From Candidatus Baltobacteraceae bacterium (GTDB lineage: Bacteria > Vulcanimicrobiota > Vulcanimicrobiia > Vulcanimicrobiales > Vulcanimicrobiaceae): 36,210 nt of DNA. Under the pieces are notes generated by a model. The model did no database searches and was not told the origin of the DNA. It saw only the letters and a program-made list of their open reading frames with translations. The translations under genes were made by a program, and so were the position numbers. The stretch lies in contig DATBTN010000054.1 of the NCBI GenBank assembly GCA_036559195.1, forward strand, positions 1 to 36,210. The letters are read 5' to 3'. Shown here piece by piece: positions 1 through 36,210 of this stretch. Within the stretch, counting starts at the first letter, position 1. The number at the start of each line of letters is the position of its first letter.

Positions 1-71
1 CGCTTCGCAATCACCGAAAGCACGATGATCGCCGCCAGCAACCCAAACAACAACAGCGGCAAATGCCCCAT
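1..71 (-). CDS. 5' end of an unidentified membrane protein gene, cut by the left window edge
   Basis: Reading leftward from an ATG at 71-69, the frame stays open to the window edge and gives about 23 residues, beginning MGHLPLLLFGLLAAIIVLS. This is a typical first transmembrane helix or signal anchor. Three GTG codons directly precede the ATG, so the exact start is open, and no strong ribosome binding site is visible. The rest of the gene lies outside the window and the function cannot be told. It could also be a chance open frame, but the strongly hydrophobic, leucine-rich start supports a real gene. Confidence 0.5.
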   Translation of the reverse strand, partial: MGHLPLLLFGLLAAIIVLSVIAK

Positions 72-112
72 CACCACCACTCAAACATCAACAAACAAAC
101 ACCCCAAAAAAT

Positions 113-295
113 CCACGCTTCGACAAGCTCATGCTTCGACAAGCTCATGCTTCGACAGGCTCAGCATGACAATGGCAACAATAACGGCCCCGCTTTGTCA
201 TCCTGACCTTGTCGAAGGACGCCGCGCCGGCCATCCAATGCTTCGACAGGCTCATGCTTCGACAAGCTCATGCTTCGACAGGCTCAGCATGACAA
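113..295. repeat. Cluster 1 of a short intergenic repeat family
   Basis: The stretch carries several copies, in both orientations, of a ~26-bp unit whose central part reads CATCCTGAGCNTGTCGAAG. Near 117-172, two truncated units (CTTCGACAAGCTCATG) run in tandem into a fuller unit ending CAGCATGACAA. One unit in the opposite orientation lies at about 194-221. The truncated-truncated-full pattern then recurs at 239-295. The rest of 72-348 holds no gene I can support; the sequence just right of it (296-348) is low-complexity. Related units recur at 14821-14974 and 29465-29640, also outside genes. There are no unique spacers of constant length, so this is not a CRISPR array. Confidence 0.85.
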
Positions 296-348
296 CAACA
301 GCGACGACGACGACGACATCCCCCTCCCCCCGATGGTATGCGACTCCC

Positions 349-497
349 GCTTGCGTGGGGGGACGACGTTGTCGCGGCGGGCGTCTGAGCGAGGAGCGAA
401 GCCAGGATGGCGAGAGCGACGAGTCAGCGAGCAGCTTTTTCGCACGATGCGAAAAAGCGGGCGTCCCGCCGCGACAACGTCGTCCCCCCACGCAAGC
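349..497. repeat. Long palindromic-ended element, copy A (149 bp)
   Basis: Two perfect 33-bp inverted arms (349-381 and 465-497, starting GCTTGCGTGG) enclose an 83-bp core. The core contains a perfect 11-bp hairpin (434-444 with 448-458, loop CGA). The core is about 90% identical (75 of 83 by hand count) to the reverse complement of the core at 14698-14780. The arms differ between the two copies but are complementary within each. Directly right of it, the octamer GCAAGCCC is repeated three times (492-515), overlapping the arm end. It lies downstream of the protease gene and upstream of the left-edge gene. I see no coding capacity: core differences between copies are mostly nonsynonymous in the open frame. 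Confidence 0.85.
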
Positions 498-539
498 CCG
501 CAAGCCCGCAAGCCCCCAACCCCCCAAAGCCTGCCAATC

Positions 540-1229
540 CTACAATCCATGCCCCGCATCCCACCGATGCAAAAACCGCCGAACATCATCAATCGGCAAC
601 GCAAATCCAATCGAATGCTCTTCATCGAATCGCGATTCAGCCATGCCGACGATCTCCCCCGTGTCGCTCAAAAAGATCGGACTCCCGCTCTCACCCGGCA
701 CAATCGGCAGCGTCACTTCGATCGCGTTCTTTCGAAGCGACGAGATGCGCCCGGCATCGACCGAGGTTGCGAGTCCCAAACCTTCCTGATCGAATTGGTC
801 GGGGATCGGATAGCCGAGGAGCCCCACCTGCCGGCCGGGCTGCGCGTCTTTAGAATCGCCCAGACGCACGACCGGCAGATTCGGTCGCTTCGTGCGCACG
901 ATCGCGACATCGAGACCCGCGTCTTTTGCGACGATTCTGGCCGGCACGCGCTCTTTGTTTGCGATGGTGACGTGCAGGTTCCACGCTCCCTCGATCGCGT
1001 GTTCGACCGTGAGAATGTCGCTGCCCCACGCGCCGCTCGCGACCACGGTACCGCTCGCGTAGGCTTCGTCAACCGCACTCTGCTTCGTATCGCCGGGCAC
1101 GTCCATCGTCAGCAGCACGACCGAGGGTTCGATCTTGCGGACCGATGCGACGAACGCGTCGTCGGAATAGTGCGGCGCGCAGCCGCAGAGCATCGCAATA
1201 GTGACGGCGGCGGCGTACAGGCTCTTCAT
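540..1229 (-). CDS. Trypsin-like serine protease, putative lipoprotein (DegP/HtrA-type fold without PDZ)
   Basis: The 229-residue product starts MKSLYAAAV and has a short signal peptide with a lipobox-like LCGC (Cys17), so it is probably anchored in the cell envelope. The catalytic triad of the trypsin fold is visible: His77 in TVEHAIE, Asp107 in AGLDVAIV and Ser181 in GESGSP. A closing IGFALPIDDV strand is typical of DegP proteases. No PDZ domain follows, so it is about half the length of classic DegP. The frame is open 17 codons further upstream, but the start at 1229 is chosen because the signal peptide begins there. It lies 56 bases downstream of hflX on the same strand and may be cotranscribed with it. 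The substrate is unknown; a role in envelope protein quality control is inferred from the fold. Confidence 0.8.
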   Translation of the reverse strand: MKSLYAAAVTIAMLCGCAPHYSDDAFVASVRKIEPSVVLLTMDVPGDTKQSAVDEAYASGTVVASGAWGSDILTVEHAIEGAWNLHVTIANKERVPARIVAKDAGLDVAIVRTKRPNLPVVRLGDSKDAQPGRQVGLLGYPIPDQFDQEGLGLATSVDAGRISSLRKNAIEVTLPIVPGESGSPIFLSDTGEIVGMAESRFDEEHSIGFALPIDDVRRFLHRWDAGHGL

Positions 1230-1285
1230 GGGGCGTCGCTTTCCGTTCGGCGTTTCGCGAGCGGCGCCCCCCGGCCGCAAGCGGA

Positions 1286-2353
1286 TTACAGCCTGCTCAG
1301 AAGCTCCGGAATTCCGCTCCCATCGCGCGCGCTCACGTAGAGGGCGCCCGCGAGGTGTGGGAGTTCGCCCGTTACGGCATCCACCTTATTGAAGACGACG
1401 ATGCGCGGCTTGTTCTCAAGCTCCAGGTCGCGCAGCGTCGCGTCTACCGCCTCCATCTGCCGCGGCCAATCGGGGTTGCTCGCGTCGACGACGTGAACCA
1501 GCACGTCGGCGTCGTTTAACTCTTCGAGCGTCGAGCGAAACGCGCTCACCAGATCCTTGGGCAAATCGGTGATAAAACCCACGGTGTCGACCACGCGAAC
1601 GAACCGGTTCGGACCCAGGTACGCGCGCCGCATCGTCGGATCGAGCGTTGCGAACGGCTGATCCGCCACCAACGCGTCGCTGCGCGCCAGCCGATTGAGC
1701 AACGAGGACTTGCCGACGTTCGTGTAGCCGACCAGCGCCACGAGCGGTTCGCGCTCGCGCGTATCGCCGCGCCGCGTCGAACGCTGTTTGCGAACTTCCT
1801 CGAGCGCGCGGCGCAACACGCTCACGCGATCCTGGATACGCCGCCGATCGACCTCGAGTTTCGTCTCGCCGGGTCCCCGCGTGCCGATACCGCCGCCAAG
1901 GCGCGAGAGATCGGCGCCGATACCGATGAGGTTCGACTGACGATAGCGCAGTTGCGCGAGTTCGACTTGCAGCTTGCCTTCGCGGCTGCGCGCGTGCTGC
2001 GCGAAGACGTCGAGAATCAGCATCGTGCGATCGACGATCGGCAGGGGAACCAGCTTCTCGAGATTCTTGCGCTGCCGCGGCCGCAGGTCGTTGAGTACCA
2101 GCACCAGATTGGCACCCAGTTCCTTCGCTCGCTCCGCGATCTCGGTGGCCTTTCCGCTGCCGACCAGGGTCGCGGGATCGACGTGCGCGCGCCGTTGGAC
2201 CACGCGTTCGATAACGGCGGCTCCGGATGCGGCGGCGAGCGCTTCGAATTCGAGCAGTTCGGGTTCGAGCGGGCGGCGCGGATCGTCGACGTCGACCGCG
2301 ACCAAGATTGCGCGCGTTAGGTCGCTAGCGGTCGTAAACGTTCGATGAGCCAA
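1286..2353 (-). CDS. hflX: GTPase HflX, ribosome-associated
   Basis: HflX binds the 50S subunit and, in studied bacteria, splits or rescues stalled ribosomes using GTP. The 355-residue product has the HflX N-terminal domain (about 15-185, with the glycine-rich RLGGGIGTRGPGE linker) and a GTPase domain. G1 is GYTNVGKSS (199-207), G3 is DTVG (246-249), G4 is NKVD (312-315) and G5 is SARDGSG. E. coli HflX is about 426 residues; here the C-terminal extension is essentially missing, which is common outside proteobacteria. The start is a TTG at 2353, preceded by AAGGA at 5 bases. This makes it overlap the end of btuF by 37 bases, suggesting translational coupling. Confidence 0.93.
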   Translation of the reverse strand: MAHRTFTTASDLTRAILVAVDVDDPRRPLEPELLEFEALAAASGAAVIERVVQRRAHVDPATLVGSGKATEIAERAKELGANLVLVLNDLRPRQRKNLEKLVPLPIVDRTMLILDVFAQHARSREGKLQVELAQLRYRQSNLIGIGADLSRLGGGIGTRGPGETKLEVDRRRIQDRVSVLRRALEEVRKQRSTRRGDTREREPLVALVGYTNVGKSSLLNRLARSDALVADQPFATLDPTMRRAYLGPNRFVRVVDTVGFITDLPKDLVSAFRSTLEELNDADVLVHVVDASNPDWPRQMEAVDATLRDLELENKPRIVVFNKVDAVTGELPHLAGALYVSARDGSGIPELLSRL

Positions 2354-3159
2354 TGGAGTCCTTCATTATAGGATGGGCCGGGGCGCTCGAACTCGTCGGG
2401 CGCAACGTACACGTGGTGCTCGCGCACCGCGCGCAGCGAGCGCCACGGTTCGCGGTCGAGCACCGTCGAGAGGTGCGTGAAGCGATCCGTGACGATCGCG
2501 TCGGGCTGGGCTGCGAGCAACGCTTCGGCGCTGTATTCGGCATATGCCGCGGGCAGCCGCCCGACGGCATTTCGGCCGCCTGCGAGATCGATGATCTGGG
2601 AGAGATACGATTGCGGGCCGACGGTCCAGATCGGGCCGGTGCCGAGCGCGACGAACACCCGCGGCCGGCGTTTGAAACGTTCGGTCGCTCGAAGCGCCGC
2701 GGTGCGCGCCTGCAGCCGTGCGACCAGCGCCCGCGCCTGCGCGGTATGGCCGGTCAGCCGGCCGAGGCCCGTGATGTCGGTGAAAATATCGGCAAAGCTA
2801 TCGTCGTTAAAGAACACCGTCGCGATGCCGGCCGAACGCAGCGTTTGCGTCATGCGCTGCTGGGACGGGATGCCGACCACCACGTCGGGGTGCAGCCCGA
2901 CGATTCGTTCCGCGTCGACGCTCGCAAAATTTCCCACGATCGGCGCGCGCGCCGCGCAGGTTGCCGTCGGCGAGTATTCCGAGACCCCCACGAGGGCCTT
3001 GCCCGCGCCGAGTCGGCATAAATCCGCGGTCAACGACGGCATCAGCGAAACGACGCGTTTTGCAACGCCGGGGCCGCCCGCACGCCGGTCTACCGTGCCG
3101 GCCGAACAGCCCGCCAGCATCGCCGCGAGTGCGGCCAGGAGGGCGAAACGCTTGATCAC
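2317..3159 (-). CDS. btuF: Cobalamin ABC transporter substrate-binding lipoprotein BtuF-like
   Basis: The 280-residue protein begins with a signal peptide and a classic lipobox LAGC (Cys18), followed by a helical-backbone type III periplasmic binding fold. RVVSLMPSLTADLCRLGAG opens domain one and AERIVGLHPDVVVG follows. GPQSYLSQIIDLAGGRNAVG marks the second lobe. These are typical of BtuF/FepB-type proteins that deliver cobalamin or siderophores to BtuCD. It is read from a GTG and transcribed divergently from the riboswitch-controlled btuBCD genes, which strongly suggests B12 as ligand. It is separate from that operon and shares its transcript with hflX. The riboswitch lies on the other strand and would not control it directly. 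Confidence 0.88.
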   Translation of the reverse strand: MIKRFALLAALAAMLAGCSAGTVDRRAGGPGVAKRVVSLMPSLTADLCRLGAGKALVGVSEYSPTATCAARAPIVGNFASVDAERIVGLHPDVVVGIPSQQRMTQTLRSAGIATVFFNDDSFADIFTDITGLGRLTGHTAQARALVARLQARTAALRATERFKRRPRVFVALGTGPIWTVGPQSYLSQIIDLAGGRNAVGRLPAAYAEYSAEALLAAQPDAIVTDRFTHLSTVLDREPWRSLRAVREHHVYVAPDEFERPGPSYNEGLHWLIERLRPLAT

Positions 3160-3185
3160 GACCGCGAACGTTCCGGAAACCAGGA

Positions 3186-3201
3186 AGCCGCGCCTGCGGC
3201 T
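3186..3201. promoter_or_regulatory. Short inverted repeat in the btuF-btuB divergent region
   Basis: AGCCGC (3186-3191) and GCGGCT (3196-3201) form a perfect 6-bp inverted repeat with a 4-base gap, between the btuF start and the riboswitch. It could be an operator or an RNA stem at the 5' end of the btuB leader. I saw no convincing promoter hexamers in 3160-3215, so its role is open. Confidence 0.3.
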
Positions 3202-3214
3202 GCGTAAGCATGCG

Positions 3215-3366
3215 GTTCGCGTTTGCGCGAGGGAAGCCGGTACGATGCCGGCACGGTCGCGCCACTGTATGCGGGGAGCCGCTCGACGTCACTGGACAAC
3301 GGTTGTCCGGGAAGGCCCGAGCATCGAGGCTACGATCCGCGAGTCAGGATACCACTCGCAAACGCT
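3215..3366 (+). promoter_or_regulatory. Cobalamin (adenosylcobalamin) riboswitch aptamer
   Basis: The leader carries the conserved cobalamin riboswitch blocks in order: GGGAAGCCGGT (from 3230), ATGCCGGCACGGTCGC, GCCACTGTATGCGGGGAGCC (B12-box region, about 3261-3280), GGGAAGG (3309-3315) and GAGTCAGGATACCAC (3341-3355). The closing strand CTCGCAAACG (about 3355-3364) pairs with CGTTTGCGCGAG near 3220-3231. By established knowledge this RNA binds cobalamin and turns the downstream gene off. It lies directly before btuB, the expected target. The outer boundaries are approximate. Confidence 0.93.
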
Positions 3367-3371
3367 GCTCT

Positions 3372-3396
3372 AACCACCTCGCGAAAAAGGAAGGTT
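3372..3396 (+). promoter_or_regulatory. Candidate Shine-Dalgarno-masking hairpin (expression platform) of btuB
   Basis: AACC (3372-3375) can pair with GGTT (3393-3396), and CCT (3377-3379) with AGG (3388-3390), around the loop CGCGAAAA. The paired right arm holds the whole ribosome binding site AGGAAGG (3388-3394), which sits 6 bases before the GTG at 3401. No terminator with a T-run is seen between aptamer and gene, so control of translation is the likely mode. The pairing is read from the sequence; its use as the switch is inference. Confidence 0.5.
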
Positions 3397-3400
3397 TGCA

Positions 3401-5326
3401 GTGATCCCTCGCTTTCATGCGCGTGCGCTTTGCGCCGCGCTCTTCATCATCGCCGGCAGCGCCGGCGTCGCCGCAGCACGAGAAACGCCCGCGCCCTCGC
3501 CGTCCCCAAGCGCGCCTCCGGAGATCGCGCACGTCGTGACCAGCGATCGTTCGGACGAGTCGATCGACCGGGTGGCGCGGACCACGTTCGTCATCACCAA
3601 AGAAGAGATCGTCCGGCACGGGTACCGCAGCATCGCGGACGCAATCGCCACGTTACCGGGCGTCAATCTCGTACGCTACGGCACGACCGGTTCGGCCGCA
3701 AGTTTCGGCATTCGCGGAAGCTCGACGTCGCAGGTGCTGGTACTGGTCAACGGTCTCCCGGCTGCCGGCTCGCAGATCAACAATCTCGATCTCAATTCCA
3801 TTCCGACCACCGGCGTCGAACGTATCGAAGTCGTCGAAGGCGGCGGCTCGACGCTCTACGGCGCGGACTCCGTCGGCGGAGTTATCAACGTGATCGCAAC
3901 GCCGCTGGCCGGCAAAGCGATCCTCGACGCGTTCGCCGGATCCTTCGGAACGCGCGGAGCGAGCCTCGAAACGCGTAACTTCTCCTTCTCGCGAACGATC
4001 GCGCGCAACGATTTCGGCTTGCCGGGCAATGGCGAGCGTCCCAACTCCGATAGCGCGCAGACGACGGCGCGCGTTGCATTCGACCGTCACTTCGGGCGTA
4101 TCCGCGCCGCCTTCGACGCAAGCGTGAGCGATCATCACCTCGGCGTACCGGGGCCCGACGGGTTTCTCTCGGCCACGAGCCGCGAAAACGACGTCGATAC
4201 CGGCGCGCATCTCGCATTCGCGCGTACGGGCGCTCGCGCAACGACGACGCTCGATCTCGGCGGCACGCATCAATCGTTCGTCTACACGTGCGACACCCCG
4301 GTCGATTCGAGCTGCCCCAACTATCCCTTTACGGCCGGCGCGCCAATTCCGCCGCCCTACGCGCAGCTCCTAACCGAAGGACGCGTGGAGGCGAACTTCC
4401 GTAACGTACTCTCGAGCGACCGCACGCGCACCGTCTACGGCATCGACCTCTCGCGCGGCGTGGCGCGCGTGGACGACGGCAGCTCCCCGCTGCAAGTACA
4501 CGGATTCGCGCGCACCGCAATCTACGTGCAGCAAAATTGGCTCGCACGCACCGGGTCGCGTTTTTACGCCGGCGTTCGGGCCGAGCGCGACGGCGCGCAG
4601 GGCGGAGCGTTCTCACCGTCGATCGGCGGCATCCTGCGCCTTTCGCCGCAGCTCTCGCTCAAGGCCAACGCCGCGACGGCGTTTCGCGCGCCGAACGCAA
4701 GCGATCTCTACTATCCGGGGTTCAGTAACCCGAATCTCCAAGTCGAGCGCACGCGCGTCGCCGACGTTTCGCTCGTCGATCGCGGCCTGCTCGGCGGCGC
4801 CACGCTGACGTGGTTTACCACTACCGGACGAAATCTGATCGTCCTCGATCAAACCTACACGCCGCAGAACGTCGGTCACGCCGCAATCGCGGGCCTGACG
4901 TTCGCAATTCGAACCGTACCCATCCGCGGCTATTACGCGAAACTCAACCTCACGAATCTCTATCGCGAACGAGATCTCGATAGCGATCCGGCGATCGACA
5001 TCTACTCGGGCAAACGCTTGCCCAATCGAGGGCCGGTCCTCGCCGCCAATCTCGAACTCGGCTTTTTGGGCCGTCCCGCCTCCGCGATCGAGAGCGCGGC
5101 AATCACGATGCGCACGGCCGGCGCACGCGGGCCGGTCGATTCGAGACTGCCGCTCTTCGACCAGCCGGCGACGTACTCGAATCTCGGCGCGTTCGTGCGA
5201 TTTCGGCTCGACCGCGATGCGCTCTTAACGCTGCGCGCGTCGAATCTCGGGAACGAGCGGTACGCCGAGATCGGCGGCTATCCGATGCCGGGCCGGAGCT
5301 TCGTCGTGGAGCTCTCGACCCGTTAA
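3401..5326 (+). CDS. btuB: TonB-dependent outer-membrane receptor, vitamin B12 type (BtuB)
   Basis: The 641-residue protein has a signal peptide (about 1-25, ending GVAAA) and a periplasmic linker rich in Pro/Ser. A plug domain follows (about 58-170, with ITKEEIVRHGYRSIADAIATL and VERIEVVEGGGSTLYGADS), then a beta barrel to the C-terminus. E. coli BtuB is 614 residues. It takes up its ligand across the outer membrane with energy from TonB-ExbBD, none of which are in this window. Cobalamin as ligand follows from the riboswitch directly upstream and from btuC and btuD directly downstream. The start is a GTG with AGGAAGG 6 bases upstream. The last residue is Arg rather than the usual aromatic one of barrel proteins. 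Confidence 0.93.
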   Translation: MIPRFHARALCAALFIIAGSAGVAAARETPAPSPSPSAPPEIAHVVTSDRSDESIDRVARTTFVITKEEIVRHGYRSIADAIATLPGVNLVRYGTTGSAASFGIRGSSTSQVLVLVNGLPAAGSQINNLDLNSIPTTGVERIEVVEGGGSTLYGADSVGGVINVIATPLAGKAILDAFAGSFGTRGASLETRNFSFSRTIARNDFGLPGNGERPNSDSAQTTARVAFDRHFGRIRAAFDASVSDHHLGVPGPDGFLSATSRENDVDTGAHLAFARTGARATTTLDLGGTHQSFVYTCDTPVDSSCPNYPFTAGAPIPPPYAQLLTEGRVEANFRNVLSSDRTRTVYGIDLSRGVARVDDGSSPLQVHGFARTAIYVQQNWLARTGSRFYAGVRAERDGAQGGAFSPSIGGILRLSPQLSLKANAATAFRAPNASDLYYPGFSNPNLQVERTRVADVSLVDRGLLGGATLTWFTTTGRNLIVLDQTYTPQNVGHAAIAGLTFAIRTVPIRGYYAKLNLTNLYRERDLDSDPAIDIYSGKRLPNRGPVLAANLELGFLGRPASAIESAAITMRTAGARGPVDSRLPLFDQPATYSNLGAFVRFRLDRDALLTLRASNLGNERYAEIGGYPMPGRSFVVELSTR

Positions 5327-5327
5327 C

Positions 5328-6311
5328 GTGGGCTTTCGGCTTGCAGGCTTGACGTTCGTGGCGCTCGCCGCCGCGCTCGTCAGCCTGCTCGTCGGCGGCA
5401 CCGCACTCGCCTTTCACGATGTCGTGCGCGCGCTCGCCCACCCGGGCGCACACGACGATCTCACCACGATCGTCTGGCAATTGCGCGTGCCGCGCGTTTG
5501 CATCGCGCTCGTCGTCGGCGCGTCGCTCGCGATCTCCGGCGCGCTGCTGCAAGGGATGCTGCGCAATCCGCTCGTCGACCCGTCGCTCATCGGCGTGAGC
5601 AGCGGCGCGGCGGCCGCGATCGTTTTGGCGCTCGTCCTGGGCGTCGCGGCGCCGCTCGTACCGGGCGTCGGTTTCGTCGCCGGCATCGGCACCGCACTGC
5701 TCGTGGCCACGCTGGCGCGACGCGGATCGGGCATCGACGTCAACCGTTTGATTCTCGCAGGCGTCTCGCTCTCGGCGTTCTTTGCGGCGATCATCGCGGC
5801 GATTCTCACCCGTTCGCGCAACTCCGATTACAGCACCGCGATCATCTCCTGGCTTGCGGGTTCGTTAGCCGGGCGGGGCTGGCACGACATCGCGTTTGCG
5901 ATGCCGTACGTTCTTATCGGTTTGGCGCTCGCGCTCTTGAGCGTTCCCGCGCTTAACGCCCTGCGTTTAGGCGACCTGCGGGCCGCCGCCGCGGGCGTCA
6001 ACGTCGACCGCGCGCAGTGGCTGATTCTCGCGGCCTCGTCGCTCTTGGCCGCCAGCGCCGTAACGCTTTCGGGAACCGTGGGTTTCGTCGGACTGATCGT
6101 TCCGCATATCGCACGACGTATCGTCGGCTCCGATACGCGGTTCGTGGTGCTCGCCTCCATCTTGCTCGGCGCGGCGTTGACCGCGCTCGCCGACGCCGCC
6201 AGCCGCACGATCGTCGCACCGGCGGAACTGCCGATCGGCGTGCTGCTGGCCTTCATCGGCGTACCCACGTTCTTATATCTCTACCTGCACGACGGGGGAC
6301 GGCCGCGATGA
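5328..6311 (+). CDS. btuC: Cobalamin ABC transporter permease BtuC (FecCD family)
   Basis: The 327-residue, very hydrophobic product has about ten transmembrane helices and FecCD-family signatures: GASLAISGALLQGMLRNPLVDPSLIG near residues 62-88 (in part), GTVGFVGLIVPHIARRIVG near 246-264, and PAELPIGVLLAFIGVPTF near the end. It forms the membrane channel for cobalamin and pairs with the BtuD ATPase. It begins with GTG one base after the btuB stop and ends in an ATGA overlap with btuD, so the three genes form one operon under the riboswitch. Without the context it could equally be read as a siderophore permease. Confidence 0.92.
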   Translation: MGFRLAGLTFVALAAALVSLLVGGTALAFHDVVRALAHPGAHDDLTTIVWQLRVPRVCIALVVGASLAISGALLQGMLRNPLVDPSLIGVSSGAAAAIVLALVLGVAAPLVPGVGFVAGIGTALLVATLARRGSGIDVNRLILAGVSLSAFFAAIIAAILTRSRNSDYSTAIISWLAGSLAGRGWHDIAFAMPYVLIGLALALLSVPALNALRLGDLRAAAAGVNVDRAQWLILAASSLLAASAVTLSGTVGFVGLIVPHIARRIVGSDTRFVVLASILLGAALTALADAASRTIVAPAELPIGVLLAFIGVPTFLYLYLHDGGRPR

Positions 6312-7087
6312 TCGTCGCGCGCGAAGTCGGCCTGCGAATCGGCGATCGAACGTTGCTCGACGACGTGAGCTTCGACGTGCGCGCCGGCGAATTCGTGGCC
6401 GTGCTCGGACCCAACGGCGTCGGCAAGACGACGTTGCTCCGAGCGATGGCCGGAACGCGCGCCATCGAATCCGGCACTCTCTGCATCGCGGGTCGCGAGA
6501 TCGCCCGCTTGTCGCCGAGCGAGCGCGCGCGCACGATCGCCTTCATGGCAAGCGACGATCTTTTTAGCGAGCACCTGACGGTGCGCGACGTCGTCGCGAC
6601 GGGCCGGTACGCTTACCATCGTTGGTGGCAATGGCACGAAGATGCGGTCGACAGCGCGGCGATCGAACGCGCGCTCGACGCGGTTGGGATGCGCGCGTTT
6701 GCCGCCCGCGCGTTCGTCACGCTTTCGAGCGGCGAACGGCAACGCATTTGGCTGGCGCTCGGGCTCGCGCAGGAAGCCCCGGTGCTGCTTCTCGACGAGC
6801 CGACCAGTCATCTGGACGTACGCGTCGCGCATTCGATCCTCGCGCTGCTACGCGAGCAAGTGCTCGCCGGCAAGAGCGTGGTCTGCGTTCTCCACGATCT
6901 CAACGAAGCGGCCGAATTTGCCGACCGCATCATGCTGCTGGGCTGCGGAAAGATGCTCGCGATCGATACGCCGGCGGCCGTCTTCGAATCGGGCCGGCTC
7001 GAACAGGCCTACGGAGTACCGATGGAGATCGTGCACGCTCCGAGCGGCGCGCTGCGCGTGTTTCCTGCGGTCAGCCGGCGCGAGTAA
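6308..7087 (+). CDS. btuD: Cobalamin ABC transporter ATP-binding protein BtuD
   Basis: The 259-residue ATPase starts at the ATG of the ATGA overlap with btuC. An open frame further upstream is only the shadow of btuC. Walker A is GPNGVGKTT (34-42), the ABC signature LSSGERQ (139-145), Walker B LLLDEPTSHLD (160-170), and the switch His lies in VLHDLNEAAEFADR. The usual Q-loop glutamine seems absent: where relatives have YLPQ, this protein has FMAS (79-82). The family is FecE/FhuC/BtuD; cobalamin is assigned from the riboswitch and btuB-btuC. Its 3' end overlaps the convergent HNH gene by 17 bases. Confidence 0.92.
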   Translation: MIVAREVGLRIGDRTLLDDVSFDVRAGEFVAVLGPNGVGKTTLLRAMAGTRAIESGTLCIAGREIARLSPSERARTIAFMASDDLFSEHLTVRDVVATGRYAYHRWWQWHEDAVDSAAIERALDAVGMRAFAARAFVTLSSGERQRIWLALGLAQEAPVLLLDEPTSHLDVRVAHSILALLREQVLAGKSVVCVLHDLNEAAEFADRIMLLGCGKMLAIDTPAAVFESGRLEQAYGVPMEIVHAPSGALRVFPAVSRRE

Positions 7088-7490
7088 CGCGCGCGACGCG
7101 AATAGCGGAGGTGTGTTCCTGGTGGCAAGGGACGCACAGCGTTTCGAGATTCTCCAGGTGATGGGCGCAACTCAAGCGCGCGTGCGCTCCACGGCACGGT
7201 TCGCGATGGTTGACTTCGAGCCGCCCGCTCTTGCGTTGCGCGCGCGTGCAGCCGCGTTTGGGAAGGGCGTGGCCGCAGCGCGTGCAGCGGTACTTGTCGC
7301 GGCGTTTGGCCGCTCGTCGCGCGAGCGTCCACCAATGGTTCTTCCAAAACGAGGTACCGCAGCGATCGCTGCACCACGTTCGGCGCCGCGGCGGCAACGG
7401 TTGCCCGCACCACGCGCACCCGCCGAGCGCCGGTCGCGCGAGCGGACACGCCGCCAACAGCGAGGCGCTCTTCGGCGCGCCGGCTACCAT
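7071..7490 (-). CDS. Small HNH endonuclease with zinc-binding cysteine pairs
   Basis: The 139-residue protein has an N-terminal zinc knuckle (CAWC at 25-28 and CSDRC at 40-44, followed by GTSFWKNHWW). An HNH nuclease module follows: CTRC at 69-72, LEVNH (His95), NLETLC (Asn114) and CVPCHQEHT (Cys119, Cys122, His123). HNH proteins cut or nick DNA, but the target here is unknown. The ATG at 7490 is chosen because the upstream open frame is the shadow of the next gene. It overlaps the end of the secreted-protein gene by 7 bases, so the three minus-strand genes read as one transcript. It could be a free-standing homing-type nuclease or a host nuclease. Confidence 0.82.
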   Translation of the reverse strand: MVAGAPKSASLLAACPLARPALGGCAWCGQPLPPRRRTWCSDRCGTSFWKNHWWTLARRAAKRRDKYRCTRCGHALPKRGCTRAQRKSGRLEVNHREPCRGAHARLSCAHHLENLETLCVPCHQEHTSAIRVARVTRAG

Positions 7491-7888
7491 GGATCCGAAC
7501 GCTCGGGAATTCCGGCGCCGCGCACGTCGGCGGCGGTTACCCAGCCGTACTTCCCGCGGTAGGGGCCGCTCGCGATCTGCACGCCGATCGCGTCGTCGGT
7601 CGTGAAACGGAATTTCGGATGAACGACGTCGGACGTGCATTCCTGCACGACGACGATCGTCCCCGGCCGGGCGAGGACCGCGTGCGGCGTTAAGAACTTT
7701 CGCGTGTCCGACGAGCCGCCGGCATATTCGATAAGGCGGTTCTTATTATCCCATACCAGTACGTCGGGATCGTCGGCCCCGCCGAAAAGTACGACTCGCT
7801 GCCCCCTGCTCACGCGGCAATCGGCCATCGCCAATCCCGACGTCGCAACGAGCGCCGCGAATAACGCGGCGAGCACGCGCCTACCCAC
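7484..7888 (-). CDS. Small secreted protein, possibly SH3-like
   Basis: The 134-residue product has a clear signal peptide (MGRRVLAALFAALVATSGLAMA, about 22 residues; mature start DCRV). The mature part is beta-rich, has two cysteines (Cys24 and one in VVVQECTSD) that may form a disulfide, and ends with GKYGWVTAADVRG, which resembles the last strand of bacterial SH3 domains. I do not recognise a named family. It starts with GTG and overlaps the phosphatase gene before it by 8 bases and the HNH gene after it by 7 bases. A periplasmic or extracellular binding role is only an inference. Confidence 0.7.
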   Translation of the reverse strand: MGRRVLAALFAALVATSGLAMADCRVSRGQRVVLFGGADDPDVLVWDNKNRLIEYAGGSSDTRKFLTPHAVLARPGTIVVVQECTSDVVHPKFRFTTDDAIGVQIASGPYRGKYGWVTAADVRGAGIPERSDPW

Positions 7889-9278
7889 GTTCGACCGTTT
7901 CGTCGAGGCGCGGTTCGCACACGCGAATTGCCAGAATCGCCAGATCGTCGCGCATCGCGTTGCCGCCGCGCGCGCGCACTTGTGCGATCAGCTCGTCGGC
8001 CAGCGCTTGCGGTTCTCGGCTCGAATGCTCGATCCACGCCATCGCGCCCGTACTATCGAGCAGCGCGCCGTGTGAATCGCGGGCCTCCGTAAGGCCGTCG
8101 GTCGCGAGCACGACCGTATCGCCGTCGTCGAGGTAGACGGTCTTGACGTCGAAGGGCTCCTCCATCACGCCGAGCACGGGCCCGGTGACCGCGAGTTGCT
8201 GCACGCCGTTGGAACGTCGAATGAAGGCCGAATCGTGCCCGGCGCTGGCATATTGAAGACGCAGCGCCTGCGTGTCGAGGATCCCCACGAACATCGAGAC
8301 GAAGAGATATGGGTCGGCCACGGTGCGAGGAAACGCCGTATTGAACTCCGCAAGGATGGATCCGGGATCGCGACGCCGCAGCGCGATACCACGGATGGTG
8401 AACTTGATGAACGCCGTCAATACCGCCGCATCGACGCCTTTTCCGCTAACGTCGGCGATCAAGAGAAGCGCGAGCCGCTCGGAGAGCTGGTAGACGTCGA
8501 AGACGTCGCCGCCGACCGCCAAGTGGCTGCTTGCCGAAGCGTAGGCGCTGCCGATCTCGCAGTTGGGGAGCGGAACGTGTTCGCTCTTAAACGCTCGCTG
8601 CAGCGTCCGCGTGGTGGTCCGCTCCTCTTCGAGTGCGCGGTCCAGCCGCGAACGGTACGCATTGAATAGCACGGCGAGCAATCCGAAGACGATCAGCCAA
8701 AACGCGCGCCAGTAGAGCGTTCGATTGATTTGATCCTGCGTCTCTTTCGCGATGCGGGTGCTGCGATCGTGAAGCAGCGCGGCGATCGCGCGGGCGTCCT
8801 GGCTCTCTTCGTCGATCGAAACCTTACCGCGCTTGTCGATCCGGCTCGCATTCGCGCTCGGATGCGCGAGCAGCGGCTGCGCGACTTCGTGGTGCCAATC
8901 CGCGTGCGCGATCAGATAATCGTCGAAAGCGCCGAGCGCCGGGGTTAGTTTCTGCGCGACCAGGACCGCGCGCAACTCGCGCTGACTGGTATCGAATTGC
9001 GTCGAGGTAGCGCGAAACGCGTCGAGCGAACCCGGATCGTGCGCGATCGCGTAGGCGTAGATATAGTTCTCTTCATCGAGCTGAAGTTTGAGCATCTCCT
9101 GCAGCGTGAGCTCGGCGTTCTGCAGGTGCTGCTGCTCGGTGTAAGAGGCCGCGATCTGCGCGCGCGTACTAAAAGCGCCGCTGACTGCAAAGGCCAGCGC
9201 TACGATGAGGATTGCCGTCGCCGTAAGCGTGCCGGCGCTGCGGAGAATCGGCGCGAGCCAAAGCGGCGTTCGCCTCAC
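7881..9278 (-). CDS. Membrane-bound PP2C-type (SpoIIE/RsbU) serine phosphatase with periplasmic sensor
   Basis: The 465-residue protein has transmembrane helices at about 17-36 and 191-208. They flank a ~155-residue helical ectodomain resembling CHASE3 sensors (LQLDEENYIYAYAIAHDP near 66-82). After TM2 comes a coiled-coil linker and a PP2C/SpoIIE domain with metal-binding GGDVFD (256-261), ADVSGKG (275-281), ATDGLTEA and a final MRDDLAIL. Such enzymes dephosphorylate anti-sigma-factor antagonists in partner-switching pathways. No antagonist or kinase gene is nearby, so the partner is unknown. The start is a GTG with AAGGGGGG upstream, 53 bases from the divergent phosphohexomutase gene. Confidence 0.88.
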   Translation of the reverse strand: MRRTPLWLAPILRSAGTLTATAILIVALAFAVSGAFSTRAQIAASYTEQQHLQNAELTLQEMLKLQLDEENYIYAYAIAHDPGSLDAFRATSTQFDTSQRELRAVLVAQKLTPALGAFDDYLIAHADWHHEVAQPLLAHPSANASRIDKRGKVSIDEESQDARAIAALLHDRSTRIAKETQDQINRTLYWRAFWLIVFGLLAVLFNAYRSRLDRALEEERTTTRTLQRAFKSEHVPLPNCEIGSAYASASSHLAVGGDVFDVYQLSERLALLLIADVSGKGVDAAVLTAFIKFTIRGIALRRRDPGSILAEFNTAFPRTVADPYLFVSMFVGILDTQALRLQYASAGHDSAFIRRSNGVQQLAVTGPVLGVMEEPFDVKTVYLDDGDTVVLATDGLTEARDSHGALLDSTGAMAWIEHSSREPQALADELIAQVRARGGNAMRDDLAILAIRVCEPRLDETVERG

Positions 9279-9331
9279 GCGCCCCCCTTCGAGATAGGTG
9301 ACCTCAAAGTGCCCTCCGAACGTCGATTGCC

Positions 9332-10681
9332 ATGCAAACGCAGCAAATTGCGGCTATTTTCAAGAGCTACGACGTTCGCGGGATTTATCCGGCCGAACTC
9401 AATGACGATACGGCATATCAGATCGGCCGCTGCTTCGCCTCGCTCCTGCGCGCGAAGACGATCGTCGTGGGTCGCGACATGCGTCCTTCCGGCGAAAAGC
9501 TCTTCGAAGCGTTTGCGCGCGGAGCGACCGAGGCCGGAGCCGACGTCGTCGACATCGGGATGGTCTCCACCGATGCGCTGTACTTCGCGGTGGGCAAATA
9601 CGGCTACGACGGCGGCGTTATGATCACCGCCTCTCACAATCCCGCCCAATACAACGGGATGAAGTTTACCAAAGATCGCGCGCAGGCCATCTCGCTCGAA
9701 ACCGGCCTCTCGACGATCCGCGATGCGATCGCGGCCGGAAACCTGCCGCCCAAGGCCGCAACTCCGGGGTCCGTTAGCGAGCGCGATATCCTCGAGGATT
9801 TCGCGGCGCATTGCCTCTCGTTTATCGACGCAAGCAAGATCAAACCGTTCAAGATCGCAATCGACGCCGGCAACGGCATGGCCGGCCTTACGGTTCCACA
9901 CGTTTTCAAGCATCTTCCGTGCGAAGTCATTCCCCTCTATTTCGAACTCGATGGGAGTTTCCCGAACCATCCGGCGAGCCCGATCGAACCGGAGAACATG
10001 ATCGATCTTCAAGCGGCAGTTCGCAAACACGGCTGCGACCTTGGAGTCGCCTTCGACGGCGACGCGGACCGCATGTTCATCGTGGACGAAACCGGCGGCT
10101 TGATCGGCGGCGATATGGTCACCGCCATCGTGGCGATCAACACCCTCAAACGCTACCCGGGCAGCCGCATCCTGTATAACCTGATCTGCAGCCGCAGCGT
10201 GCCCGAGGTCATCGAACGCAGCGGCGGCGTCCCGATTCGCTCGCAAGTCGGTCACTCGCTCATCAAGAAAACGATGCGCGACGAAGACGTGATCTTCGGG
10301 GGCGAACACAGCGGACACTTTTACTTTAAGGAAAACTGGTACGCCGATTCGGGCATGATCGCGCTGATGCAATGCCTCGAAGTCTTCAGCGAGACCGATA
10401 AGAACGTCAGCGCGGTGATCGCTCCGATCGACACGCGCTTTCGCTCGGGCGAAATAAACAGCGAAGTTCAAGACATCCCGGCTAAGATGGCGCAAATCGA
10501 GTCGCATCACAAGGACGCCGCAATCGATCACCTCGATGGGGTCACGATTTCATACCCGCATTGGTGGATGAACATCCGCCCGTCGAATACCGAGCCCCTA
10601 TTGAGGTTGAACGTTGAGGGCGATACGAAGGAACTGATGGAAAAGAACCGCGACGAGGCACTCGCGCTCATCCGCTCGTAA
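9332..10681 (+). CDS. manB: Phosphomannomutase/phosphoglucomutase
   Basis: The 449-residue enzyme belongs to the alpha-D-phosphohexomutase superfamily and interconverts hexose 1- and 6-phosphates in the cytoplasm, feeding sugar nucleotide synthesis for polysaccharides. The catalytic phosphoserine loop is TASHNP (Ser101) and the metal loop DGDADR (242-247). The sugar-binding loop is GGEHSGH (323-329) and the phosphate-binding loop RPSNTEP (416-422). Length and motifs fit the bifunctional AlgC/ManB type; preference for mannose or glucose cannot be read here. It is the first of three close plus-strand genes with the dynamin-like and nagA genes. Confidence 0.92.
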   Translation: MQTQQIAAIFKSYDVRGIYPAELNDDTAYQIGRCFASLLRAKTIVVGRDMRPSGEKLFEAFARGATEAGADVVDIGMVSTDALYFAVGKYGYDGGVMITASHNPAQYNGMKFTKDRAQAISLETGLSTIRDAIAAGNLPPKAATPGSVSERDILEDFAAHCLSFIDASKIKPFKIAIDAGNGMAGLTVPHVFKHLPCEVIPLYFELDGSFPNHPASPIEPENMIDLQAAVRKHGCDLGVAFDGDADRMFIVDETGGLIGGDMVTAIVAINTLKRYPGSRILYNLICSRSVPEVIERSGGVPIRSQVGHSLIKKTMRDEDVIFGGEHSGHFYFKENWYADSGMIALMQCLEVFSETDKNVSAVIAPIDTRFRSGEINSEVQDIPAKMAQIESHHKDAAIDHLDGVTISYPHWWMNIRPSNTEPLLRLNVEGDTKELMEKNRDEALALIRS

Positions 10682-10687
10682 CGCCGC

Positions 10688-13402
10688 GTGAAGATCGACG
10701 CCGATGCCATGGCGCGGTACGAGGCCGTCCGCGACGACATCGTAGCGCAACTATCGCAACTCGAAGCACTCTTACCCGAGAAGCCGCGCTCCGACCTGGA
10801 AGCCGCGCGGCTGCGTCTCGAGCGCGGGCGATTCGTCCTCGCGGTCGTCGGTGAATTCTCGAGCGGCAAGTCCTTCTTGCTCAATGCGTTACTCGGGAAG
10901 TTTCGCTACGAGGAAGTGCAGGGTCGCGAACAAATCGTCGGCCTGCTCGCGACCGACATCAATCCGTCGACGGCGACGATCACCGAACTCGAATACTCGC
11001 CGGTCAACGAAGCCTATTCGTACTACGAGGACGGCCGCTCCGAGCGAATCCCGCTCGACCGCCTCTCCAACTTCGTGGCGGTCGCCGGCAGTACGAGCGA
11101 CGCCGGCGCCGTGCACAGCGCGACGCAAGACGATCGCGGCGCACCGACTCGCGTCGTCGTTAAAGTCGATTCGCCGTTTCTAGGGCGCGGCTTCGTGGTC
11201 GCCGATACGCCGGGGCTCGCCTCGGTCAATCCGGCGCATCGTCGCGCGACGCTGCAGTTCTTGCCGGCCGCCGACGCCGTCCTCTACCTCATCGATACGC
11301 AGCAGCCGTTTACCGAGGGCGATGCGTCGTTTCTCGGTATCGTCCGCCAACACATCGACTCGATCTTTATCGTGCAAACGAAGATCGATCTTTGGGACCA
11401 GCGTCAGCGCGATGGGCGGCTCGCGTGGGAGAGCGCGCACGAGCGCATCGCGCAACTCGCGGCGGTTCACGCACCCGGTACGTACGTCTACGCGCTCTCG
11501 GCGCGACAGTATGCCGACGGCGTCCTACGCCAAGACGCCGCGCTGGTCGAAGCGAGCCGCTTCGAACGCTTTCTCGGCGCGCTCGACGCGTCGCTCATCA
11601 AGACGACCGGCCGATCGCGCCTGCGCCGCATCAACGAGCGCGTGCGCGAAGCGGCCGGCGACGCGCTCGTTCAAATCGAACGCGACCTCGCCATGCTCGC
11701 GCTCGCTCCGGTCGCGCTGAGCGCTCGCCGCGATCTGCTCCTGCCCGATCTCGAACGTCTCGACCTCGGCGTCGCCGCCGAGCGCGGCGCGCTTGGTGCG
11801 ATCGCCGCCGCGCGCAAAGAGACGCTCGCGCGGCAGACCTCGGCGTTGATCGACGATATCGAACGCGCGCTCGGGCAAACCTTCGACACCGCGGACATCG
11901 CGCGGCTGCGGGATCGCGCGCGTTTGCACGTCCTCGTCGACCGCGCGCTCGCGCAGGTTGTCGGTGAGTTCGCAAACGAGGTCGCCGCGGCCGTTTGCGC
12001 CGAACTCGACGCTGCCGTCGTGCGCGGGACGGCGCTCGTTCCACTGCGCTTCGCCCTCGCCGATACTGCCGCGCTTTCGTTCGGAGCCGAGCCGGGCACG
12101 AGCGTGTGGAACGGCGACGTCCGCGACGCGATCGCCGCGACGATCGTACTCGAAGCGATCGGCGGACCCGCGATCGCACTGGTGCAAGAGATCTCCGCGC
12201 GCTTCGCCGGGGCGTCGCCCGGCAGCTATATGAAACGCGAGCTTACGGCCGATTTGCGGGCGACGATCTTTCCGCAACTGCGCGATGAGATCGCGGCGTT
12301 CGGTGCCGACACGGCCGCGAAGCTCGCGCGCATGTACGATGGCTACGATGCCGAGCTAGCCGGAGGAGCCGAGCGCCGGCGCGAGGCCGAGATCGGAACC
12401 ATCGAGCGCGCCCTGGCGGTTCGGGCGCAGGGCGGCGATGTCGCGAACGTCGTCGCGCAGTTGCAGGCGCGGCGCGAAGCGATTGCCGCGCTTCTTTCGC
12501 GCGTCGGCGAGACCGTCGATGCGTTTCTCACGCGCGATGAAGAGATCGCGCCCGCCGACGCGGGCCCCGAGGCGATCCGGCGCGCGCACGTCGAGCAGAT
12601 CTTCGATCGCGAGGCGTACGGACGCGGGCTGCGCCCGCAGCGGTGGCGCGTGACCGTTCTCGGCGCGCTGCGGCGCGGAAAATCGAGCCTGATCAACACC
12701 GTCGCCGGTCGCCGCGTTTTGGCCGACGAGACGGCCGGCGTCATCGCGTACCCCGTTCACGTACGCTATGGCGAGCAAGAGCAGGCGTTCGCGTTACACG
12801 AGGGCGGCGAGTGGCGCGAGGTCGAGATCGAGTCGGCACTCGATGAAGCCACCCGCAATCCCGTATTGATTTTGGTTCCGTGGAAACTCCCGCGCGAGCT
12901 CGTGCTCGTGCACGCGCCGGCCTTCGATACGGGCGATCCGATGGCCGAAGACATTTGCATCGTGGCGGCTCGGGCTTCGAGCGAGGTGCTTTGCCTCTTT
13001 TCGCGTCAGCTCTCCGATCGCGAACTCGCGATCTACGAGCGCGTGGCCGAGCTCGGCAAGCCGATGCTCTTCGCGCACACGATTGCAGACAACGAGTCCG
13101 CATCCGAACGGCGCCACGTCGTCGCGCTCGCGCAGCAGTATCTCCAAGAGCACAACATCGAATCGCAGCGCATCTTTACGATCTCGACGCTCGAATATTC
13201 GCAAGCGAAGCGCGAGGGGCGCGCGCCCGCCGGATGGAACGAACTCGATGCGCTGATCTCCACGCTCGAAGGGCATGCGGAGGCTCATATGGCGCGTTTA
13301 GCCCGTCTCGAACGCGCGGCGGCCGCACCGGCGGCGGTTGCAACATCCGTCGTTCGCGAAAAAGCAAAAACAGGTTTGCTCGCGCGTTTGTTCGGGAAGT
13401 AG
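10688..13402 (+). CDS. Double-headed bacterial dynamin-like GTPase
   Basis: The 904-residue protein carries two dynamin-like G domains. The first is intact: P-loop GEFSSGKS (55-62), switch threonines INPSTATIT (91-99), DTPG (173-176) and TKID (231-234). A long helical stretch rich in Ala/Arg/Glu (about 300-640) follows, as in dynamin stalks. The second has a P-loop GALRRGKSS (659-667), but DxPG is replaced by HAPAF (742-746) and TKxD by TIAD (798-801), so it probably binds or hydrolyses GTP poorly. Tandem dynamins such as Bacillus DynA act on membranes; a few bacterial dynamins help against phage or antibiotics. No clear transmembrane paddle is seen. The start is a GTG 6 bases after the preceding stop. 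Confidence 0.85.
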   Translation: MKIDADAMARYEAVRDDIVAQLSQLEALLPEKPRSDLEAARLRLERGRFVLAVVGEFSSGKSFLLNALLGKFRYEEVQGREQIVGLLATDINPSTATITELEYSPVNEAYSYYEDGRSERIPLDRLSNFVAVAGSTSDAGAVHSATQDDRGAPTRVVVKVDSPFLGRGFVVADTPGLASVNPAHRRATLQFLPAADAVLYLIDTQQPFTEGDASFLGIVRQHIDSIFIVQTKIDLWDQRQRDGRLAWESAHERIAQLAAVHAPGTYVYALSARQYADGVLRQDAALVEASRFERFLGALDASLIKTTGRSRLRRINERVREAAGDALVQIERDLAMLALAPVALSARRDLLLPDLERLDLGVAAERGALGAIAAARKETLARQTSALIDDIERALGQTFDTADIARLRDRARLHVLVDRALAQVVGEFANEVAAAVCAELDAAVVRGTALVPLRFALADTAALSFGAEPGTSVWNGDVRDAIAATIVLEAIGGPAIALVQEISARFAGASPGSYMKRELTADLRATIFPQLRDEIAAFGADTAAKLARMYDGYDAELAGGAERRREAEIGTIERALAVRAQGGDVANVVAQLQARREAIAALLSRVGETVDAFLTRDEEIAPADAGPEAIRRAHVEQIFDREAYGRGLRPQRWRVTVLGALRRGKSSLINTVAGRRVLADETAGVIAYPVHVRYGEQEQAFALHEGGEWREVEIESALDEATRNPVLILVPWKLPRELVLVHAPAFDTGDPMAEDICIVAARASSEVLCLFSRQLSDRELAIYERVAELGKPMLFAHTIADNESASERRHVVALAQQYLQEHNIESQRIFTISTLEYSQAKREGRAPAGWNELDALISTLEGHAEAHMARLARLERAAAAPAAVATSVVREKAKTGLLARLFGK

Positions 13403-13426
13403 ATTTGGGTTCTACAGCGCTCCCGA

Positions 13427-14650
13427 ATGTGGGGAGTACGCCGGGCTGCGACGAAGCATTCGGCGTGCACGGCGAAGGAGGCAATTCCCACGTCTGACCG
13501 TTTCACCCTGGGCCCCGCGACGCTTGCGATCGGCGATGGGTCATCTACCTACGGTCGCCTGGTCGTTGCGAACGGTCGAATCAGCGAGGTTCTTCCCGCC
13601 GACGGTCCGAGCGACTTTTATCTCCCCGCCGGTACGACGATCGCCCCGGGACTCATCGAGCTCCACACGCACGGTGCGGGTGAGTTTCTATTCAATCGCG
13701 ATCAAGGATACGCGGTGCCGGTTGCGGCGGTCGAATACGCGCGCCAGGGCGCCACGGCATTCGTCGCCTGCATTATGACGGCTCCTTGGGAATCGATGCT
13801 GCACGCTGCCGGCGAAGTCGTCGAAGCGGCGCATCAGCTCGAAGAGGACGAGCCGCGCGGAGCGCGTTGCTTGGGCATTCATTTTGAAGGGCCGTTCCTC
13901 AATCCGAAATTTCGACGCGTCCATCGCGCCGAGTGGATCATTCCCGCATCGGCAGAGCGCGCCCGAGCGATGGTCGATGCGTGTAAAGGCGCGTGTCTGA
14001 TGGTAACGCTCGCGCCCGAGATCGACGGCGCCGGTGAAGCCGCGCGCGTCTTTCTCGAACACGGCTGCGTTTGCTCGGCGGGACATACGGGCGCGCGGTA
14101 TCGCGAAGGTATGCTGGCGATCGGCATGGGCTATCGTTCGCTCACGCACGCGTTCAACGCGATGCTGCCGCTCGATCACCGCGAACCGTCGATTCTCGCG
14201 GCCTTCATTCAAGATACGCGCACGATGGTGCAGCTGATCTGCGACGGTCATCACGTGGCGCCGGTCATGGTCGATATTCTGCACCGCACGATCGGCGACC
14301 GGCTGATCCTCGCAACCGATCTAATGCCGCCGGCCGGTCCGGGCTATCGCGTCGAAGGCGGCGTGATGCGCTCCGAAGACGGCACGATTGCCGGCAGCGC
14401 CGTCAAGATGGATCAATCGCTGCGCAACTACATGACGTACACGGAGATTTCGTTTGCCAAGGCGATCGCGGCCGTGACGCACGCGCCCTCGAAACTTCTC
14501 GGTTACGAGAGCGACCTGGGCCGAATCGCGAAGGGCTTACGCGCCGATCTCTCGTTCTGGAACGACGATTATCACGTCATCGGCACGATGGTCGGCGGAA
14601 CGATGGTCCACGGCGACTGCGTCTCCCCTGTGGCCGCTGCAGCTTCATAG
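13427..14650 (+). CDS. nagA: N-acetylglucosamine-6-phosphate deacetylase
   Basis: NagA removes acetate from GlcNAc-6-phosphate in cell-wall sugar recycling. The 407-codon frame shows the amidohydrolase fold: ELHTHG (metal-binding HxH), LGIHFEGPFLNP (catalytic-site Glu/His), CSAGHTGA, SLTHAFNAM, CDGHHV and the active-site Asp in LATDLMPPAG, ending with GLRADLSFWNDD. The start is doubtful. The only canonical in-frame start is the ATG at 13427, which has no ribosome binding site. A perfect AAGGAGG sits at 13475-13481, with only ATT (13484) or ACG (13490) in frame just behind it. Similarity to the family would begin only after that point. Confidence 0.9.
   Translation: MWGVRRAATKHSACTAKEAIPTSDRFTLGPATLAIGDGSSTYGRLVVANGRISEVLPADGPSDFYLPAGTTIAPGLIELHTHGAGEFLFNRDQGYAVPVAAVEYARQGATAFVACIMTAPWESMLHAAGEVVEAAHQLEEDEPRGARCLGIHFEGPFLNPKFRRVHRAEWIIPASAERARAMVDACKGACLMVTLAPEIDGAGEAARVFLEHGCVCSAGHTGARYREGMLAIGMGYRSLTHAFNAMLPLDHREPSILAAFIQDTRTMVQLICDGHHVAPVMVDILHRTIGDRLILATDLMPPAGPGYRVEGGVMRSEDGTIAGSAVKMDQSLRNYMTYTEISFAKAIAAVTHAPSKLLGYESDLGRIAKGLRADLSFWNDDYHVIGTMVGGTMVHGDCVSPVAAAAS
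13475..13481 (+). promoter_or_regulatory. Strong ribosome binding site inside the annotated nagA frame
   Basis: AAGGAGG is the best Shine-Dalgarno match in the area. No ATG, GTG or TTG in the nagA frame lies within reach behind it. An ACG codon in frame sits at the ideal distance (8 bases, 13490-13492) and an ATT at 2 bases. This implies a rare start codon, a base error or mutation at the start, or chance. Confidence 0.5.
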
Positions 14651-14665
14651 CCCGTGAGCGTGCGG

Positions 14666-14812
14666 GCTTGCGAGGGGGACGAGTGCGTTGCTGCGGGACG
14701 CCCGCTTTTTCGCATCGTGCGAAAAAGCTGCTCCCTTCGTCGTCGCTCCCGCCATCCTGGCTCCGCTCCTCCCTCAGAGGCCCGCCGCAACGCACTCGTC
14801 CCCCTCGCAAGC
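14666..14812. repeat. Long palindromic-ended element, copy B (147 bp), inverted relative to copy A
   Basis: Arms of 32 bases (14666-14697 and 14781-14812, starting GCTTGCGAGG) are inverted repeats with one mismatch. The 83-bp core between them is, read on the minus strand, about 90% identical to the core of copy A at 382-464. It keeps the same 11-bp hairpin (14704-14714 with 14718-14728). The arms share the outer GCTTGCG and the inner GCGGG with copy A but differ in between, with changes on one arm matched on the other. It sits in the convergent gap between nagA and livF. Confidence 0.85.
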
Positions 14813-14820
14813 AGCTCCCC

Positions 14821-14974
14821 TTGTCATCCTGAGCTTGTCGAAGGACGGGTTTGTCGAGGGGACGAGCTTGCTCGAGGGGCGTGCACTTTGTCGTCCTTCG
14901 ACAGGCTCAGGATGACAAGGGGGCGAGTGAGAAAAACTTGAGCCCCTTTGTCATCCTGAGTTTGTCGAAGGACG
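14821..14974. repeat. Cluster 2 of the short intergenic repeat family
   Basis: Three ~27-bp units with the core CATCCTGAGCNTGTCGAAG are seen: 14821-14847 forward, 14892-14918 inverted and 14948-14974 forward. The forward and inverted neighbours could fold into hairpins. Together with the palindromic element just left of it, this fills the gene-free stretch 14651-15046. In the remaining part (14975-15046) I see nothing recognisable. It lies between two convergent genes, where it would be transcribed from both sides. Confidence 0.85.
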
Positions 14975-15046
14975 GGGTTGTCGAACGGTCGGGGGACGGT
15001 ACTTGTAGACGGCACGATCCAAACGACACGAACGCGATCGGACGTT

Positions 15047-15756
<710 letters not shown>

Positions 15757-15760
<4 letters not shown>

Positions 15761-16529
15761 GACGCACTCTCGGCGGGCGCGCCCAGATAGGCCTCGACGA
15801 CGCGCGGATCGTTGCGCACTTGCGCCGGCGTTCCGCGCGCGATGCATTCGCCGTGATCGAGTACCGTGATCTCTTCGCAAACGCTCATGACCAGGCTCAT
15901 ATCGTGTTCGATCAGCAGCACGGTCACGCCGCGATCTCGAATCGCGCGAATCAAGCCGGCCAGATCGTGCTTCTCGCGCGGGTTCATGCCGGCCGCCGGC
16001 TCGTCGAGCAGTAACAGCTTCGGCGAGCTCCCGAGCGCGCGCGCGATCTCGAGCCGGCGCTGCGATCCGTACGGCAGATTGCGCGCGTACGATTCCCGAA
16101 CGCCGTCGAGGCCGACGAACTCCAGCAATTCGCGGGCGCGTTCGCTCGTCTTGCGTTCTTCGACGCGCTGCGAAGGCGTGTGCAGGAGCGAGTCCCAGAT
16201 GCGCGCGTGCATGCGCGCGTGCTCGCCGACCATCACGTTGTCGAGCGCGGACATGAACGAAAAGAGCCGGATGTTTTGGAACGTGCGAGCGATGCCCAGC
16301 GCCGCGATCTCATGCGTGGGCCGGCCGTCGATTCGCGAACCGTCGAACGAGACGCTGCCGGTCGTCGGCAGATAGATACCGGTGATCGTGTTGAAGACCG
16401 TCGATTTGCCGGCGCCGTTGGGTCCGATGATCGCCGCGATCGAGCCGCTTTCGACGGCGAACGACACGTCGTTCGCAGCAACGAGTTTTCCAAACGTCTT
16501 GCCGACGCCGCTTACGTCGAGCAGCGCGC

Positions 16530-16533
<4 letters not shown>
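15757..16533 (-). CDS. livG: Branched-chain amino acid-type ABC transporter ATPase LivG
   Basis: The 258-residue ATPase has Walker A GPNGAGKST (37-45), LivG-type signature NLPYGSQRRLEIARALG and Walker B LLLLDEPAAGMNPRE. The LivG C-terminal motif region (IARGTPAQVRNDPRVVEAYLG) closes it. It forms the ATPase pair with LivF. It begins with GTG overlapping the livM stop and ends overlapping livF by 4 bases, so translation through the operon is probably coupled. Confidence 0.93.
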
Positions 16534-17602
<1,069 letters not shown>

Positions 17603-17606
<4 letters not shown>

Positions 17607-18514
17607 ACCTTTTCGGGCAGCGACTCGCCGAGCAATCCGGCGGGCCGAAAGACCAGCACCAGAATTAAAATCGCAAAGACGGTAACGTTGCTCCACTGCC
17701 CGCCGAGCTTCCAGGTCGCGAACGACTCGATGATGCCGATGAGAAACCCGCCGAGCATCGCGCCGGCGAGGTTGCCGATCCCGCCGAGCACTGCCGCGGT
17801 AAAGGCCTTGAGCCCCGCGCCGAATCCATTGAAGAACCACGTGGACTGGTAGTAGACGCCCGAGACGAGGCCGGCCACGCCGGCGAGCGCGCTGCCGACG
17901 AGAAACGTAATGGCGATCGTTCGATTGATGTTGATACCCATAAGCTGCGCGGCCTCGCGATCCTGGGCCGTCGCGCGCATCGCCCTACCGATTCGCGTCT
18001 GATGCACGAACAGTTGCAGCAGCGTCATCATAACGATGGCGAGCGCGATCACGACGAGTTGCTGCGTCGCGATGCCGATCCCGGCAACGTGCAAGGTCGG
18101 ATTGGGGATCACGCTCGGAAACGCGACGGGCGCCGGCCCGCGCCAGAGCTGCATCAGGTTCTCGAGAATAAACGACACGCCGATGGCCGTAATGAGCGGC
18201 GCGAGACGCGGCGCGTTGCGAAGGCGCCGGTATGCCAGCCGTTCGATCAGCACGCCGACTAAGCCACAGAGCAAGGCCGCGCCGACGAGCGCGATCGTCA
18301 CGTCCACGATCAGCGCCACGCCGTGCAGCTCGCCGCTGACGCCGAGCAACCCGAAGATCGCGAGTGCGAAGAACGAGCCGAGCGTGTAGACGTCGCCGTG
18401 AGCGAAGTTGATCAGACCGATAATCCCGTAGACCATCGTGTAACCGAGCGCGATCAACGCGTAGATTCCGCCAAGCGAAAGACCGTTGATGAGCTGGGCC
18501 AGGAATTCGTGCAT
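17603..18514 (-). CDS. livH: Branched-chain amino acid-type ABC transporter permease LivH
   Basis: The 303-residue membrane protein opens with NGLSLGGIYALIALGYTMVYG (in part) and IGLINFAHGDVYTLG, the hallmark of LivH permeases. It continues with GRAMRATAQDREAAQLMGI and GAMLGGFLIGIIES, and about eight helices are visible. It pairs with LivM. It lies 9 bases downstream of the livK stop and shares an ATGA overlap with livM. Confidence 0.92.
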
Positions 18515-18523
18515 CGGCGGCGT

Positions 18524-19756
18524 TTAGGTTTTGAGGTTGATTTGATTGATGAAGTACGGAACGCCGTTCTTGAAGCCGTAGAGGCTAATGACCGGATTCT
18601 TCACGTCGCCGTTAGCATCGAATCCGATCGGCCCGATCGGCGTAGCGAGCGCGTCGGTCTTGGCGACTTGCGCCAGCACTTGGGCGCGCGTCGGCAACTT
18701 GTTCCCATCGGCTTTGGCTGCGAGAACCACGGCGTTGATGGCGACTTCGGCCGCCGCATAGGCGTTCGCGCTGTAGGGACCGATCGGCGTATGGTAGCGG
18801 GCGACGTAGTCTTTCACAAACGTCTGCGCTGCCGGGAGTTTCTCCGCGTTGGGCGCCGCCAGCGTGTAGTAGGTACCGTCGCTGAGTTTTCCCGCAACGG
18901 TCGCGAGATCGGCGATGCCGTCGCCTCCCATGAACGGCACTTTGCCGAGGCCCGTTCCGAACATCTGCTTGCGAATCAAACCGCCGCCGGTGCTGGTGAC
19001 GCCGCCGTAAAAGACGAGGTCGGGTTTTACGCCGGCCACCTTGATGAGCAACGCCTTAAAGTCTTGCGTGTTCTTTGCCAGATGATCGTGTCCGAGTACG
19101 CTGCCGCCGAGCGCTTTGAAATCTTGTTCGAACCGGTTCGCCAAATCGAGCCCGTACGTTTCGTTGTCGTCGATGATATAGACGCTCTTATAGTTGAGCT
19201 TGCGTGCGAACTGTGCGAGCGCGGAACCCTGCCGCGAATCGGTGCTGCAAACGCGAAAGAACGCGTTAACGGTCGGATTCGCGCGTCGCAGCATCTTCGC
19301 CGCATCGCCCATCGTCAATCCGTCGCTCACGACCGACGGACCGATCTGGGCCAACCCGGCGGCATTGGTGACGGGGATTTCGGCGGCAGCGACGTTCGAG
19401 TTGTAGGGTCCGATCATCGCGAGTACCGCATCGTCGCTCGCGAACGTGCGTACGTTCGCGACGCCTTGCTGCGGGCTGTGCACGCCCTGCACCGCGTCGT
19501 CGAGCGGGTACGCCGCTAGGCCGAGCCCACCCGGTAAGCCCTTCTTCTGCGCTTGCTCGATTGCCAGCAGCGCGCCTTGTTGCGTGCTCAGGCCAACCGA
19601 TGCGTCGCCGCCCGAGGTCGGCAAGTCGATGCCGATCTTCACCGTCGTTCCAGCGGCGTTTGACGACGAGCTCCCGCCGCCGTTCGAACACGCGCCGAGC
19701 ATGCCGGCCAGCGCCGCGAGGGCGAGCGGGGTCATCAAGGATCGAAAAACGCGCAT
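18524..19756 (-). CDS. livK: Branched-chain amino acid-type ABC transporter substrate-binding lipoprotein LivK
   Basis: The 410-residue protein begins with a signal peptide and lipobox LGAC, followed by a Ser/Gly/Asn linker. The periplasmic binding fold of the Leu/Ile/Val family follows: VKIGIDLPTSGGDASVG, VLAMIGPYNSNVAAAEIPV, SVYIIDDNETYG and DLVFYGGVTSTGGG. It captures the substrate for LivHMGF. The ATG at 19756 has GGAGG upstream and fits the signal peptide; a longer open frame is not supported. It is the first gene of the operon, divergent from the FAD monooxygenase. Within this family the ligand may be a branched-chain amino acid, another amino acid or an amide. Confidence 0.92.
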   Translation of the reverse strand: MRVFRSLMTPLALAALAGMLGACSNGGGSSSSNAAGTTVKIGIDLPTSGGDASVGLSTQQGALLAIEQAQKKGLPGGLGLAAYPLDDAVQGVHSPQQGVANVRTFASDDAVLAMIGPYNSNVAAAEIPVTNAAGLAQIGPSVVSDGLTMGDAAKMLRRANPTVNAFFRVCSTDSRQGSALAQFARKLNYKSVYIIDDNETYGLDLANRFEQDFKALGGSVLGHDHLAKNTQDFKALLIKVAGVKPDLVFYGGVTSTGGGLIRKQMFGTGLGKVPFMGGDGIADLATVAGKLSDGTYYTLAAPNAEKLPAAQTFVKDYVARYHTPIGPYSANAYAAAEVAINAVVLAAKADGNKLPTRAQVLAQVAKTDALATPIGPIGFDANGDVKNPVISLYGFKNGVPYFINQINLKT

Positions 19757-19873
19757 CGGGCCTCCACGAGCGGATGAAAACGGCGGGCCGCCGTCTCCGT
19801 AAGGCCGTTGGGTTAGGCGCGCGCGCCCTTCCCCCCTAGGAGCGCGCTCGAAAGCCGTGAACGTCAACGGGCG

Positions 19874-21103
19874 ATGACGAACGTGCGTTGCTGCATCGTC
19901 GGAGGCGGCCCGGCCGGTATTATGCTTGGATACCTGCTCGCGCGCGCCGGCCTTGAGGTAGCCGTGCTGGAAAAGCACGCCGATTTCTTTCGCGATTTTC
20001 GCGGCGACACGATCCACCCGTCGACGCTGCAGCTCATGTACGAACTGGGGCTGCTCGACGAGTTTCTCCGATTGCCGCATCAAGAGGTGAGCGAGCTAGG
20101 CGGTCAGATCGGCGACGATTCATTTACGGTGGCGGACTTCTCGCATCTCTCCACGCGCTGCACATTCATCGCACTCATGCCGCAATGGGATTTCCTGAAT
20201 TTCATCGTCGACCAAGCGAAGCGCTATCCGGGCTTTCACCTGTACGTGAACGCGGAGGTCACGGATCTGCTGTTCGATGGAGAACGCGTCGCCGGCGTCC
20301 GCGCGAAGACGCCGCAAGGCGTCGAGGAGTTTCGTGCCGATCTCGTGGTCGGGGCCGACGGCCGAAGTTCGAAGGTTCGCGAGCGAGCCGGTTTGGAGAT
20401 ACTCGATCTCGGCGCGCCGATGGACGTGCTCTGGATGCGGCTATCGCGCCGCGAGAGCGATCCCGGTCAGGCGCTCGGACGCGTCGATGCCGGCAAAATC
20501 CTCGTCATGATCGATCGGCGCGACTATTGGCAGTGCGGATTCGTGATCGCGAAAGGCAAACTGGACGAAATCAAACGTCGCGGCCTGCCCGCTTTGCGCG
20601 ACGACGTCGCGAAACTCGCCCCGTTTGCCGCCGACCGCGTCGACGAGCTGCGCGACTGGGACGACATCAAGCTGCTGACCGTCAAGATCGATCGGCTGAA
20701 GCGCTGGCATCGGCCCGGACTGCTGTGCATCGGCGACGCGGCGCACGCGATGTCGCCGATCGGCGGCGTTGGAATCAACCTCGCCATCCAGGATGCCGTT
20801 GCGTCCGCCAATATCCTCGCGGATCCGCTGCTGCACCAAAACCTTTCGAGCTCAGATCTCGCCCGGGTGCAGCGCCGCCGCGAGTTTCCGACCCGCGTCA
20901 CGCAGCGCATGCAAGTCTTCATCCAAGATCGCATCGTCAGCGCCGTTTTGAATAGCCAGGGCAAACTTTCGGCGCCGTGGCCGCTGCGCGCGATGAACGC
21001 CTTTCCGTGGCTGCGCCGGATCCCCGCACGCCTCGTCGGCGTCGGAATCCGCCCCGAACACGTCGCTACGCCGGCTCGAGCTCCCGGGTCGCGGCCGCGT
21101 TAA
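19874..21103 (+). CDS. FAD-dependent aromatic-ring-type monooxygenase (PHBH fold)
   Basis: The 409-residue flavoprotein has the dinucleotide motif GGGPAG (10-15), the DG motif VVGADGRSSKVRERAG and the FAD-ribityl motif CIGDAAHAMSPIGGVGINLA. These define class A flavoprotein monooxygenases such as p-hydroxybenzoate or 2-polyprenylphenol hydroxylases. They use NAD(P)H and O2 to hydroxylate a substrate, which cannot be named here. It stands alone, divergent from livK (117-base gap). Its 3' end overlaps the convergent metH end by 38 bases. The ribosome binding site is weak. Confidence 0.85.
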   Translation: MTNVRCCIVGGGPAGIMLGYLLARAGLEVAVLEKHADFFRDFRGDTIHPSTLQLMYELGLLDEFLRLPHQEVSELGGQIGDDSFTVADFSHLSTRCTFIALMPQWDFLNFIVDQAKRYPGFHLYVNAEVTDLLFDGERVAGVRAKTPQGVEEFRADLVVGADGRSSKVRERAGLEILDLGAPMDVLWMRLSRRESDPGQALGRVDAGKILVMIDRRDYWQCGFVIAKGKLDEIKRRGLPALRDDVAKLAPFAADRVDELRDWDDIKLLTVKIDRLKRWHRPGLLCIGDAAHAMSPIGGVGINLAIQDAVASANILADPLLHQNLSSSDLARVQRRREFPTRVTQRMQVFIQDRIVSAVLNSQGKLSAPWPLRAMNAFPWLRRIPARLVGVGIRPEHVATPARAPGSRPR

Positions 21104-24100
21104 AGTAGCTCGCGCGCGGGTGATGCATGACGATCGCCGCGGTCGATTGCTCGGGAACGATCTGACCGGCGTCGGTTAGAATCGTGCCGATCGCATTCTG
21201 CGCGTCGAGCAGATCGAAAGCGATGCGGTGCTGCAGCACGTCCGGGCACGCGCCGTATCCCCACGAGTAGCGCTTGCCGCGATCGGGCGCCAGTCCGAGT
21301 TCCGCGCGAATGTGACGATGCGACCACTCGGCGAGCGCCTCGGCGCTCTGCACCGAGAAGCCGTGCAGAAAATAGGACTCGCTGTAGTCGCCCGCTTTTT
21401 GCAGCACCTCGGTGCGCTCCGAGGCTTCGGTGCCGACGGTGACGACTTGCAGCGCGACGACGTCGCTGCCGCGCCCGTTCTCCGGCTCGCGCAGGTAGTC
21501 GGCCAGACACAAGTGTTCGCCACCGGCCTGGCGCGTGAACGGGAAGCGGGCGATTTCGCGCGCCGTGTCGTTCGGATCGTAGACGATGACGTCGTTGCCG
21601 ACGCCGGCCGCCGGAAAATACCCGTACACGACGCGCGGCGCGAGCAGCGCTCCGTTCTGCGCGAGTTCCTGGTAGCGCTTCAAACGTGGCTCGAACTCCT
21701 CGCGGATCAATCGCTCGAACGCCTCGCCTTTGGTGTTCGCCGCGCCCCACGACAAGCGGTACAGGCTGCGCAGATCGAAACACGGCCAGAGATCGGGCAA
21801 ATCGATGTGCGCCAGCGTGCGCGGCCCAAAGAATGGGGCGCGCGGAACATCCACCCGCTCGTTCTTGACCGCCGCGATGCGGACCGGCGCGCCGTTGGCC
21901 GGTACGGCCGCCGCTTTGGCGGCGTTCGCAGCGACCGCTTCGCCCTTCATGCGCTCGACGAAGGCTTCGCGCGATTGCGGGTTGCCGACGAGCGCCTCCA
22001 TGATGTCGAGCCCTTCGAAGGCGTCTTTGGCATAAAAGAGTCCCGGTGCGAAGACCCGTTTGCCTTCGTCGAGCATCGAGATGCGTCGGCCGAAGTCCCG
22101 GTTGATCGCCGCGCCGCCGACGAGCACCGGAAACGCGAGGCCGCGTTGGTCCTGTTCCTGCACGCAGATCGGCATCTGCTTGCTCGTTGAAACCAGGAGC
22201 GCGGAGAGTCCGATCGCATCGGCGCCGACCTCGATCGCCTTCTCGAGGATCGTGTTCATCGGCACTTGTTTGCCTAGATCGAACACGGTGTAGCCGTTAT
22301 TGCTCAGGATCGTATTGACGAGATTTTTGCCGATGTCGTGGACGTCGCCGAAGACGGTTGCGAGCACGACCTTGCCTTTACTCGTGCCTTCTTTCTTCTC
22401 GAGAAACTGCTCGAGATGCGCGACGGCCTTCTTCATCACCTCGGCCGATTGCAGAACGAACGGCAGGATCAATTCGCCCGACCCGAACTTATCGCCGACT
22501 TCTTTCATTGCGGGCAGCAAGACGTTGTTGAGCACGTCGACCGGATCGCGACGCGCGAGCGCCTCGTCGACCTTCGCTTCGATTCCGTCTTTTCGACGGC
22601 GGAGGATCGCGTTGTGAATGCGCACTTCGGCCGGCGCGTCCGCGTCTTCGTCGCGCGCGTCTCCGGCCGACGCGCGCGTGGTTCCGGCGTCCTCGAAGTG
22701 TTCGATGACGCGCTGCAGCGCGTCCGCCCGCTTGTTGAATACGAGATCGTCGCACAGTTCGCGTTCGGTCGCATCGAGTTCGCCGTAGGGCGTAATCTCT
22801 TTCGGATTGACCAAGGCCATATCGAGCCCGGCTTGCACGCAGTGGTGCAGGAAAACCGAGTTGAGCGCCGCGCGCGCGTGCGGCTTGAGCCCGAAACTCA
22901 CGTTGCTCACACCGAGCGACGTCAGCACGCCGGGCATCTGCGCTTTGATACGCCGGATTCCGTCGATCGTTTCGACGGCCGAATCGACGTACTCGTCGTC
23001 GCCCGTTGCGAGCGTGAAGGTGAGATCGTCGAAGATCAGGGCGCCGGCCGGGATGCCGTATTCGTCTACGACGATATCGTAGATCTTCTGCGCGACCTCG
23101 GCCTTGCGCTGCGCCGTCTTCGCCATTCCCGCTTCGTCGATCGTGAGTGCGACGAGCGCGGCCCCGTGCTCCTTGGCCATCGGCACGATCTGATCGACTT
23201 TGACGCGGCCGTTCTCCAAGTGAATGGAGTTTACGATCGCGCGGCCGGGATTGGCTTTGAGCGCGGCTTCGATCACTTTCGGTTCGGTCGAGTCGATCAT
23301 TAGCGGCGCTTCGACCGACTGCGCGAGCTTGCGGACGATCAGACGCATCTGTTCGTCTTCATCGGTACGCTCGGTAACGGCGCAGCAGACGTCGAGCACG
23401 TGCGCTCCGCCTTCGACTTGTTCGCGTGCGACGAGCATGATGTCGTCGTACTGCTCGTTGAGCAGCAAACGCTTCAGCTTTCGCGATCCCTGAGCGTTGA
23501 TGCGTTCGCCGATGATGAGCGGACGCGGCTCTTGTTCCAGCGAGAGCGCCGTCATCGCCGACGCGGCATACTGCTGCGGCTTGGGCTGGGGCGAGCGGCC
23601 GTGCAGACCTTCGATAGCGGCGCAGATCGCCGAGATGTGGGCCGGCGTGCTGCCGCAGCAGCCGCCCACCACGTTGACGCCGAACTCGCGAACGAAGTCG
23701 CCGAGTTCGCGCGCCAGCTCCTCCGGCGTCTCCGGATAGATCGTCTCGCCTTTGGGTCCCATCAGGGGGAGGCCCGCATTGGGAATGACGCTGACGAACT
23801 TATCGGACATCTCCGTGAGATATCGCATCGAGTCGCGCATCTGGGCGGGACCCGTCGAACAATTCAAACCGATGACGTCGATCGGCAGCGCGTCGAGCGT
23901 CGCGCAAATCGCGCGAATGTCGGTACCGAGCAGCATGCGGCCCTCGGTGATGAGCGTCGGCTGCGCCTGGATCGGCACTCGTCGCAGACCGCGGTCGAAT
24001 TCGCGAACGATTCCGGCGATCGCGGCTTTGAGTTCCAGCAGATCCTGCATGGTTTCGAGCAGCAAGAGATCGGCGCCGCCCTCAACGAGAAAGCGCGCCT

Positions 24101-24545
24101 GTTCGCCATAGATATCTGCCAGTTCGTCGTAGGTGATCTTCGAGAGCGATGGGTCCGACGACGAAACGAGCATGCCGGTCGGCCCCATGGAACCGGCCAC
24201 GAACCGCGGCTTCTCGGGCGTCGAATAGCTGTCGCACGCGGCGCGCGCGAGGCGCGCGGCGTTACGGTTGACGTCGGCGACGCGATCGCCCAGCCCATAC
24301 TCGTCGAGTTTGAGCCGCGATGCCGTGAACGTGTCGGTCTCGACGACGTCCGCGCCCGCTTGCAGATAACTCTCGTGGATCGCTTGAACGAGATCGGGGC
24401 GGCTCAGAACGAGCGCTTCGTTGCACCCCAGGTACTGCGCGCCGCCGAAATCGTCGGCGGTAAGCTCGAGGGCCATGAGCTGCGTTCCCATGGCGCCGTC
24501 AAAGACGAGCACGCGCCCGCTTAATTGGCGTAAATACTCAGACAA
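21066..24545 (-). CDS. metH: Cobalamin-dependent methionine synthase
   Basis: MetH transfers the methyl group of 5-methyltetrahydrofolate via cobalamin to homocysteine. All four modules are present in 1159 residues (E. coli 1227). The homocysteine domain (1-310) has zinc ligands Cys229, Cys296 and Cys297. The pterin-binding domain (about 340-600) includes LIIGERINAQGSRK. The B12 cap and binding domain (about 640-850) has DVHDIGKN, whose His736 is the lower cobalt ligand. The reactivation domain (about 900-1159) has the AdoMet motif RYSWGYGACPD (1092-1102). The start is a TTG overlapping the asparaginase stop by 8 bases. The B12 importer in this window would supply its cofactor. I saw no riboswitch before it. 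Confidence 0.95.
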   Translation of the reverse strand: MSEYLRQLSGRVLVFDGAMGTQLMALELTADDFGGAQYLGCNEALVLSRPDLVQAIHESYLQAGADVVETDTFTASRLKLDEYGLGDRVADVNRNAARLARAACDSYSTPEKPRFVAGSMGPTGMLVSSSDPSLSKITYDELADIYGEQARFLVEGGADLLLLETMQDLLELKAAIAGIVREFDRGLRRVPIQAQPTLITEGRMLLGTDIRAICATLDALPIDVIGLNCSTGPAQMRDSMRYLTEMSDKFVSVIPNAGLPLMGPKGETIYPETPEELARELGDFVREFGVNVVGGCCGSTPAHISAICAAIEGLHGRSPQPKPQQYAASAMTALSLEQEPRPLIIGERINAQGSRKLKRLLLNEQYDDIMLVAREQVEGGAHVLDVCCAVTERTDEDEQMRLIVRKLAQSVEAPLMIDSTEPKVIEAALKANPGRAIVNSIHLENGRVKVDQIVPMAKEHGAALVALTIDEAGMAKTAQRKAEVAQKIYDIVVDEYGIPAGALIFDDLTFTLATGDDEYVDSAVETIDGIRRIKAQMPGVLTSLGVSNVSFGLKPHARAALNSVFLHHCVQAGLDMALVNPKEITPYGELDATERELCDDLVFNKRADALQRVIEHFEDAGTTRASAGDARDEDADAPAEVRIHNAILRRRKDGIEAKVDEALARRDPVDVLNNVLLPAMKEVGDKFGSGELILPFVLQSAEVMKKAVAHLEQFLEKKEGTSKGKVVLATVFGDVHDIGKNLVNTILSNNGYTVFDLGKQVPMNTILEKAIEVGADAIGLSALLVSTSKQMPICVQEQDQRGLAFPVLVGGAAINRDFGRRISMLDEGKRVFAPGLFYAKDAFEGLDIMEALVGNPQSREAFVERMKGEAVAANAAKAAAVPANGAPVRIAAVKNERVDVPRAPFFGPRTLAHIDLPDLWPCFDLRSLYRLSWGAANTKGEAFERLIREEFEPRLKRYQELAQNGALLAPRVVYGYFPAAGVGNDVIVYDPNDTAREIARFPFTRQAGGEHLCLADYLREPENGRGSDVVALQVVTVGTEASERTEVLQKAGDYSESYFLHGFSVQSAEALAEWSHRHIRAELGLAPDRGKRYSWGYGACPDVLQHRIAFDLLDAQNAIGTILTDAGQIVPEQSTAAIVMHHPRASYFNAAATRELEPA

Positions 24546-25593
24546 GATCTTCGTTTATACCCGCTTTTAAGACAGCGATGGTCGAACGTACGACGCGGAT
24601 CTCCCCGACCGCACGTCCTGCCCGATTATACACGATTGGGTGCGCGAACTCCGCTAAGGCGGCCGCCTGCGGGCCGTCGAGCAGGCCCAGACCCTGCAGG
24701 CTTGCGATCGTCGCGGGACCGCGTCCGCGCGAACTGCCGTCGGCCATCTTCAGCACGAAACCGACGCCCGCGCCGATCGCAGCATCGGCGTGCACGCCTT
24801 CGGCACCGCCCTTGCAGCAGAGCGCCCCTTCCGTAACGTTCATGAGCTGCGTGTCGAATTCGCCGGTCCCGCTCACGTAGGCCGGATGAGCGATCATCGC
24901 CGAACGCACGATCTCCAGCGCGCGGGCGTCTTCGTCGGAGACGCCTTCGAGCGTCGCGAATCGCATGAACGATAGAGCCGCATTTCGCAGCGGCGTCGCG
25001 TAGACCGGGATGCCGCAGCCGTCGATTCCGAGCGCGAGGTCTTCGACGCGCTCGCCGGAGAGGCGGGCGCAAAACGCCAGTATCGCCGCCTCGGCCGGAT
25101 TGCGCGCGTCGAGATAGGTCGCGGGGTCGGCCCCAAGCAGCAGGCAGAGCGCGAGAATGCCGGCGTGTTTACCGGAACAATTGTTGTGCAGCGCCGTGAA
25201 CGGGAGACCCGCCCGCTCGAGATCGAGCGCGGCTTGCGCGTTATACGGCGCGTGCGCGCCGCATTGCAGGGCATGCTCGTCGAGACCGATCTTTTGCAGA
25301 ATCGAGCGCACGGCATTGACGTGAAACGCTTCGCCGGAGTGTGAGGCCGCCATTACCGCGATCTCTTGCGGCTGCAGCCCGAAGCGCTCGCGCGCCCCGG
25401 CGGCGATCGCCGCCGCCGCGATAAACGGCTTTGCGGCCGAGCGCAGGTAGACCGGCACGTCGATCTCGCCGACGGCCGCGATCACCGCACCCCGCGAATC
25501 GACGGCGCACGCGGCGCCGCGATGAACCGATTCCACCGTCTCCGCGCGCGTTACCTCGACGAATGGCTCACCTTGAAGAACTCGACTCTGCAC
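24538..25593 (-). CDS. L-asparaginase of the Rhizobium etli type II (ReAV) family
   Basis: The 351-residue enzyme hydrolyses asparagine to aspartate and ammonia. It belongs to the family of R. etli asparaginase, unrelated to E. coli AnsA/AnsB. The two Ser/Cys-xx-Lys pairs of the ReAV active site are visible: Ser52-Lys55 in RSAAKPF and Cys139-Lys142 in NNCSGKHAG. SHSGEAFH (84-91) and GIDGCGIPVYATPL follow. It has no signal peptide. It begins with GTG, lies 56 bases after cysK and overlaps metH by 8 bases, so it is probably cotranscribed with sulfur amino-acid genes. Confidence 0.88.
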   Translation of the reverse strand: MQSRVLQGEPFVEVTRAETVESVHRGAACAVDSRGAVIAAVGEIDVPVYLRSAAKPFIAAAAIAAGARERFGLQPQEIAVMAASHSGEAFHVNAVRSILQKIGLDEHALQCGAHAPYNAQAALDLERAGLPFTALHNNCSGKHAGILALCLLLGADPATYLDARNPAEAAILAFCARLSGERVEDLALGIDGCGIPVYATPLRNAALSFMRFATLEGVSDEDARALEIVRSAMIAHPAYVSGTGEFDTQLMNVTEGALCCKGGAEGVHADAAIGAGVGFVLKMADGSSRGRGPATIASLQGLGLLDGPQAAALAEFAHPIVYNRAGRAVGEIRVVRSTIAVLKAGINEDLV

Positions 25594-25649
25594 GCTCGCG
25601 CAACTTTCTTTCTCGGGATTCTCGAAGCCGCGCCGCGGCGCCGGCGGTG

Positions 25650-26612
25650 CTAGACGAGCGCCGGTTCGATGACGTTAGCTTCTTGGTCGGCAAAGACCGG
25701 GTTGGAGAGATACCGCTCGCCGGTATCGCAGCCGATCGTAACGATCGTCTTGCCTTTCGATTCCGGACGCGCGGCTACTTGCAACGAAGCCCAGATATTC
25801 GCACCGGCCGAAATGCCGACGAGCATGCCCTCTTCGCGGGCCGCGCGCCGCGCCATCGCAATGGCATCGTCGTCGGTGACGCGGATCACCTCGTCGTACA
25901 CCTTGACATCGAGCACGGCGGGAACGAAACCCGTGCCCGCGCCTTGGATTTTGTGCGGCCCGGGCGTGCCGCCTGAGAGCACCGGCGAAGCGTCGGGCTC
26001 GGCAGCGATCACGCGCAGCCCGGGCTTTCGCTCCTTGAGCAAACCGCCGGCGCCCGTGATGGTCCCGCCGGTGCCGACGGCAGCCAGGAAGATATCGACG
26101 GCGCCGTCGGTATCGCGCCAGATCTCTTCGCCCGTGGTGCGCCGATGAATCGCCGGGTTGTTCGGGTTCTCGAATTGCTGGGGCATAAAATATTTTGTCG
26201 GGTTTGCGCCATGGATCTCGGCCGCTTTAGCGATCGCGCCCTTGATGCCGTCGACGCCCGGCGTCAATACGACTTGCGCTCCGTACGCTTTAAGCAGATT
26301 GCGCCGTTCCACGGTCATCGTGTCGGGCATCACTAAGATGCAGCGATAGCCTTTGGCGGCGGCCACGAAGGCGAGCGCGATCCCCGTGTTGCCGCTGGTC
26401 GGTTCGATGATGATCGAGTCGGGGCGCAAGCGACCCTCGCGCTCGGCGGCTTCGATCATCGCAACGCCGATGCGATCCTTTACGGAGCCGGCCGGATTGA
26501 ATGACTCCATCTTCACGAGCACCGTACCGGGCAAGCCCTTGTTAAGCCGCGGGATTTTTACAAGTGGAGTGTTGCCGAACGTGTCGGTAATATTCTCATA
26601 GATCCGTGCCAT
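25650..26612 (-). CDS. cysK: Cysteine synthase A (O-acetylserine sulfhydrylase)
   Basis: CysK makes cysteine from O-acetylserine and sulfide with pyridoxal phosphate. The 320-residue protein shows Lys45 in NPAGSVKDR (Schiff base), the substrate loop TSGNTG (72-77), the phosphate-binding GTGGT and the closing CDTGERYLS motif. Length and motifs fit CysK rather than CysM or cystathionine beta-synthase. The ATG at 26612 is preceded by TAGGAG. It is the first gene of the cysK-asparaginase-metH row and is divergent from the exonuclease gene. Confidence 0.93.
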
Positions 26613-26732
26613 TCGACAGAACTCCTAACGGGAAAGCCCCTTACAGCTGTGCGGGACCTCCATAACACATCGCAGCCCGAGCGGGTTCAGGCGGAGGCGG
26701 CGCGGTGCCACGGACCGAACTCACGTTCGACC

Positions 26733-27755
26733 GTGTTCTCCTTGTCGGCAAAATCACTCTACGTTGAGGCCATCGATCTTTGGATCGATTCGATGCGCTC
26801 GCGCGAGCGTTGTTACGTTTCGCACGGCCATAGCGATCACGCGCGCGAGCACGAGGTCGTGATCGCTACGCCCAACACCGCGCGCATCTGCCGCGCGCGT
26901 TTCTCGCGCGCCCCGAAGCGCCCCGTGCAAACCTCGCTGATCGCGAAGATCGAAAAGCCGCGCCCCGCCTGCAATTTCGAGGAACATGCGTATAACGAGC
27001 CATGGAGCGACGGCGCCCACCGGTTGACGCTTTTCTCCGCGGGCCACGTCTTGGGAAGTTCGCAGCTCCTGATCGAAGGCGCGGCGGGCCGCTTCGTCTA
27101 CACGGGCGACTTCAATCTCGCGCCGGCCTACACGGCGGAGGCCCCGGAAGTAAAGCGCTGCGACGTCGTATTGATGGAATGCACGTACGGCCGTCCGCAG
27201 TATGCGTTTCCGCCGCGCGATGAGGTCGCAGGCGAAATGGTCGCATTCGCGCGCGCCGCGCTCGAAGAAGATGCCGTCCCGGTCTTTTTCGCCTATTCGC
27301 TAGGAAAGGCGCAGGAAGCCGTTGCTATTTTGGGACGCGCCGGTTTGCCGCTGACCGTGCACGGCGCTATCGACACGATGTGCGAGGTCTACCGCGAGAG
27401 CGGCGTCGATCTTCCGCCCTATCGGCGTTACGACGCGCAGACCTTCGCCGGCGGCGTTCTCATCTGGCCGCCCTCGGGCAAAAGCTTGCCGAAGGCACTG
27501 CACGGGAAAAGTCTGCGCACGGCGGTGCTCACCGGATGGACGCTCGACCGCGGCGCCGTTTTCCGCTACGGCGCCGATCGCGGCTTCCCGCTCTCGGACC
27601 ATGCCGACTACCCCTCACTCTTGCGCTACCTCGAACTGGCTCAACCCCAAAAAGTGATCCTCAATCACGGCTGGCGGGATTTTGTCTACCGCTTGCGCCA
27701 TTTGGGTATCGACGCCGAGTATTTGGAGGAACATGCGCAACTCACGCTCTTCTAA
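26733..27755 (+). CDS. Metallo-beta-lactamase/beta-CASP exonuclease, DNA-ligase-associated type
   Basis: The product (340 residues from the GTG at 26733) has the metal motif SHGHSDHAREH, then SAGHVLGS, TGDFN, ECTYGRPQ and the beta-CASP ending FPLSDHADYPSLLRYLE with ILNHG. This layout fits the ligase-associated exonuclease family, which in many bacteria is encoded with an ATP-dependent DNA ligase and an Lhr-type helicase. A ligase gene lies 2.2 kb downstream. It may also act on RNA, as the fold is shared with mRNA 3'-end processing factors. The start is uncertain: the frame is open back to 26649, and no good ribosome binding site is seen. Confidence 0.82.
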   Translation: MFSLSAKSLYVEAIDLWIDSMRSRERCYVSHGHSDHAREHEVVIATPNTARICRARFSRAPKRPVQTSLIAKIEKPRPACNFEEHAYNEPWSDGAHRLTLFSAGHVLGSSQLLIEGAAGRFVYTGDFNLAPAYTAEAPEVKRCDVVLMECTYGRPQYAFPPRDEVAGEMVAFARAALEEDAVPVFFAYSLGKAQEAVAILGRAGLPLTVHGAIDTMCEVYRESGVDLPPYRRYDAQTFAGGVLIWPPSGKSLPKALHGKSLRTAVLTGWTLDRGAVFRYGADRGFPLSDHADYPSLLRYLELAQPQKVILNHGWRDFVYRLRHLGIDAEYLEEHAQLTLF

Positions 27756-29475
27756 ACACCCTTCTTCGATCGCGCTTCTATTGGGCGCGCTCTTGTTGCT
27801 GCCCGCCGCGCCCGCCGCAGCGCAGGGCAATGCCGCGCCCACGCTCGATGCCGCCCTCGCGCGAATCGGCGCGTACGCGCAGGCGGCCCTGGCCGAGCAA
27901 GGCGCGCCGGGGATGGCTCTCGCGATCACCGACAAGACGCACACGCTAAAAATCTTCACGCTCGGCTACGCGAATGTCGCGTCGCAGGCGCCGGTTACGG
28001 AAGCGACGCGTTTTGGAATCGGATCGCTCACCAAATCGATGACGGCCACCGCTTTGATGGAACTGCGCGACGCCGGCCGGTTCGATCCGCACGCGCCCGT
28101 AACGCACTATCTGCCGTGGTTTCGCATTCACACGGCGTATCGCCCCATCACGCCGCACGATCTGTTAACGCATACGAGCGGTATGCCCGACGGCGGCCTT
28201 TCGACGGGCATCGCGTCGGTCTATTCGATGCGCGATTGGTACACCGGATACGCGCCGGGAACGCACTGGTCGTACTCGAACGTCGGATACGACACGCTCG
28301 GTGAGATTTTGCAATCGCTCGACGCCGCCGACTATCCGGCAATCGTGCAGCGCCGCATCTTCGCGCCGCTGGGAATGACCGATACCACCGCGATTTGGTC
28401 GCCGCAAACGCTCGAGACCGCCGCGACCGGCTATCTCTATCGCGCCGACGACCGGCCCGCGCCGCAACAACCCGCCTTGATGGTCGCGCCCACGACCCAT
28501 TACATCGACCCGGCCGGTTCCGTTCTCTCGACGGGCGGCGACATGGCAAAATACATGCGCTACTTTCTAAACGACGGCCAGGGCCCGCAGGGACGCATCA
28601 TCTCCGACGCTAGTTGGAAGTTGATGACCACACCCGGCGTCACCGACGGCCACGAGCTCGGCGATGCGGCGCCGGGATTCTACCATCGCTACGGCTACGG
28701 ACTCGCGATTCAAACCGTCGCCGGCGACACCGTCGTCGGACACACCGGCGGCGTGCTCGATTTTACCGCCTGCATGCAGATGGATCTCACGCGCGGCTAC
28801 GGTGCGATCGCGATGACCAACCTCGCCTACGTGGGGCCGCGCCCGTGCCCGATCGTGTCGTACGCACTCAAAGTCTTGCGCGCCCAATCCGAAGGCAAGC
28901 CGCTGCCCGACATGCCGCAACCGCCCGATCCGCTAAAGGTAACGAAGCCGGCCGACTATGCAGGCACCTACCGCGCCGCCGACGGATCGGCGCTCGTCGT
29001 AGCGGTTAACGGCGACGACCTCACGCTGCAGTACGGCGAAAAGAGTGCGGCGCTCTATCCGCGCGGTACGAACAGTTTCTGGGTCGACAGCCCCGACTTC
29101 GCGCATTATTTGCTGCAATTTGGCCGGCAGAACGGCCGCGTCGTCGAAGCGTTCTACGGCCCGAAGTGGTACGTCTCAAATGCCTACACCGGAGCGAAAA
29201 CGTTTGCCTATCCAAGTGCGTGGAACGCGTATACCGGCGACTACGAATCGATCGACGCCAACGGGTACTACGGTTCGCTACACGTGTTCGTCCGCAAAGG
29301 CAAGCTGGTCAGCGACGACGGCACGCAACTCGTTCCGCTCGCCGCAGGTCTCTTCCGCATCGGAACCGATCCCTGGACGCCGGAACGAATCCGTTTCGAC
29401 GAGATCGTCAACGCCCACGCCCAACGAGCCCGCCTCCCCGGCAACGACCTCTACCGAACCCCCCTGTCATCCTGA
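27733..29475 (+). CDS. Secreted class C beta-lactamase-fold serine hydrolase
   Basis: The 580-residue protein has a signal peptide (about 1-31, ending APAAAQ) and a penicillin-binding/class C fold. The nucleophile motif is SLTK (98-101), the YxN motif YSN (181-183) and the KTG-like box HTGG in VVGHTGGVLDF. A ~200-residue beta-rich C-terminal part follows. Such proteins are mostly peptidases or esterases rather than true antibiotic-resistance enzymes, and the substrate is unknown. The ATG at 27733 has TTGGAGGA just before it and overlaps the exonuclease gene by 23 bases. The stop codon and last three residues (LSS) are encoded by a copy of the short intergenic repeat. Confidence 0.85.
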   Translation: MRNSRSSKHPSSIALLLGALLLLPAAPAAAQGNAAPTLDAALARIGAYAQAALAEQGAPGMALAITDKTHTLKIFTLGYANVASQAPVTEATRFGIGSLTKSMTATALMELRDAGRFDPHAPVTHYLPWFRIHTAYRPITPHDLLTHTSGMPDGGLSTGIASVYSMRDWYTGYAPGTHWSYSNVGYDTLGEILQSLDAADYPAIVQRRIFAPLGMTDTTAIWSPQTLETAATGYLYRADDRPAPQQPALMVAPTTHYIDPAGSVLSTGGDMAKYMRYFLNDGQGPQGRIISDASWKLMTTPGVTDGHELGDAAPGFYHRYGYGLAIQTVAGDTVVGHTGGVLDFTACMQMDLTRGYGAIAMTNLAYVGPRPCPIVSYALKVLRAQSEGKPLPDMPQPPDPLKVTKPADYAGTYRAADGSALVVAVNGDDLTLQYGEKSAALYPRGTNSFWVDSPDFAHYLLQFGRQNGRVVEAFYGPKWYVSNAYTGAKTFAYPSAWNAYTGDYESIDANGYYGSLHVFVRKGKLVSDDGTQLVPLAAGLFRIGTDPWTPERIRFDEIVNAHAQRARLPGNDLYRTPLSS

Positions 29476-29640
29476 GCTTGTCGAAGGACGGAGCCTGTCG
29501 AAGGACGTGGTTCGACAGGCTCACCATGACAAACGCACTCGTTGTCATCCTGAGCCCGTCGAAGGACGAAGCCCCCCACATGGTTCGACAGGCTCACCAT
29601 GACAAACACACTCGTTGTCATCCTGAGCCTGTCGAAGGAC
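29465..29640. repeat. Cluster 3 of the short intergenic repeat family
   Basis: Units with the core CATCCTGAGCNTGTCGAAG are seen at 29465-29490, 29542-29568 and 29615-29640 (forward). A partial forward unit lies at 29494-29507, and inverted, slightly different units (ending CACCATGACA) at 29511-29531 and 29584-29604. Forward and inverted units alternate, so each pair could form a hairpin. The cluster fills the convergent gap between the serine hydrolase and the Lrp-like gene. The first unit enters the hydrolase reading frame. Confidence 0.85.
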
Positions 29641-29644
29641 AGAG

Positions 29645-29923
29645 CTACTCCGTGCCGATGTCCCAGAGCATGCCGAGATCTTTTTTCGCGAAGGAGCGAA
29701 ACGAGATGAGCGTCTCGGTATCGACGATGCCTTCGAGGGCGGCGACGTGTTCGGTCACCAGATCGTTGAGCTGCTCGTGCTCTTTTACACGCACGATCGC
29801 GACCAGGTCGAACGGGCCGGCGACGCTGTAGACCTCGGCGATGCCTTCGATCGCCAGCAAATCGTCGGCGATCGTCTTGAGCCGCGGGCGCTCGACGTTG
29901 AGCAAAATGAAAGCGGTAACCAT
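29645..29923 (-). CDS. Stand-alone Lrp/AsnC ligand-binding (RAM) domain protein
   Basis: The 92-residue protein matches the effector-binding half of Lrp/AsnC regulators: MVTAFILLNVE, the IEGIAEVYSVAGPFDLVAIV strand-helix-strand core, and a second repeat VAALEGIVDTETLISF. It has no DNA-binding helix-turn-helix, so it probably binds an amino acid or a partner regulator instead of DNA. The gene is divergent from the DNA ligase with only 45 bases between starts. A slightly longer start at a TTG (29932) is possible. The target is unknown. Confidence 0.82.
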   Translation of the reverse strand: MVTAFILLNVERPRLKTIADDLLAIEGIAEVYSVAGPFDLVAIVRVKEHEQLNDLVTEHVAALEGIVDTETLISFRSFAKKDLGMLWDIGTE

Positions 29924-29968
29924 CTGGCGCAATGCCTTCGCCCCGGTTTTCGGGTAATCTTGCGTTAA

Positions 29969-31648
29969 ATGATCCGTTTCGCGCAGACCTGCGCCGCGAT
30001 CGCGCTGCGGCCGGCAAAACTCGAGAAGATCGCGCTCGTGGCGGAGTATCTCCGAACGCTCGACGAGGCCGATCTCACCGCGGCCGCGCGCTTCTTCACC
30101 GGCGGCCCCTTTGCGGCTCGCGAAGAACGTACGCTCTCTCTCGGGGGACGCGGCATCGTTGCCGCAGCTCGAAGCGTCTGGGTCTTCAGCGACGAGGCCC
30201 TCTCGCACGCCTATCGGGAACGCGGCGATCTCGGCGATGCGCTCGGCGCGCTCGCACGTCCGGGAACCGATCTCGCGCTCTTCGCCGAGCAACTCACGCC
30301 CGCGCTCCTTTCCGAACTCTTCATGCAAGCCGCGAATGCCGACGGGAAGAACGCCGGGAAAACGCGTTCCGCGATCTGCGCGCGAATTCTTCGCGCATGT
30401 GCGGACCCGCTTGAGGTAGCGTACGTCGTCAAGATCATGACGGGGGACTTGCGCATCGGCTTACGGGAGGGGCTGATCGCGGACGCGATCGCGCTAGCTT
30501 TCGAGCGCGACGCGGGCGACGTTCGTCGCGCCGCGATGGTCTGCGGCGACATCGGCGCGACGGCCGTGGCCGCCAAGGTCGATCGGCTCGCCGAGATGCG
30601 CGTCGCGTACGGCTCGCCGATTGGGTTCATGCTCGCAACGCCGATGTTCTACGGCGGCGGTTACGCCGAACTCTCCGAGCATGCGTGGATCGTCGAAGAC
30701 AAGTTCGACGGGATCCGCGCGCAGATTCACAAAAGCGACGGTCGCGCGCGCATCTTCTCGCGCACGCTTAACGACGTCACGCACTCCTATCCCGAAGTCG
30801 CCACCGCAGCCGAGGAACTCGCGGGTGATCTCATACTCGACGGAGAGATCGTCGCGTTGCGCGAGGGCCGCGTGTTACCCTTTCGCTCGCTGCAGGCTCG
30901 CCTCCAACGCAAAGCCGTGGACCCCGCTCTACTCGCGGAAGTCCCCGTTACGTTCGTCGCCTTCGACCTGCTCGCACGCGGCGACGCATTGCTCGTCGAC
31001 GAACCGGAGCTGCAGCGGCGCGAGCAGTTGCTCGACGCGGTCGCGCCAAGCGCGCATCTTGCGATAGCGCCGTTCGCACGTCTCCCGCAGCCGCTCGTCC
31101 CCGAGATGCTGGACGAACTCTTCGAAGACGCCCGCAGTCGCGGCCACGAAGGCCTCGTCCTCAAACGAACGGATGCGCCCTATCATCCGGGCCGGCGCGG
31201 CAAGTGGTGGCTCAAGCTCAAACGCGAACTCTCAACGCTCGACGTCGTCGTGGTCGCCGTGGAATGGGGTCACGGCAAGCGCGCCAAGGTTCTCTCGGAT
31301 TACACGTTCGCCATCCGCGGGCCGAACGACGATCTCCAGACGCTCGGCAAAGCGTATTCGGGTCTAACCGACGCGGAGATTGCGGGCCTCACCTCGTGGT
31401 TTCTCGCCCACACGCTGCCGTCGAGCGGCGAGGCTCCGCAGCGCGCGATGGCCGTCGAGCCGGCGATCGTGCTCGAAGTCGCGTTCGACATCATCCAACC
31501 CAGCAGCCTACACCAAAGCGGCTACGCGCTGCGCTTCCCGCGCATCGTGCGCGTGCGCGATGATAAACCGCCGGCCGAAATCGACACCCTCGAACGAGTC
31601 GACGAGATCTACCGCGCGATGCTAGCCCGCGAAACCGGCGCGAGTTAG
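29969..31648 (+). CDS. ATP-dependent DNA ligase
   Basis: The 559-residue enzyme joins DNA nicks using ATP. It has an N-terminal DNA-binding domain (about 1-210, with RFFTGGPFA and KIMTGDLRIGLREGL) as in archaeal and eukaryotic ligase I. The nucleotidyltransferase domain has the adenylated lysine in EDKFDG (Lys245), followed by ILDGEIVA, FVAFDLL, HEGLVLKR and KWWLKLKRE. An OB-fold domain follows with a final GYALRFPRIVRVRDDK. Bacteria replicate with an NAD-dependent LigA, so this one is probably for repair. The ligase-associated-type exonuclease at 26733-27755 is a likely functional partner. Confidence 0.92.
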   Translation: MIRFAQTCAAIALRPAKLEKIALVAEYLRTLDEADLTAAARFFTGGPFAAREERTLSLGGRGIVAAARSVWVFSDEALSHAYRERGDLGDALGALARPGTDLALFAEQLTPALLSELFMQAANADGKNAGKTRSAICARILRACADPLEVAYVVKIMTGDLRIGLREGLIADAIALAFERDAGDVRRAAMVCGDIGATAVAAKVDRLAEMRVAYGSPIGFMLATPMFYGGGYAELSEHAWIVEDKFDGIRAQIHKSDGRARIFSRTLNDVTHSYPEVATAAEELAGDLILDGEIVALREGRVLPFRSLQARLQRKAVDPALLAEVPVTFVAFDLLARGDALLVDEPELQRREQLLDAVAPSAHLAIAPFARLPQPLVPEMLDELFEDARSRGHEGLVLKRTDAPYHPGRRGKWWLKLKRELSTLDVVVVAVEWGHGKRAKVLSDYTFAIRGPNDDLQTLGKAYSGLTDAEIAGLTSWFLAHTLPSSGEAPQRAMAVEPAIVLEVAFDIIQPSSLHQSGYALRFPRIVRVRDDKPPAEIDTLERVDEIYRAMLARETGAS

Positions 31649-31660
31649 CGAGCCGCGCCG

Positions 31661-31903
31661 CTAGCGGCGGAACTTGTTGTCGCGTTCTTCCTGAATGCGC
31701 AGCGCGCGTTCGTAGGCATCGGGCATGGGCTTACGCGTCTTCCGCACGCCCGCGGCGGCTCGCAAGCGCCCGAGACCAACGAGTGCGATGAGCGCCATGG
31801 CGGCCACCGCGAGCGCCGGTCGCTTCTGCCCGCCGATGCTGACTACCGAGAGGCTCGCAAGCGCCACGGCCAGCAGCGCCGCGAGCGTCTCCCATCGTCT
31901 CAA
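31661..31903 (-). CDS. Small two-helix membrane protein of unknown function
   Basis: The 80-residue product from a TTG at 31903 has two hydrophobic segments (about 5-24 and 31-49). A basic, hydrophilic tail follows, ending PDAYERALRIQEERDNKFRR. It begins 13 bases after the crotonase stop on the same strand and may be cotranscribed with it. The start is uncertain because no ATG or GTG is available and no good ribosome binding site is seen. I recognise no family. Confidence 0.55.
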   Translation of the reverse strand: MRRWETLAALLAVALASLSVVSIGGQKRPALAVAAMALIALVGLGRLRAAAGVRKTRKPMPDAYERALRIQEERDNKFRR

Positions 31904-31916
31904 CGTAACGCGACGC

Positions 31917-32762
31917 CTATTTGTTCTTGAAGCGCGCCATCCGCTTTTCGTTGTAGGATGCGATGCCTTCTTTGGCGTCCTCGCTCTTGAAGAGCAGCGA
32001 CTGCAACTCGCGCTCGAGCGCGAGCGCATCGTTGAGCGGCAACTCGAGGCCCGTTTGAACGGCTCGTTTGATGTGCCCGACGGCCATCGGCGCCTTATTC
32101 GGCGTCGTGAATTGTTTCGCGTAGGTCATGATCTGCTCGCGGAAGGCGGCGGCGTCGCCTTCGTAAATATCGCTGACGATGCCCCACTCCAAGGCTTGTT
32201 CGAAACTGAAGGTACGGCCGGTGGCCATCAATTCGATCGCGCGCGATTTACCGACCAAACGCGCGAGGCGCTGCGTGCCGCCGGTTCCGGGTAGCACGCC
32301 GAGCGCGACTTCCGGCAATCCGATCTTGCCTGCGTCCTGGCGCGCGATGCGAATATCGGCGGCCATCGCGATCTCGAGACCGCCGCCGACCGTGTGACCG
32401 TTGAGCGCGGCGATCACGAGTTTCGGAGTCTGCTCGAGGCGCGAGAGCGTCTCGTTGGCGTGGAGACAAAACATGTATTTGAATTCGGGCGTCACCGCGT
32501 TGAGCATCGCGATGTTCGCGCCGGCCGAGAAAAATTTCTCGCCTTTGCCGATGAGCACGATCACTTCAACGTCCGAATCGAAACGCGCGTCGAGAATCGC
32601 TTCGTCGATCTGGCGCATCATTTCGTGCGTATAGGTGTTCGCCGGCGGATCGTCCATCTCGATTACGCCTACGTGCCCTTCGACAGTGTAATTGATCACG
32701 CGTTTACCGTCGAACGAGCGGGCCTCGCGACCGAACGGGGTCTGTTGAGTTAGGAGCGTCAT
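31917..32762 (-). CDS. Enoyl-CoA hydratase/isomerase (crotonase family)
   Basis: The 281-residue enzyme has the crotonase oxyanion-hole segments FFSAGANI and NGHTVGGGLE. Both catalytic glutamates of hydratases are in place: Glu130 in GGGLE and Glu151 in LPEVALG, followed by PGTGGTQRLARL. It should hydrate an enoyl-CoA or open an epoxide or oxepin-type CoA intermediate. Its start (ATG at 32762) overlaps the BoxB-like gene by 4 bases, so it probably acts on the product of that oxygenase. It is much shorter than BoxC (about 550 residues), the ring-opening enzyme of the box pathway, and closer in size to PaaF/PaaG. Confidence 0.88.
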   Translation of the reverse strand: MTLLTQQTPFGREARSFDGKRVINYTVEGHVGVIEMDDPPANTYTHEMMRQIDEAILDARFDSDVEVIVLIGKGEKFFSAGANIAMLNAVTPEFKYMFCLHANETLSRLEQTPKLVIAALNGHTVGGGLEIAMAADIRIARQDAGKIGLPEVALGVLPGTGGTQRLARLVGKSRAIELMATGRTFSFEQALEWGIVSDIYEGDAAAFREQIMTYAKQFTTPNKAPMAVGHIKRAVQTGLELPLNDALALERELQSLLFKSEDAKEGIASYNEKRMARFKNK

Positions 32763-33886
32763 GCTGCCGTCTTTCCTTTGGGAGCGATCCATTCGGGATT
32801 TTTGAAGTAATCTTGGAGGAGCACGTCGTCTTCCTGCGTGGGAAGCACCGTCGGCTCGTAGGCCTGCCATTGCGCTTCGGTAAGCTCGCGGCCGTCGATC
32901 GCGTAGTGCTTGCCGGCATACTCGCCAATATGGCGGTTGAATGCGATATGCGGCATCGAGATCGGCGTCGCCGACGTCGTGACCGCGTTAACGCGCTCGA
33001 CGGTCTTCGCGCACTCATCGTAGAATTGGCCGCGGGCCCGCTCGTTGAGATGTTCGCGATCGGCCGGCTCGCCTTCGACTTGATCTTCGTCGACGCGACC
33101 TTTGATGCCCCAGGCGTAAGCCCACTGTGCCGAACTCGAATGGTCCGTGCCAAAGAGATCGAGCGAGCCCGAGATCCATTTGTTGTAATACTTCTGTTGG
33201 ATCTCGACGGGGATGACGCCGGCCTGCGCGATCCGGCGCAATCCGGAGATGCCGGTTCCCATGTGGAACGATTCCTCGCGCAGCATCGCAAGCGTCGATT
33301 GCGCGAGTGGTGCGAAGCCGGAGTGCGAGAGCATCGAAAGCTGAAATTTCCCGTCGCGATCCATGAAATTCGTGTAGGCGAAAAAGTCCAGCCAGTGCGT
33401 GACGTCTTCGTTAAACGCATTGAGCAGACGGTTCTTTTTGCCGAACGCGCGGCGTTCGAGCATCTTCTGCGCTTCGATCTTGCCGTCGTTTCCGAAGTGA
33501 TTGATGAGCAGATGGCACATCTGATAGCCGTGACGCGTCTCTTCCACCATAATGCGCACGAGCGACGCGAGGTCGTACTCGGTCGGCGCGTTGTTCACGA
33601 GGAAGCGCTGTTGCTCGTTGGAAGCGAACTCGGTATCTCCCTGATAGATGATCATGTTGAGCAGCGCGTCGCGCATGCGTTGATCGGGAATTTCGAGAAC
33701 TTTCTCCCAGCGGCGCTCGCCCTTGTACTCGCCGAAGTAGATTTCGTCGGTCTTGAGCGCGTCGAATTTGGCCTCGAACTGGTAGCCGGGCATGAAGCGA
33801 TCGATCAGACTCTGGTCCAAGCCGATATCGTGCTGCCACTCCTTGAGCAGGTCCATCCAGTCGTCGAAGGTCGAAATACGTGCCAT
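32759..33886 (-). CDS. BoxB/PaaA-like di-iron oxygenase (aromatic acyl-CoA epoxidase type)
   Basis: The 375-residue protein has the di-iron pattern of benzoyl-CoA epoxidase BoxB and phenylacetyl-CoA epoxidase PaaA: Glu86 in QGDTE, Glu116-xx-His119 in EETRH and Glu205-xx-His208 in EESFH. NEDVTHWLDFF and MDRDGKFQLSML are strikingly BoxB-like. Known BoxB is about 100 residues longer, and known PaaA works with PaaBCDE, which are not in view. It probably epoxidises an aromatic or related acyl-CoA using O2 and an unlinked reductase. The ATG at 33886 has GGGGAG just upstream. It lies in an operon with the crotonase and divergent from a PaaX-type regulator. Confidence 0.82.
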   Translation of the reverse strand: MARISTFDDWMDLLKEWQHDIGLDQSLIDRFMPGYQFEAKFDALKTDEIYFGEYKGERRWEKVLEIPDQRMRDALLNMIIYQGDTEFASNEQQRFLVNNAPTEYDLASLVRIMVEETRHGYQMCHLLINHFGNDGKIEAQKMLERRAFGKKNRLLNAFNEDVTHWLDFFAYTNFMDRDGKFQLSMLSHSGFAPLAQSTLAMLREESFHMGTGISGLRRIAQAGVIPVEIQQKYYNKWISGSLDLFGTDHSSSAQWAYAWGIKGRVDEDQVEGEPADREHLNERARGQFYDECAKTVERVNAVTTSATPISMPHIAFNRHIGEYAGKHYAIDGRELTEAQWQAYEPTVLPTQEDDVLLQDYFKNPEWIAPKGKTAA

Positions 33887-33940
33887 GAGTCTCCCCGGAA
33901 AAAGCCGAGCCATGCGGCAGGCATGACGGAAAATCGCTAA

Positions 33941-33967
33941 AGCGTGAGAATACTGTTATACTACGCT
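33941..33967. promoter_or_regulatory. Candidate operator for the PaaX-type regulator
   Basis: An imperfect palindrome with outer arms AGCGT (33941-33945) and ACGCT (33963-33967) covers the -10 regions of both divergent promoters; 8 of 13 positions match across the centre. PaaX proteins bind palindromes overlapping their target promoters and release on binding an aryl-CoA. The placement fits, but the symmetry is weak. Confidence 0.35.
33957..33962 (+). promoter_or_regulatory. Possible -10 element of the paaX-like gene
   Basis: TATACT lies 25 bases before the GTG start and overlaps the -10 element of the opposite promoter. No good -35 match lies 17 bases upstream (TCGCTA), so this promoter would be weak or need an activator. 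Confidence 0.35.
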
Positions 33968-33986
33968 CGCTCCAGGAGAGTGTCAA
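33958..33986 (-). promoter_or_regulatory. Sigma-70-like promoter of the BoxB-like operon
   Basis: On the minus strand a perfect -35 hexamer TTGACA (33986-33981) is followed after exactly 17 bases by TAGTAT (33963-33958). This is the clearest vegetative promoter I could see in the window. It reads toward the BoxB-like gene 72 bases away. It overlaps the translation start area of the divergent paaX-like gene. Confidence 0.65.
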
Positions 33987-33987
33987 G

Positions 33988-34827
33988 GTGGCTTTGACGA
34001 CCGACCGCTCGGTGACTCGGCCGAATTCGTTCATTTATACGCTCTTCGGGGACTTCGTTCATCGGCACGAAGCGAGCAACAACGAACTCTGGATTGGCGG
34101 CCTGATCCGGCTGATGGCCGAGTTCGGTCTCTCGGAGCCGGCCGTCCGCCAGGCGGTATCGCGGATGTCGCGGCAAGGGTGGCTCGTCGCGCGCAAGCGC
34201 GGCACACGCTCGTTTTACGCGTTGACCGAGCGGGGCAAACGGCGAATCGAGACGATCAGCCCGCGCATCTATGGCCCGGTGGTCGAGTGGGACGGCCGTT
34301 GGCGCATGCTGACCTACTCGGTCGCGGAGACCAATCGCGAAGCGCGCGATCGCTTGCGCAAAGATCTCGCGGTGCTCGGATGGGCGCCGCTCTCGGCCTC
34401 CACGTGGATCAGCCCGACCGACGCCATCGCCGACGCGCGCACGGCAGCCGAATCGAACAACGTGCTCGACAACGTCGACCTCTTTGACGGTGAGTATCGC
34501 GGACCGCTCTCTGACCGCGCGTTGCTTGAAAAGTGTTGGGATCTCCCCGCCATCGGCGCGCAGTATCGCGACTTCATCGCGCGCTACGAACCGCGACTGC
34601 AAGCCGAACGAGCCGGCAGCGCACTCGGCGAAGAGGCCGCCTTCGTCGAACGCATGTGGCTCGTACACGACTACCGCAAATTCACCTACGTGGACCCGGG
34701 TTTACCGAGTACGCTCCTACCCGCGCACTGGCCCGGCACCGTCGCCGCCCAACTCTTCCGCGACTACTACGCCACGATCTCCCCCAAAGCCGAACGCTTC
34801 TTCGCAACCGCGCTACACGCACGATAA
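33988..34827 (+). CDS. paaX: PaaX-family transcriptional repressor
   Basis: The 279-residue protein opens with the family motif RPNSFIYTLFGDFV, then a winged helix (LIRLMAEFGLSEPAVRQAVSRMSRQGWL) and the PaaX central domain (ERGKRRIETISPRIYG, WRMLTYSVAE). The C-terminal domain includes ERMWLVHDYRKF. PaaX proteins repress phenylacetate genes until phenylacetyl-CoA binds. Here the likely target is the divergent BoxB-like operon, whose promoter lies in the 101-base gap. The start is a GTG with CAGGAGAG upstream. The true effector may be a different aryl-CoA. Confidence 0.88.
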   Translation: MALTTDRSVTRPNSFIYTLFGDFVHRHEASNNELWIGGLIRLMAEFGLSEPAVRQAVSRMSRQGWLVARKRGTRSFYALTERGKRRIETISPRIYGPVVEWDGRWRMLTYSVAETNREARDRLRKDLAVLGWAPLSASTWISPTDAIADARTAAESNNVLDNVDLFDGEYRGPLSDRALLEKCWDLPAIGAQYRDFIARYEPRLQAERAGSALGEEAAFVERMWLVHDYRKFTYVDPGLPSTLLPAHWPGTVAAQLFRDYYATISPKAERFFATALHAR

Positions 34828-34891
34828 CGCGTAGGGTTGAAGTGCATCCGGATTGGCTGCGATGCCGGAAACCGGCTAACCCGCCGCACAG

Positions 34892-35101
34892 TTAGAAATC
34901 GTAGACCTTGTGCAAGAATAGGAACACCGTAGCCGCAATCACAAACGCGGCCATTGCTCCGGCTGCACCAAACCTCGCTAATAAGAACAACTCGAGCAGT
35001 ACAAAAAGCGCCGCAAAAACAATTCGGCCACAACCTTTGCGGGCCTGAGAGCTAAAGCCGCGGCCGCCCGGGCCGGCATCGCCTTTAGTCACCTGGCTCA
35101 C
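34892..35101 (-). CDS. Small two-helix membrane protein of unknown function
   Basis: The 69-residue product from a GTG at 35101 has a basic, glycine-rich N-terminus. Two hydrophobic helices follow (about 27-43 and 46-64), and the C-terminus is HKVYDF. Local base composition is less GC-rich than the neighbours, which may mean recent acquisition or weak constraint. It follows the 114-residue gene by 51 bases on the same strand. No family is recognised and no strong ribosome binding site is seen. Confidence 0.5.
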   Translation of the reverse strand: MSQVTKGDAGPGGRGFSSQARKGCGRIVFAALFVLLELFLLARFGAAGAMAAFVIAATVFLFLHKVYDF

Positions 35102-35152
35102 TTACTCGCTTTGAATTCGTCGCGCAGGGCTCCGTGGACGATTCCAAACAAC

Positions 35153-35497
35153 TTACTCGTCCGGGTCGTTTTCGTGGAGGTGGAGGTGGCAGCCGTCTTC
35201 GGCTTCGCGTAGGACCTCGCGGGCTTCGGTGAGGACGGCGGGCGATAGCGGGGCGGCCGGTTCTAGCGTGCCTACCTCGGCGAGGAATTCGGATTCGCTC
35301 CAGTCCTCCCACGTTTCGAGCGGCTCGCCGTCGACCTCGGCGGGAAAACGCACGCAGAAACCCTGATCGAGATGCAGGCCGACGAGCAGCACCTTCGTGC
35401 CGCGCGGGAAGTACGCGCCGTCCTTCCAGAGCGTGCCGTAGGCGGTCTCGTAACTCGCGCCGATGCGTAACTGTTCGATGTCGCGCTTATACCCCAA
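35153..35497 (-). CDS. Hypothetical acidic protein of 114 residues
   Basis: The product from a TTG at 35497 has a compact beta-rich first half (YGTLWKDGAYFPRGTKVLLVGL, in part; FCVRFPAEVDGEPLETW). A helical acidic second half (LTEAREVLREAEDG) follows, ending in the histidine-rich CHLHLHENDPDE, which could bind a metal. It overlaps the aldehyde dehydrogenase stop by 11 bases and probably shares its transcript. I recognise no family, and the start is uncertain. Confidence 0.6.
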   Translation of the reverse strand: MGYKRDIEQLRIGASYETAYGTLWKDGAYFPRGTKVLLVGLHLDQGFCVRFPAEVDGEPLETWEDWSESEFLAEVGTLEPAAPLSPAVLTEAREVLREAEDGCHLHLHENDPDE

Positions 35498-36210
35498 ACG
35501 GGTTGATCGCTCTCTCGCCGACGTACGTTAAGATGCTCTTGATCTCCGAGTAGTGAGCGAGCGTGTCGAAGCCGAGTTCGCGGCCGTAGCCCGACTGTTT
35601 GAAGCCGCCGAACGGCACGCCGGGGAACACCGCGTAAGGCGTGTTGATGGCGACCGTCCCGCTGCGCAGCGCTTTGGCTACGCGGTTGACGCGGCCGACG
35701 TTCTGCGACCACACGCTCGCGGAAAGGCCGTACTCCGAATCGTTCGCCAAGGCGATCGCTTCGGCTTCGTCTTTGAACTTCGTGAGCGTGACGACCGGCC
35801 CGAAGATCTCCTCGCGCGAGATGCGATGCGTGGGTAGCGCCTCGAACGCGGTCGCGCTCCAAAACATGCCGCGTTCGAAGCCGTCGCCGATCTGCGCGGC
35901 CGCGCCGCCGACGATCGGCTTCGCGCCTTCGGCTACGCCGATCTCGCAGTACGTGCGAATCTTCTCGAGTTGCTCGGGCATCGTGATCGCGCCGATCTGC
36001 GTCTGCGGATCCTCCGGATTTCCCACGCGCAGCTTCTTAGCTTTAGCCGCGAACTGCTCGACGAATTCGTCGTAGATGCGTTCGTGAACGAGCACGCGCG
36101 AACGCGCTTCGCAGGTTTGTCCGGCATTGTAAAAAATGCCGTAGAGCGCACCGTCGACGGCTTGCGCGAGGTCGGCATCGTCGAACACGAGCGACGGCGA
36201 TTTTCCGCCG
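35487..36210 (-). CDS. NAD(P)-dependent aldehyde dehydrogenase, C-terminal part (cut by the right edge)
   Basis: About 240 residues are present, entering the window at GGKSPSLVFDDADL. The catalytic cysteine motif GQTCEARSR, the EEIFGPVV motif, PFGGFKQSGYGRELG and the closing LAHYSEIKSILTYVG are all seen. These place it in the betaine/phenylacetaldehyde-type ALDH family, which oxidises aldehydes to acids. The substrate is unknown. Its closeness to the BoxB-like operon hints at the aldehyde step of ring cleavage (as BoxD or PaaZ do), but it is a separate transcript. The N-terminal half lies outside the window. Confidence 0.9.
   Translation of the reverse strand, partial: GGKSPSLVFDDADLAQAVDGALYGIFYNAGQTCEARSRVLVHERIYDEFVEQFAAKAKKLRVGNPEDPQTQIGAITMPEQLEKIRTYCEIGVAEGAKPIVGGAAAQIGDGFERGMFWSATAFEALPTHRISREEIFGPVVTLTKFKDEAEAIALANDSEYGLSASVWSQNVGRVNRVAKALRSGTVAINTPYAVFPGVPFGGFKQSGYGRELGFDTLAHYSEIKSILTYVGERAINPFGV

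Follow-up and report, generated by a model that had tools for sequence, protein, structure and literature searches.

Why would a bacterial dynamin carry a second GTPase head in the same chain, and what could that head do once its G3 motif is gone? The question is raised by an open reading frame in the window, a 36,210-nucleotide stretch of contig DATBTN010000054.1 from a Candidatus Baltobacteraceae genome (GCA_036559195.1). The frame runs without a break from a GTG start over positions 10,688–13,402 of the forward strand, as do all features described below, and encodes a dynamin-like protein of 904 amino acids with two heads and one stalk. The unbroken frame agrees with the initial annotation, made from the sequence alone, which had placed two heads in a single frame.

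A two-headed chain with a single stalk

Pfam Dynamin_N matched the 904-amino-acid protein in two stretches (86 bits against a cut-off of 27, E = 3e-24), which gives it the dynamin-type G domain of bacterial dynamin-like proteins. The first head (residues 35–310, positions 10,790–11,617; Dynamin_N at 51–217) is a complete dynamin G domain. As annotated at first, it has all motifs: a GEFSSGKS P-loop (55–62; 10,850–10,873), STATIT (94–99), DTPG as G3 (173–176; 11,204–11,215), TKID as G4 (231–234; 11,378–11,389), and SA (271–272). DTPG and TKID occur in all 35 aligned rows, and the motifs vary only at residue 59 (one T, S59T) and residue 97 (32 T).

The full-length model (mean pLDDT 84.7, pTM 0.64) has a single helical stalk of neck and trunk behind head 1 (residues 311–618; 11,618–12,541; model helices at 292–614). 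The top solved fold for the 1–610 part was IniA (PDB 6j72/6j73), with residues 15–610 matching 6j72 at Z = 23.9 and an rmsd of 5.3 over 521 residues of 561. Residues 3–618 matched BDLP (Z = 20.1, 572 residues), and both comparisons recover the neck and trunk behind the head of bacterial dynamin-like proteins. Within the stalk, conservation peaks at 461–525 (0.73, compared with 0.54 and 0.51 in its flanks). By analogy with IniA and BDLP, residues 456–516, which include YMKREL (12,053–12,235), are probably the paddle or lipid-interacting tip, the likely counterpart of the lipid-interacting trunk tip of IniA, and the protein has the GTPase, neck, trunk and tip of the IniA fold. IniA itself is single-headed, with IniC encoded by a gene of its own (PMC6715688), whereas here an altered second head is fused C-terminally.

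A linker (616–640; 12,533–12,607; block pLDDT 67 and 53 (621–640), lowest at 635–637) joins the stalk to head 2 (641–888; 12,608–13,351), and residues from about 640 to 870–890 of the full-length model match G domains separately. Modelled on its own (pLDDT 87.1, pTM 0.77), head 2 again has the IniA G domain as its best fold match (Z = 24.4, rmsd 2.7, 233 residues), followed by mitofusin-1 (Z = 21.5), Fzo1 (20.9), BDLP (18.6) and EngB/YsxC (17.5). Its profile (alignment A4) finds Nostoc BDLP1 (E = 4e-6) and mitofusin-1 (E = 5e-5) first among solved structures; these are single-headed proteins, unlike this one, and mitofusin-1 has the usual DxPG. Given the lead of BDLP1 and mitofusin in the profile search and a Z of 17.5 for YsxC/EngB against 24.4 for IniA, we rejected an EngB/Era-type GTPase. 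From K665 onwards the chain has 239 residues, all taken up by the G domain, its last helix (853–888) and a low-confidence tail, and no second stalk is seen in the model. The label of a tandem dynamin therefore suits the two heads and does not extend to two dynamins, the model and the fold comparison giving one stalk and not two.

The chain ends in a basic tail, GLLARLFGK (896–904; 13,373–13,399), possibly amphipathic and separated from the last helix of head 2 by a variable linker. Among 38 orthologues, 34 have within their final 14 residues a pattern of the F-L-x-R-L-F type, written after the tails had been seen and counted over rows related by descent; the four without it (L046, L053, L073 and L086) show a similar stretch on visual inspection. 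When the last 40 residues were shuffled 500 times, the pattern turned up in a mean of 0.5 and a maximum of 4 of 38 rows, and it was found in none of 22 neighbour genes in the window. Short basic amphipathic tails of a similar sort are present in FtsA-like proteins, and the tail here probably touches the membrane. Taken together, alignments and models give good support to a complete IniA/BDLP-type dynamin followed by a short linker, a stalk-less second G domain and a basic C-terminal tail.

A comparison of the layout with DynA and other two-headed bacterial dynamins had been suggested; with Firmicute DynA it turned out to be one of contrast. DynA likewise joins a pair of dynamin G domains in a single chain, and it is described as two fused dynamins (PMC6104087). 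In three DynA homologues (1223–1243 amino acids) the P-loops lie at 51–80 and 637–667, more than 550 residues follow the second, and both heads have G1 and DxPG, whereas the present protein has 904 amino acids, one stalk and a head 2 without G3. It thus lacks the DynA pattern of G1 and G3 in each head and a stalk behind each head, and the NCBIfam equivalog model for DynA (NF052648) gave 66.4 bits against a cut-off of 1600.

PADLOC returned LeoA- and LeoBC-type matches for the protein (E = 1.5e-17 and 6e-14) and a marginal mad8 match, which we read as general dynamin likeness instead of a defence role; the LeoA/HP0731 family NF041922 gave 16.1 bits against a cut-off of 325. E. coli LeoA/LeoB/LeoC is similar in that the LeoC GTPase domain has its own extra membrane anchor (PMC4159319), and differs in its split genes, its kept DxxG and its hydrophobic 22-residue anchor as opposed to a short basic tail. 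When PF00350 was searched over the window's genome (96.9% complete, 80 contigs), it matched both heads of this protein and a single place elsewhere, on a different contig. That place (25.8 bits alone, 36.9 with neighbours, over the cut-off) is an MnmE gene and not a second dynamin, and no separate partner dynamin was seen in this genome by the search.

Motifs kept and changed in head 2

Motif counts were taken from alignments A2 (35 rows) and A4 (38 rows, head 2). The P-loop of head 2, GALRRGKS (659–666; 12,662–12,685), is kept as first reported, with G659, R663, G664 and K665 in 38/38 rows, S (n = 34) or T (n = 4) at 666, and a mostly basic position 662 (R31, K6, G1). Dynamin_N on head 2 alone scored 29.9 bits, over its cut-off, and covered the P-loop part only.

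The reported loss of DxPG was confirmed across the orthologues. The G3 site reads HAPAFDTG (742–749; 12,911–12,934) and in all 38 rows follows the form H-x-P-[A/P]-F-D-x-G (A in 36, P in two), H742, P744, F746, D747 and G749 being invariant. When the profiles of the two heads are aligned (probability 96.6, E = 5e-10), DTPG falls on HAPA and TKID on TIAD; when the head 2 profile is aligned with mitofusin-1, VHAPAFD falls on VDSPGTD. In the secondary structure of the model, strand beta3 ends at H742 in head 2 (738–742) and at D173 in head 1 (169–173). Complete G3 and G4 elements at other positions had been named as the structural outcome that would overturn the initial annotation. No complete G3 lies elsewhere in the head 2 model, its strand beta3 ending at H742; a G4 is present, but at the normal place after strand beta5, as in head 1. 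It follows that TKxD had wrongly been called lost. This G4, TIAD (798–801; 13,079–13,090), stands straight after beta5 and keeps T798 and D801 in 38/38 rows, with only the lysine replaced; E803 is also found in 38/38 rows. The G4 lysine is absent from mitofusin-1 as well (profile alignment) and from both heads of the three DynA homologues, and because the latter read NQID, and NAID or NAAD, its loss is no sign of a dead head.

A change that the initial annotation did not mention is found in the switch-I region (680–689; 12,725–12,754), where no threonine is conserved. Any T within 680–690 occurs in five of 38 rows, the window's protein (T682) among them; T at 682 itself is found in three rows in all, this one included, and at position 686, the counterpart of head 1 T95 according to the profile alignment, none of the 38 has a T. 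Head 2 also has a signature of its own, LFSRQLSxREL (770–780; 12,995–13,027), the same in 35/35 rows except at L775 (34/35) and the x position.

In IniA, phosphate is coordinated by K49, S50, T70 and D141 (PMC6715688), and head 2 keeps the first two of these positions. Head 2 has retained the G-domain fold and lost catalytic motifs, as is characteristic of a pseudoGTPase. As a control, we inspected the dynamin open reading frames in loci L036–L045 and L092–L117 together with the three DynA homologues. A GxxxxGK[ST] P-loop and a downstream DxPG were kept in 83/83 of these frames (86 heads, both DynA heads included), a sample that leans towards intact heads, having been found by profile.

Conservation, distribution and genome setting

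In conservation, head 2 comes close to head 1: the commonest residue at a position has a mean share of 0.78 in head 1, 0.74 in head 2 and 0.57 in the stalk. Nei–Gojobori dN/dS over the 30 lowest-dS pairs of 374 in range is 0.14, 0.18 and 0.30, respectively, values that are meaningful as an order only, dS being high and some distant pairs having been let in through saturation. These sequence comparisons indicate that head 2 is under strong selection and is not decaying, and conservation across orthologues together with dN/dS rules out a pseudogene or a sequencing error. The impaired second head claimed for this chain is fixed in every aligned row and is no quirk of the window's genome.

Among 98 genomes compared around the window, 46 had some match to the protein, and in 39 the match was strong (E below 1e-90). 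The strong matches all came from the 61 genomes that belong to the same family, and none from the 37 others. The head-2 alignment, searched against 149 genomes of the phylum, matched 49 at E = 1.4e-26 or better, again all of the same family. Within Candidatus Eremiobacterota, these searches thus found the two-headed gene in a single family. The head-2 matches sit in open frames of at least 841 amino acids in 42 of the 49; the seven outside long frames include G117 and G139, as well as G026, G031 and G135, which begin at a contig end, and in G016 and G037 ambiguous bases lie at the split. A programmed frameshift was considered for the split genes (L034/L035, records L082/L089) and rejected, an ambiguous residue at both splits pointing to an assembly fault.

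A recent internal duplication of head 1 is an improbable source of head 2, since hhalign scored head 2 at 69 against head 1 and at 112 against other dynamins, namely nine from the phylum that have one head and a KRGKS-type P-loop. In a tree of G domains, heads 1 and 2 lie apart, but the branches of this tree are very long, and the profile of the KRGKS-type dynamins was also the best match of head 1. Beyond the phylum, the contig scan used an alignment as query and covered a pair of peptide patterns and, of 136 matches, the best 80; head 2 had no match in phage records and viral contigs. A contig scan with a single protein as query gave no match, whereas the alignment query did.

The gene lies between a phosphomannomutase/phosphoglucomutase (PMM) gene (9,332–10,681; Pfam PGM_PMM I–IV) and a NagA-like amidohydrolase gene (13,427–14,650; Pfam Amidohydro_1) whose NagA name is putative, a setting unlike the iniBAC operon of IniA. 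The upstream PMM was present in 41/46 loci and the downstream NagA-like gene in 40/46, with the misses at contig ends. Among the 41 loci, long gaps were seen at L083 (7.0 kb) and L085 (2.5 kb), and the rest had at most 711 bases between matches. In loci without the dynamin (20 of 25 genomes compared, three of them, L167, L168 and L170, from outside the family), the gap from PMM to the NagA-like gene was at most 193 bases in 18/20 and wider, at 857 and 1283 bases, in the other two (L157 and L170). On a PMM tree, built from the 48/55 loci with a long enough match, presence of the dynamin is scattered and takes nine changes, at least four of them forced by starred branches. We read this as one gain between the PMM and NagA-like genes in the stem of the family, followed by repeated loss; horizontal movement into the same PMM–NagA slot may also have taken place.

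How the second head may work

The reading that we favour, and to which we give an even chance, is that head 2 is a nucleotide-binding pseudoGTPase serving as a built-in partner or regulator of head 1, with the tail bringing the head end to the membrane. From the motifs and models we infer nucleotide binding, cis pairing and membrane contact of head 2. Head 2 would bind guanine nucleotide and would be unable to hydrolyse it. The stalk of BDLP returns to its own head, and for this reason head 2 would be leashed beside head 1. There it would act as a fixed, non-hydrolysing dimer partner or regulator of head 1, and each chain would fire one GTP per cycle, not two. The tail would contact the membrane at the head end and the trunk tip would hold another patch, two contacts that would suit tethering or repair of the cell membrane. 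The built-in asymmetric dimer suggested in the initial annotation is plausible.

Parts of this proposal have counterparts in studied proteins. The N-terminal pseudoGTPase of p190RhoGAP holds GTP that is not hydrolysed (PMC10211241). Campylobacter Cj-DLP1 and Cj-DLP2 pair their G domains heterotypically over a short leash, and a nine-residue linker suffices in simulation (PMC6104087); this pair differs in having separate genes and in requiring both catalytic sites. Both DynA heads bind GTP (PMC8844932). In DynA as in Cj-DLP1/2, however, hydrolysis depends on two intact GTPase sites (PMC6104087, PMC6162298), so stimulation by a partner whose own site is dead may not occur at all.

A more tentative and less probable reading would make the protein an obligate pseudo-heterodimer in a single chain on one stalk. 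Head 2 would be a nucleotide-bound, non-hydrolysing activator, with the invariant R663 and the mostly basic residue 662 facing head 1, and the tail would be a membrane adapter; there would be one hydrolysis per chain, and two membrane patches would be bridged.

It is somewhat doubtful that head 2 binds no nucleotide at all and is instead a structural or protein-docking module, conserved for its binding surface. Such a module would fit the absence of G3 and of the switch-I threonine, the conserved LFSRQLSxREL and HxPxFDxG blocks, which are unusual for a GTPase, and the existence of nucleotide-free pseudoGTPases, as two of the three pseudoGTPase domains of p190RhoGAP bind no nucleotide (PMC10211241). 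However, it would not need K665, S/T666, T798 and D801, which are fixed in 38/38 rows.

We consider it unlikely that head 2 is an active GTPase or another NTPase with a non-canonical G3, in which H742 or D747 would replace the aspartate. The invariant H742, D747 and G749 next to strand beta3, the kept P-loop and G4, and T682 in the window's protein (three of 38 rows in all) are consistent with activity, as is the mostly basic position 662, which in our own alignment falls on IniA K46, the equivalent of catalytic R77 of atlastin (PMC6715688). Yet Ala or Pro replaces the G3 glycine throughout the alignment, a conserved switch-I threonine is missing, and a G3 of this kind was seen in 0/86 control heads.

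It seems more improbable still that head 2 is an autoinhibitory cap, sitting on the G interface of head 1 until membrane binding by the tail pulls it off; the anatomy is the same, with a short leash and a membrane-type tail, but it would suit an activating partner as well. An ordinary DynA-type fused pair with one diverged head, or a decaying head, is highly improbable despite the two Dynamin_N stretches in one chain, given one stalk only, 66 bits against 1600 for the DynA model, second heads of DynA homologues that keep G1 and G3, and a lesion fixed under purifying selection.

In the available parts of the open-licence literature, we did not find a one-stalk dynamin with a fixed non-canonical second head. 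The parts of the protein are of known kinds, and what is new is the combination of one stalk with such a head. Research on dynamin-like proteins still asks why many of them work as hetero-oligomers (PMC6162298). The bacterial pairs studied need both GTPase sites, and catalysis and partner function are therefore inseparable in them. A family in which one head is fixed in a non-canonical state under strong selection would separate catalysis from the partner role within one chain, and in the window's genome the search revealed no further dynamin. The conserved altered head thus gives a natural way into the question of why dynamin heads pair.

Genes flanking the dynamin operon

A SpoIIE-type phosphatase gene (7881-9278, minus strand) lies divergent from the phosphomannomutase-dynamin operon in the window. 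SpoIIE-type phosphatase matches were detected in 22 of the 46 relatives' loci, and in 21 of those 22 the gene was located immediately upstream. In part of the family, the interval between the phosphomannomutase and dynamin genes holds an additional ORF of 169-195 codons (KTQIKQAHWNVAGP...; L059 7379-8000, L061 7385-8000, L064 7430-8000, and L081 7386-8000), which by eye looks Dps-like.

Probable B12 uptake genes and a B12-dependent methionine synthase in the window

The genes for a TonB receptor, a FecCD permease, and an ABC ATPase (3401-7087, plus strand) likely encode B12-type uptake. This set and a B12-dependent methionine synthase gene (21066-24545, minus strand) both fall within the one 36,210-nt window.

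Dynamin frames in the control loci

Nine control loci (L094, L096, L098, L103, L104, L105, L110, L116, and L117) each carry two or three adjacent single-headed dynamin frames on the same strand (756-833 aa), all of which have both the P-loop and DxPG. A 1095-aa Sandaracinus frame (L093 1663-4947), within which the contig ends, has ~750 residues of other sequence followed by a dynamin G domain.

Among control single-headed dynamins, the highest score against the profile of the first G domain (head 1) came from an Armatimonadetes record (L092 7848-9707). This frame overlaps an upstream 535-aa frame (6275-7879), for which a Pfam search returned zero matches and which may be a degenerate partner of the adjoining dynamin.

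Follow-up and report, generated by a model that had tools for sequence, protein, structure and literature searches.

How can the two arms of a long hairpin differ from one copy to the next and still remain complementary to each other? This question is raised by a 147-bp element, here called copy B, and by a second copy, copy A, lying in opposite orientation in the same window (the whole 36,210-nt stretch of Candidatus Baltobacteraceae DNA that was analysed). A sequence-only reading of the locus had described a conserved core between arms that diverge in a mirrored fashion, and had proposed that either selection on a hairpin or repair using the other arm as template was responsible. The mirrored-arm observation is real and was confirmed as far beyond chance, and the family to which the two copies belong bears on both causes.

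The two copies and their family

The features of copies A and B, and of the genes beside copy B, are listed below; R1 is a covariance model of the 89-nt core, which was used for the genome search.

14666-14812, folded strand minus: copy B, whole element, 147 bp with arms of 32 nt
14666-14697: copy B, left arm (3' arm on the folded strand), 31/32 complementary to 14781-14812, its final 3 nt being the GGG that closes the core
14781-14812: copy B, right arm (5' arm on the folded strand), pairing with 14666-14697
14695-14783, minus: copy B, conserved 89-nt core, a three-way junction (model R1, 100.9 bits)
14746-14764, minus: copy B, P2 tip GGAGCCAGGATGGCGGGAG (from alignment and sequence)
14704-14728, minus: copy B, P3 hairpin GCTTTTTCGCACGATGCGAAAAAGC, the stem of which covaries across genomes
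349-497, folded strand plus: copy A (L006), whole element, 149 bp, orientation opposite to copy B
349-381: copy A, 5' arm on the folded strand, 33/33 complementary to 465-497
465-497: copy A, 3' arm on the folded strand, pairing with 349-381
379-467, plus: copy A, core (model R1, 102.2 bits)
13427-14650, plus: amidohydrolase gene, 5' of copy B in the window, its stop codon 15 nt from copy B
15047-15880, minus: ABC-transporter ATPase gene, convergent, on the far side of copy B

The two cores differ at 8 of 89 nt (91% identity, counted on the alignment), in agreement with the approximately 90% given by the sequence-only reading, which was also correct in finding a single mismatch between the arms of copy B. 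Its description of the arms needs a qualification: the difference between GGGGACGAGTGCG and GGGGACGACGTTG is real and mirrored, but is limited to the inner half, the outer halves of the arms being alike (GCTTGCGnGGGGGACGA). The difference in arm length between the copies (5 against 6 G) is likewise mirrored. The core of copy A is identical to that of another copy, L009, the arms of which are unrelated to those of copy A. Folding of copy B, compared with dinucleotide shuffles, gave z values of -8.3 for the plus strand and -8.6 for the minus strand, and the amidohydrolase gene is antisense to the folded strand, an arrangement typical of the family. The window also contains a separate repeat family, TGTCATCCTGAGCYTGTCGAAGGAC, at 101-300, 14817-14991 and 29459-29658, with direct and inverted copies that often adjoin the hairpin element, and a cobalamin riboswitch (RF00174, 75 bits) at 3180-3374, directly upstream of a gene for a TonB-dependent receptor (3401-5326).

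The source genome carries 13 copies of the core, two of them in the window, and of the 149 genomes of the phylum Candidatus Eremiobacterota searched with R1, 77 have the element. The order on the folded strand is 5' arm, GGG, P2 (tip GRAGCCAGGAUGGCGRGAG), AGYAGC, the P3 hairpin, GCGUCCC and 3' arm, and the three-way junction of the core is made up of the GGG/CCC closing stem, P2 with its GGA-loop tip, and P3. The P2 tip, with its GGA loop, A-U closing pair and purine-rich internal loop, is the best-conserved motif, and the loop of P3 is usually ACGA, with AGGA, AUGGA and AAGGA also occurring. P2 and P3 covary between genomes; the core reached a covariation score of 0.323 (0.088 when shuffled) and the whole element 0.797 (0.160 when shuffled, with none of 500 shuffles as high). 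At atpG-atpD in genus g36 (L216, L222, L242) there is a second core type, with a GC-rich P3 and an unchanged P2 motif, and in L216 the tip CGCCATCC is present twice.

Outside the phylum, a Krumholzibacteriia genome carries relatives with clearly paired arms (L271: 53/64 and 39/46), and weaker matches, some with paired arms, occur in MAGs of Planctomycetota and Deltaproteobacteria, for which binning errors are possible. The P2 tip motif is also found in other phyla, and once in an IMG/VR contig classed as viral (L388, 2279-2297). In Rfam 15 nothing scored above the gathering score, the only matches, outside-phylum relatives included, being sub-threshold ones to long, miRNA-like hairpins, and the plasmid and phage collections searched gave no match to the element. 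The family is new to these libraries, while its kind, the structured extragenic palindromic repeat, is already known.

Copies are found in a preferred genomic position. The 3'-side gene was convergent in 90 of the 113 copies with a predicted neighbour, and its stop codon lay most often 41-47 nt from the core (neighbour genes were predicted by a simple open-frame rule, and gene names were assigned by reading translations). Between convergent genes there are paired copies that face away from each other (for example L134, L155, L177, L173). Copies often form such back-to-back pairs, separated by about 200-400 bp and both turning the 3' side toward a gene end, as at these four loci and at L271 and L309. 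By flank comparison, the element at the L005 locus is also present in eleven further genomes; the sigma factor-alaS locus is occupied in the source genome and in genus g36, and the atpG-atpD locus in several genera, while the infB/nrnA region is another housekeeping-gene 3'-end site. Several relatives are without the element at these orthologous loci, and it has therefore been gained and lost. Empty sites occur in close relatives (L243, L244-L247), and their comparison, across intergenic flanks that are too diverged, gave no clean target duplication. Two copies at different loci of one genome, L161 and L166, have a 28-nt arm in common but not the sequence beyond it, and arms can therefore travel with the core. 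At one site with flanks 93% identical, L171 and L175 have different arms and opposite core orientations. Neither the source genome nor the listed genomes of genus g36, all carrying the element, gave a match to the Y1 transposase (PF01797), and reverse transcriptase (RVT_1) is absent from the source genome and most carriers; RAYT/Y1 transposase and reverse transcriptase were rejected as movers, as their genes do not track the element.

Pairing, strand bias and probable copying between arms

The arms pair in 122 of 136 copies although their sequences differ almost completely between copies, so that copies with non-complementary arms, named by the sequence-only reading as evidence against its view, are limited to 14. 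Among 135 copies picked irrespective of pairing, 81% of the 28 positions are paired between arms of the same copy; shuffling the 3' arms among copies lowers this to 43% (maximum 46%), and sliding the arms by 1-3 nt to 37-44%. In a gap-free alignment of 40 copies, mostly picked for full arms, 97.1% of arm cells were paired, against 46.6% when shuffled, and double changes were present at all 28 arm pairs; the arms of this set reached a covariation score of 1.226, compared with 0.232 after shuffling and no more than 0.214 after sliding. The ungapped arm length outside GGG/CCC, counted in the 104 copies with an arm of at least 15 nt, has an abrupt onset at 28-30 nt (43 copies) and a tail to 47 nt, and flank-to-flank identity is down to background by about 45 nt. 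One copy with 105-bp arms at a contig start (L138) was left out as a probable assembly artefact. Identity between copies of the source genome was 0.87 for the core and 0.60 for the arms, with 0.51 for random sequence; the ends are the least conserved part, and the earlier view that this is not a normal inverted-repeat transposon holds.

At arm position 12 from the core a G.U pair is preferred (20/104 copies, without any other mismatch type), and positions 12-23 carry a weak YRYRCCCnCCC pattern, which together suggest that the arm helix may be contacted by something. One locus of the source genome, L047 (C12:11206-11258), has family-type arms and a short tip with the first bases of the core only. 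Because its arms are without the core, insertion of the element into ready-made hairpins was considered; this was rejected, as core sequence is still present at the tip, and L047 is likely to be a core-deletion product.

The mismatches that remain in the arms are unevenly distributed. On the folded strand there are 156 G.U, 70 A.G, 34 A.C and 11 C.T, an excess of G.U over A.C (p = 7e-20, 66 copies against 10) and of A.G over C.T (p = 1e-11). The G.U:A.C bias persists whether both neighbours are antisense (51:5) or sense (22:5) to the folded strand, peaks in the inner 20 bp, and tracks core orientation in all gene contexts that have sufficient counts; for copy B the favoured strand is the opposite of the window's plus strand, independent of the orientation of neighbouring genes. 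This shows that complementarity is maintained on one strand, on which G.U and A.G are tolerated and A.C and C.T are not. A mutational origin would need a strand-asymmetric spectrum that tracks the core and not transcription, and we consider selection on a single-stranded fold to be the better reading. Folding of single-stranded DNA would give the G.U bias just as folding of RNA would. No promoter-like enrichment was found 5' of the family copies.

Comparison of orthologous copies gives a second view of the arms. Where flanks are 98% identical, arm identity is 0.96; it drops to about 0.8 for flanks of 85% identity and is close to random for those of 75%, so the arms change about as fast as unconstrained sequence yet remain paired. 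The orthologs L161 and L163 have two mirrored indels in common, and the arms of L163 are paired at 46/46 positions. Double changes in orthologs are of the transversion type about as frequently as of the transition type, the raw counts of 76 and 37, respectively, being inflated by shifted register or indels in two pairs and by shared ancestry, and counts from ortholog pairs not being independent. At one locus (L131/L132) the arms were kept and the core is exactly inverted, and the two can be aligned again once the core is turned back computationally. At atpG-atpD the species differ in a synonymous codon beside the stop, and in each the far arm is the mirror image of that species' codon (GTAGAGTGA/TCACTCTAC, GTCGAGTGA/TCACTCGAC, GTTGAGTGA/TCACTCAAC); the far arm of L015 mirrors the last codons of a sigma-factor gene (Sigma70_r4 match to residue 258/262). 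In L166, an empty-site comparison (S2) suggests that the sequence beyond the arm is decayed, inverted native flank reaching back to the stop codon; it is absent in four relatives.

Template switching has been described both for inverted repeats, in which it homogenises arms and inverts spacers (PMC8604942), and for RNA stems and hairpins, which template-switch mutation creates and maintains (PMC8794818). Judged by their sequence, the mirrored changes, core inversion and mirrored gene ends are marks left by template switching between inverted repeats, and arm-to-arm copying appears supported by several independent traces of events not themselves observed. Each of the causes offered at the outset is supported by evidence of its own: selection on the hairpin by the preference for G.U over A.C and A.G over C.T, tracking core orientation, and repair from the other arm by mirrored indels and transversions, a core inverted while its arms were kept, and arms that extend into the neighbouring gene. 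Given both the strand bias and the copying marks, selection on pairing and arm-to-arm copying most likely act together.

Explanations for the paired arms

The explanation that we favour, and regard as probable when taken as a whole, is that these are extragenic structured hairpin repeats with strand-selected pairing plus template-switch copying. A long P1 helix (about 28-30 bp in addition to GGG/CCC), nearly free in sequence, holds the 89-nt core. After a mutation in one arm, template switching during DNA synthesis would copy one arm onto the other, so that the arm sequence drifts as a pair; it would also invert the core between the arms, and could carry the mirroring outward into the flank, as far as the stop codon of the neighbouring gene and beyond it. 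The folded strand presumably acts single-stranded, more likely as RNA than as single-stranded DNA, and may provide some benefit or means of spread, while the element would occasionally be mobile with its 28-nt arms, by an enzyme acting in trans, and would be retained at gene 3' ends. Against this explanation stand the lack of a promoter-like signal, the absence of a T-run after the element, and the wholesale arm replacement at L171/L175, which is not accounted for by template switching alone. A self-renewing mobile hairpin, which we regard as unlikely but worth keeping in mind, would consist of a heritable core that makes fixed-length arms by fold-back copying of local DNA at gene ends, on arrival or repeatedly, with the private, nearly perfect helix of each copy supporting a strand-specific function. 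If this were true, the P2 tip and paired arms in Krumholzibacteriia would mean an old class spanning phyla.

Template switching is a known process (PMC8604942, PMC8794818), and a dead DNA palindrome, kept symmetric solely by such switching or by quasi-palindrome correction and with no selection on its fold, would show the mirrored indels, transversions, core inversion and mirrored gene ends; it is nevertheless quite unlikely, being disfavoured by the strand asymmetry of G.U:A.C and A.G:C.T, the fixed minimum arm length, persistence at orthologous loci, and a core that is conserved between genera and phyla, its stems covarying and its loops kept. We give little credence to a classical structured RNA, in which independent compensatory arm mutations are selected without templated copying: it is consistent with the covariation and G.U bias, the A.G pairs near the junction and the preferred G.U at position 12, but it does not explain why indels are mirrored, why double changes are as frequently transversions as transitions, how the core came to be inverted between arms that were kept, why variants of gene-end codons are mirrored, or how identical cores come with unrelated arms.

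The strand-specific fold and missing promoter signal would also suit a folded single-stranded DNA element, used by a one-strand recombinase or transposase in an attC-like or REPIN-like mechanism to which RNA is irrelevant, as would the fixed side relative to the adjacent gene end (90/113 copies), the same-arm copies at different loci and the empty sites in close relatives. The absence of Y1 transposase genes from the source genome and from genus g36, both of which carry the element, the lack of a visible target duplication and the persistence of copies at orthologous loci across genera make this improbable. An ordinary MITE with terminal inverted repeats, or a bidirectional intrinsic terminator, is scarcely credible, even though a dispersed element of about 147 bp with inverted-repeat ends at gene 3' ends invites the comparison. 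In this family the ends are the poorest conserved part and arms are unrelated between copies, contrary to a MITE, while TTTT occurs within 25 nt after the 3' arm in only 3/104 copies, and a T-run on the other strand (AAAA before the 5' arm) in only 6/101 or 9/101, contrary to a terminator.

Significance and relation to known systems

What is unusual about the family is that the middle is constant and the ends, fixed in length, are free in sequence yet paired, together with its strand bias and visible template switching. Covariation is normally taken as proof of selection maintaining an RNA stem. Here, more than 100 natural replicates are available for separating strand selection from templated arm copying, since core inversion and mirrored indels or codons mark copying while the G.U bias marks selection, and they record how long hairpins arise and stay paired. 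The family is also a phylum-wide structured element, previously unrecorded, at the 3' ends of housekeeping genes (atpG-atpD, sigma factor-alaS, infB/nrnA region).

The P2 tip loop CAGGAUG, in copy B (14746-14764) and its relatives, appears to resemble the CsrA/RsmA binding motif, as in sRNAs of the CsrB/RsmZ type. CsrA is encoded in most element-bearing genomes, but its presence is uninformative because it is encoded in most genomes of the phylum, and unlike CsrB/RsmZ-type sRNAs the element has one conserved GGA loop only, long P1 arms and many dispersed copies.

REPINs and REP sequences, which are associated with RAYT transposases, have highly conserved ends and a variable middle (PMC3116915). 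The present family resembles REPINs in consisting of short, dispersed, extragenic palindromic hairpins, and compensatory hairpin changes have been reported in REPINs (PMC3116915), but here the middle is conserved and the ends are variable, and the source genome is without a Y1/RAYT gene. The selfish palindromes of organelles (Volvox, PMC2670323; double-hairpin elements), of about 50 nt with 3-5 nt loops, are similarly intergenic and hairpin-forming with short conserved loops, whereas this family is bacterial, its arm length is fixed and its core is a three-way junction of 89 nt. Published template-switch cases (PMC8794818, PMC8604942) likewise show multi-base changes that are mirrored, extended stems and an inverted loop or spacer; those were single events, in rRNA and yeast genes, whereas here such changes appear to have affected a whole family repeatedly, across an 89-nt spacer and arms of about 30 bp.
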